Source: Microbacterium sp. RU33B
Lineage (GTDB): Bacteria > Actinomycetota > Actinomycetes > Actinomycetales > Microbacteriaceae
Direction of reading: 5' to 3'
DNA length: 64,000 bases
NCBI RefSeq assembly: GCF_900155915.1
Contig: NZ_FTPO01000003.1
Location: forward strand, 186,001-250,000
The notes beneath the pieces were generated by a model. That model was not told the origin of the DNA. It saw only the letters and a list, made by a program, of their open reading frames with translations, and did no database searches. Below, piece by piece: positions 1 to 64,000 of the stretch (its first letter is position 1; every line of letters starts with the position of its first letter). A program made the position numbers and the translations under genes.

Positions 1-192
1 GTGGAGCTGCTCCACGAGCGGCTGCACGAACTTCCACGACTCGTAGACCCCGGGGATGACCACGATCGGCGTGCCCGCGCCCGTGCGGAACCGCGCGGCA
101 TCCGTGCGGTTGAAGAACGCGCGCGCCTGCCAGATGCCGGCGTAGACGTAGTCGCGGGCCCACCACCCGACCCGGCGGAGCAGCGAGCTCAC
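1..192 (-). CDS. Alpha/beta hydrolase, N-terminal fragment
   Basis: This is the first 64 codons of a gene that leaves the window on the left, so no stop codon is seen. It starts at a GTG and reads M-S-S-L-L-R-R-V-G-W-W, then an aromatic-rich helix, then G-T-P-I-V-V-I-P-G-V-Y-E-S-W. The strand followed by PGVYExW is the usual first beta-strand and oxyanion-loop region of actinobacterial alpha/beta hydrolases (lipase/esterase-like). The nucleophile elbow and catalytic histidine lie outside the window, so substrate and activity cannot be judged. The start overlaps the stop of a 13-codon reading frame (GTGA), which I do not regard as a gene. Confidence 0.6.
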   Translation of the reverse strand, partial: MSSLLRRVGWWARDYVYAGIWQARAFFNRTDAARFRTGAGTPIVVIPGVYESWKFVQPLVEQLH

Positions 193-308
193 GCGCGGAC
201 TTCGCGGGGGCGGACGTGCGGCTGTGCCATGTCGACCACGCTAGGGCCTCGGCGGCCCGTGGGCGGATACGGTCGTCTACAACGGATCAACGGCGACGAA
301 AGGTGATC

Positions 309-1592
309 GTGTCCATCGAGCAGGAGAACGACGCGTCCGCGCAGCAGAACTGGTCGGGCACCTATCGGTACGCGGCGGAGCGGATCATCGCCCCCACAGA
401 TGCCGCGGAGCTCCCCGGCATCATCCGCTCGGCCCCGCGTGTGCACGCGCTCGGCACACGCCACTCGTTCAACGCCCTCGCCGACACGTCCGGCACGCTC
501 GTGGATCTGACCGGGCTCCCCGACGACGTGGCGGTGGACGGGGTCGCCGGCACCGCACGCGTGACGGCGTGGACGCGCTACGGCGCGGCCGCGCAGGCCC
601 TGGAAGAGGCCGGGTTCGCCCTGCACAACATGGGGTCGCTGCCGCACATCGCGGTCGGGGGTGCGACGGCCACGAGCACGCACGGCTCGGGCGACCGCAA
701 CGGCTCGCTGGCAACGGCCGTGCGGGCCCTCACCTTCATCGACGCGAACGGCGACCCGCAGACGATCCGTCGCGGAGACGACGACTTCGACGCGCTCGTC
801 GTGCATGTGGGGGCGTTCGCGATCGTCACGCACGTCGAGCTCGACATCCAGCCGACGTACCGCGTGCGGCAGGACATCTACAGCGGCCTGACGTGGGAGG
901 CGGCGCTCGCCGACCTGGATGCGATCACCACGGCCGGGCACAGCGTGTCGATCTTCACCCGCTGGGAGGGCGAGGACCTCGGATTCGTGTGGGTGAAGAC
1001 GCGGCTCGGCGACGACACGGATGCCGTGGTCGACGTGCTCCTCGACGGTGCGCGCGATCCCGGCAGCACGCCGCTGGGCAGCGACGACAACGTCACCGAG
1101 CTGGGCGGGGTCCCCGGGCCCTGGCTCCTGCGTCTGCCGCACTTCCGCCTCGACCGCGAGCCGTCGTTCGGTGCGGAGATCCAGACCGAGTACTTCATCG
1201 ACCGGCAGGATGCTCCGCAGGCCCTCCGGGCCGTCCGCGCGCTCGCTCCGCTGATCCGGCCGCACCTGGTCTGGACCGAGCTGCGCACGATCGCCGCGGA
1301 CGACCTCTGGCTCAGCCCCGCCTACGGCCGCGACAGCATGGCGATCCACTTCACTTGGTTCGACCGCCCCGACGAGGTGGCCGCGGTGATCCCGCTCATC
1401 GAAGAGGCGCTGCGCCCGTTCGGCGCGCGGCCGCACTGGGGCAAGGTGCACGCGTTCGACGCCGAGCGTCTCGCCGAGGTGCACCCGCGCCTGGCCGACG
1501 CCCGGGCGGTCTTCGAGCGTCGCGACCCCGACGGCCGGTTCGTCAGCGACCACCTCGTGGCCCTCGGCGTGCGCGAGACTCGGAGCAGGTGA
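309..1592 (+). CDS. Alditol oxidase-like FAD-linked oxidase
   Basis: The 427-residue product resembles Streptomyces AldO, a soluble VAO-family flavoprotein that oxidises xylitol, sorbitol and other alditols at C1 with oxygen, giving aldose and hydrogen peroxide. The N-terminal FAD-binding domain contains the R-H-S-F-N segment, with His52 matching the histidine that carries covalent FAD in AldO. The substrate domain keeps Glu324, Arg326 (E-L-R) and Lys379 (W-G-K-V), each four positions beyond the AldO active-site residues. Length fits the family. GTG 309 is chosen over in-frame upstream codons because GAAAGG ends five bases before it. A gene for an OB-fold protein follows after four bases and may be cotranscribed. 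A gulonolactone or arabinonolactone oxidase is a less likely alternative. Confidence 0.82.
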   Translation: MSIEQENDASAQQNWSGTYRYAAERIIAPTDAAELPGIIRSAPRVHALGTRHSFNALADTSGTLVDLTGLPDDVAVDGVAGTARVTAWTRYGAAAQALEEAGFALHNMGSLPHIAVGGATATSTHGSGDRNGSLATAVRALTFIDANGDPQTIRRGDDDFDALVVHVGAFAIVTHVELDIQPTYRVRQDIYSGLTWEAALADLDAITTAGHSVSIFTRWEGEDLGFVWVKTRLGDDTDAVVDVLLDGARDPGSTPLGSDDNVTELGGVPGPWLLRLPHFRLDREPSFGAEIQTEYFIDRQDAPQALRAVRALAPLIRPHLVWTELRTIAADDLWLSPAYGRDSMAIHFTWFDRPDEVAAVIPLIEEALRPFGARPHWGKVHAFDAERLAEVHPRLADARAVFERRDPDGRFVSDHLVALGVRETRSR

Positions 1593-1596
1593 TCGC

Positions 1597-1935
1597 ATGG
1601 GCGTGCACCGCGCGACGGTCGCATCGACGAGCGATCCGATGGATCTGGGACGCCTCCAGGTGACGATCCCCTCGACGGGATCCGTGCTCTGGGCACCCCG
1701 CGTCTTTCCGATCGCGGCCTTCACCGCACAGGACGTCGCCGTGGGCGCGGCCGTGTGGGTCGCGTTCGAAGACGACGACCCGGACCGCCCCGTGGTGCTC
1801 GGACTCGTCGACCCGCCCTCTCGCCGCGACGGCCTCGGCCGCGATCTGGAAGCGCTCGGGGACGCCTGGGATCACGGGCACGCGTCGGGGGCGTCGGATG
1901 CCGGCGGCGGCGTGACACCGAACCCGTACCGCTGA
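1597..1935 (+). CDS. Stand-alone gp5/VgrG-type OB-fold protein
   Basis: The 112-residue protein reads like the OB-fold domain of phage baseplate spike proteins (T4 gp5, VgrG, gpV). It has the D-P-x-x-L-G-R-L-Q-V-T-I-P-S start, a central W-A-P segment, then V-G-A-A-V-W-V-A-F-E and a D-P-D-R-P-V-V-L-G end. No lysozyme, beta-helix spike or other baseplate domain follows; the last 30 residues are low-complexity and rich in Gly, Ala and Asp. It begins four bases after the alditol oxidase stop, so it is probably translated from the same message. No other phage, type VI or contractile-injection gene is visible nearby, which makes its role unclear. The domain call is by pattern recognition only. Confidence 0.55.
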   Translation: MGVHRATVASTSDPMDLGRLQVTIPSTGSVLWAPRVFPIAAFTAQDVAVGAAVWVAFEDDDPDRPVVLGLVDPPSRRDGLGRDLEALGDAWDHGHASGASDAGGGVTPNPYR

Positions 1936-2043
1936 GGAGGCGCTTCGACGACGGCATCCGGAGCCCGCACGGGTGCACTGCGTGGAGACTCGCGCGTTGT
2001 CAACCCTCTCCCCGGGGGCGCAGCGACACGAGAGGCTGAAGGC

Positions 2044-2331
2044 ATGAATCGCGATGACGAGATGCGCCTGGCCGCGGGCGAGACGGACGAACTTCCCCCT
2101 GCACCCCGGCAGACGGAGCTCTCGGAGAGCGATGCCGTGCGCAAGGACACCGCGTACTCTCCCGGAAGCGAGACCGAGACGCAGCAGAAGCAGGATTCGG
2201 AACTGTCCGAGACTCTGCCCGACGACATCGACCAGAGCAGTGTGAACGTCGCCCCCGGCACGGGCGGGCCCGACGACGTCGGCGACATCGAGGTCGACCC
2301 GGCCGATCTGAACATGCCCGGTCGCGACTGA
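2044..2331 (+). CDS. Small acidic, probably disordered protein
   Basis: This 95-residue protein is highly acidic, rich in Asp, Glu, Ser, Gln and Pro, and has no hydrophobic core, membrane segment or cysteine. It is probably intrinsically disordered. The ATG is preceded by GAGAGGCTGAAGGC, which gives a ribosome-binding site. Two further small genes follow in the same direction (2356 and 2571) with short gaps or overlap, so it may be the first gene of an operon ending in the BLUF photoreceptor. I do not recognise the family and infer no function. Confidence 0.6.
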   Translation: MNRDDEMRLAAGETDELPPAPRQTELSESDAVRKDTAYSPGSETETQQKQDSELSETLPDDIDQSSVNVAPGTGGPDDVGDIEVDPADLNMPGRD

Positions 2332-2355
2332 GCTCCCTTCGGAGAGGGTGCACAG

Positions 2356-2574
2356 GTGAGTGAGAACGACGAGTCCGAGGTCATGTGGGCTCGGGTGGAC
2401 GACGGCTTCTACGTCGGCAGCCTGCCCGGGCGGTTCCTCGGCTGCATCGATCGGCAGGAAGAGGGCGACTTCCTCGCACTCGATGTGCATGCGCGCCCGA
2501 TCGGCGCGTACGCGAACCTGGCCCAGGCGATGACGGCGGTCTGGAACGCGACGAACGAACAGGCCAGCACGTGA
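2356..2574 (+). CDS. Small hypothetical protein upstream of BLUF gene
   Basis: The 72-residue product starts at GTG with GGAGAGG about eight bases upstream. It is a compact soluble protein with alternating hydrophobic positions (Y-V-G-S-L-P-G-R-F-L-G-C-I-D, then F-L-A-L-D-V-H-A-R-P-I-G-A-Y) and one cysteine. Its last codon overlaps the start of the BLUF gene (GTGA), so the two are translationally coupled and may act together. The family is not recognised. It could be a partner of the photoreceptor or simply a neighbour. Confidence 0.6.
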   Translation: MSENDESEVMWARVDDGFYVGSLPGRFLGCIDRQEEGDFLALDVHARPIGAYANLAQAMTAVWNATNEQAST

Positions 2575-3026
2575 CGCGGCATCCGGAGCACGAGGAGTCG
2601 CGGCTGTACTCGCTGGTGTACTCGAGCGCCGCGGCCGCGCCCTTCGACGATGATCAGCTGGCCGCGCTGCTGACGCAGTGCCGAGCGGAGAACAGCCGCA
2701 ACGGCATCACAGGGATGCTGCTGTACCGCGGCGGTCGCTTCGTGCAGTTCCTGGAAGGACCGGAGCAGAACGTGCGCGGCCTGCTCGAGCGGATCGCCGC
2801 CGACCCCCGGCACACGGACCTCCGGGTGATGATCGACTCCCACCCGCGGGTACGGCAGTTCGCCGAGTGGACGATGGGCTACGAGCCGATGAGCGAGCCC
2901 GACGGGCCGGCGCCCGCCGGCTTCCGCGACACGTTCGACGATCTCGAGCAGGCGGACGACGACGACCGTGTGCTCCGCGCGACCCGCGAGCTCAGCCTGT
3001 GGTTCCGGGTGCGCGCCGCCACCTGA
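2571..3026 (+). CDS. BLUF-domain blue-light photoreceptor
   Basis: The 151-residue protein is a single BLUF domain with a short C-terminal extension. BLUF domains bind FAD and sense blue light through a flavin-tyrosine-glutamine hydrogen-bond network. The expected residues are present: Tyr17 in L-Y-S-L-V-Y-S-S, Asn41 in E-N-S-R-N-G-I-T-G, Gln59 in F-V-Q-F-L-E-G-P, and Trp100 with Met102 in F-A-E-W-T-M-G-Y. It has no fused output domain, so like PixD it would signal through a partner protein or oligomerisation. The GTG start overlaps the preceding stop codon, making the small protein at 2356 a candidate partner. Photoactivity is inferred from residue conservation. Confidence 0.85.
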   Translation: MTRHPEHEESRLYSLVYSSAAAAPFDDDQLAALLTQCRAENSRNGITGMLLYRGGRFVQFLEGPEQNVRGLLERIAADPRHTDLRVMIDSHPRVRQFAEWTMGYEPMSEPDGPAPAGFRDTFDDLEQADDDDRVLRATRELSLWFRVRAAT

Positions 3027-3045
3027 CATCCCGGGTCGTCGAGGA

Positions 3046-3570
3046 TCACGCGAGCGCGGTGACCTCGGCAGCCGCGGCGTCCCAGCGCCGAAGGGCGACC
3101 GCGGTGCCGACGCGCACGGGTCCGAGCAGGCGGAGCGCGTCGTCGAACTGGTCCACGCGCAGCCGTCGCGCGAGAGTGACGTGGGGCGTCCAGTCGCCGG
3201 GAGCCGTGTACGGAGCGTCGTCGCCGGGAGGGGCCGCGGCGTGGATCGCAGCGTGGAGACGTCGGATGCCGGCATCCGGCACCACCCGTCGTGCCAGCAC
3301 ACCCCGGTCGCCGTGAGGGAACAGCATCGGCTCGCCGAGCGTGACGGGCACCGGGAGCTGCGCGACCACGGCGGCGAACGACTGCGGTGCCAGGAACGGC
3401 CGCGCCAGGAGAGTGATGTGCGGGCGGTTCGACTCCGCGCGATGGGCGGCGAGGCTCGACATCCCCGCGGCGGCCAGCCGATCCCAGTCGGCGCGCACCA
3501 GCGCCTCGGTCTCCGCGTCGAGGAGGAGCTCGATGCTCGTGAGGGCGGGGCGCGCGCGGGTCTCCGTCAT
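3046..3570 (-). CDS. 2H phosphoesterase (2'-5' RNA ligase family)
   Basis: The 174-residue protein carries the two H-x-[T/S] signatures of the 2H phosphoesterase superfamily: R-P-H-I-T-L-L in the first half and T-P-H-V-T-L-A in the second, about 80 residues apart. Members such as ThpR and AKAP18-like proteins ligate or hydrolyse 2',5'- or 2',3'-cyclic phosphate bonds in RNA or small nucleotides. Size and bilobal layout match the family. It stands convergent to the BLUF gene with a 19-base gap. The physiological substrate cannot be read from sequence. Confidence 0.8.
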   Translation of the reverse strand: MTETRARPALTSIELLLDAETEALVRADWDRLAAAGMSSLAAHRAESNRPHITLLARPFLAPQSFAAVVAQLPVPVTLGEPMLFPHGDRGVLARRVVPDAGIRRLHAAIHAAAPPGDDAPYTAPGDWTPHVTLARRLRVDQFDDALRLLGPVRVGTAVALRRWDAAAAEVTALA

Positions 3571-3624
3571 CGAGCAGAGTCTACGGATGCTCGCTCCAGC
3601 CGGGCGACGAGGTGACCGTTCGCG

Positions 3625-3723
3625 TCAGGTGAGGAACTCGGGCCGCACTTCCGCGATGCCGCTCAGCTCGGTCCGGAGCCGGTCGGTGAGGTGCACGCCC
3701 TGCTCGACGGCGAATCCGCGCAT
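3625..3723 (-). CDS. Possible 32-residue small protein after trkA
   Basis: An ATG at the high end of this interval opens 32 codons reading M-R-G-F-A-V-E-Q-G-V-H-L and ending E-F-L-T. On the coding strand GAGAGGA stands eight bases upstream, a better ribosome-binding site than many accepted genes here have. It begins 31 bases after the trkA stop on the same strand and would be the last gene of the potassium-uptake operon. The peptide is soluble and mildly acidic and unlike any family I know. It may be chance. Confidence 0.3.
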   Translation of the reverse strand: MRGFAVEQGVHLTDRLRTELSGIAEVRPEFLT

Positions 3724-3754
3724 CACCACGTCCTCTCGGTTCGTTCCCGCGCCC

Positions 3755-4453
3755 TCACCGCAGCTGCGCGAACGCCTCGGCATCCTTCGTGCGCCCCACG
3801 ATGAGCACCGTGTCGCCCGGTCCGAGGACGGTGGCGTTGTCCGCGTTCGTCCATGCGTCATCCCCGTGCTGGAACGCCGCGATCGTGACGCCGTGGCTCT
3901 TGCGGATGCTCGTCTCGCCGAGCGCCACACCCTGGATCTGCGTCGGCGCCGGGGCCTTCACGAGGGCGTACCCCGGCGCCACCTCGATGTAGTCCAGCGC
4001 CGCACCGCGCACGAGATGCGCCACCCGGCGGCCCATGTCCTTCTCGGGGTAGATGACGTGGTGCACCCCGAGCTGCTCGAGGATCTGCCCGTGCCGGTCG
4101 TCGACGGCCTTCGCCCAGATCACGGGGATGCGCATGCTCAGCAGCACCGAGCACGTGAGGATCGACGCCGAGATGTCGCCGCCGATCGCCACGACCACGC
4201 GATCGAACTCGTCGATCGCGAGCTGATTCAGCACCTCGACCCTCGTCGAGTCCGCGCGGACGACCTGGGTCAGCTCGCCGTTGAGCGACTGCACGAGCTC
4301 CTCGTCCAGGTCGATCCCCAGCACCTCGGTCCCGGCCTGCATGAGCTCCAGAGCCAGCGCGCTGCCGAACCGGCCGAGTCCGATGACGGCGACGGAGTCG
4401 GCTTCGGCGATCCGTCGGGACGTATCGGTGGAGAAGATGGAGAACTTAGCCAA
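3755..4453 (-). CDS. Potassium uptake regulatory subunit (KtrA/TrkA, RCK)
   Basis: The 232-residue cytosolic protein has one RCK_N Rossmann domain with the nucleotide motif V-I-G-L-G-R-F-G followed by I-D-L-D at the end of the second strand, and an RCK_C domain in the last 90 residues. KtrA-type subunits form rings under the TrkH/KtrB pore and gate potassium or sodium flux with ATP, ADP, NAD(H) or c-di-AMP. The single-copy N+C arrangement is KtrA-like rather than the duplicated E. coli TrkA. The start codon overlaps the last eight bases of the pore gene, so translation is coupled. Ligand identity is not determinable here. Confidence 0.88.
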   Translation of the reverse strand: MAKFSIFSTDTSRRIAEADSVAVIGLGRFGSALALELMQAGTEVLGIDLDEELVQSLNGELTQVVRADSTRVEVLNQLAIDEFDRVVVAIGGDISASILTCSVLLSMRIPVIWAKAVDDRHGQILEQLGVHHVIYPEKDMGRRVAHLVRGAALDYIEVAPGYALVKAPAPTQIQGVALGETSIRKSHGVTIAAFQHGDDAWTNADNATVLGPGDTVLIVGRTKDAEAFAQLR

Positions 4454-5828
4454 TGGCGGGCCTCTCTTTCGGGAATTCGTAGAGGATGCGGCGCTCGCGC
4501 AGGGCGATGGCGGACCCGAGCGTCAGCGGTCCCAGCCGTCCGAGGAACATGAGCGCGACGAGGACGATCTGCGCGGGCTCGGACAAGCTCGCCGTGATGC
4601 CCGTCGAGAGGCCGACCGTCGCGAAGGCCGAGACGGACTCGAAGAGGGCGCGGTCGAGCTCCTCGCCGGTGAGGAGCATCAGCAGGCCGGCGCCGGTGAC
4701 CACGGCCGCCACCGCGAGCAGGACGACGGTGATCGCCTGACGGTGCACCGCGCGGGACAGTCGCTTGCCGAAGATGTTCACCGCGCCCTCGCCGCGGAGC
4801 TCGGTCATCATGATGAAGAACAGCACCGCGAACGTCGTGACCTTGATGCCGCCGGCTGTGCCCGCGGGGCCTGCGCCGATGAACATCAGCACGTCCATAC
4901 CGAGCCAGGTCTCGTCGTACATGGCGCCGATGTCGACGGAATTGAATCCGGCGGTGCGGGTCTGGACGGACTGGAAGAAGCCCGCCAGGATCCGCGACCA
5001 CGGGTCCAGTGCGCCGAGGGTCTCAGGGTTGTTCCACTCGATCAGCGTGATGTACGCCGTCCCCGCGATCAGGAGCACGCCCGACGCCCACAGCACGATC
5101 TTGGTGTTCATCGACCAGTGCAGGGGACGCCGGAACTCCTTGCGGAGCTGGAAGAGCACGGGGAATCCGAGCCCTCCGAGGATGATCGCAGCGGCGATCG
5201 GCAGGCAGATGAACGGATCGGCGACGAATCCCATGAGATTGTCGCTGTACAGCGCGAACCCGGCGTTGTTGAACGCGGAGACAGCATGGAACAGCGCCGA
5301 CCATGCCGCGTCGCCGAGGGAGTAGCCGTAGCCCGTGAGGAACCGCAGGAACAGCAGCGCGAACGTGACGGCCTCGATGACGAGCGAGGTCACGACGATG
5401 CCCCGTGCGGCGCCGCGGACGTCGTCCAGGTCGACCGACTTCGCCTCCGCAGCGGTGTTCAGTCGAGATCGGACGGTGAACTTCCGCGCCAGCACCAGCC
5501 CGATCAGCGCCGCGAAGATCATGATCCCCAGCCCGCCGACCTTGATCAGGGCGAGGATCACGACCTGCCCGAACGGCGTCCAGAAGGTGGGCGTGTCGAC
5601 GACCGTCAGTCCCGTCACGCACACGGCGCTCGTGGCGGTGAACAGGGCCTGCACGAACGTGGCGCCGCCCGGCCCCACCTTCGAGATCGGCAGCATCAGC
5701 AGCGCCGTGCCCACGACGATGGCGAGGCCGAATCCGCCCGCCACCGCCTGGGCGGGGTGAAGCCGGAAGCGGAATCGACGCGAGTGCGCCTGCACGGCCC
5801 GCAACCGACGCCGGATCCTCACCGGCAC
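4446..5828 (-). CDS. Potassium transporter pore subunit (TrkH/KtrB family)
   Basis: The 460-residue integral membrane protein belongs to the TrkH/TrkG/KtrB superfamily. It shows the repeated membrane-pore-membrane units, including the first filter-like segment T-S-A-V-C-V-T-G-L and later turns such as A-F-N-N-A-G-F and T-A-G-F-N-S. A basic N-terminus (R-I-R-R-R-L) should face the cytoplasm. Together with the RCK protein encoded downstream it would form a high-affinity potassium or sodium-coupled uptake system for turgor and pH control. The ATG follows directly on a spacer containing the tRNA gene. The exact ion and coupling are inferred from family. Confidence 0.88.
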   Translation of the reverse strand: MPVRIRRRLRAVQAHSRRFRFRLHPAQAVAGGFGLAIVVGTALLMLPISKVGPGGATFVQALFTATSAVCVTGLTVVDTPTFWTPFGQVVILALIKVGGLGIMIFAALIGLVLARKFTVRSRLNTAAEAKSVDLDDVRGAARGIVVTSLVIEAVTFALLFLRFLTGYGYSLGDAAWSALFHAVSAFNNAGFALYSDNLMGFVADPFICLPIAAAIILGGLGFPVLFQLRKEFRRPLHWSMNTKIVLWASGVLLIAGTAYITLIEWNNPETLGALDPWSRILAGFFQSVQTRTAGFNSVDIGAMYDETWLGMDVLMFIGAGPAGTAGGIKVTTFAVLFFIMMTELRGEGAVNIFGKRLSRAVHRQAITVVLLAVAAVVTGAGLLMLLTGEELDRALFESVSAFATVGLSTGITASLSEPAQIVLVALMFLGRLGPLTLGSAIALRERRILYEFPKERPAIG

Positions 5829-5862
5829 ACTGTAGCGCGGGTGCGGCAGCGTCGTTCGGAGG

Positions 5863-5939
5863 TGGACGCGACGGCGGGAGTCGAACCCGCTGCGCTCCCG
5901 GTTATGAACCGGTGCCCGGAAACCGTCCGGATCGCCGCG
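5863..5939 (-). tRNA. Atypical tRNA-Met-like gene, anticodon CAU
   Basis: Reading the minus strand from 5939, a seven-pair acceptor stem forms between CGCGGCG and CGTCGCG, followed by U73 and an encoded CCA (complement of 5863-5865). The T-arm is canonical (GCGGG, loop TTCGACT, CCCGC). The anticodon loop is TTCATAA, giving CAU. Three things are odd: the D-stem is CCGG paired with CCGG around ACGGTTT instead of the usual G10-C25 type stem, position 8 is A rather than U, and the discriminator base is U73 with C1-G72, whereas initiator and elongator tRNA-Met normally carry A73. The outer anticodon-stem pair is A-G. It may be a divergent Met or tRNA-Ile2 gene, or a decaying one. Confidence 0.7.
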
Positions 5940-6109
5940 ATGACATCACGCTAGCCGCGGCATCCGACGAACGCCCCCAGGATGACGGGAGATTTCGCTG
6001 TGGGTCGTCCCGTTTCTCCTCTTCATCACGCATTTCTCCGCGGTGACGAGGAGCGCTCCGTGCCGACGAAACCGTGGACGTAGCCACTCAGCGTCTTCAC
6101 AGCAACCCA

Positions 6110-6138
6110 TTGACCGATTCCCAGGTGCGACGTAGCGT
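6110..6138 (+). promoter_or_regulatory. Sigma-70-type promoter of the subtilase gene
   Basis: TTGACC and TAGCGT are separated by exactly 17 bases. They lie about 40 bases ahead of the protease start and give a leader of some 30 bases that carries AGAAAGG as ribosome-binding site. This is the best canonical promoter seen in the window. Confidence 0.65.
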
Positions 6139-6176
6139 CGAGAAGTCTCCCTCCCATCAGAGAAAGGCATGACCCC

Positions 6177-9100
6177 GTGCACAGGAGAATTCTGGCGGTG
6201 GTCGGTGCAATCGCACTGACGATCCCCGCTACTGCGGCTATGGCCGCTCCACCGGCTGACGACCCGTCGGCCAGATTCCAGAAGTCCGACACGAGCGGAC
6301 AGATCGACACCTCCTTCTCCCCGTCGGCGCTCCAGTCCGACGAGAAGGTCAGTGTCGTCATCGAGATGGAGGGCGACCCCGTCGCCGTCGTCCAGGCGGA
6401 GAAGGGCAGCGAACTGACGTCGGCAGAGAAGTCGAACGTCATCGACACGCTGGAGCAGAAGCAGGATGCCATCACCGGCACCCTGGAGGCCAAGGGCGCC
6501 GAGGTGACTGCGCAGATGCAGTCGGCCTACAACGGCATCCAGGTCTCGATCCCGGCGAACCAGATCGAGTCCGTCGCCGAGCTTCCGGGCGTCGTCGCGG
6601 TGCACTCCGCGGGCCGGCACACGATCGACAATGCTGTCTCGGTGCCGTTCCTCGGGGTTCCGCAGGTGTGGCAGAGCACGGGATACACCGGCCAGGGCGT
6701 CAAGGTCGCGATCATCGACACCGGCATCGACTGGACCCACTCCGACTTCGGCGGCGAGGGCACGGTCGAGGCGTACGAAGCGGCGTTCGCCGTCTCGGAC
6801 CAGCCGGCCGACCCGGCCTACTACGGACCCGACGCGCCGCGCATCAAGGGCGGCATCGACATGGTCGGCGACGACTACAACGCCGACCCCGGCTCCCCGT
6901 CGTACCAGCCGATCCCCAAGCCCGACGACAACCCGCTGGACTGCAACGGTCACGGCACGCACGTCGCCGGAACGACCGGCGGCAGCGGCGTCAACGCAGA
7001 CGGCTCCACGTTCACCGGCCCCTACGACGAGACCACGTCGTCGAACACGTTCCGTGTCGGCCCCGGCGTCGCGCCGCAGGTCGACCTCTACGGCGTCCGC
7101 GTCTTCGGCTGCGACGGGTCGACGGATGTCGTCGTCGCGGCGATCGACTGGGCCGTCGAGAACGGCATGGACGTCATCAACATGTCGCTCGGCTCCACGT
7201 GGGGCCGTGGTGACGACCCCGACGCGGTCGCGGCATCCAACGCCGTCGGCGCGGGTGTCGTCGTCGTCGCCTCCTCCGGCAACTCCGGCCACAACCCGTA
7301 CATGACGGGCTCGCCCGGCTCGGGTGACGGTGTCATCTCCGTCTCGGCGGTCGACAGCAGCGAGAGCTTCCCGGGCGCGACGATCACCGTGAACGGCACG
7401 CCGGTCGAAGCGATCAACGCGAACGGCGCCCAGGTCGCGGGGCTCGGCGAGCTCACGGTCGTGCGTCTCGCCGACATCGCGGGCACGGCGGAGAACGAAG
7501 CACTCGGATGCTCCGTCGCCGCCTACACCGCCAACGGGATCGTCGAGGGTGCCAACCAGCTCGCGGTCTCCGTCCGCGGCACGTGCGCTCGCGCGGCTCG
7601 TCCGATCTACGCGCAGCAGGCCGGCGCGGCTGCGGCGCTCATGGTCAACAACGCCGACGCGCTCCCGCCGTACGAGGGCCAGATCACGTCGAACCCCGAC
7701 ACCGGGGAGCCCTTCGACGTCACGATCCCGTTCCTCGGCGTCAGCCAGCCCAACGGTGCGCCGTTCGTGACGGGCGCCACGGCGACCCTCGAGGCCGGAG
7801 CGATCGCGAACCCCGGCTTCCGCAACTACGCCAGCTTCACGTCGTCGGGTCCGCGCAGCGGTGACGGGGCGATCAGCCCCGACGTCGCCGCACCGGGCGT
7901 TTCGATCGCGTCGGCGGGAGTGGGCACCGGCAACGCGGCATCCATCCTCTCCGGCACCTCGATGGCGGCCCCGCACGTCGCGGGCGTCGCAGCGCTGACG
8001 GTGCAGTCGCACCCGGCGTGGACGGCGCAGCAGATCTCGGCGGCGGTCGTCGGCACGGCGGATCCGGAGAAGGTGGCGGGCCAGTCCCTCACCCTCGGCG
8101 GTGTCGGTCTCGTCGACACGGCTCAGGCCGTCGCGACGAAGGTCACCGCGACGGGCGACGCCTTCCGCACCGAGAGCGGTTGGGCGCGGGAAGCCGCACT
8201 CAGCTTCGGTGTGCAGGAGTCGTGGCTCGGCTTCGGCGGGATCAAGACCATCACGATCGAGAACAAGGGCGACAAGTCGGTCACGTACAAGGTGAGCACG
8301 GCGCCGTCGGCGCAGTCGCTCAGCGGTGCGAAGATCTCCGTCAGCACGAAGTCCGTGACGGTCCGCCCCGGCGGAAAGGCACGCGTCCTCGTGACGGCGA
8401 TCGCGCCGGCGAGCGTCGCCCCCACCTCCATCGCCGGCAACGACCAGTTCTCGTTCTACGAGATCTCGGGCGATGTCGTGCTGACGGCGGCGGATTCGAC
8501 GCTGCGGGTCCCGTACCTGCTCGTGCCGCGCTCGAACAGCACGGTGAAGGCCGACTCGAACGCTCCGATGTTCTCGAAGGGCGAGAAGGTGCGCAACACC
8601 ACGAAGGCGGTCAAGCTCACCAACAAGCTCGGTGCGCTCGACGCGGACGCGGACTTCTACCAGTGGGGTCTCAGCGACACGAAGGATGCCACGGCGACGC
8701 TCGCCGACACCGGCTACGACCTGCGCGCCGCCGGCGTCCAGTCGCTGCCGAACGGTGACGACTCGCTGCTCGTCTTCGCGGTCAACACCCACACGCGGTG
8801 GTCGAACGCGGCGAGCGTCGAGTTCGACGTGCTGATCGACGTCGACCGTGACGGCAACCCCGAGTACGCCCTGTTCGCCGTGGACTCCGGTCTGGTGCGC
8901 GCGGGCGACCCGGACGGCGAGTCCGAGGTGTTCCTGGCCGACTTGGTCAACGGCGGCACGTTCGCGACCGGCTACTACGCCCAGGCGCCGACCGACAGCA
9001 GCACGATCCTGCTGCCGATCGATGCCAGCACGCTGGGCATCACGGGCGCATTCGACTACACGGTGCAGTCGTTCGCGATCACGCACAGTGGAACCGACGC

Positions 9101-9308
9101 GTTCGACGGATGGGCCAGCTTCAACCCGGCCGCTCCGGCGATCACGAACGGTCAGTACCAGGCGGTGCCGAAGCGCAAGAGCGCGACGATCAAGGTGGGC
9201 ATCGACGCTGCGGCGTTCGCCGACCAGAAGCCGCTCGGCTCGATGGTCGTCGTGTACGACAACAAGTCGGGAGCCGACGAGGCGATCCTCGTCACGGCCA
9301 AGCGATGA
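6177..9308 (+). CDS. Secreted S8 family serine protease (subtilase)
   Basis: The 1043-residue protein has a Sec signal peptide (basic M-H-R-R, hydrophobic core, A-M-A cleavage near residue 22), an inhibitor-I9-type propeptide to about residue 145, and a subtilisin catalytic domain. The triad is Asp181 (I-I-D-T-G), His259 (G-H-G-T-H-V) and Ser595 (G-T-S-M-A-A-P). A PA-like domain of roughly 150 residues is inserted before the Ser block, and a C-terminal half of beta-sandwich type follows. No sortase motif or membrane anchor ends the protein, so it should be released to the medium. The GTG start follows AGAAAGG. It has its own promoter at 6110 and a strong terminator downstream, so it is monocistronic. 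Substrate is unknown; nutrient proteolysis is likely. Confidence 0.93.
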   Translation: MHRRILAVVGAIALTIPATAAMAAPPADDPSARFQKSDTSGQIDTSFSPSALQSDEKVSVVIEMEGDPVAVVQAEKGSELTSAEKSNVIDTLEQKQDAITGTLEAKGAEVTAQMQSAYNGIQVSIPANQIESVAELPGVVAVHSAGRHTIDNAVSVPFLGVPQVWQSTGYTGQGVKVAIIDTGIDWTHSDFGGEGTVEAYEAAFAVSDQPADPAYYGPDAPRIKGGIDMVGDDYNADPGSPSYQPIPKPDDNPLDCNGHGTHVAGTTGGSGVNADGSTFTGPYDETTSSNTFRVGPGVAPQVDLYGVRVFGCDGSTDVVVAAIDWAVENGMDVINMSLGSTWGRGDDPDAVAASNAVGAGVVVVASSGNSGHNPYMTGSPGSGDGVISVSAVDSSESFPGATITVNGTPVEAINANGAQVAGLGELTVVRLADIAGTAENEALGCSVAAYTANGIVEGANQLAVSVRGTCARAARPIYAQQAGAAAALMVNNADALPPYEGQITSNPDTGEPFDVTIPFLGVSQPNGAPFVTGATATLEAGAIANPGFRNYASFTSSGPRSGDGAISPDVAAPGVSIASAGVGTGNAASILSGTSMAAPHVAGVAALTVQSHPAWTAQQISAAVVGTADPEKVAGQSLTLGGVGLVDTAQAVATKVTATGDAFRTESGWAREAALSFGVQESWLGFGGIKTITIENKGDKSVTYKVSTAPSAQSLSGAKISVSTKSVTVRPGGKARVLVTAIAPASVAPTSIAGNDQFSFYEISGDVVLTAADSTLRVPYLLVPRSNSTVKADSNAPMFSKGEKVRNTTKAVKLTNKLGALDADADFYQWGLSDTKDATATLADTGYDLRAAGVQSLPNGDDSLLVFAVNTHTRWSNAASVEFDVLIDVDRDGNPEYALFAVDSGLVRAGDPDGESEVFLADLVNGGTFATGYYAQAPTDSSTILLPIDASTLGITGAFDYTVQSFAITHSGTDAFDGWASFNPAAPAITNGQYQAVPKRKSATIKVGIDAAAFADQKPLGSMVVVYDNKSGADEAILVTAKR

Positions 9309-9334
9309 GCTCGTGAGCTGATCGACCGATCCAC

Positions 9335-9368
9335 GTGGGGCGGCGGGCCGAAAGGCTCGTCGCCCCAC
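9335..9368 (+). terminator. Rho-independent terminator after subtilase gene
   Basis: Fifteen paired bases (9335-9349 with 9354-9368, two G-U pairs) close a GAAA tetraloop. It begins 26 bases after the protease stop. There is no U-tract, as is usual in high-GC actinobacteria. Confidence 0.75.
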
Positions 9369-9376
9369 GGCGTTTC

Positions 9377-9482
9377 GCGCGCGAAGGTGGGCAGGTGCGG
9401 TCGCCTCGCCGCGGCGGAGGCGGCGTCTGCTGTCACCTCCCGAGGAGGCAGCGCGCGAAGATGGCAGGTGCGGTCGCCTCGC
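9377..9482. repeat. Imperfect 32-base direct repeat in intergenic DNA
   Basis: The segment 9377-9409 recurs at 9451-9482 with two differences (one substitution and one missing G). Both copies contain CAGGTGCGGTCGCCTCGC. They lie between the protease terminator and the convergent lipoprotein gene and are not part of any reading frame I accept. Origin is unknown; a local duplication or a small repeated element are both possible. Confidence 0.6.
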
Positions 9483-9538
9483 GGGCTACGAGGCGACGAT
9501 TCCTGACACATCGGGGCAGCACGGCCCCGCCGGCGGGG

Positions 9539-9997
9539 TCAGGCGGAGCGGTGGGTGACAGAGCCGCCGCGCAGGGCTCCGGGGGTGAAGCCCTCGCAGA
9601 GCGTCGGTTCGTCGCCGGAACCGAAGCGGTAGTCGTACGACGTGCCTCCGACCTCGACGACCACCCGCATCCCGTCGATCAGGGCCTGCGTGTACGTCTG
9701 ACCCGGTGAGGCGCAGCCGAGGGCGCCGTTGGGCCACGTCACGGACTCGGCCGACACGAGCGCCGGCTCGCCCGTCGCGCCGCGCAGCGCGAGGTCGGCG
9801 ACGATCGCGTCCCAGCGGGCCTCGGGCACGTCGGTGGGCGTGCCCGTCGGCGAGCCGGCGGAGGCGAGGGGCCCGGGTGTCGAGGTCTGGAACGGGGGTC
9901 GCGAGGTCGACGACTCTGTCATGGGTGCTCCTGCACAGGCGCTGAGGGAGAGGGCGAGGGCGATCCCGGCGACGACGAGGATGGGGCGTCGGTTCAC
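9539..9997 (-). CDS. Small secreted lipoprotein
   Basis: The 152-residue protein begins at GTG with M-N-R-R, a hydrophobic stretch and the lipobox L-S-A-C, so Cys21 should be lipidated and the protein anchored outside the membrane. A Ser/Thr/Pro-rich linker follows to about residue 58. The globular part contains W-P-N-G-A-L-G-C and P-T-L-C, two cysteines that could form a disulfide. The family is an uncharacterised actinobacterial one. It has GGGAGG before the start and a TAGGCT promoter element that overlaps the stop codon of the regulator gene upstream. Confidence 0.75.
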   Translation of the reverse strand: MNRRPILVVAGIALALSLSACAGAPMTESSTSRPPFQTSTPGPLASAGSPTGTPTDVPEARWDAIVADLALRGATGEPALVSAESVTWPNGALGCASPGQTYTQALIDGMRVVVEVGGTSYDYRFGSGDEPTLCEGFTPGALRGGSVTHRSA

Positions 9998-10022
9998 GAT
10001 GTGCCTCCCTGATTTCGGCCCC

Positions 10023-10028
10023 AGCCTA
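10023..10028 (-). promoter_or_regulatory. -10 element for the lipoprotein gene
   Basis: TAGGCT on the minus strand, 25 bases ahead of the GTG at 9997, and overlapping the TAG stop codon of the WYL regulator. It suggests the lipoprotein can be transcribed independently of the regulator. Confidence 0.4.
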
Positions 10029-11054
10029 GGTCGCGCTCCTGCGAGTGGGCATGGAGTCTCGCGGGGCGAGGGGCGCGATGTCCGGAGTCGGACGGTCGAG
10101 GGCCCGCAGCATCCGCTCCAGCACTTCGCGCAGCTCGCCGCGCGCCGGTTCGGGGAGGTCGATCGCGTACTCGACCCCGGGCGGCACCCACGACGTGCCG
10201 TACATCGTCTCGCGGAAGTCGGCCCCGCCGACGGGCCAGATCGTGCGCGCGTCGTCGTACATCTCCGCCCCCTGCCCCCACGGGCCGAACCAGGCGCGCA
10301 TCTCCTCGAGGGGGAGCTCCATCACGATCTGGGCCTCGACGGGCTGTCGCACCCACGAGCGCGCGACGAGGATGAACTCCTCCACCTCCTCCGGGGTGAG
10401 CTCGCGCGGCGGGAACAGCACCCGCGTGTGCTGCACGTTCTCGAGTCGGTCCACCCGGAACGTGCGCCAGTCATCGCGGTCGATGTCCCAGCACAGGAGG
10501 TACCAGTGCCGGTCGGCGGGCGCCACGGCGTGCGGTTCGACGCGGCGCTCGGTGACCGCGCCGGATGCCGAGGTGTACGTGAACCGCACGCGTTCGTGAT
10601 CGCGGCAGGCCAGGGCGAGCTCCCCGAGGACGTCGCTGGAGATCGGGGCGCCCGCACGCATGCCCGCGGGCTGCACGGTCTCGGCGAGGGCGTTGACGCG
10701 GCGCCGCAGGGGAGCGGGGAGCACCTGCTCGAGCTTCGCGAGCGCCGTGAGGGTCGTCTCGGGCCCGCTGACCAGTCGCTGCGAGGCGGCGAGCCGCAGC
10801 CCGATCGCCATCGCGACGGCCTCCTCGTCGGTGAGCAGCAGCGGAGGCACCGCGCTTCCGGCCTCCAGGCGGTACCCGCCCGCGGTGCCGGGGCTCGACT
10901 CGATGCGGTAGCCCAGCTCGCGCAGTCGCTCGACGTCGCGGCGGACGGTGCGCTCGGTGACTCCGAGCCGCTCGGCGAGCTCCGACCCCGGCCAGTGCCG
11001 ATGCGTCTGGAGCATGTTCAGCAGGGAGAGCGCGCGGCTCGTCGTGTCGGACAT
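10026..11054 (-). CDS. WYL-domain transcriptional regulator (DeoR-type HTH)
   Basis: The 342-residue protein has an N-terminal winged helix (residues about 8-60, including E-L-A-E-R-L-G-V-T-E-R-T-V-R-R-D-V-E-R-L) and a WYL domain in the middle with R-H-W-Y-L-L-C-W-D. WYL domains bind nucleic-acid or nucleotide ligands and usually control DNA-damage, defence or transporter genes. A C-terminal WCX-type extension completes the family layout. It is divergent from a DrrAB-type ABC transporter, with a perfect palindrome between them, so it most likely regulates that transporter and itself. The start at 11054 is preferred because the upstream in-frame extension would run through the divergent gene. 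Confidence 0.88.
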   Translation of the reverse strand: MSDTTSRALSLLNMLQTHRHWPGSELAERLGVTERTVRRDVERLRELGYRIESSPGTAGGYRLEAGSAVPPLLLTDEEAVAMAIGLRLAASQRLVSGPETTLTALAKLEQVLPAPLRRRVNALAETVQPAGMRAGAPISSDVLGELALACRDHERVRFTYTSASGAVTERRVEPHAVAPADRHWYLLCWDIDRDDWRTFRVDRLENVQHTRVLFPPRELTPEEVEEFILVARSWVRQPVEAQIVMELPLEEMRAWFGPWGQGAEMYDDARTIWPVGGADFRETMYGTSWVPPGVEYAIDLPEPARGELREVLERMLRALDRPTPDIAPLAPRDSMPTRRSAT

Positions 11055-11077
11055 GCCTCCAGAATGCCAGTCTTTGC

Positions 11078-11092
11078 GGACAGGATCTGTCC
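11078..11092. promoter_or_regulatory. Palindromic operator between WYL regulator and ABC genes
   Basis: GGACAG-GAT-CTGTCC is a perfect 6+3+6 palindrome, 23 bases upstream of each gene's start codon region (24 from the transporter ATG at 11116, 24 from the regulator ATG at 11054). Its central position and symmetry make it the obvious binding site for the divergent WYL regulator. Confidence 0.6.
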
Positions 11093-11115
11093 GGGTGGTT
11101 CGGGATGCTGTGGTC

Positions 11116-12159
11116 ATGAACGAACCGATCATCGAAGCGCGGGGACTCACCAAGCGCTTCACCGTGAAGAAGGCGACCGTCGAGGCCGTCACCGATCTGA
11201 CCTTCCAGGTCGCGCGCGGCGAACTCGTCGCGTTCCTGGGACCCAACGGCGCCGGCAAGTCGACGAGCCTGCGCATGCTGACGACCCTCATTCCGCCGAC
11301 GTCGGGCACGGCCCGGGTGGTCGGCTCCGACATCCTGCACCGCCCGGCCGACGTGCGCGCCCGCATCGGCTACGTGGGTCAGCTCACCAGCGGCAGCTTC
11401 TCCCAGCGGGTGCGCGACGAGCTGCTCAGCCAGGGCGCGTTCTACGGGATGGGGAAGGATGCCGCGCGCCGCCGCGCCGACGAGCTCATCGAGTCGCTCG
11501 ACCTGGCCTCGTTCGCGTCGCGCTCGGTGCAGCAGCTCTCCGGCGGGCAGAAGCGCCGACTCGACGTGGCGCTCGGACTGATGCACGCTCCGCCGCTGAT
11601 CTTCCTCGACGAGCCCTCGACGGGACTGGATCCGCAGAGCCGCGCCAACCTGTGGCAGCACATCATCGATCTGCGCCGCCAGCACGGCACGACCGTGTTC
11701 CTGACGACGCACTACCTCGAAGAGGCCGACCGCTACGCCGAGCGCGTCATGGTCATGGACAAGGGCCGCGTCATCGCCGACGACACGGCCGCGCGGCTGA
11801 AGGCGGAGCTCGCGGGCGACGTCGTCACGTTGGGCTTCGCCTCACCCGACGACGCGGCGCGGGCGCGGGCGGTCGTGCAGGCGCTGACCGATCGCGAGGT
11901 GCGACGCGAGGGCGAGGCATCCGTCGTCGTCACCGCTCCCGACGGCGACGCGCTCCTGCCGGCCGCCGTACGGGAACTGGATGCCGCGGGCATCGTGGTG
12001 CGGTCGGCCACCGGTGTGCCGCCCACACTCGACGACGTGTTCCTGGCCCTCACCGGGCGGACGCTCCGCGAGGCGGGAGAGGGCGACCCGTCGCCCGGCT
12101 CGGAGACCGATGACAGAGAGACCGAAGCATCCGGCATCACGGAAGAGGCGAAGCGATGA
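11116..12159 (+). CDS. ABC transporter ATP-binding protein (DrrA family)
   Basis: The 347-residue protein is an ABC-2 type nucleotide-binding subunit. It has Walker A (G-P-N-G-A-G-K-S-T), the signature L-S-G-G-Q-K-R-R, Walker B (L-I-F-L-D-E-P-S-T-G-L) and an H-loop (T-T-H-Y). A C-terminal extension of about 110 residues matches the DrrA/daunorubicin-resistance subfamily. With the permease that starts inside its last codons (ATGA overlap) it would export a drug, lipid or metabolite. The divergent WYL regulator and the palindrome between them suggest ligand- or damage-inducible expression. Substrate is unknown. Confidence 0.9.
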   Translation: MNEPIIEARGLTKRFTVKKATVEAVTDLTFQVARGELVAFLGPNGAGKSTSLRMLTTLIPPTSGTARVVGSDILHRPADVRARIGYVGQLTSGSFSQRVRDELLSQGAFYGMGKDAARRRADELIESLDLASFASRSVQQLSGGQKRRLDVALGLMHAPPLIFLDEPSTGLDPQSRANLWQHIIDLRRQHGTTVFLTTHYLEEADRYAERVMVMDKGRVIADDTAARLKAELAGDVVTLGFASPDDAARARAVVQALTDREVRREGEASVVVTAPDGDALLPAAVRELDAAGIVVRSATGVPPTLDDVFLALTGRTLREAGEGDPSPGSETDDRETEASGITEEAKR

Positions 12160-12941
12160 CCACCACGACCACCCCCGACACCACCGTGCGGGCGACGCCC
12201 GCCCGCGACACGTGGAACGTGCTGACGCGCGAGCTCAAGCCGATCGTGCGCGACCCGTTCACCCTCATCTTCAGCCTCGTGCAGCCGCTGGTGTTCCTCG
12301 GGCTCTTCGCCCCGCTCCTCATCGGTCAGTCGGGCGACCCTGCCGCGACGCTGCAGTGGTTCGTCCCCGGCGTGCTCGTGATGATCGTGCTGTTCGGCAC
12401 GGGCGCCGTGGGCTCGAACCTCCAGTACGAGATGATGACGGGCTCGCACGAGCGCACGCTGGTCGCTCCGCTCTCGCGGTCGTCGCTGCTCGTCGGGCGC
12501 GCGCTCAAGGAGATCGCTCCGATCATCGTGCAGTCGCTGCTCATCGTGGCGATCGCCCTGCCCTTCGGCTTCCGCGCCGACCCGCTCGGCCTGGTCATCG
12601 GCCTCGCGCTGCTGGCGGTGTTCGGCGTCGGCCTGGGCTCGCTGTCGTACACGCTCGCGCTGGGGACGAAAGACCGCGAGTGGCTGTTCTGGGGGGTGCA
12701 GCAGACGCTCATCCTCCCGCTGATGATCCTGTCGGGGATGCTGCTGCCGCTCGACGACGGCCCGGCGTGGATGCGCGTCGTCGCGACGGTGAATCCGCTC
12801 AACTGGGTCGTGCGGGCCGAGCGGGCGCTGCTCGCCGGCGACCTGAACGACATCGTCGTGCTGTGGGGCTGGGTCGCCGGCCTCGCGCTCGCGGCGGTCG
12901 GCCTGTGGGCCGGCGTGCGCGCGATCCGCAGGAGCAGCTGA
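12156..12941 (+). CDS. ABC-2 type permease (DrrB family)
   Basis: The 261-residue integral membrane protein has the six-helix layout of ABC-2 permeases: a cytosolic N-terminus of about 35 residues, a first helix around L-V-F-L-G-L-F-A-P-L-L, and the conserved P-L-M-I-L-S-G-M-L-L-P segment before N-P-L-N-W-V-V-R-A. It partners the ATPase encoded immediately upstream, with which it shares four bases. A strong terminator ends the operon eight bases later. Confidence 0.9.
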   Translation: MTTTTTPDTTVRATPARDTWNVLTRELKPIVRDPFTLIFSLVQPLVFLGLFAPLLIGQSGDPAATLQWFVPGVLVMIVLFGTGAVGSNLQYEMMTGSHERTLVAPLSRSSLLVGRALKEIAPIIVQSLLIVAIALPFGFRADPLGLVIGLALLAVFGVGLGSLSYTLALGTKDREWLFWGVQQTLILPLMILSGMLLPLDDGPAWMRVVATVNPLNWVVRAERALLAGDLNDIVVLWGWVAGLALAAVGLWAGVRAIRRSS

Positions 12942-12948
12942 GGGCGAT

Positions 12949-12990
12949 GCCCGGCCGGAGCGCTTCACCCCGGAAGCGCTCCGGCCGGGC
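12949..12990 (+). terminator. Terminator of the DrrAB-type operon
   Basis: A perfect 18-pair stem (12949-12966 with 12973-12990) closes a six-base loop. It separates the ABC operon from the receptor/channel operon. The loop is C-rich and there is no U-tract. Confidence 0.8.
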
Positions 12991-13016
12991 GTCCGGCATC
13001 GAATCGAGGCAATCCC

Positions 13017-13047
13017 TTGACGCGCGTCCGCATCGTTTCGATAGCCT
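13017..13047 (+). promoter_or_regulatory. Promoter of the receptor/channel operon
   Basis: TTGACG and TAGCCT are separated by 19 bases, and the -10 box lies 24 bases ahead of the GTG at 13072. The spacing is longer than ideal. A GGGGGG run near 13061 acts as ribosome-binding site. Confidence 0.5.
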
Positions 13048-13071
13048 GACGAGACATCGACGGGGGGCTGA

Positions 13072-15258
13072 GTGACCACGCCATCGCATTCACCGGTTAC
13101 CGAGAGCGAACGACTGCGCGACGAGGGCGCCCGTGAAGGGGCCGCCGCATCGGTGAGCACGCCGCGGCGGCGCGGAGGGCTGAGCATCCAATCGAAGCTG
13201 CTCATCATGCTGCTGGCGGTCAGCCTGATCTCCTCGGTCATCGTCGGCGTCATCGGATTCCTCAACGGGCGAGACTCCCTGCGGGCGGCGGCGGTCGACC
13301 AGCTCACGACGATCCGCGAACTGCGGGTCGGCGAGCTCGAAGCCACGATGAGGAGCACGCAGAAGGGTGTGGCGCTGGACTCGCGCAACCTCAGCGCTCA
13401 GACGGCATCCCAGGCGATCAACGCCGGGTGGGACGACCTCCAGAATCGCGAGCTCACCCCCGAGCAGCTGGCCGAGCTCGAGGCGTACTACGCCGACACC
13501 TTCAACGCCGATCTCGAAGCGCGGACGGGGGATCAGTACAGCGAGACGGCCTTCATCCCCGACTCGAACGCCGGCAAGTGGGTGCAGTACCACCTCACCT
13601 CGCAGTTCGCCGACTTCGACGAGGCGCTCGCGGTCAACGACAGCGGCGACGGCACACCGTACTCCGCCGCCACGGAGCAGTACGGCGACTATCTGACGCG
13701 TCTGGTGAACCAGGTCGGCTACGAGGACCTGCTGCTGTTCAACCTCGAGGGCGATGTCGTCTACAGCGCCTACAAGGGCGTGGACCTCGGCACCAATGTG
13801 CTGACCGGCCCGTTCCGCGAGTCGCTGCTGGCGGAGGCCTACCGCGACGTGGTGGCGACGAACAGCGTCAACGCCGTCGAGACGACCGACTTCGAGCGGT
13901 GGATCCCGTCGCTGAACGCGCCGACGCTGTGGGTGGTCTCTCCGGTCGGCAACGACTCCACGATCACCGGCGTGCTCGCCGCGCAGATTCCGATCTCCCG
14001 CGTCAACGACGTCATGACCGGAGGCGAGCGCTGGAAGGAACAGGGCCTCGGTGACACCGGCGAAGTGTTCCTCGTGGGTGCGGACAGGCTCATGAGGAGC
14101 GTGTCGCGCGTGCTCGTCGAAGATCCTGACGACTACGCCGAGCGCGCGATCAGCGCGGGGACTCCTCCCGCAGTCGCGCAGCGCATCGTCGAGGTGAACG
14201 GCACGGTGCTCCTGCAGCCCGTGAACACGGTCTCCGTCGACAACGCCCTCAAGGGGGAGAGCGGCAACTCGGAGTCCGTCGGCTACCTCGGCACCGACGG
14301 CATCACCGCCTACAGCCCTGTCGAGGTCGACGGGTTGAACTGGGTGGCGGTCGCCCGCATCGACACCTCCGAGGCATTCGCGCCGGTGACGGAGTTCACC
14401 CGCACTCTCCTCCTGTCGCTGCTGGGCATCATCCTCGCCGTGAGTCTGCTGTCGCTGCTGCTCGCCCAGGTGTTCACCCGACCGATCAAGAAGCTCGTCG
14501 ACGCCGTGCGCCGCGTCGCCGGAGGTGACCTGGCGGTCGCCGTGCCGGTCGGCACACGCGATGAGATCGGCGACCTCGGCACGGCGTTCAACGACATGGC
14601 GTCGAGTCTGCGGATCAAGCAGGAGCTGATCGACGAGCAGCAGGCCGAGAACCAGCGCCTGATGCACACGCTCATGCCCGAGAAGGTCGCCCAGCGCTAC
14701 CGACAGGGAGAGGAGACGATCTCCGAGGAGCACGACAACGTCTCGGTCGTCTTCGCGGAGCTCGTCGGGTTCGAGGAGTTCGCGGCCGACCTCAGCGGCG
14801 ACCGCGAGACCTCGTTGCTCAATTCGCTGATGCGGGGCTTCGACGAAGCGGCGAGCAAGGCGGGTGTCGAGAAGGTGCGCACACTCCGCGGCGGCTACCT
14901 CGCCAGCTCGGGGCTGATCGTCCCACGCGTCGACAACGTGCGCCGCGCCGTCGACTTCGCCCGCGAGATGCGCGTCGTCGTGCAGCGGTTCAACTCCCAG
15001 AACGGCACGCAGATCGATCTGCGGGCCGGTGTCGACACCGGCACCGTCACCAGCGGGCTCGTCGCCCGCACGAGCCTCGCGTACGACCTGTGGGGCGACG
15101 CGGTCTCGCTGGCGTACCGGGTGCGCAGCGTGACAGGGCAGCCGGGCATCTACGTCACCCAGGCGGTGCGCGACAGGATGCAGGACAGCGTCGCCTTCAC
15201 GCCGGCCGGGTCGGTGGAGCTGCGCGGGAAGTCGCAGAACGTCTGGAGGATCGAGTAG
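13072..15258 (+). CDS. Cache-HAMP receptor with degenerate class III cyclase domain
   Basis: The 728-residue protein has a cytosolic N-terminus, a first membrane helix at about 43-64, a double-Cache-like extracellular region of about 375 residues, a second helix at 443-467, a HAMP domain (I-K-K-L-V-D-A-V to about 520) and an adenylate/guanylate cyclase homology domain (545-728). Compared with Mycobacterium Rv1625c, both metal-binding aspartates are replaced: Glu563 in V-V-F-A-E-L-V-G-F and Gly607 in T-L-R-G-G-Y. The transition-state Asn is Ser679. Substrate-recognition Lys601 and Asp672 and Arg683 remain. Catalysis of cAMP or cGMP synthesis is therefore doubtful; nucleotide or protein binding may survive. 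The channel gene follows two bases after the stop, so extracellular ligand sensing probably controls the channel. Confidence 0.87.
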   Translation: MTTPSHSPVTESERLRDEGAREGAAASVSTPRRRGGLSIQSKLLIMLLAVSLISSVIVGVIGFLNGRDSLRAAAVDQLTTIRELRVGELEATMRSTQKGVALDSRNLSAQTASQAINAGWDDLQNRELTPEQLAELEAYYADTFNADLEARTGDQYSETAFIPDSNAGKWVQYHLTSQFADFDEALAVNDSGDGTPYSAATEQYGDYLTRLVNQVGYEDLLLFNLEGDVVYSAYKGVDLGTNVLTGPFRESLLAEAYRDVVATNSVNAVETTDFERWIPSLNAPTLWVVSPVGNDSTITGVLAAQIPISRVNDVMTGGERWKEQGLGDTGEVFLVGADRLMRSVSRVLVEDPDDYAERAISAGTPPAVAQRIVEVNGTVLLQPVNTVSVDNALKGESGNSESVGYLGTDGITAYSPVEVDGLNWVAVARIDTSEAFAPVTEFTRTLLLSLLGIILAVSLLSLLLAQVFTRPIKKLVDAVRRVAGGDLAVAVPVGTRDEIGDLGTAFNDMASSLRIKQELIDEQQAENQRLMHTLMPEKVAQRYRQGEETISEEHDNVSVVFAELVGFEEFAADLSGDRETSLLNSLMRGFDEAASKAGVEKVRTLRGGYLASSGLIVPRVDNVRRAVDFAREMRVVVQRFNSQNGTQIDLRAGVDTGTVTSGLVARTSLAYDLWGDAVSLAYRVRSVTGQPGIYVTQAVRDRMQDSVAFTPAGSVELRGKSQNVWRIE

Positions 15259-15260
15259 TC

Positions 15261-16682
15261 ATGGATCTCCTCCAGGAAGGCTGGATCTGGTGGGCGGTCG
15301 CCATCGCGGTCGGCGTGCCGATCATCCTGGTGGTCCTGACGGAGGTGCTCGGTGCCCTCGTGCGGCGCGGCAGCGCGGCGGCGAAGCCCGTCCGGCTGCT
15401 GCGCAACTGGGTCGTCCCCGTCGCCGCACTTCTGGCCCTGCTCTACTTCGCGTTCCGCACCGACACCGACAACGCCTGGCCGCGCGTCGTCGCGACCGTC
15501 CTCGGGTTCCTGCTCATCCTCCTCGTGCTGTCGGCGTTCAACGTGGCGCTGTTCTCCCGCGCGAAGGAGGGCAGCTGGCAGGAGCGCATCCCGACGATCT
15601 TCGTCGAGCTCGCGCGCCTCATCCTCGTGGTCGTGGGCTTGGCGCTCCTGTTCCAGTGGGTGTGGAACGCGGATGTCGGCGGACTCATCGCCGCCCTGGG
15701 AGTCACCTCGATCGTCATCGGCCTCGCCCTGCAGAACGCAGTCGGCGGGGTCATCTCCGGACTGCTGCTGCTGTTCGAGCAGCCGTTCAAGATCGGCGAC
15801 TACCTCGATGCCGCCGGCGTGCAGGGCAGGGTCATCGAGGTCAACTGGCGCGCATGCCACATCGACACCGGTGCCGGCATCCAGATCATCCCGAACTCGA
15901 CGCTCTCGGGCGCCTCGTTCACTAACCTGAGCCAGCCGGTGGGGGCGTCGCACATCTCCTCGACCGTGGCGTTCACGACCGACGACCCTCCGCACGAGGT
16001 CATCTCGCTGCTCGTGGAGGTGGCCGACTCGCTGCCGATGCGGGCCGACGGAGAACGGGCCAGCGCCGACTATCTCGGGGCGGGCAAGTACTCGGTGAGC
16101 CTTCCGATCAACGGCCCGCAGTTCGCGCCGCAGGCCCTCAGCCTCTACCTCGCCTGGCTCTGGTACGCGGCCCGCCGTCGCGGGCTCGCCCTCGACGGCG
16201 ACGCCAGCGACCCCATCGCCGAGCCCGGCCGACTGGAGAAGGCACTCGATGTCGTCGGCCCGACGCTGCACCTCGGTGAAGCGGAGCGCGCCCTCGTGCT
16301 GTCCACGTCGAAGCTCGAGCGCTACGGCCTGGGCGAGATCGTCCAGCCCGAGGGCGTCCTGCCGCACGACATCCGCTTCATCGTGGAGGGGCGCGTGCGG
16401 CTCGCCGTGAACGCCGCCGGCGGACGCATCGAGTTCGCGACGGCCGAGCCCGGCGACTACGTCGGCCAGACGGCGCTCACCCGCGAGAAGACCCTGACGA
16501 CCGCGGTCGCCGCCGATGTGCTCACGGTCCTCGTCGTGCCGTTGGAGACGGTCGACGAGCTCGTGCGCTCGCGCCCTCTCCTGGCCGAGGAGATCGGGCA
16601 GTCGATCGAGCTCAAGCGCAAGCTCGCCGCCGAGGCGCTCGCGGCCGCGGGCGTGGTGAAGGGCACCCTCGGGGGTCCCTGA
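15261..16682 (+). CDS. MscS-family channel with C-terminal CNB-like domain
   Basis: The 473-residue protein has an N-terminal membrane region of about five helices ending in the MscS pore helix and beta-domain entry (A-L-G-V-T-S-I-V-I-G-L-A-L-Q through E-Q-P-F-K-I-G-D). A cyclic-nucleotide-binding (CAP-type) fold occupies about residues 322-460. In its phosphate-binding cassette the usual Glu is Gln403 (Y-V-G-Q-T-A-L), and the Arg that holds the cyclic phosphate is absent; Leu412 or Thr413 falls there and the nearest Arg is Arg408. MscS-CNB fusions are known as bCNG channels and open on nucleotide rather than tension. Here the ligand may differ. The ATG lies two bases after the receptor stop, so the two proteins are coexpressed. 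Confidence 0.85.
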   Translation: MDLLQEGWIWWAVAIAVGVPIILVVLTEVLGALVRRGSAAAKPVRLLRNWVVPVAALLALLYFAFRTDTDNAWPRVVATVLGFLLILLVLSAFNVALFSRAKEGSWQERIPTIFVELARLILVVVGLALLFQWVWNADVGGLIAALGVTSIVIGLALQNAVGGVISGLLLLFEQPFKIGDYLDAAGVQGRVIEVNWRACHIDTGAGIQIIPNSTLSGASFTNLSQPVGASHISSTVAFTTDDPPHEVISLLVEVADSLPMRADGERASADYLGAGKYSVSLPINGPQFAPQALSLYLAWLWYAARRRGLALDGDASDPIAEPGRLEKALDVVGPTLHLGEAERALVLSTSKLERYGLGEIVQPEGVLPHDIRFIVEGRVRLAVNAAGGRIEFATAEPGDYVGQTALTREKTLTTAVAADVLTVLVVPLETVDELVRSRPLLAEEIGQSIELKRKLAAEALAAAGVVKGTLGGP

Positions 16683-16709
16683 CGCGTCGGGGCGCGCACC
16701 GCGCGCGAT

Positions 16710-16715
16710 TAGGCT
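16710..16715 (+). promoter_or_regulatory. Leaderless-type -10 box for the 16722 gene
   Basis: TAGGCT ends six bases before the ATG. That distance places the transcription start at or next to the A of ATG, implying a leaderless mRNA. Confidence 0.5.
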
Positions 16716-16721
16716 TCCTCC

Positions 16722-19721
16722 ATGGCGACGGCGCGCGGCAGGGGCATCCTCGCCGTCGTCGTCTCCGCGAGTCTGCTGGCGGCCGGTGCCGGTGTCGGCC
16801 TCGTCGTGGGCGACGCGCTCGGCATCCGCACGGAGGCGTCCGCGCAGATGACCCCGGCGCCGCCCGTCGTCCCGGAGATCGCGCCGTCCGTGCCGCCGCC
16901 CCGCATCGCCGCGGTCGACCTGCCCCCGGGTCCGCGGTTCGAGGCCGCCCTCGACGAGCTCCTCGACGCGGTCGCCGATGCCCCCGCGCGTGCGGGCGAG
17001 ATCGCTCTCACCGTCTCGGTCGCCGCGGACGCGACGCCGACGGAGGACGCCTACGAGGTCGTCGAGGTGGACGGCGGACTGTCGGTGCGGGCGCCGTCCG
17101 AAGCCGGGGCGGTGCGCGGCGTCTACGACCTGGCCGCCGCCGTCCGGGCCGGCCGCGATCTGCGCGGAGAGGTCGGCGCGCACGCGGCATCCGCGCTGCC
17201 GCTGCGCATGGTCGACCTGGGGGCGGTCGGCGTCGCGGTGGATCCGTCGCAATGGGCCGACGGCACCGACTACTCGCACGTCTCGCGGGCGTTCGACGAC
17301 GTGTACCTCGCCGAAGAGCCCTACATCGATGGCGATGCACTCTCCGACGCGTACGTCGAGTGGGACGAGTTCCTGCGGCACTCTCTCGCGAACGGCTACA
17401 ACGCCGTCGCGTGGCCGGGCTTCGTCGAGTACGCGACCTTCGACGGCGTCTACGCCGACGGTGACCCGCACCTGGCACGCGCCGCCGCACTCACCGATGC
17501 GTTCGGACCCTTCTGGGACCACGCGGCCGCGCTGGGCGTCAAGGTCTTCCTCCGCACCGACATGCCCACGCTCTCGCCCGAGCTCGAGGCATCCTTCGTC
17601 GACCGCTTCGGATCGCTCGACACCGAGAATCCGGCGCTGTGGCAGGTCTACGCCGATGCGCTCGACACGCTGTACGCCGCGCAGCCCGCGCTGAGCGGCG
17701 TCCTGATCCGCATCGGCGAAGGCGGGTCGATCTACCAGGAGCCGGGCTGGGACTACTACTCCGCGATCGCCGTGCGCACACCCGAAGCCGTGCGGACGAT
17801 GCTCGAGACGTACGCGGCGCAGGCGGAGGCGTCCGGCCGCGAGGTGATCTTCCGCACCTGGAGCGTGGGCATCGGCGACGTCGGCGACATGCACACGGAT
17901 GCCGACTCCTACCGGGCGGTGCTCGACGGCGTCGATTCGCCCGCCCTCATCGTGTCGACGAAGTACACGCTCGGCGACTTCTACAGCTGGCTGCCGCTGA
18001 ACGACACGCTCGCCGTCGGCGACCAGCGGCGCATCGTGGAGTTCCAGAGCCGTCGCGAGTTCGAGGCGTTCGGGTCGTTCGCGAACGACCTCGGTCCCGA
18101 GTACCAGTGGGCGCTGCAGACGCTCCTCGCCGAGAATCCGCGCATCGAGGGCGTGTGGACGTGGACGCAGGACGGCGGTCCGTGGCGAGCCGGACCCCTG
18201 TCGCTGTATCTCAAGTCCGGGTTCTGGCAGCTCTCCGAGCTGAACACCCTGACGGCTGCCGCGCTGGCGCGCGATCCGGACGCGGATGTCGGCGAGGTCA
18301 CCGTCGCCTGGGCGCGCGAGTACTTCTCCGACGACCCCGCAACGCTGACGGCGATCGTCGAGGCGATGGCGCTGTCGCGCGACGCCGTGCGTCAGGGGCT
18401 GTACCTGCAGCCGTTCGCCGAGGAGCGCGCGTTCGCGATCGGGCTCGAGCCGCCGCCGCAGATGTGGCTGTTCGAGTGGGACATCCTCACCGGCGACTCG
18501 GCCACCCTCGACGTGCTGTACACGATCATCGGGCGCGACCGCGTCGACGAGACGATCGCGCTCGGCCGCGAGGCGGTCGAGACCGCCGACCGCATGAAGA
18601 CGCTGGTCGAGGCGACGGACGTCGCGACCTGGCGCGACCCGTCGCTGCGCGAGGCCTTCACGACGACGCTCTCCTACGAGGCCGACACACTGCGTCTCCT
18701 CTCGGCCTATCGCGAGATGTTCCTGCGCCAAGCCGAGTGGCACGACACGCTGTCGCCCGACGCGCACGCGCAGTGGCAGCAGGCGCGCGACGCGTACGCG
18801 GCGCTCGCGGCCGAGCACCTCGCGCAGTACGACGGAGATCTCGACCACCCGGCCTGGAACCTGACGGCCGCGCAGCTCGGCGTCGACCGCGCCGACCGCG
18901 ATCTGCCCATGGCCTGGGCCGCGCGCGTGCTGCTGGTCCTCGGGGCGGCGTGGGTGCTGATCGGCATGTTCGCGGCCCGCACGCGGCTCGTGCGCCGACC
19001 GGGTGCCGCGGCCGCCCGGGCGACGTGGCTCGGGTCGACCCGGCCGTGGCGCGCCCGCGAGTCGACGCTCGGCCTCCTGCCGCTCGACAAGTGGCTGCTC
19101 CTCCTCGTGCCCGGCGGGCTCCTCGTCGCGACCCGGCTCGTGCAGACCTCGTTCCTGTCGTGGACGCACCCCGCCCTCGTGTTCGCCGCCTGGATCGCGT
19201 TCGCCGTCGTCGTGCGCCTCATCGTCGGGCGCCGCTCGCCCTGGCCGGTCATGGCCGCGGTGGGCGGAGTCGTCGTGCTGCGCTGCCTCGTCGCCCTCGC
19301 CGCCCTGTCGCTCACCGGACCAGGGGGGTACTGGTTCGCGTTCTGGACCGAGCCCGCACTCCGCGTCGTCTACATCGCCGTCGCGTTCGCCCTCTTCGCG
19401 TGGCTGTTCGTCGCCGCCGGATGGGCGCTGTCGGCCCAGTTCGGAGCCCGCCGCTCGTGGGGTGCCGTGCTCGCCGGCGTCGGCGCGGGTCTCGCCGTCC
19501 CCGCGCTCGCGGTGGCGGCGGTCGGCCTCGAGCCGGCCCTCACGATCTGGAACGACCAGGTGGGGCTCCTGCCCTGGGGCCTCGCCCGCATCCTCGGGAT
19601 CACGACGTACCTCGAGATCCCGGATGCCTCGGCCCTCGTCGCGGGCGTGTTCGGCCTGGCCGTGTGCGCGGTCGGGGTGCTGCTGGCCCTGCCGTGGCGA
19701 CGCACCCGCGTCGAGGCCTGA
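16722..19721 (+). CDS. Membrane-anchored glycoside-hydrolase-like protein
   Basis: The 999-residue protein has an N-terminal hydrophobic segment (about 9-30), a Pro-rich linker, a GH20b/GH67-N-like alpha/beta domain (ending G-V-Y-D-L-A-A-A-V near 145) and a large barrel-like region to about 720. Within it, L-I-R-I-G-E-G-G, S-T-K-Y-T-L-G-D-F and R-I-V-E-F-Q-S-R-R-E-F-E recall alpha-glucuronidase-type (GH67/GH115) enzymes. The last 270 residues form about seven membrane helices, the first at A-A-R-V-L-L-V-L-G. Soluble GH67 enzymes do not carry such a bundle. It would expose the catalytic domain outside the membrane. Catalytic residues cannot be assigned safely. It is transcribed from its own leaderless-type promoter. 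Confidence 0.6.
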   Translation: MATARGRGILAVVVSASLLAAGAGVGLVVGDALGIRTEASAQMTPAPPVVPEIAPSVPPPRIAAVDLPPGPRFEAALDELLDAVADAPARAGEIALTVSVAADATPTEDAYEVVEVDGGLSVRAPSEAGAVRGVYDLAAAVRAGRDLRGEVGAHAASALPLRMVDLGAVGVAVDPSQWADGTDYSHVSRAFDDVYLAEEPYIDGDALSDAYVEWDEFLRHSLANGYNAVAWPGFVEYATFDGVYADGDPHLARAAALTDAFGPFWDHAAALGVKVFLRTDMPTLSPELEASFVDRFGSLDTENPALWQVYADALDTLYAAQPALSGVLIRIGEGGSIYQEPGWDYYSAIAVRTPEAVRTMLETYAAQAEASGREVIFRTWSVGIGDVGDMHTDADSYRAVLDGVDSPALIVSTKYTLGDFYSWLPLNDTLAVGDQRRIVEFQSRREFEAFGSFANDLGPEYQWALQTLLAENPRIEGVWTWTQDGGPWRAGPLSLYLKSGFWQLSELNTLTAAALARDPDADVGEVTVAWAREYFSDDPATLTAIVEAMALSRDAVRQGLYLQPFAEERAFAIGLEPPPQMWLFEWDILTGDSATLDVLYTIIGRDRVDETIALGREAVETADRMKTLVEATDVATWRDPSLREAFTTTLSYEADTLRLLSAYREMFLRQAEWHDTLSPDAHAQWQQARDAYAALAAEHLAQYDGDLDHPAWNLTAAQLGVDRADRDLPMAWAARVLLVLGAAWVLIGMFAARTRLVRRPGAAAARATWLGSTRPWRARESTLGLLPLDKWLLLLVPGGLLVATRLVQTSFLSWTHPALVFAAWIAFAVVVRLIVGRRSPWPVMAAVGGVVVLRCLVALAALSLTGPGGYWFAFWTEPALRVVYIAVAFALFAWLFVAAGWALSAQFGARRSWGAVLAGVGAGLAVPALAVAAVGLEPALTIWNDQVGLLPWGLARILGITTYLEIPDASALVAGVFGLAVCAVGVLLALPWRRTRVEA

Positions 19722-19807
19722 GCTTCCGCGGCTTCCCGAGGCGGGCTCACGCGATCGGCGGGGGTATCCTGGAAGCTTCCCCGAATCGATTCGAAGAGGT
19801 GTTCGCC

Positions 19808-20320
19808 ATGCGCTCACGAAGCACAGCCATCCTGTCCATCGCCGCCGCCGCCGTCCTGCTCGCCGGCTGCTCGTCGACTCCGAGTCCCGCCAGCACGTCG
19901 GCGACCGACCAGGTCGTGGATTCGTCGTTCGAGTCGCCCGCCGCCATGAGCGAGCGCGTCGGCGCCGACGGCGTGGCCCTCGAGGTGTGGAGCAGCGCGG
20001 CGCCGGACGGTGCCGCCGAGGCCGCTCTCGACGCGCCCGAGGCGGGCACGCAGTGGGTCACCGTCAACGTCGCCCAGTGGGTCTCGACCGAAGGCCTGAA
20101 GGACGTCGACGCCGCACCCGTGCTGCGTTCGACCGTCGACGAGTCGTTCGTCGGCACGGCCGTCTCGCCCCGCTCGATCGAGGTGCCGATGACGCCGGAG
20201 AAGTCCTACACGTTCGCGTGGAGCTTCCAGGTGCCCGAGAACCTCGTCGACGCCGGCGCGCTCGTGCTGTGCACGACCGACGCCGACGACAGCGCCTGCA
20301 GCGCGCTCGTCGCGGGCTGA
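19808..20320 (+). CDS. Secreted lipoprotein of unknown function
   Basis: The 170-residue protein starts M-R-S-R-S-T, then a hydrophobic stretch and the lipobox L-A-G-C, so Cys21 is the likely lipidation site. After a Ser/Thr/Pro linker the globular part looks beta-rich, with T-Q-W-V-T-V-N-V-A-Q-W-V and two late cysteines (V-L-C-T and S-A-C-S) about nine residues apart. GAAGAGGTG precedes the ATG, and TATCCT about 40 bases upstream (near 19767) could be its -10 box. A strong bidirectional terminator follows. Family not recognised. Confidence 0.75.
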   Translation: MRSRSTAILSIAAAAVLLAGCSSTPSPASTSATDQVVDSSFESPAAMSERVGADGVALEVWSSAAPDGAAEAALDAPEAGTQWVTVNVAQWVSTEGLKDVDAAPVLRSTVDESFVGTAVSPRSIEVPMTPEKSYTFAWSFQVPENLVDAGALVLCTTDADDSACSALVAG

Positions 20321-20333
20321 TCGACCTCACTCA

Positions 20334-20374
20334 CGCGAAGACCCCCCGGCGCACGTCGCCGGGGGGTCTTCGCG
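20334..20374. terminator. Bidirectional terminator between lipoprotein and yccF
   Basis: An 18-pair perfect stem (20334-20351 with 20357-20374) closes a five-base loop. It lies between convergent genes and can serve both. The arms contain a CCCCCC/GGGGGG core flanked by CGCGAAGA/TCTTCGCG. Confidence 0.85.
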
Positions 20375-20381
20375 TCGAGCG

Positions 20382-20786
20382 TCAGCGACCGAGGGTCTGG
20401 TCGAAAGCGCCCTGTCGCGTGGAGACGATGTCCTTTCCGAGCGGCATGAGCGAGATCGGCACCATCTTGAAGTCGGCGATGGCCATCGGGATGCCGATGA
20501 TCGTGAGGCACAGCGCGATGCCCGACACGATATGGCCGAGCGCCAGCCACCAGCCCGCGAGGATCACCCAGATGACGTTGCCGAGGAACGAGCCGACGCC
20601 CGCGGTCGGCTTCGGCACGATCGTGCGTCCGAACGGCCAGATGACGTAGCCGGCGGTGCGGAACGACGCGATCGCCCACGGGATCGTGATGATCGGGATG
20701 CACAGGAGCACACCCGCGAGGACATAGCCGAGGAAGAGCCAGAATCCGGCGAAGATGAGCCAGATGATGTTCAGCAGGGTGCGCAT
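20382..20786 (-). CDS. YccF family inner membrane protein
   Basis: The 134-residue protein has two similar halves, each with a pair of hydrophobic helices: N-I-I-W-L-I-F-A-G-F-W-L through C-I-P-I-I-T-I-P-W-A, and N-V-I-W-V-I-L-A-G-W-W-L through C-L-T-I-I-G-I-P-M-A. This duplicated pattern with F-K-M/F-R-T and P-F-G/P-L-G is the YccF (DUF307) signature. The biochemical role of the family is not established. It is transcribed convergently with the lipoprotein gene and stands apart from the stress module further right. Confidence 0.88.
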   Translation of the reverse strand: MRTLLNIIWLIFAGFWLFLGYVLAGVLLCIPIITIPWAIASFRTAGYVIWPFGRTIVPKPTAGVGSFLGNVIWVILAGWWLALGHIVSGIALCLTIIGIPMAIADFKMVPISLMPLGKDIVSTRQGAFDQTLGR

Positions 20787-20855
20787 GGACTCATTCTCCC
20801 AAGGGATGCCTGAACGACTGCCGATCTCCGTGGCACCGGCCGCGACTGCAGACGA

Positions 20856-21164
20856 TCAGGCGCGTTGCTCCGGGGAGGGCGTCAGGGATCTCTGGGCGCG
20901 GCGGAGGAGTCCGACGAGCCCGGCGACGAGCAGCACGACACCGAGGGCGAGCACCGCGACGCCGGCGACCGTCGGGCCCGTCAGCTGGGAAGACCACTGC
21001 GCGACGTCGTCGCGCCGATCGGCGGAGCCGACGATCCAGAGCGCGGCGACCGACAGGGCGGAGAAGAACAGGCCCCAGACGATCCCGGCCCAGCGGACGC
21101 GCGCGGTCAGGGCGGGGGAGTCGGTCGCGCGGGGAGCCGCATCGGCGGTGGCGTCGAAGGTCAT
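20856..21164 (-). CDS. Small membrane protein of the PspC operon
   Basis: The 102-residue protein has a soluble N-terminus of about 25 residues and two membrane helices (I-V-W-G-L-F-F-S-A-L-S-V-A-A-L-W and G-V-A-V-L-A-L-G-V-V-L-L-V-A-G), then a basic C-terminus. Its ATG overlaps the stop of the PspC-domain gene (ATGA), so it is cotranslated with it. It is probably an accessory part of the envelope-stress module. Family not recognised. Confidence 0.7.
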   Translation of the reverse strand: MTFDATADAAPRATDSPALTARVRWAGIVWGLFFSALSVAALWIVGSADRRDDVAQWSSQLTGPTVAGVAVLALGVVLLVAGLVGLLRRAQRSLTPSPEQRA

Positions 21165-22774
21165 GGGGTGGTCTCCGTGTCTCGGGGAAGGGTGAAGTAG
21201 ACGGTCACGCCGCCCGATCGCTGGTCGATCTCGACGCGCTGTCGCGTGGTCGGGGGGCCGTCGCCGCTGACGATCGTCGTCTCGACCAGCCAGCCGTCGT
21301 CCCTCGCGGTCCGTCGCTGGTCGACCGGCTGCTCCACGTAGTCGCCGGTGTCGGGGTCGATGGAGACGAACTGCACGAGGCCGGAGCCGGAGCGGACGGA
21401 GAGCGACAGCTCGACACCCGGGTCGACCGAGATCGACGTGTAGCCCGCCTGCTTGTCCACGACGATCGGATCGGATGCGGCGCCGCGCTCGAAGAGCGTG
21501 ATGTCGAGCGAGCCCCACGGCTGGATGACCGGCGCGTCGCGCGGGACGAGATTGGTGATTCCTACGTCGCCCACGACGACGCCGCGCATCGCAGCCGTCG
21601 CGGTGCTGAGGCCACCGAGCACCAGCAGCACGATCGCGACGAAGGCGAGGAATCCGGATCGGCGTCGCAGTGCGCCGGCGATGATCATCGAGACGCCGAC
21701 CACGGCCGCCGCGGCGAAGACGCCCAGGGGCGGGGCGAAGGCATCGTCGCGGGCTCCCGATGCTCCCCAGAGCGCCGTGGCCGCGCCGACCACGAGCGCG
21801 GCGCCGAGCACGAAGAACACGAACGGCGCGCTCGTGCGGGGAGCGGTGAGCTTGCGGATGCGGCGGCGCTCCGCGGCCTCGGCGGCGAAGACCGCGCCGG
21901 CGGCTTCGCGTTCGCGGCGCGCCTGCTCGCGCGCGGCGCGTCCGGCATCCTGCTGCGCCCGGCGCCAGGCGTCGTTCTGGGTGCGCCACTCGTCGTGCTG
22001 CGTGCGCCATGCGGCCACCTCGGCGTCCGTTGTCGGTCCCGTCGGCGCGGGAGGCTCGATCGGCGGCGCGGGCGCGGCATCCGGCACCCCGCCCTCGGCG
22101 TCGAGGGGAGTCGTCGGGGCGCCGTCGCCCGACGAGGGCGCCTCGACGGAGCCCGGGACTGCGAGATCCGCGGAAGCCGTTCGCGGATCCGAGTCTTCCC
22201 GGGGGCTGCGGCCTCGCCGTGCCAGACGCACGACGAGGAAGACGAGTCCGCCGATCGCGGCGAGCGTGACGGTCCAGCCGATGAAGATCGTGAGGCCGGA
22301 GGGGAGGAGGTTCCAGCCCCATCCGTCGGCCGGGTAGCCGCCCGTGGCGAATCCCCACAGCGGCCAGAGCAGCAGGCTCGAGAGCCACGGCAGCACCGGC
22401 ACGAGCGTGAGCAGCGCGAGGATCACGATGCCGGTCAGGGCGGAGTCCCAGCGCCCGCGGAAGAGCTCCTGCAGGTGGATGCGACCGCGCACGTCGGGCA
22501 GCAGCGCCCAGGCGATCGCGTACAGGAGGAACATCGGCGCGCCGAGGACGGTGGCCACGACGACGATTCCCCGCACGATGACGGGGTCGATGCGCAGCCG
22601 TGCCGCGATCCCGGCGCACACTCCGCCGAGCCAGCCGTCGATCCGCACGACGCCGAACCCGCGCACCCACGCGAAGAAGCGGTCCGAAGCGGTGGGCATG
22701 CCCGCGGGCGCGGGCGGCGGCGGACCCGGATCGGCGATCGGGGGAGCCTCGGAGGGCGGCGTCGGTGAGGTCAT
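21161..22774 (-). CDS. PspC-domain membrane protein, LiaF-like
   Basis: The 537-residue protein has a Pro-rich N-terminus, then a PspC domain (about residues 38-95, W-L-G-G-V-C-A-G-I-A and L-Y-A-I-A-W-A-L-L-P), several membrane helices, a long Ala/Arg/Glu-rich charged stretch that may be a coiled coil, three more helices, and a C-terminal beta domain (W-G-S-L-D-I-T-L-F onward) of the kind found in LiaF-type proteins. PspC/LiaF proteins sense membrane damage and restrain a partner kinase. It is divergent from a PspC-containing histidine kinase and its response regulator, which supports a LiaFSR-like three-component circuit. The start is the first ATG after the shared intergenic region. Confidence 0.8.
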   Translation of the reverse strand: MTSPTPPSEAPPIADPGPPPPAPAGMPTASDRFFAWVRGFGVVRIDGWLGGVCAGIAARLRIDPVIVRGIVVVATVLGAPMFLLYAIAWALLPDVRGRIHLQELFRGRWDSALTGIVILALLTLVPVLPWLSSLLLWPLWGFATGGYPADGWGWNLLPSGLTIFIGWTVTLAAIGGLVFLVVRLARRGRSPREDSDPRTASADLAVPGSVEAPSSGDGAPTTPLDAEGGVPDAAPAPPIEPPAPTGPTTDAEVAAWRTQHDEWRTQNDAWRRAQQDAGRAAREQARREREAAGAVFAAEAAERRRIRKLTAPRTSAPFVFFVLGAALVVGAATALWGASGARDDAFAPPLGVFAAAAVVGVSMIIAGALRRRSGFLAFVAIVLLVLGGLSTATAAMRGVVVGDVGITNLVPRDAPVIQPWGSLDITLFERGAASDPIVVDKQAGYTSISVDPGVELSLSVRSGSGLVQFVSIDPDTGDYVEQPVDQRRTARDDGWLVETTIVSGDGPPTTRQRVEIDQRSGGVTVYFTLPRDTETTP

Positions 22775-22889
22775 GCTCCGATCCTCGCCGCGCGCGGCAT
22801 CCGCCCGCCATGGGGTGAACCCCTGAGCGGACCCTGATTCTGCCGCTCGAGCGCATCGATCGGCGCCGTCGGATGGTGTGATGGGTGAC

Positions 22890-24098
22890 ATGACCACCGC
22901 CGCCCCCTCCGTCGCGACGGCGGATGCCGCGCGCGCCGCGTCTCGTCCTCCGCTTCTGAGGCCGCGCGAATGCGCCGTGTCGGGAACGGCCGAAGGACTC
23001 GCGGATCACCTCGGGTGGCGTCCGCTCACCGTCCGCGTGGCCCTCGCCGTCCTCTGCCTGCTCTGGGGCGCCGGGGTCCTCCTCTACCTCTGGCTGTGGG
23101 CGCTCACGCCGTGGCGGCCCGGCCCCGACGCTCCGTCCCGGCGCGTCCCCGTCGCCTGGGTGCTGACGGCCGCGGCGTCCGTCGCCGGCTTCACGACCGT
23201 GCTGTGGGTGTCCGCGTGGGGCGGCCCGTACAGCGGTCCGTCTGCGTGGGTCGTGGCGTGCAGCGCGACCTCCGTCCTCGGGATCGTGGCCGGCAGCTGG
23301 GCCACCCTCGTCGACACGCGCGACCCGGCGCGCGGGCCCCGGCACGCGCTCGCCGTGCGGCTGACGGTGACCGGGATCCTCGTGGTCGTGCTCGTCGTGC
23401 TCCTCGCCGTCGCGGGGTCGTCGTCGGCGGGTCTGTTCGGCCTCGTCATGTCGCTCGGCGTGCTGATCTCGATCGCCCTCGTGCACGCCACGACGCTCCT
23501 CGCGAAGTGGCGCGAACTGTCGGGGGAGAGGGTGCGGCGGATCCGCGAGGAGCAGCGCAGCGAGATGGCCGCCCACCTGCACGACTCGGTGCTGCAGACG
23601 CTCGCACTCATCCAGAACCGGGCGGGCGCCTCGAGCGAAGTGGCGCGGATCGCCCGCGCTCAGGAGCGCGAGCTGCGGTCGTGGCTGTACGACGGAGATG
23701 CACCGGCCGACAGCGACCTGCCGACCGACCTGCGCGACTTCGCCGGCGCCCTCGAGCTCGACTACCCGGTGCGCATCGATGTCGTCTCGGCAGGATCGTC
23801 CACCGAGCGGGCGAGCGGAGACGTCGCCGCGGCGGCGCGGGAGGCGATGCTGAACGCCGCACGGCACGCCGGCGGAGAGGTGTCGGTGTACATCGAGGGC
23901 TCACCGGCCGGCGTCGACGTGTTCGTGCGCGATCGCGGTGCGGGGTTCGATCTGACGGTGGTCCCCGGCGACCGCCTGGGCGTGCGCGAATCCATCATCG
24001 GCCGGATGCGCCGCGCCGGGGGATCGGCGACCGTGCGCCCGACGGCCACCGGCACGGAGGTGCATCTGCGCCTGGATGCCGAGGTGCGTCGTGGCTGA
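22890..24098 (+). CDS. PspC-domain sensor histidine kinase (NarL-type)
   Basis: The 402-residue protein begins with a PspC-like segment (G-T-A-E-G-L-A-D-H-L-G-W, then the helix V-A-L-A-V-L-C-L-L-W-G-A-G-V-L), has about five membrane helices to residue 205, a HisKA_3 dimerisation helix with phospho-acceptor His231 (A-H-L-H-D-S-V-L-Q), and an HATPase domain with N-A-A-R-H-A and D-R-G-A-G-F. It should phosphorylate the LuxR-type regulator whose start overlaps its stop. Starts at 22878 or 22881 are also possible; 22890 is chosen because its product begins like related kinases, but no strong ribosome-binding site decides. Envelope stress is the expected signal, from the PspC domain and the divergent LiaF-like gene. 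Confidence 0.85.
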   Translation: MTTAAPSVATADAARAASRPPLLRPRECAVSGTAEGLADHLGWRPLTVRVALAVLCLLWGAGVLLYLWLWALTPWRPGPDAPSRRVPVAWVLTAAASVAGFTTVLWVSAWGGPYSGPSAWVVACSATSVLGIVAGSWATLVDTRDPARGPRHALAVRLTVTGILVVVLVVLLAVAGSSSAGLFGLVMSLGVLISIALVHATTLLAKWRELSGERVRRIREEQRSEMAAHLHDSVLQTLALIQNRAGASSEVARIARAQERELRSWLYDGDAPADSDLPTDLRDFAGALELDYPVRIDVVSAGSSTERASGDVAAAAREAMLNAARHAGGEVSVYIEGSPAGVDVFVRDRGAGFDLTVVPGDRLGVRESIIGRMRRAGGSATVRPTATGTEVHLRLDAEVRRG

Positions 24099-24759
24099 CG
24101 GCATCCGGGTCGTGATCGTCGACGACCACTCGATCTTCCGCTCGGGCCTGCGCACCGATCTCGATCCGTCGATCGTCGTGGTGGGCGAGGCGGCGGATGT
24201 CGCGTCGGCCCTCGCCGTCATCGCGGAGACGCAGCCGGATGTCGTGCTGCTCGACGTGCACCTGCCCGGGGCGTCGGATGCCGGCGTCGCCGACGCGACG
24301 GGAGGCGAAGCCGTGATCCGGCGGTCGGCCCCGACGTCGGCCCGCTTCCTCGCGCTGAGCGTGTCGGATGCCGCGGAAGACGTCGTGCGGGTCATCCGCG
24401 CCGGCGCGCGGGGCTACATCACGAAGGGGTCGTCGGGGGGCGAGGTCGCGCAGGCCGTGCACGCGGTGGCCGGCGGCGACGCGGTGTTCTCGCCCCGGCT
24501 GGCGGGCTTCGTGCTGGATGCCTTCGGCGCGGTGGCAGGCGAGACCGCGAAGGCCGACGACGAGCTCGACCGGCTCTCGGCGCGCGAGCAGGAGGTCATG
24601 CGCCTGATCGCGCGCGGCTACGCCTACAAGGAGGTCGCCGCCGAGCTGTTCATCTCGTCCAAGACCGTGGAGACGCACGTGTCGGCCGTGCTGCGCAAGC
24701 TGCAGCTCTCGTCGCGCTACGAGCTCACGGCGTGGGCGTCGGAGCGGCGCCTGCTCTGA
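24091..24759 (+). CDS. LuxR/NarL-type response regulator
   Basis: The 222-residue protein has a receiver domain (V-I-V-D-D-H-S at the N-terminus, phospho-acceptor Asp55 in V-V-L-L-D-V-H-L-P-G, Lys in Y-I-T-K-G) and a LuxR-type HTH (L-S-A-R-E-Q-E-V-M-R-L-I-A-R-G through K-T-V-E-T-H-V-S-A-V-L-R-K-L). The receiver carries a short insertion after the Asp loop (A-S-D-A-G-V-A-D-A-T). GTG 24091 follows GAGGTG and overlaps the kinase stop by eight bases. It most likely controls the PspC operon divergent from the kinase and its own operon. Confidence 0.92.
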   Translation: MADGIRVVIVDDHSIFRSGLRTDLDPSIVVVGEAADVASALAVIAETQPDVVLLDVHLPGASDAGVADATGGEAVIRRSAPTSARFLALSVSDAAEDVVRVIRAGARGYITKGSSGGEVAQAVHAVAGGDAVFSPRLAGFVLDAFGAVAGETAKADDELDRLSAREQEVMRLIARGYAYKEVAAELFISSKTVETHVSAVLRKLQLSSRYELTAWASERRLL

Positions 24760-24794
24760 GTCTCCGCGCGCTCCGCGGCGTCGGAGCCCCGACC

Positions 24795-24800
24795 TAGACT
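24795..24800 (+). promoter_or_regulatory. -10 box for pcrA
   Basis: TAGACT lies nine bases ahead of the pcrA ATG, giving a leader of only a few bases. Confidence 0.45.
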
Positions 24801-24809
24801 GGACCGGTC

Positions 24810-27311
24810 ATGACAGACGCTTCTCCGGCCGCGCCCCGCGCGGCATCCGTCCCCCTCATCGTCCCCGGCGGCAGTGGTCCGCGCGCGGGTGGCACGCGAC
24901 CCGACGAAGACCTCCTCGAAGGGCTGAACGGCCCGCAGCGCGAGGCCGTCACCTATCGCGGGCAGTCGCTGCTGATCGTCGCCGGTGCCGGCTCCGGCAA
25001 GACGAGCGTCCTCACGCGGCGCATCGCCTCGCTGCTGCGAGGCCGCGAGGCGTGGCCGAGCCAGATCCTCGCGATCACGTTCACGAACAAGGCCGCCGGC
25101 GAGATGCGCGAGCGCGTCGTGCAGATCGTGGGCGATTCCGCCCGCAGCATGTGGATCTCGACGTTCCACTCGGCGTGCGTGCGCATCCTGCGGCGCGAAG
25201 CGCAGCAGTTCGGGTTCACGAGCTCGTTCACGATCTACGACTCGGGCGACTCGCGGGCGCTCCTGAAGCGTCTGGTCAAGGAGCACGAGGCGGATGCCTT
25301 CGGTCTGACTCCGGCCGGCGTGCAGAGCCGCATCTCCAAGCTCAAGAACGAACTGGCGGATGCCGAGTCCTACGCCCGCCAGGCCAACATGAACGATCCC
25401 GCCGAGCGCATCTTCGTCGACGTGTTCGCCGATTATCAGCGGGCCCTGCAGAAGGCGAACGCGTTCGACTTCGACGACCTCATCGGGCAGACGGTGTACC
25501 TGTTTCGCGCCTTCCCGCACGTGGCCGATGTGTACCGACGCCGATTCCGGCACATCCTCGTCGACGAGTACCAGGACACCAACCACGCCCAGTACGCCCT
25601 GATCCACGAGCTCACCAAAGCACCGGGCTCCGACACCTCGTCGGCCTCAGGTCAGCCGTATGCCGATACCGGCATGATGATCTTCGACGCCCCATCGCCG
25701 GGAGCCGTGGATGCGCCCGGCGGCGCGTCGCTCACCGTCGTCGGCGACTCCGACCAGTCGATCTACGCGTTCCGCGGCGCCGACATCCGCAACATCACCG
25801 AGTTCGAGCGCGACTACCCGGGCGCCAAGGTCGTGCTGCTCGAGCAGAACTACCGGTCGACGCAGAACATCCTCAGCGCCGCGAACGCCGTCATCGGCAA
25901 CAACTTCGACCGCAAGGACAAGAAGCTGTGGACCGACGTCGGCGCCGGCGAGAAGATCGTCGGCTTCACCGGCTACTCGCAGCACGACGAAGCGCAGTTC
26001 GTCGCCGACGAGGTCGAAGTGCTGCGCAAAGCGGGGGTCGACTACTCGCAGATGGCGGTGTTCTACCGCACGAACTCGCAGTCCCGGGCGCTGGAGGAGA
26101 TCCTCATCCGCTCGGCCGTGCCCTACAAGATCATGGGCGGCACGAAGTTCTACGACCGCGCCGAGATCAAGGACGCCCTCGCGTACCTGGTCGCGGTGGC
26201 CAACCCCGCCGACGAGATGGCGCTGCGGCGCATCCTGAACAAGCCGCGACGGGGCATCGGCGACGTCACCGAGACCGCGATCGCGCGCTACGCCGCCGAC
26301 GAGGGCATCACGTTCCGCGATGCGCTCGCCAATGCGTCGGCGCTCGGCGTCGGCCCCAAGATCCAGGCGGCGATCTCGCACCTCGATGCCGTGCTGGCCG
26401 AGGCCGCTGAGATCATGCTCCCGTCGTCGGGCGAGATCGCCCCACCCACCGCCGTCGCCGAGGGGCTGCAGCTCCTGCTGGGCAAGAGCGGCTACCTCGA
26501 CGCGCTGCGCATCAGCAAAGACCCGCAGGACGAGGCCCGCGTCGAGAACCTCGACGAGATGGTCGCGGTGGCCCGCGAGTTCGCGCGCAACAACCCCGAG
26601 GGCACGCTGCTCGACTTCCTGACGGAGGTCGCGCTCGTCTCCGACGCCGATGACCTCGAAGACGCGTCGGGCTCGGTGTCGCTCATGACCCTGCACACGG
26701 CGAAGGGCCTCGAGTACGACGCCGTCTTCGTGACGGGCGTCGAGGAGGACCTCATCCCGCACCGCATCTCCGCGGGCGAGCCCGGCGGCCCGCAGGAGGA
26801 ACGGCGACTGTTCTACGTCGGCATCACGCGGGCGCGCAAGCGTCTGTACCTGTCGCTGGCCATGACCCGCGCACAGTTCGGCGAGGTCACCGTCGCGATG
26901 CCGAGCCGATTCCTGCAGGAGATCCCGGCCGAGCTCGTGCACTGGCGGCAGTCGCCGGGCGACGTCAACTCGCGCGGGGGCTCGCAGTCCCGCGCGCTCA
27001 ACGCGCGACGCGGCTCCGGCTGGGGCGGCGGCGGAGGCGGCAGCCGCTACGGCGACGACCTGGTCCCCCTGCCCCCGCGCGAGCGGCCCGCCGGCGGCAT
27101 CGAGAAGTTCGCGAACCGCATCCCCTCCCGGGTGCGCGACAACGGCGACATGGAGCTGGCGCCGGGTGACCGCATCCGGCACGACGACTTCGGCGAAGGG
27201 CGCGTCGACGCGGTCACGGGCGAGGGCGCGAAGCGCGTCGCCCACGTGCGGTTCGAGTCGGCCGGACCGAAGAAGCTGCTGATCAAGATCGCGCCGATCG
27301 AGAAGCTGTAG
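24810..27311 (+). CDS. pcrA: ATP-dependent DNA helicase PcrA/UvrD
   Basis: The 833-residue SF1A helicase has motif I at 59-65 (G-A-G-S-G-K-T), motif II D-E-Y-Q-D-T-N, motif III G-D-S-D-Q-S-I-Y-A-F-R-G, motif IV (Q-N-Y-R-S), motif V (T-L-H-T-A-K-G-L-E) and motif VI (Y-V-G-I-T-R-A-R-K). It unwinds DNA 3' to 5' in nucleotide-excision repair, mismatch repair and RecA removal. Between motifs II and III there is a linker of about 35 residues rich in Ser, Pro and Gly, typical of actinobacteria. A Gly-rich stretch near residue 735 leads to a C-terminal Tudor-like domain (G-D-R-I-R-H-D-D-F-G-E-G) that binds RNA polymerase in PcrA. It is transcribed alone, downstream of the kinase/regulator pair. Confidence 0.96.
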   Translation: MTDASPAAPRAASVPLIVPGGSGPRAGGTRPDEDLLEGLNGPQREAVTYRGQSLLIVAGAGSGKTSVLTRRIASLLRGREAWPSQILAITFTNKAAGEMRERVVQIVGDSARSMWISTFHSACVRILRREAQQFGFTSSFTIYDSGDSRALLKRLVKEHEADAFGLTPAGVQSRISKLKNELADAESYARQANMNDPAERIFVDVFADYQRALQKANAFDFDDLIGQTVYLFRAFPHVADVYRRRFRHILVDEYQDTNHAQYALIHELTKAPGSDTSSASGQPYADTGMMIFDAPSPGAVDAPGGASLTVVGDSDQSIYAFRGADIRNITEFERDYPGAKVVLLEQNYRSTQNILSAANAVIGNNFDRKDKKLWTDVGAGEKIVGFTGYSQHDEAQFVADEVEVLRKAGVDYSQMAVFYRTNSQSRALEEILIRSAVPYKIMGGTKFYDRAEIKDALAYLVAVANPADEMALRRILNKPRRGIGDVTETAIARYAADEGITFRDALANASALGVGPKIQAAISHLDAVLAEAAEIMLPSSGEIAPPTAVAEGLQLLLGKSGYLDALRISKDPQDEARVENLDEMVAVAREFARNNPEGTLLDFLTEVALVSDADDLEDASGSVSLMTLHTAKGLEYDAVFVTGVEEDLIPHRISAGEPGGPQEERRLFYVGITRARKRLYLSLAMTRAQFGEVTVAMPSRFLQEIPAELVHWRQSPGDVNSRGGSQSRALNARRGSGWGGGGGGSRYGDDLVPLPPRERPAGGIEKFANRIPSRVRDNGDMELAPGDRIRHDDFGEGRVDAVTGEGAKRVAHVRFESAGPKKLLIKIAPIEKL

Positions 27312-27350
27312 CACGGCGACTCCCCGGGATTCTCCCCGGGCGACCGGGTT

Positions 27351-27356
27351 AGGCTC
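27351..27356 (+). promoter_or_regulatory. Leaderless-type -10 box for SseB gene
   Basis: TAGGCT ends five bases before the ATG at 27362, consistent with transcription starting at the start codon. Confidence 0.5.
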
Positions 27357-27361
27357 GCAGG

Positions 27362-28405
27362 ATGGCCCTCTTCAAGCGCAAGCGCGACGACGCGCGTCCT
27401 GAGAAGTCCGTCGAGAGCGTGGCCGAGCACGCGCCGGATGTTGCGGCATCCGCTCCCGCCTCCGAACCGGATGCCGCGCCCGCCGTGGGCATCTCGATGT
27501 CGTCGTACGGGGGATTCGGCGCGGCGGCGAAGGCGCAGGCGGAGCCGGCGGCGGCCCCGGAGCCGACGCCGACGCCGACGTCTCAGCGACAGCCGGCCGT
27601 GCGCGGCCCCGAGCTCGCTCCGCCGCCGACAGAGACGATCCCCGGCCTCCGCGACAACGTGCTGCTGCGCGATGCCCTCGCGCAGCTGCCCGAGACCCCC
27701 TCGAACGAGGAGCTCGCCGGCGTCGCCCGGCACCTGCTGCAGGGGCACCTGTTCCTGCGCATCAAGGGCGACGCCCGCGCGCTCCTGTCGGAGGGCAAGG
27801 AGCTTCCGCTGGCCATCGCGACGCGCGGCGACCAGCAGTTCGTCCTGGTCTATTCCGGCGGTGCGGCGCTCCAGGCCGCCGTCTCGGCAGACAAGGACAC
27901 CGACACCTCGGCGATGGGGCAGCCCGTCCTCACCGTGCTGCGCTACGTGCTCGCGAGCCCGTACGCCGGCATCATCATCGACGGCGCATCGGGAACGGCG
28001 CGGGCCGTGTATCCGCGCGCGCTGCTGGAGCGCATGCTCGCAGAGGCCGAGCCCGAGCTCGAGATCAAGTCGCTGCTCGCCGGGGAGCGCACCGACGCGA
28101 CGGCGGGCGAGATCGCCGCGGCGCTCACGCGCGCCAAGTTCTGGCTCGCCGTCAACACGGCGACCGAAGGCCGGTACGGCGTCGCCGAGGCGCGCTCGCC
28201 GCAGGGCGACCGGCTGCTCGAGGTGTACTCGCACCCGCTGGAGGTCATCGCCATGGGCCGCGGCGACCAGCCCGCGCCGATGACCCCCGGCCAGCTCGCC
28301 AATGCGCTGCGCGCCGACGAGGGCATCACGGGGGTCATCGTCGATGCCGCCGGCCCCTGGATCAAGCTCACGCGCGACGACCTCGCCCCCCTGCTGGCGG
28401 ACTGA
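27362..28405 (+). CDS. SseB-family protein
   Basis: The 347-residue protein has a variable Ala/Pro/Glu-rich N-terminus of about 95 residues, then an SseB N-terminal-type domain (about 100-215, with L-A-I-A-T-R-G-D-Q-Q-F-V-L-V-Y and a hydrophobic A-G-I-I-I-D-G) and a second alpha/beta domain (230-347) ending in G-V-I-V-D-A-A-G-P-W-I-K-L. SseB-like domains in actinobacteria are uncharacterised; the name comes from a Salmonella enhancer of serine-sensitivity protein. It lies between pcrA and the primase-polymerase gene but has its own start signal, so no functional link follows. Confidence 0.72.
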   Translation: MALFKRKRDDARPEKSVESVAEHAPDVAASAPASEPDAAPAVGISMSSYGGFGAAAKAQAEPAAAPEPTPTPTSQRQPAVRGPELAPPPTETIPGLRDNVLLRDALAQLPETPSNEELAGVARHLLQGHLFLRIKGDARALLSEGKELPLAIATRGDQQFVLVYSGGAALQAAVSADKDTDTSAMGQPVLTVLRYVLASPYAGIIIDGASGTARAVYPRALLERMLAEAEPELEIKSLLAGERTDATAGEIAAALTRAKFWLAVNTATEGRYGVAEARSPQGDRLLEVYSHPLEVIAMGRGDQPAPMTPGQLANALRADEGITGVIVDAAGPWIKLTRDDLAPLLAD

Positions 28406-28454
28406 TCGGCGGCGGGGGCCCCGTCACGGGGTGCCGGATGTCGCGGCATCCCGA

Positions 28455-28460
28455 TAGCGT
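28455..28460 (+). promoter_or_regulatory. Leaderless-type -10 box for primase-polymerase gene
   Basis: TAGCGT ends six bases before the ATG at 28467. Confidence 0.5.
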
Positions 28461-28466
28461 CGGCGT

Positions 28467-29498
28467 ATGGCGTCGCCTCGCATCACCCTCACCGTTCCCG
28501 GCCCCGACGGCGACCGGGAGGTCGCGCTCTCGAGCCCCGACCGGGTGATCTGGCCCGAGGTCGGCATCACGAAGCGGGAGCTCGCCGAGTACCTCATCGC
28601 CGTGTCGGGGCCGTTCCTGGCCGCGAACGGAGATCGACCGGTGTCGCTCGAGCGCTTCCCCGACGGGGTCGACGGCGAGCGCTTCTACTCGAAGAACCCG
28701 CCCAAGGGCACGCCCGACTTCGTCGAATCCGTGACCGTCCGCTACAACAGCGGACGCCGGCACCCCCAGCTCGTGCTCACCGAGATCGCGTCGGCGGTGT
28801 GGGCGGCGCAGATGAACACGGTCGTCTTCCACCCCTGGGCCTCACTCACCTCGAACACCGACAACCCCGTCGAGCTGCGCGTCGACCTCGACCCGGTGCC
28901 GGGGACGGGATTCGCCGAGGCGGCCGCCATCGCCCCGGCCCTGCGCGACGTGCTCGCCGAGGCGGGCCTCGAGGCGTGGATCAAGACGAGCGGCAGCCGA
29001 GGTATCCACGTCTTCTGCCCCATCGAACCGGAGTGGGAGTTCCTCGATGTGCGTCACGCCGTCATCGCCGCGGGCCGCGAACTCGAGCGGCGGATGCCCG
29101 ACAGGGTGACCATGAACTGGTGGAAGGAGGAGCGCGGAGAGCGCATCTTCATCGACTTCAACCAGGCCAACCGCGACCGCACGATGGCGGGCGCCTACAG
29201 TCCGCGGGCGCTCGCGGGCGCGACGGTGTCGACGCCGATCGGCTGGGACGAGCTCGCCGAGGTCGATCCGTCGTCGTTCACCGTGCGCACCGTCCCGCAG
29301 CGTCTGGCCGACATCGGCGATCCGTGGGCGGGATTCCTCGACCGGCCCGGCCGCATCGACACGCTGCTCGAATGGTGGCAGCGCGACCTCGACGACGGGC
29401 TCGGCGAGCTGCCGTTCCCGCCCGAATTCCCCAAGATGCCGGGCGAGCCGCCGCGCGTGCAGCCGAGCCGCGCGAAGAAGCCCGCCGACGACGAGTAG
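28467..29498 (+). CDS. LigD/PrimC-type primase-polymerase
   Basis: The 343-residue protein is a stand-alone archaeo-eukaryotic primase domain like the polymerase part of bacterial LigD and mycobacterial PrimC. Metal-binding Asp140 and Asp142 stand in R-V-D-L-D-P, the S-x-H triphosphate-binding turn is S-G-S-R-G-I-H (His181), and I-D-F-N-Q-A-N-R-D-R-T carries the third Asp. Such enzymes fill gaps with ribonucleotides in end joining or excision repair. No ligase or nuclease domain is fused; a separate LigC-type ligase is encoded 2.8 kb away at 32284 on the other strand. No Ku gene is visible. It has its own leaderless-type promoter. Confidence 0.88.
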   Translation: MASPRITLTVPGPDGDREVALSSPDRVIWPEVGITKRELAEYLIAVSGPFLAANGDRPVSLERFPDGVDGERFYSKNPPKGTPDFVESVTVRYNSGRRHPQLVLTEIASAVWAAQMNTVVFHPWASLTSNTDNPVELRVDLDPVPGTGFAEAAAIAPALRDVLAEAGLEAWIKTSGSRGIHVFCPIEPEWEFLDVRHAVIAAGRELERRMPDRVTMNWWKEERGERIFIDFNQANRDRTMAGAYSPRALAGATVSTPIGWDELAEVDPSSFTVRTVPQRLADIGDPWAGFLDRPGRIDTLLEWWQRDLDDGLGELPFPPEFPKMPGEPPRVQPSRAKKPADDE

Positions 29499-29504
29499 CC
29501 CGCG

Positions 29505-30815
29505 TCAGCGCTCGGACTGCTGCCATTCGCGCTCGGTGAGGATGCGGGCGACGGTCAGCCCGATCGTGAGGGCGACGACGACGAAGACCGCCTGCACCCC
29601 GTTCTGCACGGCGGCGACGGTGTCGCCGTCGATCGTCGCGACGATGCTGCGATAGGCGGCGGCCCCCGGCACCATGATGATCACGCCGGGCACGGTGAGC
29701 GCGACGCGCGGCGACCGCACCCACCGCGAGACGACGAACGCGGCGATGCCGACGGCGAGCCCCGCCGCGGCGGCGGCGACCGCGGGGGAGACGTCGTGGT
29801 CGATGAGGGCGAGCCGAGCGACGTTGGCGATCGCGCCGATGACGGATGCCGTGAGCGCGATGCGCCAGGGGGTGGAGAACAGGATCGCGAAGCCGAGCAC
29901 GCCCACGAACCCGGCGACGAGGCGGAGGGCCGACAGGAGGGGTTCGTCGACCAGCACGGGGGCGGTGGCGATCGGGCTGAAGCGGAAGGCCGCCGCGACC
30001 GCCCACACGGCCGTTCCCGTGGCGAGCAGCACGAGCGACGCATAGACGATGCGGGCGATCCCGGCGTGCAGGTCGCGGCGCGCCAGGTCCATGGCGCCGG
30101 TGACGAGCGGGAAGCCGGGCACGAGGAAGAGCACGGCGCTCGTGATCGCGGCATCGTGGTCGCCGGTCTCGAGCCCCGCGGCATCCAGCGCCGCCATCAC
30201 GGCGAGGTAGCCCAGCAGTGCGACGACGGCGGCCACGAACACGAGCAGGAACTCGTTGACCCGCGCCCGCACCAGGAGGATGCGCACCCACTGCCCGACC
30301 GCGACGGCGAGGGCGACCGCGACGGCCTCGGCCCACCCGCCGTTGTTGAGCAGGGCGAACGCGGCGCACGCGAGCGCCGCAGCCGCGACGCGGAGCGCGA
30401 TCGGGTAGCGCGGGGGCATCCCCTCGATCCGGTCGAGCTCGCGCTGCAGCACCAGCACCGAGACACCGTCGGCGACGTCGTGCACGAGACGGCGGAGCTC
30501 GGTGATGCGTCCTGCGTCGACGGCGATGTGGCCGACCTCGGCGACGCGCGTGCGGTAGATCGCACCGCGGTGGGCCGACATGACGATGTCGGTCATGCCC
30601 ACGCGGCACTCCAGGTGATCGAGCCCGAGAGCATGGGCGATGCGCTCCATCGAGTCGCGCACGCGCGCCGACGAGGCGCCGGCGCCGAGCATGAGCTCGC
30701 CGAACCGCAGCACCGCGTCGACCCGTGCCATGAACCGGATCGGTTCGAGTCGCAGCTCCGCGGTCTCGGTCGGCTCGCCGGCCCCCGCGTCGGGGGTGTC
30801 GTCGTGAGCGGCCAT
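29505..30815 (-). CDS. thrE: Threonine/serine exporter ThrE family
   Basis: The 436-residue protein combines the ThrP/DUF1212-type N-terminal part (residues about 30-165, L-M-L-G-A-G-A-S-S-A-R-V-R and G-M-T-D-I-V) with about ten membrane helices, ending in the DUF3815-like half (G-V-I-I-M-V-P-G-A-A-A-Y-R). This fused layout is that of Corynebacterium ThrE, which exports threonine and serine using the proton gradient. The reading frame ends seven bases from the convergent primase-polymerase gene. The gene symbol follows the family; export activity is inferred. Confidence 0.85.
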   Translation of the reverse strand: MAAHDDTPDAGAGEPTETAELRLEPIRFMARVDAVLRFGELMLGAGASSARVRDSMERIAHALGLDHLECRVGMTDIVMSAHRGAIYRTRVAEVGHIAVDAGRITELRRLVHDVADGVSVLVLQRELDRIEGMPPRYPIALRVAAAALACAAFALLNNGGWAEAVAVALAVAVGQWVRILLVRARVNEFLLVFVAAVVALLGYLAVMAALDAAGLETGDHDAAITSAVLFLVPGFPLVTGAMDLARRDLHAGIARIVYASLVLLATGTAVWAVAAAFRFSPIATAPVLVDEPLLSALRLVAGFVGVLGFAILFSTPWRIALTASVIGAIANVARLALIDHDVSPAVAAAAAGLAVGIAAFVVSRWVRSPRVALTVPGVIIMVPGAAAYRSIVATIDGDTVAAVQNGVQAVFVVVALTIGLTVARILTEREWQQSER

Positions 30816-30874
30816 GCCTTGATCCTGGCACTGCGGCCCCGCCGGCGCGAGGAATCCGTCCGTGTTTTCAGACC

Positions 30875-30902
30875 ACAGGATGCCGAGATCGAGGCATCCT
30901 GT
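30875..30902. terminator. Perfect 10-base hairpin in thrE-AI-2E spacer
   Basis: ACAGGATGCC and GGCATCCTGT pair perfectly around an eight-base loop (30885-30892). It lies upstream of thrE and downstream of the AI-2E gene, both on the minus strand. It may end the AI-2E transcript or be an operator near thrE. The arms contain the GGATGCC heptamer that is frequent throughout the window. Confidence 0.4.
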
Positions 30903-31014
30903 TATTCACGGCGAAGCCGCTTCCGCTCCCGCCCCTCCCGGGCGTAGCGTCGAGTCCACGACGACGGGATCCGGATCCGGAGAATGGACTCCCCGGCACC
31001 GTCGAGCAGGGCGA

Positions 31015-31057
31015 AACCCGCACGTCGGGCCACCGGAGACCGGTGCCGGTGCGGGTT
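31015..31057 (-). terminator. Compound hairpin downstream of the AI-2E gene
   Basis: AACCCGCAC (31015-31023) pairs with GTGCGGGTT (31049-31057), and inside it CACCGG pairs with CCGGTG around AGA. It starts 17 bases beyond the AI-2E stop codon and is the likely terminator of that gene. Confidence 0.55.
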
Positions 31058-31073
31058 CGTTCCGCGCCCGCGG

Positions 31074-32234
31074 TCAGGTCGCCTCGACGCGCTTGCGACG
31101 CGCCCAGCGCGCGGGGCGGTCCGGTCCGTCCCACACCTGGATGGCGCCCCACACCACGGCCGTGAGCGGCACGGCCAGCACGGCGCCGACGATCCCGCCG
31201 AGCACGGTGCCGATCGTCAGGGCGATCAGGATGACGAACGAGTGCAGCTTCATCGAGCGCCCCATCAGGAACGGCTGGAGGAAGTTGCCCTCGAGCTGAT
31301 TGACGAGCACGACGACGCCGACCACGAACAGCGCGTTCACCCAGCCGTTCGCGACGAGCGCGACGAGCGCGGCGACGAACCCTGCGACGGTCGCGCCGAC
31401 GATCGGGATGAACGCGAGCAGGAACACGAGCACCCCGAGCGGGAACCAGAGCGGCACCTGCAGGATCAGCAGACCGATCATGATGCCGACGGCGTCCACG
31501 AGGGCGACGCCCGCCGTTCCGCGCACGTACGATCCGAGCGTCGTGACGGTCTTGTCGCCCACACGGCGCGCCCGCGCGTAGTTCTCACCTCGGAAGGGGC
31601 GCAGGAGGAACTCCCACAGCTGCGGGCCGTCCTTGAGGAAGAAGAAGAGGATGACGACCAGCAGCACGAAGCCGGTCACGAAGTTCGCCACGGCGCCGAC
31701 GCCGGCGAGCGCACCGGAGCCGAACTGCGCGCTCGTGACGAACCCGATGACGGTCTCGGTCCACTCGTCGAGCTGGGCCTGATCGGGCGCGATCGGCAGG
31801 GTCTGCACCCAGGCCAGGAGCTCCTGGAAGCCGCTCTCGGCCTGCGCGTACAGCTCATCCCACTGGTCGCGCACGGCCCAGACGATGAGCCAGCCGGCGC
31901 CGCCGAGCAGGACGACGATCGACAGCAGCGTCGCGAGCGTCGCGACGATCGAGGGGACGCCGCGCCGGCGCATCCACGTCATGACCGGCGCGAAGGCGCT
32001 CGCGAAGATGAGGGCGAGCAGGAGCGGGATCGTCACGACGGTGATCTGCTGGTTGCCCCAGATCACCCCGGCCGTGATGGCGACGACGATCATGATCTGC
32101 AGCGAACGGATGCTGACCTTGCCGAGGCCGTCGGACCACAGGCTCCACGGGGGCCTCGACGTGTCGATCCGCGTCGACACGGCGTTCGCCGGGTCGATGC
32201 GCACCTCTTTGGGGCCGGAACGGAAGATGCTCAT
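31074..32234 (-). CDS. AI-2E family transporter
   Basis: The 386-residue integral membrane protein has the AI-2E/TqsA/YdiK layout: a cytosolic N-terminus of about 45 residues, paired helices, a charged cytosolic stretch (R-D-Q-W-D-E-L onward), and the conserved helices L-L-V-V-I-L-F-F-F-L-K-D-G and L-L-A-F-I-P-I-V-G-A, then G-N-F-L-Q-P. Named after export of autoinducer-2, many members are sodium/proton antiporters or of unknown substrate. On the minus strand TACCGT stands six bases before the ATG, another possible leaderless-type start. No quorum-sensing gene is nearby. Confidence 0.88.
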   Translation of the reverse strand: MSIFRSGPKEVRIDPANAVSTRIDTSRPPWSLWSDGLGKVSIRSLQIMIVVAITAGVIWGNQQITVVTIPLLLALIFASAFAPVMTWMRRRGVPSIVATLATLLSIVVLLGGAGWLIVWAVRDQWDELYAQAESGFQELLAWVQTLPIAPDQAQLDEWTETVIGFVTSAQFGSGALAGVGAVANFVTGFVLLVVILFFFLKDGPQLWEFLLRPFRGENYARARRVGDKTVTTLGSYVRGTAGVALVDAVGIMIGLLILQVPLWFPLGVLVFLLAFIPIVGATVAGFVAALVALVANGWVNALFVVGVVVLVNQLEGNFLQPFLMGRSMKLHSFVILIALTIGTVLGGIVGAVLAVPLTAVVWGAIQVWDGPDRPARWARRKRVEAT

Positions 32235-32283
32235 CCCCCGACGGTAGACGACCCGGCAGGTCTTGCGCGGGGGCTTGACCTTT

Positions 32284-33327
32284 TCAGTCGAGCACGTCGC
32301 CGAGGTCGTAGGCCGACACGGTCTCGAGCTGGTCGTACGTGCACGAGCGGGGATCGCGGTCGGGCCGCCACCGCTCGAACTGCACGGTGTGACGGAAGCG
32401 CCACCCCTCGAGCTGGTCGTAGCGCACCTCGAGCACCTTCTCCGGGCGGAGCCGCACGAACGACGAGTCGGACCGGGTCGGGGTGAACCGGGACTTCTCG
32501 CCCTGCTGAGTGAGGGCCTCGCCGTCGTCGTCGCGCTCGACGAGGGGTGCGAGCTCGTCGACGAGCTCGAGGCGACGGGCGTTGCTCCATGCCGCCACGC
32601 CGCCGACGTTCATGAGCTGCCCGTCGTCGGAGTACAGGCCCACCAGGAGCGAGCCGACGCCCTGGCCCGACTTGTGCACCCGGTAGCCGAGCGCGACGAC
32701 GTCGGCGGTGCGCGCGTGCTTGATCTTGAACATCGTGCGCTTGTTCGGCGCGTACGGCTGGGCGAGCGGCTTCGCGATCACGCCGTCGAGGCCTGCGCCC
32801 TCGAACTCCTCCAGCCAGCGCTCGGCCACGGCCTGCTCGTCGGTCGTGCGCGTGACGTGCAGCGGATGGGGGAGCGGGCCGAACAGCTCGACGAGCTGGG
32901 CGCGGCGAGCCGAGAACGGCTCGGCCTGCAGGTCGCGCTCGCCGCGGGCGAGGAGGTCGAAGGCGATGAACATCGCCGGCGTCTCCGCCGACAGCTTCGC
33001 CACGCGGGATGCCGCGGGATGGATGCGCTGCGTCAGGGCCTCCCAGTCGAGGCGCTGGCCGCCGGGACGCTCGGTGGGCACGACGATCTCCCCGTCGACG
33101 AGGCACGGCTCTGGCAGGAGTCGCGCGAAGGCCTCGACGAGCTCGGGGAAGTACCGCGTCAGCGGCTTGGCGCCGCGACTGCCGATCTCGACGGTCTCGC
33201 CGTCCCAGGAGACCAGCGCGCGGAAGCCATCCCACTTCGGCTCGTACGAGAACGGCCCGGCCGCGGCGTCCTGCGCCGGCACGGACGGGACGGACTTCGC
33301 CAGCATCGGCGCGGGGATCTCGTACAT
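32284..33327 (-). CDS. ATP-dependent DNA ligase, LigC type
   Basis: The 347-residue protein has an adenylation domain with motif I E-P-K-W-D-G (nucleophile Lys31), motif III/IIIa around F-D-L-L-A-R-G and motif IV D-G-V-I-A-K-P, and an OB domain with motif V F-K-I-K-H-A-R. There is no zinc finger or fused polymerase/nuclease, so it is LigC-like and not full-length LigD. Such ligases seal nicks in end joining or, with PrimC, in base-excision gap repair. The primase-polymerase at 28467 is the obvious partner, but the two are on opposite strands and separated by two transporter genes. Confidence 0.9.
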   Translation of the reverse strand: MYEIPAPMLAKSVPSVPAQDAAAGPFSYEPKWDGFRALVSWDGETVEIGSRGAKPLTRYFPELVEAFARLLPEPCLVDGEIVVPTERPGGQRLDWEALTQRIHPAASRVAKLSAETPAMFIAFDLLARGERDLQAEPFSARRAQLVELFGPLPHPLHVTRTTDEQAVAERWLEEFEGAGLDGVIAKPLAQPYAPNKRTMFKIKHARTADVVALGYRVHKSGQGVGSLLVGLYSDDGQLMNVGGVAAWSNARRLELVDELAPLVERDDDGEALTQQGEKSRFTPTRSDSSFVRLRPEKVLEVRYDQLEGWRFRHTVQFERWRPDRDPRSCTYDQLETVSAYDLGDVLD

Positions 33328-33407
33328 GCGTCCATCCTGCCGCGCACCATCGACATACGGGAGGGCGTGGTCTCTCGGCCCGCCGGTCGAGAACCGGAGG
33401 AGAAGCG

Positions 33408-33494
33408 GTGGTGTCGAGGACGATGGCGACCTTCTCCCCGCGTGTCGTCCTCCACCTTCGACCGGATCTGCCGGATGCCGACGCCTCCTGGTAG
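33408..33494 (+). CDS. Possible 28-residue ORF ahead of the VOC gene
   Basis: GGAGGA stands six bases before a GTG that opens 28 codons (M-V-S-R-T-M-A-T-F-S-P-R, ending D-A-S-W). The stop codon is nine bases ahead of the VOC gene start, the spacing of a translational coupler. The peptide is basic in its first half and acidic near the end. There is no family match. Against it, TAGGCA near the stop could be a promoter element of the VOC gene. Confidence 0.3.
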   Translation: MVSRTMATFSPRVVLHLRPDLPDADASW

Positions 33495-33503
33495 GCAGGG
33501 GAC

Positions 33504-33914
33504 ATGACCGTGACGAGCTTCTACCCCGTGCTCATGTCGGACGACGTCGCGGCGGCGGCGTTCTTCTACCGAGAAGTGGTCGGCTTCGAGCCCGTGTTCG
33601 AGAGCGACTGGTACGTCAGCCTGCGCCTGGGCGCATTCGAACTGGCGATCCTCGCCTCCGACCACGAGACGATCCCCGACGGCTACCGGCGCCCGATCCA
33701 GGGCGGCATGCTGCTCAACCTCGAGGTCGACGACGTCGACGCGGTGCACGAGCGACTCGCGGCGGACGAGCGCGTCCGCATCGTGCAGGCGCTGCGCGAC
33801 GAGGAGTTCGGGCAGCGCCACTTCATCGCGGCCGCCCCCGGCGGCGTGCTGCTCGACGTCATCCAGCCGATCGAGCCGTCGGCGGAGTTCCTCGCCGCCT
33901 ACGCGAGCGACTGA
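33504..33914 (+). CDS. VOC family protein (glyoxalase/bleomycin resistance fold)
   Basis: The 136-residue protein shows the vicinal-oxygen-chelate pattern: an opening F-Y-P-V-L-M-S-D-D-V-A-A-A-A-F-F-Y-R-E, a second strand W-Y-V-S-L-R-L-G-A-F-E-L-A-I-L, then L-N-L-E-V-D-D-V-D-A-V and a final A-P-G-G-V-L-L-D-V-I. Such proteins are dimeric metal enzymes or drug-binding proteins; no metal ligand set is clear here. Its last 16 bases overlap the end of the convergent membrane-protein gene. Substrate unknown. Confidence 0.82.
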   Translation: MTVTSFYPVLMSDDVAAAAFFYREVVGFEPVFESDWYVSLRLGAFELAILASDHETIPDGYRRPIQGGMLLNLEVDDVDAVHERLAADERVRIVQALRDEEFGQRHFIAAAPGGVLLDVIQPIEPSAEFLAAYASD

Positions 33915-34447
33915 GCCGGCGCGGACTCGCGCAGGGTCGGCGCGGGCGTCGCTCGGAGGGTGAGCCGGAGTCGGGGAATCCGCACGCCCGTGCGCTCGGT
34001 CACGCGGAAGCACACGGCCGAGATCACGTAGAAGAGCACGTCGGCGACGACCTTGCCGGCCAGCAGTCCCCACACTGCGTCGCCGATCAGCACGACGCCG
34101 GCCATCATGAGCGCGGGGCGCAGGAAGAACGTGTCGAGGATCTCGGCGACGCCGAACTCCGCCACCAGGAGCGGCAGCGTCCGCACGGCCGCGCGCCGCC
34201 ACCAGTTCGGCTCGCCCGACAACAGCCGCAGCTGCTCGTGCATGACCTGCGTGACGAGCACGCCGTAGAAACCCACGGTCGCGCCTCCGATGGCGGCCGC
34301 CGCGAGAAGCGGAGGGGAGTCGGTGGCGGATGCCGCGGCGATGCTCGCGAGGAGCATCGTGACGAGGCAGGCGATCTCCGCGGGCGCGTAGCGCCGGATC
34401 CAGAACCACGCCGAGCGGCCGAGCCTGCGTGTGGTGCCTGCGTCCAT
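33899..34447 (-). CDS. Uncharacterised four-helix membrane protein
   Basis: The 182-residue protein has about five hydrophobic stretches: I-A-C-L-V-T-M-L-L-A-S, L-L-A-A-A-A-I-G-G-A-T-V-G-F-Y, a paired segment R-P-A-L-M-M-A-G-V-V-L-I-G, L-A-G-K-V-V-A-D-V-L-F-Y-V, and a basic Pro/Arg tail. The tail overlaps the convergent VOC gene by 16 bases, so its last residues may be under loose constraint. Family not recognised. Confidence 0.68.
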   Translation of the reverse strand: MDAGTTRRLGRSAWFWIRRYAPAEIACLVTMLLASIAAASATDSPPLLAAAAIGGATVGFYGVLVTQVMHEQLRLLSGEPNWWRRAAVRTLPLLVAEFGVAEILDTFFLRPALMMAGVVLIGDAVWGLLAGKVVADVLFYVISAVCFRVTERTGVRIPRLRLTLRATPAPTLRESAPAQSLA

Positions 34448-34513
34448 GCGGGCCTCCCGTCCTCCGTCAGAGAGGAGGGAGGACGCCCGGAGATACGTCG
34501 GGCGCCGCCGGGG

Positions 34514-35779
34514 TCAGACGAACGCGCTCATCCCGGTGATGTCGCGGCCGATGAGGAGGGCCTGCACGCTCTCGGTGCCCTCGTACGTGTGGATCGCCTC
34601 GATGTCGGCCATGTGCTGCATGACCCCGTTCTCGAGCAGGATGCCGTTGCCGCCGAGCATGTCTCGGGCGGTCGACGCGATCCGGCGTGCGGCGCGGGTG
34701 TTGTGGTACTTCGCGAGCGATGCCTGGGTGGGACGCAGCTGCTCCGCCGTCTCGAGGTCGGCCATCCAGCGGCAGTAGAGCTGCATCGCGGTGAGGTCTT
34801 CGAGCATGTTCGCCAGCCGCTCCTGCACCATCTGGAACTTCGCGAGCGGGCGTCCGAACTGCACGCGCTGCTGCGCGTACGACAGGGCGGCCTCGTAGCA
34901 GGCGGTCGCGTGCCCGAGCGCCGACCACGCGACGCCCGAACGGGTCGCGTAGAGCACGGTCGAGGCATCCCGGAAGGTGTGGGTGCCGGGCAGCACGGCG
35001 TCCAGAGGCACCCGCACGTCGTCGAGCGCGATGTGCGCCTGGTGGATGCCGCGGAGCGACCCCTTGCCGCGGATGGGCGTGCCGGTGTACCCGGGGCGGT
35101 CCTGCTCGACGAGGAAGCAGCGCACGTCGCCGTGCTCCGGGCTGCCCTCGTCGTCGACGCGCGCCCACACGAACGTGACGCCGCCGGAGGCCCCGTTGCC
35201 GATCCACTTCTTCGTGCCGCGGATGACCCACTCGCCACCCTCCGACCCCGAGAGGGTCGACGGGTCGCGGCGGGCGCTCGTCTCGAGCGACACGGAGTCC
35301 GAGCCGTGGTCGGGCTCGGTGAGCGCGAACGAGCCGAAGACCTGCCCGCGGGCGATCGGCACGAGCCACCGCGCCTGCTGCTCGGGGCTGCCGAACAGCG
35401 CCAGCGTGCGCAGGGCCAGGCCGCCCTGCACGGCCAGCACGGTGCCGAGCGAGCCGTCGCCGCGCGAGATCTCCATGTTCACCAGTCCCGCCGCCAGCGG
35501 CGAGAGACGCGTGAGGTCGGGGTGCACGATGCCGTCGGAGACGAGGTCGCGCTCACCCAGGAGTCGGGCGATGTCGAGCGGGTACTCGCCGGCGTCCCAG
35601 GCGTCGATCATCCGGTCCTGCACTTCGTCGACGAAGGCCTGCGCCCGCTCCCAGTGCGCCCGGTCGGCGGCGGGGATGTCGGAGAAGACCTCGTAGTAGT
35701 CGGTGCCGAGGCGCGCCTTCACGTCGTAGGAGGCCACGGTCTCGCCGGGCAGGGGTGCGGGCACGGATGTCTCGGGCAT
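34514..35779 (-). CDS. Acyl-CoA dehydrogenase, glutaryl-CoA dehydrogenase-like
   Basis: The 421-residue flavoenzyme has the three-domain acyl-CoA dehydrogenase fold: an alpha N-domain, the FAD signature [11 protein letters not shown], a substrate segment W-I-G-N-G, and the C-terminal helices with catalytic Glu in H-T-Y-E-G-T-E-S. The sequence is closest to the GcdH-like clade. It would oxidise an acyl-CoA, passing electrons to ETF. A divergent TetR regulator begins 65 bases away past an inverted repeat, the classical arrangement for fatty-acid or amino-acid catabolism control. Substrate chain length is not determinable; the lysine/tryptophan pathway is one possibility. Confidence 0.87.
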
Positions 35780-35800
35780 GGATACACGCTACGCCGCGAC

Positions 35801-35829
35801 ACTGAGTTTCACCAATGGAGGTACTCAGT
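35801..35829. promoter_or_regulatory. Inverted repeat upstream of acyl-CoA dehydrogenase
   Basis: ACTGAGT (35801-35807) and ACTCAGT (35823-35829) form a perfect 7-base inverted repeat with a 15-base spacer. It sits between the dehydrogenase start and the end of the tetR gene and is the likely TetR operator. Each half-site is followed by TTCA or TTTC, so a direct-repeat reading (ACTGAGTTTCA, ACTCAGTTTCA) is also possible. Confidence 0.5.
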
Positions 35830-35843
35830 TTCAGAGCGATCAC

Positions 35844-36515
35844 TCAGCCGAGCTCGGCCTCCAGGCGGCGTGCGACCTCGGCGATCGGCATCCGTCGCGG
35901 GAACACCGCGACCGCCAGGTCATCGGGAGCGGCGTCGGACCCGTCGGGATGCACGCCGAACCGGCGCATGGCGCCGTCGAGTGCGGTGCGCAGCTCCGAG
36001 ACGGGCACCTTGCGCGGCCCCCGCAGCAGACGGCGCAGCACGTGGTTGTGCACCGCGGTCACGAGCGCGGAGAACCCCACGGCGTCGAGCGGATCGAGCC
36101 CCGGGAGCGCTTGGCGCAGGTATTCGTCGAAGAGGCGCTCGTAGCGGAAGACCGTGACGATCTCGCGATCGCGCAGCGCCGGGACATCGCGAACGACGAG
36201 ATAGCGGCGGCGGGCGAGCTCGGCATCCTTCGTGAAGTGCGTGAAGACCCGGACGGATGCCTCGCACACCGCCACCCACGGGTTCGCGTGCGTCTTGCCG
36301 AGATACGAGCGCAGCTGGTCGAGCAGCAGCTCGTGATCGGCGAAGACGACATCCTCCTTGCCGCCGAACTGGCGGAAGAACGTGGAGCGCGAGACGCCGG
36401 CGGCCTGGGCGATCTGCTCGACCGAGGTCTGGTCGAAGCCGTGCTCCGCGAAGAGATCGATCGCGGCGGCCACGACGGCGCTGCGCGCGGCCGAGGCGGA
36501 GGGTGCATCGCTCAT
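35844..36515 (-). CDS. TetR family transcriptional regulator
   Basis: The 223-residue protein has a TetR N-terminal HTH ([20 protein letters not shown] through [13 protein letters not shown]) and an all-helical C-terminal ligand domain. It is encoded just upstream of the acyl-CoA dehydrogenase on the same strand (65-base gap), so it probably controls that gene through the inverted repeat at 35801. Its own start region faces sucC across a 180-base spacer with a second inverted repeat. Ligand is likely an acyl-CoA, by context only. Confidence 0.88.
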
Positions 36516-36560
36516 GGCCGAGAGCCTAGTCGCGCGCGCGTGCTCGTCCACGGCTTCCGT

Positions 36561-36610
36561 GAGCGGTCGCACGGACCCGGTCATGACCGCTCAGGTACCG
36601 GTAGTAGGCT
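36561..36610 (+). promoter_or_regulatory. sucC promoter region with inverted repeat
   Basis: GAGCGGTC (36561-36568) and GACCGCTC (36585-36592) form a perfect 8-base inverted repeat with a 16-base spacer. TAGGCT (36605-36610) is a plausible -10 box, so the repeat covers the -35 region and could block RNA polymerase. The leader to the sucC GTG is about 80 bases long. Which protein binds is unknown; the divergent TetR regulator is one candidate. Confidence 0.5.
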
Positions 36611-36698
36611 GGACGACGGTCGAAATTCTCTCGACGTCAAGACATCGGGTATCCCGAGTCGTCCCCGCCCACCCGTCGCACCAGCGAAGGAATGCAAC

Positions 36699-38776
<2,078 letters not shown>

Positions 38777-38788
38777 CCGAGGCTCGAG

Positions 38789-38820
38789 AAGGGGGCGGAT
38801 GCTGCGGCATCCGCCCCCTT
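38789..38820 (+). terminator. Terminator of sucCD
   Basis: AAGGGGGCGGATGC (38789-38802) pairs perfectly with GCATCCGCCCCCTT (38807-38820) around a four-base loop, starting 12 bases after the sucD stop. Confidence 0.85.
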
Positions 38821-38867
38821 CGTCGTTCCCGCCCGCGGACGCCGTGCACGCCCGGGGGAGCCCGGTG

Positions 38868-41666
38868 TCACGGCGCGAGCAGGTCCTCCACGGCGGTCTC
38901 GTAGGCAGGGGTGCGGTAGTACGCGCCGTGCGTGCCGACCTCGACCATGTAGCCGCTGAGATCGAGCTCTTCGGCGAAGCGGTCGACGGTGTTCGCCCGC
39001 CCATCGGAGAGATGTGTGCTCGTGCTCGCGGCGGGGAATCCGAGGTAGTCGGTGAGCCGCCACAGGCTCAGCCACTTCACGCCGCCGCCGGTGAGGAGCG
39101 TGCCGCGCAGCCGCCCCGTGCGCGGCGCCGGCGCGTCGGAGGAATGCCTCGGCGTCTGCGCGGCGAGATCCGCCGCCCACGGATCGGAGGCGAGTGCGCG
39201 CGGGGCCAGGCACGGCTCCGTTCCGAGCACCGCGGGACCGAGCAGCTCGGGCAGCATGCGTCCGAAGAACGCCCGCAGCTGCACGCCGAACGTCAGGAGG
39301 CGCACCCGGGGCAGCAGTCCGCGGGTCTGCGGACTGCTGGCGAGGAGGCCCATCGCCGACACGGCCAGCACGCCCCCCATGCTGTGCGCCGAGACGACGA
39401 TGCGGCGGCTCTCGTCTTCGCGGAGCCACGCGAACACCCGGCCGGCGATCTCCGGGACCGCGCGCTCGGCGTACGTGGGAGGGCCGAACGGATGCCCCGT
39501 CCGCGGCAGGTAGCACGCGATGTCCCACGCCGTGCCGAGCGGCCTCTGACCGCCGCCGACGGCGCCCGCGGCGAGCACACCCGTGATGAGGATGCCGATC
39601 CAGGCGAGCACCGGCATCGCGACGGCGAGGAAGACGGTGACCACTGCGGGATCGAGTCCGCTGGGAACCACGTCCCACAGCGGCTGCTGCGCGGCGTAGG
39701 CCCGCCAGACCCATACGAGCCCCGTGACGCCGGCGATCCCGACCATGATCGAGATCATCCCGGTGAGCGGCTCCACGATGTGCAGACGTGCGGCCGTGGC
39801 ACGCCCCGCTGCGATGCGCCGGTAGAGCCCGGTGCGAGAGACGGGAAGCACCCCGTCGTCGACGTCGACGATGCGCGCCTCGGGTGAGGCCGGCGCGTGC
39901 CACGTGAGGGCGCGTGCCGTCACATCGCGCCGGCGCGCCGCGGCCGCGAGGGCGAGCACGACGCCCACGAGGAGCCCGACGACGAACAGGCTGCCCAGCG
40001 CGACGTAGGCGCTTGGCACGGTGAGCGCGTGCAGCGTGCCGGCCGCAGGCTCGGCCGCGGTGCAGTCGACAGCGACTGCCTCGCCCGGCGAGAGCCCGTC
40101 GGCGGGGGCGTCGAGCGTGCACGTGACCTCCGTCGCCCAGGCGGTCTCGGCCGCGGCATCCGTCGTCGTCGTGTCACCCCGCACGAGCGCCGCCGCGCCC
40201 CGGGAGCCGTTGAGCCAGTCTCCCGCGGTCACCACGACGATGGCGCTCGTGGCGACGGCCACCACGAGGGACAGGGTCATGAACAGGGCAGGTCCGCAGC
40301 CGTTCCAGCCGACGTGCCGGCGTCCGCGGAACGGGCGCCAGAACATCCCGGAGAACGCGATCGCGGCGGCGGCGGTCACGACGACGAGCACCATCATCCC
40401 GCCGCCGTAGAGACGCTCGGGAGGACGCGCACCGACGTCGCCGAGGAACACCAGCAGCCACAGCAGCACGGCGAACGTGAGGACGGCGGCCACGAGGAGT
40501 GCGGCGGTCGCGATGGCGTGCCAGTTCGCGCGGTCGCGCTCGTGCGGCTCGATCGCCATGGTCGGGATGACGCACGCGAGCACCACGCTCGCCGCCAGGA
40601 GACATCCCGCGATGATCGCCACCGCGACGAGCCGCTGGTAGCCGGCGTCCGCCGCGCCGTCGCCGACGCAGGTCTCCCAGCCGCCGATCCCCGTGCACTC
40701 GGTGTACCAGCGCATCGCGCCGTTGAGCGCCGTCACCGCCGTGGTGAGCAGGATGGCGGCCGCCAGATGAACGCGCGCGAGGTCGCCGACGATCCGGTTC
40801 GCCCAGAAGCCGGGGTGCGCGAGGACGGCGGTCGGGGCATCCGGGGGCGGGAGCTCCCCGCCGATGCGGGCACCCCGCCGCCAGAGGCCGCGCCCGCTCG
40901 GAGCATCGTCCGCTCCGGCGCCGGATGCCTCCTCCGAGTGCCACTCCATGCCGGGCAGCACGTCGTACCGCACCCCGGCGATCGCCGACAGCAGCCACAG
41001 CCCCACGACGGCCAGGACGGGCGCGAGCGCGAACAGCGCGAACCGCTGTCCCGTGGTCCACGCGCCCAGCGGCTCCAGGATGCCCGCGACGGGGGTGCAG
41101 AGGGTCGCTTCAGCGCCGCACTGCGCGGCGAGCACATCGAGAGCCACGGTGATCGCCGTGGCGGTGAACAGCAGCGTGAGGAGCATGCCGAACAGTCGTC
41201 CCGCGCCGGCGGTGATCGCGGCCCAGACGCGGGTGCGGAGCGCGTCGGACGGAGAGCTCAGCCGCCGTGACCACTGCACCGCATTGCCGATGCTGAACGG
41301 CAGGATGAGCGCGTACAGCACGCGGGCCACCGTGGCGGCGACCACGCCGGCGGCGCCCGCCCTGCCGAGATCGGGCGTCGTGCGCACCATCCCGCCCCAC
41401 GAATAGGCCTCGCGGACGATTCCGGGCGGAACGTAGCCGCGCTGACCTTGCCGCAGCGCCGAGAGTGCTGCCGGGGTCGGCCTCCAGAAGCTCCCGAGCT
41501 TGTCGCCGGCGACGCGCTCGACGTCTTCCGGCCGCAGATCCAGCAGCGACGCGGCGGTCGTGTTGTCGACGCCGTGCACGCGCAGTTCGAGCACGCCGGA
41601 GGGCTTGGTCACACGGCCCTTCGGGTACTCCTTCTCGCCGACCTGCACCTTCAACGTGATGGCCAT
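38868..41666 (-). CDS. Large membrane protein with lipase-like C-terminal domain
   Basis: The 932-residue protein opens with a short beta-rich region ([12 protein letters not shown]) and then alternates about ten membrane helices with loops up to about residue 690. The last 230 residues look like an alpha/beta hydrolase: the nucleophile elbow is S-A-H-S-M-G-G, a candidate acid is in the Asp-rich segment before D-R-F-A-E-E-L-D, and a candidate His is in G-T-H-G-A-Y-Y. It may be a membrane lipase, acyltransferase or esterase acting at the cell surface. Extension to an ATG at 41705 is possible, but 41666 is chosen because its product begins M-A-I-T-L-K-V with a G-rich ribosome-binding site in front. 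Confidence 0.65.
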
Positions 41667-41721
41667 CGCCCGACCCCCGGTAGCGCGGCTCCCCCCGAGC
41701 CACATGCTAGACCCGCGACGC

Positions 41722-41727
41722 TACGCT
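41722..41727 (+). promoter_or_regulatory. Leaderless-type -10 box for the deazaflavin reductase gene
   Basis: TACGCT ends six bases before the ATG at 41734, as expected for a leaderless message. Confidence 0.45.
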
Positions 41728-41733
41728 GGACAG

Positions 41734-42174
41734 ATGCCGCTGAATGGTGAGTACAAGCCGAGCACGTCCGAGTGGGCCCGCACGCAGGCCGAGCGCTTCG
41801 AGGAGACCAACGGCGCCGAAGCGAACACGCTGCGGGGCAAGCCCGTCATCGTGCTGACGACCGTCGGCGCGAAGAGCGGCGGCCTGCGCAAGACGGCGCT
41901 CATGCGCGTCGAGCACGACGGCAGCTACCTCGTCGTCGCGTCGAAGGGCGGCGCGCCCGACGAGCCCCGGTGGGCCGAGAACATGCGTCGTCACCCGCAC
42001 GTCGAGCTCGCCGACGTCGGCTTCCGGGGCGATTTCACCGCCCGCGAACTCGCCGGAGACGAGCGCACGACCTGGTGGGAGCGCGCGCTCGCGGTCTGGC
42101 CCGACTACGCCGAATACCAGAAGAAGACCGACCGTCAGATCGCGGTGTTCGTGCTCGAGCCGCTCACGGACTGA
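41734..42174 (+). CDS. Ddn-family F420-dependent nitroreductase/quinone reductase
   Basis: The 146-residue protein belongs to the deazaflavin-dependent nitroreductase (Ddn) family, with the pattern [13 protein letters not shown]-x-L-R-K-T and then [11 protein letters not shown]-x-x-P-x-W and [10 protein letters not shown]. These split-barrel enzymes use reduced F420 to reduce quinones, nitro compounds or unsaturated substrates. Its presence suggests the organism makes F420, although no F420 biosynthesis gene is in the window. It is monocistronic, ending in a hairpin six bases after its stop. Confidence 0.88.
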
Positions 42175-42179
42175 CCGGC

Positions 42180-42206
42180 GACGGATGCCGGTGACCGGCA
42201 TCCGTC
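42180..42206 (+). terminator. Terminator after the Ddn-family gene
   Basis: GACGGATGCCGG and CCGGCATCCGTC form a perfect 12-pair stem around TGA, six bases beyond the stop codon. Confidence 0.75.
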
Positions 42207-42279
42207 CACACCCTCGCGCCGCACCGGGCGCCGCCTCTCCCGCGACGTAGAATCGTCCGGTCACCGAGAGGCGGGGCTC

Positions 42280-42828
42280 ATGACGGAACAGCGGCGCGCG
42301 CCCTTTCCGCGTCCCCCGTGGGACCGGGTGATCGCGTGGGTCGCGGCCGCCGGAGTGTTCGCCTTCCTGGTCGTCGTGGGGGTCACCGTCGTACCGTCGG
42401 CGCTCGCGGAGCGCGATGCGATGGTCGCCGACGGCGTGCGGGCGCACGCGATCGGAGGGGTGGAGATCGTCGTGCCGCAGGGATGGGTGGTGACGGGCGG
42501 CGGCGACGGGCTGGTCGTGCGCACCCCCGACGGCGGACTCTCGGTGCGCATCGATGCAGCAGACGGCGACGCGCGGACGGTGCTGCAGGAGAGGCTCACC
42601 GCGGATCTCGGCACCGTGCCCTCGGCGACCGTCGGACCCTTCCGCTCCGAGGCGCTCGCGTCCGGGCTCCAGGTCGTCCACGCCGATGTGGGGGAGCGCG
42701 ACCTCTACGCGGTCGTCGGCCGCGCCGGCGACGGCGCGGTGCTCCTCACGGCGACGACCGCCGACGGCCGCGCACTCCAGACGTATCGAGCCGCGCTCGG
42801 CCTCCTTCTGGACGGGGTGCGCGCATGA
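42280..42828 (+). CDS. Membrane-anchored extracytoplasmic protein
   Basis: The 182-residue protein has a basic N-terminus, one membrane helix (residues about 17-41, I-A-W-V-A-A-A-G-V-F-A-F-L-V-V) and an external domain of about 140 residues with E-I-V-V-P-Q-G-W-V-V, resembling the fold often called PsbP-like or photosystem-like in secreted actinobacterial proteins. A GAGAGGCGGGG ribosome-binding site precedes the ATG, and TAGAAT about 30 bases upstream may be the -10 box. Its stop overlaps the start of the polysaccharide deacetylase gene (ATGA). The pair probably acts together at the envelope. Function unknown. Confidence 0.72.
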   Translation: MTEQRRAPFPRPPWDRVIAWVAAAGVFAFLVVVGVTVVPSALAERDAMVADGVRAHAIGGVEIVVPQGWVVTGGGDGLVVRTPDGGLSVRIDAADGDARTVLQERLTADLGTVPSATVGPFRSEALASGLQVVHADVGERDLYAVVGRAGDGAVLLTATTADGRALQTYRAALGLLLDGVRA

Positions 42829-44402
42829 GCGGCCGCACGCGTCTCCTCGGCGCGCTCGGGGCACTCACCGTCGCGTCTGTCATCGCGGGCTGCGCCCCCG
42901 CCGTCGACGCCGCCTGGACGCCGCCGCAGTGGCCGGCCGCCGAGCTGCGTGTCGTGACCGCCCCGCCCGCCCCGCTCGATCCCGCGGCCGTCCCGGGTCT
43001 CGCTGGTCAGCGGCTCCGCCACGACGGGGTCGGCGTGCAGGCGCGGTTCGCGTACCTCCCCGGCACGTCTGCGTCCGTCACAGCGTTCAACGGTGCGCTC
43101 GATGCGGCCGTGCGCACGGTCGTCGATTCGCGGGCGGCATCCGTCGGTGCGGTCTATCAGCCGTCCGTCTTCTCCGCCGGCGCGGGTCTCGGCGACCGCG
43201 GGTGCGTGGTGGGGTCGACGCTGCTGCCGGCATCCCGGATCCTCGCCGACCCCGACCTCGGCCCCGCGGGAGGCGCGGGTGCCGCCGTCGTCTGCGACAT
43301 CGTGACGGCGGCGGGCAGCATCCTCGGCGAGCGTGTCCGGGTCGTCTCCGGCGGTCCCGACGGCGTCACCTCCGACGTGTCCACGATCCTCTTCGCCGAC
43401 ACCGCGACGGGCGTCACCACGACCGGAGCGGAACTGTGGACGGATGCCGCCGCCGCCGTCCTCGGCGCCGACGTCGTCGAGGCGCTGCGGCGCGATGCCG
43501 GTGCGCTGAGCAACACCGCGTCCGACGGGGGAGGGGGCGCGCAGCTCGACGCCGTCCGCGCAGCGCTGTCGACCACCCTGCCCACCGCCGAGGGCACGCT
43601 GGTCTTCACGATCGCGTCGGGATTCACGAACCCGGAGCTCACCGAGCTCGGCCTCGCGGAGACGATCACGCCGCTGACGGTCGAGGTGCCCGCCGACATC
43701 GCGGCGCCGTTGCTCACGGATGCCGGCCGCGCTCTGCTCGCGGCATCCACCCTGCCCTACACGGGTCCGGCCGACGTGCCGGCCGGAATCGACTGGGTGA
43801 ACTGCCGGCTCGTGCCGTGCGTCGCCGTGACCTACGACGACGGCCCCTCGGGCTACACGCCGGCGCTGCTCGACGAGCTCGCAGCGGCGGATGCCGCGGC
43901 CACGTTCTACATGCTCGGCGGCGTCGCCCGCGGCCGGCCCGACACCGTCGCACGGGTGAGTCGCGAAGGCCATGAGATCGGCACGCACACGTGGAACCAT
44001 CCCCGGCTCCCCACCCTCGACGATGCAGCCGTGGCGCGGGAGATCGGCGATTCGCGCGGCCTCCTGCAGCAGCTCAGCGGACAGCCGATCTCGACCTTCC
44101 GTCCGCCCTACGGCGAGTACACGGCGCGCGACCTCGCGATCGCGGGGATCCCCGCGATCCTGTGGAGCGTCGACACCCGCGACTGGGCAGGGCCCGCCGA
44201 CGACGTGCTGATCCGCGCCGGCGTCGACCAGGCGAAACCCGGTGGCATCGTGCTGTTCCACGACATCCACGAGCGCTCCGTGCGTGTCGGCCCCACCGTC
44301 TTCGCCGGCCTCCAGGATCGCGGCTTCACCCTCGCGACGATCGACCAGCTCTTCGGTGGATCGCCCCCGGCCGCAGGCGCCTGGCGTTCGGCCCCGCAGT
44401 AG
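42825..44402 (+). CDS. Lipoprotein polysaccharide deacetylase (NodB/CE4)
   Basis: The 525-residue protein has a signal peptide with lipobox V-I-A-G-C (Cys22) and should be anchored on the outer face. Residues to about 325 form a domain with two cysteine pairs, without clear relatives. The NodB domain follows: the catalytic base and metal pair are Asp338-Asp339 in T-Y-D-D-G-P, the metal histidines are His388 and His392 (H-T-W-N-H-P), R-P-P-Y-G is motif 3 and D-I-H-E motif 5. It would remove acetyl groups from peptidoglycan or another cell-wall glycan. It is coupled to the membrane protein upstream. Confidence 0.88.
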   Translation: MSGRTRLLGALGALTVASVIAGCAPAVDAAWTPPQWPAAELRVVTAPPAPLDPAAVPGLAGQRLRHDGVGVQARFAYLPGTSASVTAFNGALDAAVRTVVDSRAASVGAVYQPSVFSAGAGLGDRGCVVGSTLLPASRILADPDLGPAGGAGAAVVCDIVTAAGSILGERVRVVSGGPDGVTSDVSTILFADTATGVTTTGAELWTDAAAAVLGADVVEALRRDAGALSNTASDGGGGAQLDAVRAALSTTLPTAEGTLVFTIASGFTNPELTELGLAETITPLTVEVPADIAAPLLTDAGRALLAASTLPYTGPADVPAGIDWVNCRLVPCVAVTYDDGPSGYTPALLDELAAADAAATFYMLGGVARGRPDTVARVSREGHEIGTHTWNHPRLPTLDDAAVAREIGDSRGLLQQLSGQPISTFRPPYGEYTARDLAIAGIPAILWSVDTRDWAGPADDVLIRAGVDQAKPGGIVLFHDIHERSVRVGPTVFAGLQDRGFTLATIDQLFGGSPPAAGAWRSAPQ

Positions 44403-44404
44403 CC

Positions 44405-44425
44405 GGGCGGCGGGCTCAGCCGCCC
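44405..44425. terminator. Hairpin between convergent deacetylase and permease genes
   Basis: GGGCGGC (44405-44411) and GCCGCCC (44419-44425) pair around a seven-base loop. It overlaps the stop codon of the permease gene and can serve both transcripts. Confidence 0.45.
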
Positions 44426-45888
44426 AGCAGCGACTCGATGGGTCCGCGGGCGAAGTAGACGACGAAGCCGGCGCCGACGATCCACAGCAGCGGGCTGATC
44501 TCCTTCGCCTTGCCCGACAGCGAGCGGATGACGACCCAGCTGATGAAGCCGGCGCCGATGCCGTTCGCGATCGAGTACGTGAGGGGCATGACCGTCACCG
44601 TGAGGAACACCGGGATGAGCGCCGAGAGGTCGGTCAGATCGACGTGGCGGATCTGCGACATCATGAGCGCACCGACGATGACGAGCGCGGCCGCGGCGAT
44701 CTCGGTCGGCACGATCGACACGAGCGGTGTGAAGAACATCGCGAGCAGGAACAGTCCGCCGGTCACGAGGTTCGCGACACCCGTGCGAGCGCCCTCGCCG
44801 ATGCCCGAGGCCGACTCGATGAACACGGTGTTCGACGACGACGAGGTCGCCCCGCCGGCGACGGCGCCGATCCCCTCGACGATCAGCGCGGACTTCAGGC
44901 GCGGGAAGTCGCCCTTCTGGTCGGCGAGACCGGCTTCGCGGGAGAGGCCCGTGAGGGTGCCCATCGCGTCGAAGAAGTTCGTGAAGACGAGCGTGAAGAT
45001 GAGCATGATCGCCGCGAGGGCGCCGATGCGCAGGAAGGCGCCCAGAAGGTCGAACTGGCCGATGAGGCTCAGGTCGGGAAGGCTCACCCACTGGCTCGGA
45101 AGCTCGGGCACGGACAGGCCCCACCCACCCGGGTTCACGGTTCCGTCGTCGGCGAACTTGGGGCCGAGCTTCCAGATCGCCTCGACGATGACCGCCACGA
45201 CGGTGCCCGAGACAAGACCGATCAGCAGCCCGCCCTTGATCTTCAGCGCCATGAGCACGCCGCACAGGAGAAGGGTGAAGACGAACAGCAGGACGGGGAC
45301 GGTGGCCACCGATCCCTGCACGCCCAGACCCACCGGCGGCGAGCTCACGCCGGTCGCGGTGACGAATCCTGCGTCGACGAAGCCGATGAAGGCGATGAAC
45401 AGGCCGATGCCGACGGTGATCGCCGTCTTGAGGGCGAGGGGGACGGCGTCGAAGATCATGCGCCGGAGGCCGGTCGCCGCCAGCAGCACGATGATGAGGC
45501 CGTTGATGACGACGAGGCCCATCGCCTCGGCCCACGTGACCTGCCCGACGACCGACACGGCGAGGAACGAGTTGATGCCCAGGCCCGCGGCGAACGCGAA
45601 CGGCAGGCGCGTCACGAGCCCGAAGAGGATCGTCATGGCTCCCGCGGTCAGCGCCGTGACGGCGGCGACCTGCGGGAAGACCAGGCTGTCGCCCGCGATA
45701 TCCGGGCTCCCCGAGAGGATGATCGGGTTCAGGATCACGATGTAGGCCATCGTGATGAAGGTGACGACGCCGCCGCGCACCTCCGCCCCGAGCGTGGAGC
45801 CGCGCTTCGTGATCTCGAAGAACCGGTCGAAGCCGCTCCGCGAGGAGTCGTCTACCGAGTCGGGGGCGGACGTGGGGGCAGTGGTCAT
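44416..45888 (-). CDS. NCS2 family purine/nucleobase permease (AzgA-like)
   Basis: The 490-residue protein has about 13 membrane segments and AzgA-type motifs of the NCS2 family: T-M-A-Y-I-V-I-L-N-P near helix 1, the A-A-G-L-G-I-N-S-F hinge in helix 3, and V-T-S-S-type S-S-S-S-N-T-V-F-I-E-S-A-S-G-I in helix 10. AzgA members carry adenine, guanine or hypoxanthine by proton symport. Purine biosynthesis genes lie 3.2 kb downstream on the other strand, which fits purine homeostasis. I looked for a purine riboswitch in the 120 bases before the start and saw none. It is monocistronic. Confidence 0.9.
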   Translation of the reverse strand: MTTAPTSAPDSVDDSSRSGFDRFFEITKRGSTLGAEVRGGVVTFITMAYIVILNPIILSGSPDIAGDSLVFPQVAAVTALTAGAMTILFGLVTRLPFAFAAGLGINSFLAVSVVGQVTWAEAMGLVVINGLIIVLLAATGLRRMIFDAVPLALKTAITVGIGLFIAFIGFVDAGFVTATGVSSPPVGLGVQGSVATVPVLLFVFTLLLCGVLMALKIKGGLLIGLVSGTVVAVIVEAIWKLGPKFADDGTVNPGGWGLSVPELPSQWVSLPDLSLIGQFDLLGAFLRIGALAAIMLIFTLVFTNFFDAMGTLTGLSREAGLADQKGDFPRLKSALIVEGIGAVAGGATSSSSNTVFIESASGIGEGARTGVANLVTGGLFLLAMFFTPLVSIVPTEIAAAALVIVGALMMSQIRHVDLTDLSALIPVFLTVTVMPLTYSIANGIGAGFISWVVIRSLSGKAKEISPLLWIVGAGFVVYFARGPIESLLGG

Positions 45889-46009
45889 GAAGGTCTCCGG
45901 GGGAATCGAGAAGAGCTCGTTCCCAGCATTCTCTCAGGCGCAGAACCCTCCGGGCCACCGGGCGCGCCCGGGGGTGACCGGGCGGCGCGCGTCGTAGGGT
46001 CGTGGAGGC

Positions 46010-47644
46010 ATGCACCGCTTCATCGTCGCCTTCCTCGCCGCCTTCGACTCCGTCATCGCGGCGGCCGTCGGCATCGCCGCGGTCCTGGCTCCGCTGACGC
46101 TGCTGTGGATCTTCGGCTTCGGCGGATCGGCCCCGTGGGACGTGCTCTGGCCCGCCGCCGTGAGCGTCTGGCAGCTCGGCAACCTCGTGCCGCTGCACAT
46201 CCGGCTTCCTCCCGAGTACCTCGCCGTCGCGGGCATCGGCGAGAGCGAGGCGGCGTTCCTGCTCTCCCTCGCGCCGCTCGCGTTCGCCGGCTTCACGGCG
46301 GTGTTCGCGGCGCGCTCGGGGGCACGCGCGTCGCGGGCGGATGCCTGGATGACGGGTGTGGTCGTCGGCAGCCTCGTCTTCGGTGGCCTGACCGCGGGAG
46401 CGGCCCTCACCGCGCGCAACCCCGTCGCCGCGGTGCATCTGTGGCAGGCCGTCCTGTTCCCGACCCTCGTCTTCGCGGTGCCGGCGCTGCTCGGTGCGGT
46501 CGTGACGGAGTGGCGCGAGGCGGGATCGGGCCTCATCGCTCGCGTGCGCGACCGCATCGAGGCCGCTCCACGCGGCTGGGGCGAGGCTCCGGGGATGGTC
46601 GTGCGGGGGAGCGGCGTCGTGCTCGCCGGCCTCATCGGCGTCGGGGCGCTCGGGGTCGCCGTGGCGATCATCCTGGGCGGCGGCGAGGTGATCGCGCTGT
46701 TCGAAGCCGCGAACGTCGACCTGGTCGGGGTGATCGTGCTCGCGCTGGGTCAGCTCGTCTACATTCCGACGCTCGTCGTGTGGGGTGTCTCCTACGTGGC
46801 CGGACCCGGGTTCGCCCTCGGCGCCGGATCATCGGTCTCGCCGGGCGGGACGCAGTTGGGTATCGTGCCCGGCGTGCCGATCCTCGGCATCCTGCCCGAG
46901 CAGCAGTCGCCCTGGATGCTGCTGCTCGCGCTGCTGCCGCTGGCACTGGGGGCGTTCGCGGGATGGGTCGTGCGCTCGCGGCTCGTCGCGGCCGGACCGT
47001 CCGGCGAGCAGACGTCGCCTCCCGAAGACCGGCCGTGGACCGCCGACGCGGAGGGCGAGCACGAACCCGTCTCCGCGCGTCTCGGGATCGCCGTCGGCAT
47101 CGCGCTCGTCTCCGCGGGCGGCGTGGCCCTCCTCTCCTGGGTCGCATCGGGCTCGCTCGGTCCGGGTCGTCTCGCGGACGTCGGGCCGGCACCGGGCCCG
47201 GTGGCGCTCGCGGTCGGGCTCGAGGTGCTCGTGGGCGCGGCCATCCTGCTGCTGTCGCCGCGTCGTCGCGGATCGAGCCCCGAGGCCCGTGAGGCCGACA
47301 TCGACGTGTTCGCGGCGGTGCCGGTCGCTTCGCCGAACGCGTTCGAGCTGCGCGCGGCGGGAGACGCGGACACCGCGCGGGTCGTGCCCCCCGTGGTGAC
47401 GACGGAGCCTGCGCTGTCGGAGAAGCCTGCGAAGAAGCAGAAGCCTGCCGAGAAGCCTGCGAAGAAGCAGAGGCCTGCCGAGAAGCAGACACCTGTGAAG
47501 ACGCCCACGCCTGCGAAGAAGCCCCGCGCGGCGAAGAAGCCCACGCCCGCGTCCGCCGCGTCCACGATCGCGGAGCCGGATGCGGTGACGGCGCCCATCG
47601 AGCTGCCGGGCACATCGGAGCGACCGAGCCCGCCGGTAGACTAG
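46010..47644 (+). CDS. DUF6350 membrane protein upstream of purN
   Basis: The 544-residue protein has about nine membrane helices up to residue 425, beginning [14 protein letters not shown] and including [16 protein letters not shown]. This is the DUF6350 protein that precedes purN in many actinobacteria; its role is unknown. The last 100 residues are a low-complexity cytosolic tail of Lys, Pro, Ala and Glu, partly made of a tandem 30-base repeat at 47420-47479 that uses CCT codons otherwise rare here. TAGGGT nine bases before the ATG is a likely -10 box with GGAGG as ribosome-binding site. Confidence 0.85.
47420..47479 (+). repeat. Tandem 30-base repeat inside the DUF6350 gene
   Basis: Two adjacent 30-base units (47420-47449 and 47450-47479) differ at one position. 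They encode [11 protein letters not shown] and are followed by a degenerate third unit. The identity suggests recent slippage. Confidence 0.75.
47637..47642 (+). promoter_or_regulatory. Leaderless-type -10 box for purN
   Basis: TAGACT spans the last codons of the DUF6350 gene (GAC-TAG) and ends six bases before the purN GTG. It implies purN can be transcribed without a leader, independently of the upstream gene. Confidence 0.5.
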
Positions 47645-47648
47645 CCGC

Positions 47649-48251
47649 GTGTTCACGGTTGCCGTCCTGATCTCGGGAACGGGGTCGAATCTGAGGGCTC
47701 TGCTCGAGGCGGCGGCCGACCCCGATTACCCCGCGCGCGTCGTCGTCGTCGGCGCCGACCGCGACGCCGATGGGCTCGCGCACGCCGAGGACTTCGGCAT
47801 CCCGAGCTTCACGGTGCCCTACGCCCGCTTCGCCTCGCGCGAGGAGTGGGGCGACGAGCTGGGAGCGCAGCTCGACGTGTGGAAGCCCGACCTCGTGGTG
47901 CTGAGCGGTCTCATGCGTCTGCTGCCCGCCGGCCTCGTCGACAGGTGGACACCCCGCGTCGTCAACACGCACCCGGCGTACCTGCCCGAGTTCCCCGGCG
48001 CCCACGGCGTGCGCGACGCGCTGGCGGCGGGCGTCGCGCAGACCGGCGCGAGCGTCATCATCGTCGACAGCGGGGTCGACAGCGGACCGATCCTCGCCCA
48101 GGAGCGCATCCCCGTGCTCCCGGGCGACGACGAACACGCCCTGCACGAGCGGATCAAGCCCGTCGAACGCCGACTTCTGATCGATGTCGTGCGCCGCATC
48201 GCGACCGGCGAGGTCGACCTCGCCGCCGTATCGGCCGCACACGCCCACTGA
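47649..48251 (+). CDS. purN: Phosphoribosylglycinamide formyltransferase
   Basis: The 200-residue GART transfers a formyl group from 10-formyl-THF to GAR in purine biosynthesis. Catalytic Asn106, His108 and Asp144 fall at exactly the E. coli PurN numbers (N-T-H-P-A-Y-L-P and V-D-S-G-P). The N-terminal G-T-G-S-N-L phosphate loop is present. It is followed by purH after 23 bases, the standard order. The GTG start is preceded by a promoter-like TAGACT and has no clear ribosome-binding site. Confidence 0.97.
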
Positions 48252-48274
48252 CCCCCACACGAGGAGCCCTCCCC

Positions 48275-49882
48275 ATGGCCGGACCGAGCCACGACCCGTC
48301 CCTGTACCGCGACCGCGACAGCGTCCCCATCAAGCGGGCGCTCGTCTCGGTCAGCGACAAGTCCGACCTCCTGGGACTGGGCCAGGCGCTCGCCGCCGCG
48401 GGGGTCGAGATCGTCTCCACCGGCGGGTCGGCAGCGCTCCTCCGCGAGTCGGGCCTCACGGTCGTCGACGTCGCCGACGTCACGGGCTTCCCGGAGTCGC
48501 TCGACGGCCGCGTGAAGACCCTGCACCCCGGCGTGCACGCCGGCCTCCTCGCCGACCTCCGCCTCGAAGACCACGAGCGCCAGCTCGCCGACCTCCAGAT
48601 CGCGCCGTTCGAGCTCGTCGTGGTCAACCTCTACCCGTTCGTCGAGACGGTCGCCTCCGGCGCCGCGGCCGACGACATCGTCGAGCAGATCGACATCGGC
48701 GGCCCGGCGATGGTGCGCGCGTCGGCGAAGAACTTCGCCAACGTCGCGATCGTGGTCTCGCCCGAGTCGTACCCCGCGATCATCGAGTCGCTCGGCACCG
48801 GCGGCACGACGCTCGCCCAGCGTCGCGAGCTGGCCGCCCGCGCCTTCGCCCACACCGCGAACTACGACCGGGCCGTCGCGACGTGGTTCGCCGACGGCAC
48901 CCTCGCCGAGGGCGAGGACCTGCCCCAGCACCTCACCATCAAGGCCGAGCGCCAGGCGACGCTGCGATACGGCGAGAACTCGCACCAGCGGGCCGCGATC
49001 TACACCCGCACCGGCGGTCACGGCATCGCGCAGGCGACCCAGCTGCAGGGCAAGGAGATGTCGTACAACAACTACGTCGACGCGGATGCCGCCCTTCGCG
49101 CCGCGTTCGACATGGTGCTCCCCGCCGTCGCCATCATCAAGCACGCCAACCCGTGCGGCATCGCCGTCACCGCCCCGAACGCGCTCGACCCGATCGCCAG
49201 CGCCCACCTGCGTGCGCACGAGTGCGATCCCGTCTCGGCGTACGGCGGCGTGATCGCCACGAACGGCACCGTGACGCTCAAGATGGCCGAGAACCTCCGC
49301 GACATCTTCACCGAGGTGATCGTGGCGCCGGCCTTCGAGCGCGAGGCGCTCGAGGTCTTCAAGCTCAAGAAGAACCTCCGGGTCCTCCAGCTCCCCGCCG
49401 ACTGGCAGCAGGAGCGCATGGACGTCCGGCTCGTCTCGGGAGGCCTCCTGCTGCAGGACGCCGACCGGTTCCCGGACGAAATCGCCACGGTCGCGAAGGA
49501 CTGGCAGCTCGTCACCGGCGAGCGCCCGAGCGACGAGGAGATGACGAACCTCATCTTCGCGTGGAAGGCGTGCCGCGCGGTCAAGTCCAACGCCATCGTG
49601 CTCGCGAAGAACTCCGCGACCGTCGGCATCGGCATGGGCCAGGTCAACCGCGTCGACTCGTGCCGCCTCGCCGTCGAGCGCGCGGGGGACCGCGCGGCGG
49701 GCTCGGCCGCGGCATCCGACGCCTTCTTCCCCTTCGCCGACGGCCCGCAGGTGCTGCTGGATGCCGGGATCACCGCGATCGTGCAGCCCGGCGGATCGGT
49801 CCGCGACGCCGAGGTCATCGAGGCGGCGCAGGCCGCGGGCGTCACGATGTTCTTCACGGGGGAGCGTCACTTCTTCCACTGA
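48275..49882 (+). CDS. purH: Bifunctional AICAR transformylase/IMP cyclohydrolase
   Basis: The 535-residue PurH catalyses the last two steps of IMP synthesis. The N-terminal MGS-type IMP cyclohydrolase domain ([19 protein letters not shown]) covers about residues 20-165. The larger transformylase domain carries [15 protein letters not shown] and the C-terminal F-F-P-F-A-D with P-G-G-S-V-R-D. The ATG follows GAGGAG. An N-terminal extension of about 18 residues precedes the conserved start of homologues and may or may not be translated. Confidence 0.97.
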
Positions 49883-49923
49883 GCACGGCAGCGACTGTCG
49901 CAGGTCCGTGCGAGGGTGGCGGG

Positions 49924-50844
49924 ATGCTGACACCGGGAGTCGAGCTCGACATCGCGCTCGCGCATCGCGAGCCCATCGACCTCGACGGGCTGTTCGCATG
50001 GATGGTCGCGCGCGCGATCCCCGGCGTGGAGGTCGCCACCCCGGAGCGCTATGCCCGGGCCCTGCGCCTCGACGGCGGCCCGGCGTGGTTCGAGCTCACA
50101 CGCGCACCGGCGGGAGGACTCCGGCTGCGTGCGCGCGCCGCCACCTCGGCCGATCTCGTCGAGGTGGAGGTCAGGGCTCGGCGCCTGTTCGATCTCGACC
50201 ACGATCCGCTCGAGGTCGACGAGGCGCTCGCCCAGCACCTCGAACTCGCCCCTCTCGTCGCCGCGATGCCCGGCATCCGCGTTCCAGGCGCCGCAGACCC
50301 GCATGAGATGCTCGTGCGGGCGATGGTGGGGCAGCAGATCACGGTCGCCGCCGCGCGCACGGCGCTCGCGGCCCTGACGGAGGCGCTGGGGGAGCGCATC
50401 CCCGAGGTGGAGGGCACCGACCGGCTCTTCCCGACGATGGAGGCGATCGCGGCGCACGGCCACGACGTGCTGCGCGGCCCCGCCGCCCGCGTTCGGGCGC
50501 TCATCGGAGCGGCCGGCAGTCTCGCAGACGGATCGCTGACGCTCACGAACGCCGATGAGGGGGCGCAGCAGCGCGCGGCCCTGCTCGCGATGCCCGGAAT
50601 CGGGCCGTGGACCGCCGACTACGTGCGCATGCGCGTGCTCGGAGACACCGATGTCACGCTTCCGGGAGACGTCGTCGTGCGGGCGGGAGCCGCCGCGATC
50701 GGCATCCCCGCCGATCCGAAGGGCTTCGCCACGTGGGCGGAGCGCACGTCGCCCTGGCGGAGCTATCTCACGGCCCATCTGTGGCGCGCAGCCCCCGTAC
50801 GTCCGCGTACACGGGGCTTGCGCCCCGCAGTCTCACAGACATAG
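49924..50844 (+). CDS. DNA-3-methyladenine glycosylase II (AlkA-type)
   Basis: The 306-residue protein has an AlkA N-terminal-like domain (residues about 1-115) and an HhH-GPD glycosylase domain. The helix-hairpin-helix is [14 protein letters not shown], and the catalytic Asp follows in L-P-G-D-V-V-V. The Q-Q-I-T-V-A-A-A-R segment is the usual HhH-GPD entry. It removes alkylated bases to start base-excision repair. The Ada domains found in fused actinobacterial AlkA proteins are absent. It starts 41 bases after purH and may be read from the same transcript. Confidence 0.88.
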
Positions 50845-50912
50845 TCTGGAGGGCTGTCGCGTCGCCTCCGGGAGACCTTCGACCGCGTCACACCACGAAC
50901 CAGGAGGTTGCC

Positions 50913-50990
50913 ATGTACCAGGCCATCGTCATCGCCACGAAGCCGGCAGCCGTCCTCGCCCCGTTCGGGCGCACGACGCGCGAGGGATGA
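50913..50990 (+). CDS. 25-residue ORF upstream of the ABC exporter genes
   Basis: CAGGAGG stands seven bases before an ATG that opens 25 codons ([20 protein letters not shown], then T-T-R-E-G). This is one of the strongest ribosome-binding sites in the window. The stop lies 149 bases before the first exporter gene. The intervening DNA includes a hairpin GGACGG-CATAGTT-CCGTCC (51009-51027). The position and size fit a regulatory leader peptide, but no family match is known and it could also be a small protein. Confidence 0.45.
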
Positions 50991-51139
50991 TCCGAGGGGT
51001 CCACTCCCGGACGGCATAGTTCCGTCCGCTCCCGCGTTCTCCCCGTCGAGGCCCCCGGCCTTCGCAGGCTCCTCCGCGCGCCGTCACCACTTCTCCGTCT
51101 CGCCGCTGTGCGGCATCCGCTCCACCCTCCTCAAGGATC

Positions 51140-52954
51140 ATGACCACGTCATCCACCGAGAGACTCTCCACTCTCCGGGCACTCGCCCGCCTCCTCCCGT
51201 TCGCCAAGCCGGTCCTCCCACGACTCGCCCTCGGCGCCCTCAGCGCGCTCGTCGCGAGTCTGCTGGCCCTGGCGATCCCGCTCGTGCTCGAGGCGGTCAT
51301 CGCCGGCCCGATCGCGTCGGGCGACCAGACCCTGCTCGTCTGGGGCGCGGTCGCGATCCTCGGGCTCGGCCTCGCGGAGGCCGTCATGGTGTGGCTCCGG
51401 CGCTGGTTCGTGCTCGGTCCCGCGACGATGGTGGAGTACGAGATCCGCACGTCGTTCTACGCGCGCCTGCAGCGTCTCCCCGTGGCCTTCCACGACAAGT
51501 GGCAGTCCGGTCAGCTGCTCAGCCGCATGATGCAGGACATCAGCATGCTGCGCCGGTGGATGGCGTTCGGCCTCGTGCTGCTCGTCGTGAACGTCCTGAC
51601 GATCGTCGTCGGCGCGGTGCTGCTGTTCCGCTGGCACTGGCTGCTGGGTACGACCTTCCTCGTCGTGTCGATCCCGCTGTGGTTCGCCGGTTCCCGGTTC
51701 GAGAAGCGCTACGGCACCCTCGCGCGTCAGAGCCAGGACCAGGCCGGCGACCTCGCCACCTCGGTCGAGGAGAGCGTGCACGGCATCCGTGTGCTCAAGG
51801 CGTTCGGTCGCGGCAAGCACGCGCTGCAGAAGTTCACGCGCCAGGCCGAGACGCTGCGCGAGACCGAGCTCAGCAAGGCGCGCGCGGTCGGTCTGATCTG
51901 GTTCTGGCTCGTCCTCCTGCCCGACATCGCCTTCGCACTGTGCCTCGGCGTCGGGATCTACCTGACCGCCGCCTCGCAGCTCCAGCCCTCCGAGCTCGCC
52001 GCGTTCTTCGTCATGGCGACCGTGCTGCGCTGGCCGATGGAGTCGATCGGCTTCCTGTTCTCGTTCATGCTCGACGCGCGCACCGCCACCGACCGCCTCT
52101 TCGAGGTGTTCGACGAGGAGAACACGATCGTCGATCCGGCGGAGCCCGTGTCGATCGCGCAGCCCCGGGGGGAGCTCGTGTTCGAGGACGTGCACTTCCG
52201 CTACCCGGATGCCGCGGCATCCGAACGCGACCTCATCAACGGGGTCGACCTGGCACTCCGCTCGGGCGAGACGATGGCCCTCGTGGGGCTCACCGGCTGC
52301 GGCAAGACGACCCTCACGACGCTGCCCACGCGTCTGTACGACGTCACCGGCGGTCGCGTGATGCTCGACGGCGTCGACGTGCGCGACCTGAGTCTGAGCG
52401 AGCTGCGCGGTCACATCGGCATGGCGTTCGAGGATTCGACCCTGTTCTCGCAGACCGTGCGGGAGAACGTGCTGCTCGGGCGGGAAGACCTCGAGCCCGG
52501 GAGCGCCGAGGCGGAGCGCGTCATGCGCGAGGCGCTCGCCGTGGCGCAGGCCTCCTTCGTCGAGGATCTCCCCGACGGCGTCGACACCGTCATCGGCGAG
52601 GAGGGCCTGTCGCTCTCGGGCGGTCAGCGCCAGCGCCTCGCTCTGGCCCGCGCCGTGGCGGCCCGCCCCGCGGTGCTCGTGCTCGACGACCCGCTCTCGG
52701 CGCTCGACGTCGAGACGGAGACCTTGGTCGAAGACGCGCTGCGCGACATCATGCGCGACACGACGTCGCTCGTGGTGGCCCATCGCCCGTCGACGGTCAT
52801 GCTCGCCGACCGCGTCGCGCTCATGGAGGGCGGTCGCATCACGGCCGTCGGGACGCACTCCGAGCTGCTGCGCACGAACGACCACTACCGGCACGTGATC
52901 TCGAGCCTCGAGGTCGAGCAAGCCCGCATGCGGGAGAGGGAGGTGAACCTGTGA
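51140..52954 (+). CDS. ABC exporter half-transporter, degenerate-site subunit
   Basis: The 604-residue protein has an N-terminal six-helix type IV ABC exporter domain (about 20-320) and a nucleotide-binding domain. Walker A is L-T-G-C-G-K-T-T, the signature is L-S-G-G-Q-R-Q-R and Walker B is V-L-V-L-D-D-P: the catalytic Glu after Walker B is Asp. In heterodimeric exporters such as TM287/288 this marks the subunit with the degenerate ATP site. The partner gene starts within its stop codon (GTGA). Drug, lipid or peptide export is possible; substrate unknown. The ATG is only two bases behind AAGGA, so translation may depend on coupling or on the leader upstream. Confidence 0.92.
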
Positions 52955-54768
52955 GCACCGCGACTGTCTCCGGAACGAGCGGCGAGGACCGCTCGGACTA
53001 CACGCGCGACGAGAGCCGCGCCATCCGCCGTCGTTCGCTGCGCCTGCTGGGCTCGCTCGCCTCTCCGGTGCGCTGGCAGCTCGTGCTCGCCGCCGTCGTG
53101 CTCGTCGTGTCGACCGCCCTGCGGGTCGTCGGGCCTGCGCTGATCGCGTACGGCATCGACACGGCCCTCCCGGCCGCGGTCGAACGCATGGACTGGATGC
53201 CGACCATCGGCGTCGTCGTGGTGTACCTGCTCACGGGCATCGGCGGTGCCGGTCTCATCGGCTGGTACGTCGTCGTCGCCGCCCGCCTCACGCAGGCGAT
53301 CATGCTCGAGCTGCGCAAGCGCATCTTCGTGCACACGCAGCGCCTCAGCCTGGAGTTCCACGAGTCCTACACGTCGGGACGGATCATCTCGCGTCAGACG
53401 AGCGACCTCGACACGATCCGCGAGCTCCTCGACGGCGGCCTCAACGAGCTCGTCTCCGGCGTGCTCTTCGGGCTCTTCACGCTCATCATGCTGTACCTGC
53501 TCGACTGGCAGTCCGGCCTCATCCTGACCGCGGCCGGGATCCCGCTGTACTTCCTGATGCGGTGGTTCTACCTCAGCTCGCAGACGGTGTACCGCGAGTC
53601 GCGAGTCGTGAGTGCGAAGGTCATCGTCAAGTTCGTCGAGACGATGACGGGCATCCGCGCCGTCAAAGCGTTCCGCAAGGAGCAGCGCGACGACGAGGAG
53701 TTCGGCGACCTCGCCCTCCAGTACCGCGACGTGAACGTCCGCTCGATCCGGCTGTTCGGCACGTTCGAGCCGGGGCTCATGGCCACGGCGTCGCTGGCGC
53801 TCGCCCTCATCGTGCTGTGGGGCGGCATCCGCATCGCCGACGGCTCGCTCATGGTCGGCGTGCTGCTGGGCGCAGTCATCTACGTGCGCAACTTCTTCTC
53901 TCCGATGCAGGAGGTGGCGTTCTTCCTCAACTCGTACCAGTCCGCCACGGCCGCGCTCGAGAAGGTGTCGGGCGTGCTCGAGGAGCGGCCGACGGTGCCG
54001 GATCCCACGCAGCCGGTCGACCTCTGGGCGGCGAAGGGGCACGTCGAGTTCCGCGACGTGACGTTCGGATACGCCGAGGGGCGCACGATCCTCCCGCACT
54101 TCTCGCTCGACATCCCCGCAGGTCAGACGATCGCGCTCGTCGGAACGACGGGGGCGGGCAAGTCGACGCTCGCCAAGCTCGTGTCGCGGTTCTACGACCC
54201 GTCGCGCGGCTCGGTGTCGCTCGACGGCGTCGACCTGCGCCTGTTGCACCCGAAGGACCTCCGCCGCGCGATCGTCATGGTGACGCAGGAGGCCTACCTG
54301 TTCAGCGGCACGGTCGCCGACAACATCGCGCTCGGCAAGCCCGACGCGACGCTGGAGGAGATCAAGGCCGCGGCCCGCGCGGTGGGGGCGGATGCCTTCA
54401 TCGAGGCTCTGCCCGACGGCTACGCCACAGACGTCAACAAGCGCGGCGGCCGGGTCTCGGCGGGGCAGCGTCAGCTGATCTCGTTCGCCCGGGCGTTCCT
54501 CGCCGATCCCGCCGTGCTGATCCTCGACGAGGCGACTGCCTCTCTCGACATCCCGTCGGAGCGTCAGATCCAGGATGCCCTGCAGACGCTCCTCGCCGAC
54601 CGCACGGCGATCATCATCGCGCACCGCCTCTCGACGGTCGCGATCGCCGATCGCGTGCTCGTGATGGAGCACGGCGACATCATCGAGGACGACACCCCCG
54701 AGGCGCTCATCAGCGGCACGGGCAAATTCGCCCAGCTGCACGCGGCCTGGCGAGAGTCGCTCGTCTAG
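52951..54768 (+). CDS. ABC exporter half-transporter, catalytic subunit
   Basis: The 605-residue partner has a membrane domain from about residue 37 to 340 and an NBD with Walker A T-G-A-G-K-S-T, Walker B L-I-L-D-E-A (catalytic Glu present) and H-loop I-A-H-R-L-S-T. Its signature is V-S-A-G-Q instead of L-S-G-G-Q. In a heterodimer this non-canonical signature faces the degenerate Walker B of the other subunit, so both changes sit at one ATP site and the second site should be fully active. It ends 26 bases before the repeat-flanked nuclease cassette. Confidence 0.93.
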
Positions 54769-54789
54769 CCCCGGCATCGCGCGATCGCA

Positions 54790-54870
54790 TCCGAATATCG
54801 GAGATTCGCACGATCCTCGGAGCTGTGGAAGGGATTCCTCCGAGTTTCGAGTGATTGTCCGAATTTCGGA
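54790..54870. repeat. Left inverted-repeat module of the nuclease cassette
   Basis: The module holds two short palindromes, TCCGAATATCGGA (54790-54802) and TCCGAATTTCGGA (54858-54870). Its segment 54798-54821 matches the reverse complement of 55909-55932 at 20 of 24 positions. It is not coding. Confidence 0.6.
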
Positions 54871-54895
54871 TGCCTCGGGCAGCGGTGCTCAGGTG

Positions 54896-55762
54896 TCACG
54901 CGAGGTGCGCGCCCATCGCGACCGCTCGCGCGAGCACCCGCTCCACAGCGGGCCAGTCGTGGACCACCTGCGCGTAGGTGAATCGCAGAACCGTGTAGCC
55001 GCGCAGCGTGAGCTCGGCGTCGAGAGCGACGTCGCGGGAGCGCTGGGTCGCGCTCGAATGGAATGCGTAGCCGTCGATCTGAACCGCGAGACGGGTGCCG
55101 ATCAGGAAGTCGATGTGATGCCCGGCGATCATGACCTGATGCACGATGGTCAGCTGCCAGCGGAACAAACGAGTAACGAAGATCGTCTCCAGGCCCGAGT
55201 CGGACAGACCCCGCACGGCGTCGGCGCAAGCACGGGCGGGCAGCGAGTTCCAGCGGACCCGCCGGAGGGCCTCGACATCCAGCCGCTCGCTGCGCACCGC
55301 CGACTCCCAGACGACGAGTGCGTCTTCGGGTGGGAGGCACACGGCGACGTGCGCCAGGGTGTCTTCGACCGACTCCAGCAATCCGTATCCGGGCGGAGGG
55401 GCGATCGCCCTGGTCCAATGGACCATCGGTGGCGTGTCCGTGTCGGTGGGGGGCATGACGGGTGATGCGCCGTGAGGATCGACGTGAAGGTGCAGCTCAG
55501 CGGAAGCCGTCTCGGGAATCCACCAGCGACGCCGGCGCGCGGCGGAGACACAGGCCAACCGTCCTCCGCTCAGCGCGGCGGCGCGCAGATCAGGCGGCGC
55601 GGCATCCGTCGCCAGCCAGTTCCGTCGTAGGCGTGCGACCTGCTCGGCGCGTACGGCGGCCCGCTGCGCCGCGATCGTGAAACCCGCCGCGAGGGCAGCC
55701 TGCCGATGCGCGATGCCCCCGCTGGCTGAGATCCAGCCGGGGAGGGAGAGGTGCGTCCGCAT
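54896..55762 (-). CDS. DUF559 nuclease-fold protein with AbiEi-like HTH
   Basis: The 288-residue protein starts at ATG 55762. Its N-terminus (G-G-I-A-H-R-Q-A-A-L-A-A-G-F) resembles the AbiEi-type antitoxin HTH. The C-terminal 110 residues form a DUF559/Vsr-like restriction-endonuclease fold: H-I-D-F-L-I-G, then L-A-V-Q-I-D-G-Y-A-F-H, R-S-R-D-V-A-L-D and R-G-Y-T-V-L-R-F-T-Y. In many DUF559 proteins the residue before the second strand Asp is Glu in V-E-x-D-G; here it is Gln, so cleavage activity is uncertain. The gene lies between two inverted repeat modules with no other cargo. Role could be defence, DNA repair or a selfish element. Confidence 0.72.
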   Translation of the reverse strand: MRTHLSLPGWISASGGIAHRQAALAAGFTIAAQRAAVRAEQVARLRRNWLATDAAPPDLRAAALSGGRLACVSAARRRRWWIPETASAELHLHVDPHGASPVMPPTDTDTPPMVHWTRAIAPPPGYGLLESVEDTLAHVAVCLPPEDALVVWESAVRSERLDVEALRRVRWNSLPARACADAVRGLSDSGLETIFVTRLFRWQLTIVHQVMIAGHHIDFLIGTRLAVQIDGYAFHSSATQRSRDVALDAELTLRGYTVLRFTYAQVVHDWPAVERVLARAVAMGAHLA

Positions 55763-55867
55763 CGCTCGATGATCCCCCATGAGCCGCGCGCGCTGACCGG
55801 CATCTGGCCTCCCGTGCACAACCACTGTTCGTCCGCGCGTGGGGAGGACGCGCGACGCCTCGGGAAG

Positions 55868-55938
55868 TCGGAGTTTCGCACGAATTTCGGATGTCGAGCT
55901 GCTCTCGATCCGAGAACTGTGCGATTCTCCGAAATCGA
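55868..55938. repeat. Right inverted-repeat module of the nuclease cassette
   Basis: This segment contains CGAATTTCGGATG (55881-55893) and, at 55909-55932, the reverse complement of the left module (20 of 24 positions). It lies directly upstream of the DUF559 gene, so it may also contain that gene's promoter. Confidence 0.6.
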
Positions 55939-56081
55939 GGCGAGGGTCGAGACCGCGCCGAACCCGCGCTGCCACACCGAAGGCGACGAGGCCTCGGTGG
56001 GGGAGGGGAATCCGAGGCCCCGCCGCCGGATCGAGTGGGCCGCGAGCGGCCGATCAGCTGCGCTTCGCGTCCCCAGGTCCG

Positions 56082-56534
56082 CTAGAGGCGGATCTCCGCG
56101 ATGACCTCACCGTACTCGGTCTCTCCCACCGGCGTGAAGCCCACCCGCTGGAAGAAGGCCCCGGGGCCGTCGTCGCCCGCTTCGTAGATGACGTCGACGT
56201 GGTCTTTGCCGCGGCTCTTGGCCTCGTCGAGAAGACTGCTGACCGCGAAGCGGCCGACGCCGCGGCCCTGGTCGTCGGCGTCGACGTTGATGCGCCACAG
56301 CACGGAGCGGAAATGCTCCTGCGGGGCATCGTCGTCGAAGTTCGCGCTGACGAACCCGACGACCTCGTCGCCGTCGAGGACGACGCGCTGCCAGGCCGTC
56401 ACGGGGTTCGCGACGGTGCCGGCGAGGGCGTACGAGACGGGGGCGAGGTACTGCTCCTGCCCGGGCTTGAGTGACAGATTGTTGACCGCGACGATCGTCG
56501 CGGCGGACAGTTCGACCAGTCGCAGTTCACCCAT
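56082..56534 (-). CDS. GNAT family N-acetyltransferase
   Basis: The 150-residue protein has the GNAT fold: the strand W-Q-R-V-V-L-D-G-D-E-V-V-G-F-V-S, the acetyl-CoA loop D-D-Q-G-R-G-V-G-R-F (Q/R-x-x-G-x-G/A), and F-F-Q-R-V-G-F in the last helix. It resembles spermidine/diamine-type acetyltransferases but the substrate cannot be assigned. It lies 56 bases after the ABC gene on the same strand, yet TACCCT seven bases before its ATG suggests a separate leaderless-type start. Confidence 0.82.
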   Translation of the reverse strand: MGELRLVELSAATIVAVNNLSLKPGQEQYLAPVSYALAGTVANPVTAWQRVVLDGDEVVGFVSANFDDDAPQEHFRSVLWRINVDADDQGRGVGRFAVSSLLDEAKSRGKDHVDVIYEAGDDGPGAFFQRVGFTPVGETEYGEVIAEIRL

Positions 56535-56541
56535 AGCGCCC

Positions 56542-56547
56542 AGGGTA
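56542..56547 (-). promoter_or_regulatory. Leaderless-type -10 box for the GNAT gene
   Basis: TACCCT on the minus strand ends seven bases before the ATG at 56534. Confidence 0.4.
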
Positions 56548-56590
56548 TCCCGGAATCCGGACCTCTGCCCGCTGTCCGCGGCCGGGACAA

Positions 56591-58390
56591 TCACGATCCG
56601 GCCTGGAGCAGGGCCAGCCGCGAGTACAGGCCACCGGCGGCGGTGAGCTCGGCGTGCGACCCGGTCTCCACGACGCGCCCGTCCTCGACCACGACGATGA
56701 GATCGGCCCCGCGCACGGTCGACAGTCGGTGTGCGACGATCAGCGTCGTGCGTCCGCGGCGGGCGCGGTCGAGGGCCTCGGTGACGCGGGCTTCGGAGTG
56801 CGCGTCGAGGGCGCTCGTGGCCTCGTCGAGCACGAGGATGCGGGGGTCGCGGATGAGCGCCCGCGCGATCGCCAGGCGCTGCCGCTGGCCGCCGGACAGC
56901 CGGGAGCCCCGCTCGCCGACGACGGTGTCGAGCCCGTCCGGCGAGCCCGCGACGATGTCGAGCGCATTGGCCTCGGCGAGGGCGGCGAACACGTCGACGT
57001 CGGTGACGTCCGGGGCTCCGTAGGCGACGTTCTCGCGCACGGAGCCGGCGAGCAGCACCGTCTCCTGCGGCACGATCGACACGAAGCGCCGGAGCGACCG
57101 CAGATCGAGCTCGGCCAGATCGCGGCCGTCGACGCGCACGACTCCGGACTCCGGGCGCACGAACCCCAGCACGGTGTTCAGGATCGTCGACTTGCCCGAT
57201 CCTGACGGGCCGACGAAGGCGACGGTCTGCCCGGCGGCGATCTCCAGGTCGACGCCGTCGAGGGCGGGATGCTCGTCGCCGGCGTAGCGCACCACGACGT
57301 GCTCGAGCCGAAGGTCTCCCCGGACGCGGGTGACCTCCGCCTTGCCGCGGCTGTCCTCCACGTCGAGCTCTTCGGCGACGTCGGCGATCGAGCGCATCGC
57401 GTCCATCCCGCGTGTGAAGATCGGCGCCGCGTTCATCAGCATCACGATGGCGTTCGTCAGCATCCCGAAGTAGGTGCTGAGCAGCACGACCTGACCGGGG
57501 GTGATCGGCACGATGCCGCTCACGGCGAGCGTCGCCGCACCGACGAGGCAGAGGAGCCCCAGCACCTGGTACGAGATCCACGAGAGCGCGCCGAACCGGC
57601 CGTTGAGCACGTCGAGGTCGCGTCCGGCTCGTCGCACGGAGTCGGCGCGCTCGGCGATCCGTGCCGTGGCGACGTCTTCCAGCCCGTGGCCGCGGGTGAT
57701 CGGCATGAGCGCGGCCATCTCGCTCACGTGGGCCGAGAGCTGCTCGACCTCGAGCCGGAACGCCTCGTTGCGGGTGGCCGCGCGGCGGCGGATGTACACG
57801 ATGAGGGATGCCGCGATGGGGATCGCGACTGCGAAGACGCCGACGAAGAGCGGAACGGTCAGCGCCGTGATGAGCACCGCCCCGACGAGCGTCGACAGCG
57901 CCGAGACGACCGTGGGGAACAGCTGCGCGAGCATGAGCTCGAGGTTCTCGACGTCGCGCACGATCTTCGTCTGCACGATCGAGGCGCTCTGCCTGTTGTG
58001 GAAGCCGAGCGAGAGTCGCTGCAGCCTGGCGGCGAGCCCGGCGCGCACCGTGTAGGCGAGACTGCGGTTCGCCGTGCTCGTGAGGTGGACGACGATCATG
58101 TTGAACGGGTAGTTCAGGGCGAGCACGGCGACGGCGACGAGCGCCCACCACCCGATGTTCGTCACCGGGCCGCCGGCGACGACGATGTCGATGATCGCCG
58201 CGGTGACGGGCGGGAGCACCCAGACCGCGCTGTCCTTGATGACGAAGGCGCCGACGGCGAGCGACATGCCGATGCGGTGGGGGCGCAGCATCCGCAGCAG
58301 CGAGCGCAGCGGCTGCGACCGCCGCATGCTCGCGGTCAGGAGGCCCTCGGGATCGACGAGCGAGATCCGACCCGTGCGCGGAGCGCTCAC
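56591..58390 (-). CDS. ABC exporter half-transporter in the glycoside operon
   Basis: The 599-residue protein has a six-helix exporter domain (about 35-330) and an NBD with Walker A S-G-S-G-K-S-T, the signature L-S-G-G-Q-R-Q-R, Walker B I-L-V-L-D-E-A and H-loop V-A-H-R-L-S-T. All catalytic residues are canonical, so it can work as a homodimer. It begins at GTG inside the stop of the GH42 gene (GTGA) and is therefore the last coupled gene of the glycoside operon. An exporter there is unexpected, since such operons usually carry an importer. The substrate could be a glycoconjugate or lipid, unknown. Confidence 0.88.
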   Translation of the reverse strand: MSAPRTGRISLVDPEGLLTASMRRSQPLRSLLRMLRPHRIGMSLAVGAFVIKDSAVWVLPPVTAAIIDIVVAGGPVTNIGWWALVAVAVLALNYPFNMIVVHLTSTANRSLAYTVRAGLAARLQRLSLGFHNRQSASIVQTKIVRDVENLELMLAQLFPTVVSALSTLVGAVLITALTVPLFVGVFAVAIPIAASLIVYIRRRAATRNEAFRLEVEQLSAHVSEMAALMPITRGHGLEDVATARIAERADSVRRAGRDLDVLNGRFGALSWISYQVLGLLCLVGAATLAVSGIVPITPGQVVLLSTYFGMLTNAIVMLMNAAPIFTRGMDAMRSIADVAEELDVEDSRGKAEVTRVRGDLRLEHVVVRYAGDEHPALDGVDLEIAAGQTVAFVGPSGSGKSTILNTVLGFVRPESGVVRVDGRDLAELDLRSLRRFVSIVPQETVLLAGSVRENVAYGAPDVTDVDVFAALAEANALDIVAGSPDGLDTVVGERGSRLSGGQRQRLAIARALIRDPRILVLDEATSALDAHSEARVTEALDRARRGRTTLIVAHRLSTVRGADLIVVVEDGRVVETGSHAELTAAGGLYSRLALLQAGS

Positions 58391-60375
58391 GACGTCGCAT
58401 CCTCGCGCACCACCGCGACGGCCCCGGCGGCGAGGGTGATGTCGCCCTCCACACGGTCGCCGGAGACGAGGTCGACGCCGACGGCGGGCACGCGGGCAGG
58501 GGCTGCGGAGTGGTTGATCAGGAAGAGCCAGGATGCCCCGTCGCCGACGCGCCGCACCGCCTCGACGCCGTCGAGCACCGGGACGGCGGCGCCGACGCCG
58601 GAGGCGGACACGACGGCGCCCACGAGATCGTCGAAGCCCTCGACGACGAGGCCGGACACGTACCAGGCCGAACCGTCGCCCACGTTGCGGCGGGTGATCG
58701 CGGGCCATCCGGCGAGCACGCCGGAGGCGTAGCGGTCGACCACCTCGGCGTCGACGACCCGCAGCCGCTCCGCCCAGTCGGCGACGACCGCCCCCGAGCT
58801 GAGGGTGACGGCATCGCCCTCCTGCAGCGGGTGGAGCTCTTCGCCGAACACGCCCAGCAGCGCACGGAAGGCTGCGGGATACCCGCCGACACGCACGCGG
58901 TTCTCCTCGTCGACGATGCCCGACAGAGGCCCGATGACGACCGTCGCACCGCGCGTCGCGGCATCCGCGATGGAATCCGCGACGGCATCCGACACGGCGT
59001 ACATGCCGGGCACGATGAGCAGCTCATAGGCCATGAGATCCGCCTGCGGCGCCACGACGTCGGGAACGAGGCCCCGTGCCGACAGTGCTTCGTGCCAGCG
59101 TCGGCTCTCCGCCTCGATCGGCAGGCCGGGGAGCGGAGGCTGCGCCTCCTCCCAGGCCCACTTCGCGGGGATGTCGGCGACGATCGCGGTGCGCGTGGGG
59201 GCGACGAGACTTCCCGCGACCTCACCGAGGCGGTCCACGAGGCTCCCCAGCGCCACCACGTCGCGCCAGTGCCGCGTGTCGGTGCCGGCGTGAGGCACCA
59301 TCCCCGAGTGGAACTGCTCGACCCCGGCGGCGGAGGCCCGCCACTGGAAGAAGAGGGCTCCGTCGGATCCGTGCGCGATGTGCTGCAGGCTGTGGCGTGC
59401 CATCTCGCCCGGCGCCTTCGGGGTGTTGCGCGGCTGCCAGTTCACCGCGGATGCCGCGTGCTCCATGAGCAGCCAGGGCGCCGAACGGTCGAGCCCTCGG
59501 GCGCGCGAGGCGACGAAGGCGATCTCGCGCTCACGGTGCGGGTCGGCGGCCTGCGCGTAGTGATCGATCGCGACGACGTCGAGGTCGTCTGTCCACTGGG
59601 CGTAGTCCGCGACGCTGCCGCCGACCGCGAGCATGAGGTTCGTAGTGATGGGCTGCGTCGCGCCGGCCGAGCGGAGGGCGTCGCGCTCGCGGCGGAACTG
59701 TCCGAGCAGCTCATCGGAGGCGAAGCGGTCGTAGGCGAGGAGCAGAGACGGGTTCGTGCCCGACTCGCTCGCCAGCGGCGCGCTGACGTCGTCGAACGAG
59801 CGGTACCGCAGGCCCCAGAAGGCCGTGCCCCACGCGCGGTTCAGCGCATCGATGGTGCCGTGGCGCGCGCGACACCAGGCGCGGAACGCCGCGCTGGACT
59901 CCTCGCAGTAGCAGAGGCGGTTGCCGCCGCCGAACTCGTTGCCCACGTGCCACATCGAGACGGCGGGATGCCGTGCGTACCGTTCGCCCAGCCGACGTGC
60001 GATGCGGGTGGAGTACTCGTGCCACGTCGGGTGGCTCGCGCACCAGCCCAGGCGCCCGCCCGCATGGAAGCGGATCCCGCGGCGATCGACCGGGATGATC
60101 TCGGGGTGGGCCCGGTGGAGCCAGGTCGGGGGAGCGGCGGTCGGGGTGGCGAGGTATATGCCGATTCCGGCATGGGCCAGCATCCCGATGATGCGGTCGA
60201 ACCAGTCCCAGTCCCAGACGTCGTCGTCGACTTCGAGGAAGCCCCAGGCGAACACCCCGAGGGTGACCGTGGTGACGTGCGCATCGCGCATGAGGGCGAT
60301 GTCCTCACTCCAGACATCCTCGTCCCACTGCTCGGGGTTGTAGTCGCCGCCGAAGAGCAGGCGCCGGCCCGTCAT
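58387..60375 (-). CDS. GH42 beta-galactosidase
   Basis: The 662-residue enzyme is a family 42 glycoside hydrolase: N-terminal TIM barrel (L-L-F-G-G-D-Y-N-P-E-Q-W at the start), acid/base Glu147 in H-V-G-N-E-F and nucleophile Glu305 in L-L-M-E-H, then a trimerisation domain (about 390-590) and a small beta domain. No signal peptide is present, so it acts in the cytosol on imported galactosides or other beta-glycosides (GH42 members also cleave arabinosides). The start overlaps the stop of the kinase gene (ATGA). Confidence 0.93.
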   Translation of the reverse strand: MTGRRLLFGGDYNPEQWDEDVWSEDIALMRDAHVTTVTLGVFAWGFLEVDDDVWDWDWFDRIIGMLAHAGIGIYLATPTAAPPTWLHRAHPEIIPVDRRGIRFHAGGRLGWCASHPTWHEYSTRIARRLGERYARHPAVSMWHVGNEFGGGNRLCYCEESSAAFRAWCRARHGTIDALNRAWGTAFWGLRYRSFDDVSAPLASESGTNPSLLLAYDRFASDELLGQFRRERDALRSAGATQPITTNLMLAVGGSVADYAQWTDDLDVVAIDHYAQAADPHREREIAFVASRARGLDRSAPWLLMEHAASAVNWQPRNTPKAPGEMARHSLQHIAHGSDGALFFQWRASAAGVEQFHSGMVPHAGTDTRHWRDVVALGSLVDRLGEVAGSLVAPTRTAIVADIPAKWAWEEAQPPLPGLPIEAESRRWHEALSARGLVPDVVAPQADLMAYELLIVPGMYAVSDAVADSIADAATRGATVVIGPLSGIVDEENRVRVGGYPAAFRALLGVFGEELHPLQEGDAVTLSSGAVVADWAERLRVVDAEVVDRYASGVLAGWPAITRRNVGDGSAWYVSGLVVEGFDDLVGAVVSASGVGAAVPVLDGVEAVRRVGDGASWLFLINHSAAPARVPAVGVDLVSGDRVEGDITLAAGAVAVVREDATS

Positions 60376-61298
60376 GCCGTGCCGGCCCGCTGCACTGCCG
60401 TGGTGAGCGGATGCGTCGGAGCCAGGTCGGCGAGCGCCACGACCCCGTCGATCCCGGCCCCCCGCGGCGCCACGATCTCGACGTCGGAGCGCCCGGCGGT
60501 GAGCTCCTCGGCGAACGCAGCGCGCAGCGCGCTCGAGCGGAACACACCGCCGATCGCGCACACGGCGAACACCTCGTCGTCGGCGCGCACCCGGCCGATC
60601 GCCGTCGACGCGCTGGTCGCGAGCTCGGCCGCGGCGCGACGCGTGATCGCGAGCGAGACCTCGTCGCCGTCGGCCGCCAGCACGGCGACGTCGGCCGCGA
60701 ATCCGGCGACGATGCGCACGCGGTTCTCGTCGGCCTGCAGCGCCATGTAGGCCTGCGAGAGATCGGGCCACGTGGCCCGAACGATGTCGGTCAGGCCCGT
60801 GGCCGGTCCACGGCCGTCGTACGCGCGCATCACGGCGTCGAGGGCCTCGCGTCCGATCCAGTAGCCGCTTCCGGCGTCGCCCATGATGTAGCCCCAGCCG
60901 TCGACGCGCGAGATCTCGTGCGGTCCGACGGCGAGGGTCACGACCCCGGTGCCGGCTGCGACGACGGCGCCGTGACGGTCGCCCAGCGCGCCGAGGAACG
61001 ACGTCGTGGAGTCGTGCGCGAGCGTCACCCCCCGCAGGCCCGTGTCGTGCACGAGTGACAGGAGCGCCGAGGCATCCGCATCCCGCGCCGTGAGCCCGGA
61101 GATGCCGGCGGAGAGGATCTCGGGTGTCGCGTGCGTGCGCTCGAGCGAGGCGCGCACGACGGCGGCCAACTGGGGGAGGAGTGACTCGTGCGTGTCGATG
61201 CCGTGGAACACGAGGTCGTCGCGGCCTCCCGGCGTCTGGAGGCGCACCTTCATGCCCGTCTGGCCCGCGTCGATCGCGAGCACGCTCCTCGGGGTCAC
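60372..61298 (-). CDS. BadF/BadG-type sugar kinase (GlcNAc kinase-like)
   Basis: The 308-residue protein is an ASKHA-fold ATPase of the BadF/BadG/BcrA/NAGK group, with phosphate 1 motif A-I-D-A-G-Q-T-G, a second phosphate loop A-A-G-T-G-V-V-T, and G-D-A-G-S-G-Y-W-I-G. Bacterial members next to glycosidases phosphorylate N-acetylglucosamine or related hexoses released by them. Here it is coupled on both sides (GTGA, ATGA) to glycoside hydrolases, so a monosaccharide from beta-mannoside or galactoside breakdown is the likely substrate. GTG 61298 follows GAGGAG. Confidence 0.85.
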   Translation of the reverse strand: MTPRSVLAIDAGQTGMKVRLQTPGGRDDLVFHGIDTHESLLPQLAAVVRASLERTHATPEILSAGISGLTARDADASALLSLVHDTGLRGVTLAHDSTTSFLGALGDRHGAVVAAGTGVVTLAVGPHEISRVDGWGYIMGDAGSGYWIGREALDAVMRAYDGRGPATGLTDIVRATWPDLSQAYMALQADENRVRIVAGFAADVAVLAADGDEVSLAITRRAAAELATSASTAIGRVRADDEVFAVCAIGGVFRSSALRAAFAEELTAGRSDVEIVAPRGAGIDGVVALADLAPTHPLTTAVQRAGTA

Positions 61299-62272
61299 GA
61301 CTGCTCCTCGGCTCGTGCGCGGGGGCGTCCTGCTCCCAGCGCGGAATAGGTGGTGCGCAGGAATGCTCCCGCGGGCTTGCCGTACGGGCAATAGTCGTCG
61401 TTCGTCTCCGCGTCGGCGAGGTCGTAGAGGCGCGGCGGCCAGTCCCACAGGAACCACCCTCCGACCCACGGGCGGCGCGCGCACGCGGCGAACATGTCCT
61501 CGTACCAGGCGAGCTGCGCGGCACCCGAGGGGTCGCCCGGCAGGCTCCAGTCGTTCGGGATCGCCGGCGAGCCCTCCCGCGACGGGCATCCGGCCTCGAG
61601 GAACACGAAGGGCTTCCCGTGCGCCTCGACGACGCGCTCGATGCGGTCGAGGTGCTCCTCCCACGTGCCGAGGGGGTAGTAGCCGCTCGACGAGATGACG
61701 TCGACGGCGTCCCACCACGTGACGTGGTCTTCCTGGTACTTGTCGCAGTTGTACGTCACGAGGCCCGAGTACACCGCCCGCACGTCGGCGATGAGCGCTC
61801 GCCAGTGCGCATCCTGCCCGTCGGCGCGCACCATCTCGCAGCCGATGCAGAGCATCTCGCCGCCCTCGGCCTCGGCGATCCGGGCCGAGTGCAGGATGAA
61901 CGCGCGGTACGCCGCGAACCACTGCGTCCAGCTGGGCTCGTTCGCCACATCCCAGTCGAAGAAGCCGATGTGCGCGCGCCATGTTCCGTCGGCGACGTTC
62001 ACGACGGGTTTCAGGCACACTTTCATGCCGAGAGCGCGCGCCTCGCGGATCGCCCATACGACCTCATCGTCGGTCACGGTCGGAGCGTCGCCGTACGGGA
62101 TGTCTGTGGAGAACGCGGTCGCCTGCAGGGCGGCGTATGAGATCGCCGTCCACGTCACGGCGTGATCGGCCATCTTCGCCATCGAGTCCGCGGCTCCGGG
62201 CGTCGCCCAGGTGCCTCGCACTCCGGTCCACCCCCACGTCATCCCGCATACGGGTGCGTCGAGGGCGCTCAC
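61295..62272 (-). CDS. GH113-like glycoside hydrolase
   Basis: The 325-residue protein is a single TIM barrel of the GH113/clan A type. Glu146 in L-C-I-G-C-E-M-V fits the acid/base on strand 4 and Glu226 in V-F-L-E-A-G-C the nucleophile on strand 7; N-C-D-K-Y-Q and S-S-S-G-Y-Y lie between. GH113 enzymes are endo-beta-1,4-mannanases or related. It has no signal peptide, so it would act on oligosaccharides inside the cell. The GTG start lies inside the stop of the beta-mannosidase gene. Specificity is inferred from its position between GH2 mannosidase and the sugar kinase. Confidence 0.8.
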   Translation of the reverse strand: MSALDAPVCGMTWGWTGVRGTWATPGAADSMAKMADHAVTWTAISYAALQATAFSTDIPYGDAPTVTDDEVVWAIREARALGMKVCLKPVVNVADGTWRAHIGFFDWDVANEPSWTQWFAAYRAFILHSARIAEAEGGEMLCIGCEMVRADGQDAHWRALIADVRAVYSGLVTYNCDKYQEDHVTWWDAVDVISSSGYYPLGTWEEHLDRIERVVEAHGKPFVFLEAGCPSREGSPAIPNDWSLPGDPSGAAQLAWYEDMFAACARRPWVGGWFLWDWPPRLYDLADAETNDDYCPYGKPAGAFLRTTYSALGAGRPRARAEEQS

Positions 62273-64000
62273 GAGGTCACCAGCTGGTTCGCGCTGCGCA
62301 GCACCCGCGGATCGGCGAGCGACGACGCATCCAGTTCGCCGTCGTGGTGCACGAGGACGCGCACCGACTCGCCGGGGAGCAGAGTCAGGAGTCCGTCCTC
62401 GGCGTGCGCCGTGGGGTGCACCTTGTCCACGAGCAGGGCGACGTCGCGGGTCAGCACGCGGGCCGAGATCGTGACCTCCGTGCCGCCGGGCACGGCCGTC
62501 GTGGTCAGCGCGAGGTCGTGCGCGGGCAGAGCGGAGTCGCGCGGCTCGGCGAAGAACCAGAACCCGCGGACTCCGGATGCCTCGGCCACGAGCAGCTCGC
62601 CCGCCGCATCGCCCGCGGCGGCGACGCCCGCCTCGATCGGCACGACGAGCGTGCTGCGCGGCGCCACCGAGACCTCGACGACGATGCCCGCGAGGGCCCG
62701 CCCGTCGAACGACAGGCGCCGGATCTCGAGCCGGCCGCTCCACGTGTCGCCGGTGTCGTTGCCCAGGACGACGGCCAGGCCGCCGTCGCGGGGCTGGACC
62801 GTGATCACCCGGGGCGCGAACGCGTTGCGCAGTGCGTGGTACAGCGGCTTCGCCCGCTCGGCGCCGTCGATCGCCGCCCACGAGGTCACGGGCCAGCAGT
62901 CGTTGAGCTGCCACACGATGGCGCCCATCGTGTGCGGCGCCCATGAGCGGAAGTGGTCGAGAGCGGCTCCGACCGCGTTCGCCTGGTTCAGCTGCATCGC
63001 CCAGTGCCAGGTCTCCATGTCGTCGGGCAGGCGGAAGTGCGGCAGCAGGCCGTTGGTGAGCTTGACGTTCCCCTCCATCGCCTTCTGGTGCACGATCATG
63101 CCCGGCGATTCGGGCGTCAGCGGGTCGTCGTCGAGCGACTCCGTCAGCGTCGTCCACGTCGGGGGGCCCTGCCAGCCGAACTCTGCGACGAAGCGCGGCG
63201 TGTGCTCGCGGTAGGTCGTCCAGTCGCGGTCGTTCCACTGGCGCCAGAGGTGCACGGTGCCCGAGCCCGGATCGAGGGGGTGCGGCCCTGTCTGGGTGCC
63301 GCTCGGCGCGTCGGCCGACAGAGTGGGGTCCCAGCCCATGCCGGCACTGAACGGGCTGCCGGGGATGTACGGCACGTGCGGTGCGAGCTCGGAGATCAGG
63401 GCGGGGAACAGTTCGTAGTAGTAGTGCGCGCCCCACGTCCTGCCGTCGAGTCGGCGCTGCCAGCCCCAATCGGCGAACCCCTCGAGCGTCTCGTTGTTGC
63501 CGGTCATCAGCACGAGCGAGGGGTGGGAGGCCAGGCGCACGATGTTCTCGCGCGCCTCGGCCTCGACCTCCGAGCGCAGCGGCTCCTCCTCGGGGTAGGC
63601 CGCGCACGCGAAGAGGAAGTCCTGCCAGGTCAGCAGGCCCAGCTCGTCGGCCAGGTCGTAGAAGTCGTCGGATTCGTAGAGCCCTCCGCCCCACACCCGG
63701 ATGAGGTTCAGGTTCGCGTCCAGGGCCTGGCGGAAGCGGCGCTCCACGCGGGCGCGGTCGACGCGCACGGGCAGGGCGTCGTCGGGGATCCAGTTGACGC
63801 CCTTCACGAAGACGGGCTGGTCGTTGACGACGAGCGTGAACGCGTTGCCGGCGGCATCCGGGCTCTGATCCCACTCGACGGTGCGGAACCCGACCGCGCG
63901 GTGCGTCGCGTCGATCACGTCGTCCGCATGGAGGCGCACGTCGACGACGTAGCGCACCGGCTCGCCGTAGCCGACGGGCCACCAGCGCTCGACTACTGCG
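62269..64000 (-). CDS. GH2 beta-mannosidase, C-terminal part
   Basis: The gene enters from beyond the right end; 577 codons including the stop are visible and the N-terminus is missing. The visible part begins inside the second domain with the mannosidase signature E-R-W-W-P-V-G-Y-G-E. The acid/base Glu is at 63490-63492 (G-N-N-E-T) and the nucleophile Glu at 63181-63183 (V-A-E-F-G). This pattern is that of GH2 exo-beta-mannosidases, which release mannose from the non-reducing ends of beta-mannosides. It heads the coupled operon in this window; further upstream genes, such as a transporter or regulator, may lie to the right. Confidence 0.92.
   Translation of the reverse strand, partial: AVVERWWPVGYGEPVRYVVDVRLHADDVIDATHRAVGFRTVEWDQSPDAAGNAFTLVVNDQPVFVKGVNWIPDDALPVRVDRARVERRFRQALDANLNLIRVWGGGLYESDDFYDLADELGLLTWQDFLFACAAYPEEEPLRSEVEAEARENIVRLASHPSLVLMTGNNETLEGFADWGWQRRLDGRTWGAHYYYELFPALISELAPHVPYIPGSPFSAGMGWDPTLSADAPSGTQTGPHPLDPGSGTVHLWRQWNDRDWTTYREHTPRFVAEFGWQGPPTWTTLTESLDDDPLTPESPGMIVHQKAMEGNVKLTNGLLPHFRLPDDMETWHWAMQLNQANAVGAALDHFRSWAPHTMGAIVWQLNDCWPVTSWAAIDGAERAKPLYHALRNAFAPRVITVQPRDGGLAVVLGNDTGDTWSGRLEIRRLSFDGRALAGIVVEVSVAPRSTLVVPIEAGVAAAGDAAGELLVAEASGVRGFWFFAEPRDSALPAHDLALTTTAVPGGTEVTISARVLTRDVALLVDKVHPTAHAEDGLLTLLPGESVRVLVHHDGELDASSLADPRVLRSANQLVTS

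Follow-up and report, generated by a model that had tools for sequence, protein, structure and literature searches.

A receptor with a degenerate cyclase domain and an adjoining MscS-type channel form a conserved, putatively messenger-free signalling pair in Actinomycetota

Results

The locus and its two genes

The window, as we call the whole stretch of 64,000 nucleotides of Microbacterium sp. RU33B that was analysed, contains two genes on the forward strand, one for a receptor and one for an MscS-type channel (Table 1). The preliminary description of this DNA had placed them two bases apart and had described a Cache-HAMP-cyclase receptor followed by an MscS channel with a cyclic nucleotide-binding (CNB) domain. 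Both points hold: the TAG of the receptor gene ends at 15258 and the ATG of the channel gene stands at 15261, and the domains were recovered by Pfam, with the double Cache (dCache) part identified by fold match. The receptor start, however, is not at 13017, which is non-coding upstream sequence, but at a GTG at 13072. An inverted repeat found upstream possibly separates the pair from an ABC permease gene; as it is not followed by a T-run it received no intrinsic-terminator score. No gene family recurs beside the pair in both of the main clades described below, the surroundings showing local synteny only, so that no third conserved component was found there.

Table 1. Features of the receptor-channel locus (positions in the window)
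Feature	Position	Strand	Basis
Inverted repeat, 21-nt, 95% complementary, possible hairpin	12946..12993	.	repeat search
Cache-HAMP-class III cyclase-homology receptor, 728 aa, GTG start	13072..15258	+	ORF, Pfam, phmmer, dCache fold match
Ectodomain, about residues 63-440, dCache-like	13258..14391	+	AF2 model, Foldseek
HAMP domain, residues 463-514	14458..14613	+	PF00672 5.8e-17, 62 bits
Degenerate cyclase-homology domain, residues 551-722	14722..15237	+	PF00211 1.9e-32, AC9 alignment, 171-pair alignment
MscS-type channel with C-terminal cNMP-binding domain, 473 aa	15261..16682	+	translation, PF00924, PF00027, PDB matches
CNB domain, about residues 355-438; phosphate cassette (402-415) reads GQTALTREKTLTTA	16323..16574	+	Pfam, alignments

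The receptor

An N-terminal transmembrane segment precedes the ectodomain of the receptor, and a second one (residues 441-464 approximately) follows it. The dCache_1 match of Pfam stays below threshold (27.8 bits against a cut-off of 45). Only the ectodomain part of the AF2 model of the receptor was usable; there pLDDT is mostly about 60-95, and a Foldseek search with it retrieved the ligand-binding domains of PctA, PctB and CtaA as well as mmHK1S-Z3, with E values near 1e-8. According to the model, the receptor has a double Cache ectodomain, weak by Pfam yet matched in fold. The predicted fold is like that of the dCache domains of amino-acid chemoreceptors, which points to first ligands to try rather than to an identified ligand.

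The cytosolic domain belongs to the class III cyclase fold (Guanylate_cyc PF00211, 112.8 bits against a cut-off of 21.9), and its phmmer matches are AC9/Rv1625c-type cyclases. The closest solved cyclase domains are those of Rv1625c and mammalian AC9 (class IIIa), which keep functional metal and transition-state residues, whereas the domain of the window does not. Both in the AC9 alignment and in the 171-pair alignment, metal A corresponds to Glu563 and metal B to Gly607, so neither Asp is present. The catalytic, transition-state Asn is Ser679 and Arg683 is kept, which leaves that set incomplete. These three losses had been proposed before and the AC9 alignment bears them out. Among the residues then listed as kept, Asp672 and Arg683 stand and Lys601 does not: the purine-specifying Lys sits four residues before the metal-B Asp (AC9 'EKIKTIGATYMAASG'), so its site is Arg603, while Lys601 is a preceding conserved Lys two residues away. 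The purine-specifying pair is then R603/D672, a conservative swap of the Lys with the Asp kept, and therefore two of the six canonical residues remain, not three. A single D265A change in Rv1264 abolished cAMP production (PMC8856561). That the receptor domain of the window is non-catalytic is well supported, and it would be expected to show no catalysis in vitro.

The channel

The MscS beta-domain was recognized with 64 bits (PF00924, 1.4e-17), with MscS and YnaI among the PDB matches, and the cNMP_binding domain with 37.3 bits (PF00027, 2.8e-9, cut-off 27.5). In the phosphate cassette the Glu is replaced by Gln403 and a Thr stands where the Arg is expected, so the canonical cassette is absent; the alignments of relatives and of the 171 pairs agree with the earlier claim on both positions. 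The AF2 model of the channel, built from a 9-sequence alignment, reached a pLDDT of 52 and was left unused.

Conservation of the pair in Actinomycetota

Genome searches were run within Actinomycetota at the level of the class, family, genus, a second genus and the phylum. They gave 171 non-redundant pairs, of which 93 belong to Microbacteriaceae, 75 to a mycobacterial-type family that matches Rv2435c/Rv2434c and 3 are distant; the first two groups, 168 pairs, are referred to as the main clade. The receptor gene lies directly upstream of the channel gene in all 171 cases, mostly about 15 nt or less apart. The distribution is patchy: 68 of the 247 genomes in the genus of the window have the pair, as do 119 of 148 in the genus of G003, and most of the other families sampled yielded nothing similar.

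Loss of the active site is nearly universal in the family. None of the 171 receptors has five or more of the six canonical residues, only two keep both metal Asp, and the metal-B Asp is kept in 7 and lost in 164. On the channel side the cassette Glu occurs once (L213), and Glu and Arg together in none of the 171. The pair is present in eight of eight close relatives, at 58-86% identity, with the residues E/G/R, Ser679 and Gln403 unchanged. For the cyclase domain, comparison with seven relatives gave pairwise dN/dS values of 0.08-0.27, which indicate that the degenerate domain is under purifying selection; the channel falls in the same range, and in-frame stops were seen at scattered loci only. 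The distance matrices of receptor and channel correlate with r = 0.95, as expected for linked genes. With some 63 effective sequences against more than 700 columns, the pair set is too small for an analysis of inter-protein coevolution.

A majority of homologous pairs with intact sites, which would have pointed to simple decay in this strain, was looked for in the 171 pairs and is not the case. Judged from these comparisons, the family is maintained in a degenerate form and is not a product of local decay, because linkage is total, residue loss is near-universal and dN/dS is low. Decay of an old cAMP-gated channel pair would account for the departure from both canonical active sites, but it is hardly credible and already refuted at the family level by the low dN/dS, the intact pair at 171 loci, the lineage-specific fixed residues and the merely scattered stops.

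Distant loci and possibly independent losses

Related loci in other classes of the phylum mostly have the order receptor-channel-receptor (readable at L175-L177 and L233-L238; at L239 only the upstream receptor is visible), and the cyclase domains of all readable triad receptors are degenerate. The residues lost are nearly the reverse of those of the main clade: the ten distant upstream receptors, L239 included, lack metal A (10/10), the Asn (10/10) and the Arg (9/10), and keep the Lys (10/10), the Asp (9/10) and metal B (8/10). Cache-HAMP-cyclase receptors encoded on the rhizobial plasmids pSinB, pT173d and pSmeSM11c share the full-length architecture of the window receptor, with about 33% identity over 91%; unlike it, they have all six canonical residues and no adjoining channel. 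In the tree, these intact receptors are placed between the main clade and the triads (the row L177_down duplicates the upstream receptor and adds nothing), so that at least two losses of catalysis would have occurred, each in a receptor linked to a channel. The two or more independent losses are suggested by few events, and some of the branches are long.

Cyclases and CNB proteins in the same genomes

Of 14 Microbacteriaceae genomes with the pair, 11 have no PF00211 matches other than the pair receptors, and the abstract of a survey limits the cyclases of Actinobacteria to class III (PMC2447327). Most of these genomes would therefore have no evident source of cAMP, within the class III domains searched and the scope of that abstract. 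The other three (G000, G747 and G546) additionally encode a soluble tandem protein composed of two cyclase-like halves. For CNB proteins, the search of the window's own genome found the two paired channels and no others. Some relatives have an extra CNB protein; the one examined is a fusion of CNB and pyridine nucleotide-disulphide oxidoreductase.

Discussion

A possible control of the channel by direct contact

The two genes may constitute one conserved signalling module. In this sense, the extracytoplasmic dCache domain would sense a ligand and transmit a conformational change through the HAMP domain to a dimeric cyclase-fold domain that would no longer be an enzyme. This pseudo-cyclase would touch the cytosolic part of the channel, most likely the CNB domain, and set its open probability or its tension threshold, with the CNB domain serving for docking or coupling and not for sensing cAMP. 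We infer the contact, and we give a probability of roughly 0.55 to the reading that a non-enzymatic receptor controls its partner channel in this way; that the signal runs from receptor to channel, and that the channel conducts ions and is gated by its partner, would be part of it. The broader statement, that the channel is controlled by the sensor with no part played by the usual messenger molecule, is probable, since the pairing is conserved across many actinobacteria including mycobacteria. The preliminary description had proposed that the cyclic nucleotide link is gone and the signalling pair kept, and this appears well supported by the total linkage, the low dN/dS and the putatively convergent loss.

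That enzyme and sensor drifted together, as also proposed, is sustained in part. Both are degenerate, but a coupled event is less well supported: among 13 proteobacterial MscS-CNB channels without this receptor, taken as a control, the cassette Glu is found in 7 and the Pro-Arg in one. As unpaired channels often lack the cassette, part of the change in the sensor would be a habit of the channel family, and the joint drift is only partly supported.

Nucleotide binding and other alternatives

The main rival to direct contact is that the pseudo-cyclase binds a nucleotide without turnover and the altered CNB domain binds another ligand, so that an outside signal and a cytosolic metabolite are integrated. 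It holds this place because R603 and D672 occur together in 160 of 168 main-clade receptors (R603 in 163 and D672 in 165), and nucleotide binding may thus have been kept. Likewise, the CNB fold is still recognizable and a replacement cassette, GxTxLTR, is present in 137 of 168 main-clade channels, which could reflect a re-purposing for another ligand more than random loss. However, Asp672 lies inside the structural YDxWG motif and may serve folding, and the LTR motif is absent from the distant channels. We consider this alternative unlikely, though it is the strongest of those weighed. A further point against the contact reading is that mycobacteria have other cyclases, which could supply the channel with cAMP.

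Considerably less probable is a cyclase of low rate or non-canonical chemistry, with Glu563 partly replacing the Asp, that acts on a cAMP- or cGMP-gated channel with an unusual cassette. The fold is intact, the PF00211 scores are strong, an Asp-to-Glu change at metal A is conservative, and the many unpaired MscS-CNB channels without the cassette suggest that it may be non-essential. On the other hand, the second metal Asp is gone in 164 of 171 receptors, and the losses differ by lineage in a way that no single residual chemistry explains.

Slightly more doubtful still is a heterodimer of the receptor with a second cyclase subunit, in which the latter would contribute the missing residues and the product would gate the channel. 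Microbacteriaceae receptors do resemble a C2-like half, as they keep D672 and, in 88 of 93, R683; some genomes carry two pairs, and the soluble tandem cyclase-like protein of 3 of the 14 genomes would be a possible partner. Against this, the remaining 11 are devoid of class III domains outside the pairs, and where both receptors of a triad could be read, neither has metal A, the Asn or the Arg. A complementary heterodimer of the two receptors of the window's own genome was also considered and rejected, as they read EGSRRD and DQNRRD and the metal-B Asp is in neither.

Relation to known systems

The channels termed bCNG are members of the MscS superfamily with a CNB domain (Caldwell 2010; Malcolm 2012; both cited in PMC4560390). 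Like them, the channel of the window joins an MscS pore to a CNB domain at its C terminus; it differs in the absence of the canonical cassette and in its obligate receptor partner, and no homologous receptor adjoins the proteobacterial MscS-CNB loci examined. Returning to direct contact, we tentatively suggest, at somewhat less than even odds, an undescribed class of bacterial ligand-controlled ion channels, consisting of two- or three-component complexes in which a catalytically dead cyclase fold would actuate an MscS channel allosterically, without a diffusible messenger, and arisen convergently in several actinobacterial classes, mycobacteria included. If this were true, a ligand outside the bacterial cell could act directly on an ion channel by way of a pseudoenzyme, and it would bear on why so many MscS-CNB channels have a broken cyclic-nucleotide pocket.

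The second clade comprises 75 pairs from one genus of family f12, which share about 45% identity with those of Microbacteriaceae. RT-PCR primers have been published for MSMEG_3578, which is given as the ortholog of Rv2435c in M. smegmatis (PMC3961136). They fit the f12 loci where expected and with the expected spacing, the best fit having 3 mismatches in 40 nt, and we therefore assign this clade to the mycobacterial Rv2435c family. Rv2434c is taken as the channel partner because its gene number adjoins that of Rv2435c and it has been described as a cAMP-linked membrane protein (PMC11205783). The similarity to the window, a dCache receptor adjacent by gene number to such a membrane protein, is thus known through primers and descriptions. 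The type of locus has thus been met before, in M. tuberculosis Rv2435c/Rv2434c, whose products have long been listed as an adenylate cyclase and a cNMP-binding membrane protein. Its constituent parts are of known kinds, and what stands as new is the obligate, universally degenerate pair or triad, though Shenoy 2004 (PMC2447327), in which Rv2435c is mentioned ten times and Rv2434c three times, may already have remarked on the neighbourhood or on the lost residues.

Rv2435c has been called an adenylate cyclase (PMC4822843, PMC3961136), and this is probably a misannotation; if the proposed control of the channel is true, a protein routinely counted among the adenylate cyclases of M. tuberculosis would be a channel sensor and not an enzyme. 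The MSMEG_3578 reverse primer encodes LHNGYL, the metal-B motif with Asn in place of Asp. In agreement, the mycobacterial pairs mostly have the metal-A Asp, Asn607 and Gln683, whereas the window has Glu, Gly and Arg at these positions.

Cyclase-like and CNB proteins beyond the window pair

The genome that carries the window pair (G000) also encodes a second, paralogous receptor-channel pair (45% and 42% identical), in whose receptor the metal-B residue is lost and the metal-A Asp is kept; in Microbacterium relatives, its site lies between rpoA/ribosomal-protein genes on one side and truA on the other. The same genome encodes a soluble protein resembling soluble adenylyl cyclase, with two cyclase-like halves, the first bearing the metal Asp and the second the transition-state Asn/Arg, followed by ATPase- and TPR-like sequence. 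This protein is possibly the sole competent cyclase of G000.

In other classes of the phylum we found receptor-channel-receptor triads (L175, L176, L177, L233-L238), whose cyclase domains were degenerate in every readable case. The receptor-channel pair occurs twice in tandem at one mycobacterial-family locus (L206). One Microbacterium genome that has the pair (L244) also encodes a pyridine nucleotide-disulphide oxidoreductase fused to a CNB domain, and CNB ORFs of similar size occur in several other such genomes.

Surroundings of the window pair

The downstream 999-aa protein matches no Pfam family and its C-terminal part is of membrane type; it likewise lies close to the pair at L013, L014, L018 and L020, four related loci. 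The upstream inverted repeat is 21-nt and near-perfect, with a 6-nt loop and without a T-run. The L013 record (JASDDH010000011.1), titled Planococcus sp. APC 4015, contains a locus of high GC (68%) whose genes and neighbours are Microbacterium-like, and is probably mislabelled or contaminated.

Coordinates of the features
Feature	Location	Position relative to neighbours
Second receptor-channel pair	G000 C2 about 112.6-116.4 kb (L010:4603-8355)	
Soluble 1288-aa cyclase-like protein	G000 C3:683879-684985 (L012:4779-8642)	
999-aa protein	window 16722-19721	40 nt downstream of pair
Inverted repeat	window 12946-12993	between ABC permease gene and receptor
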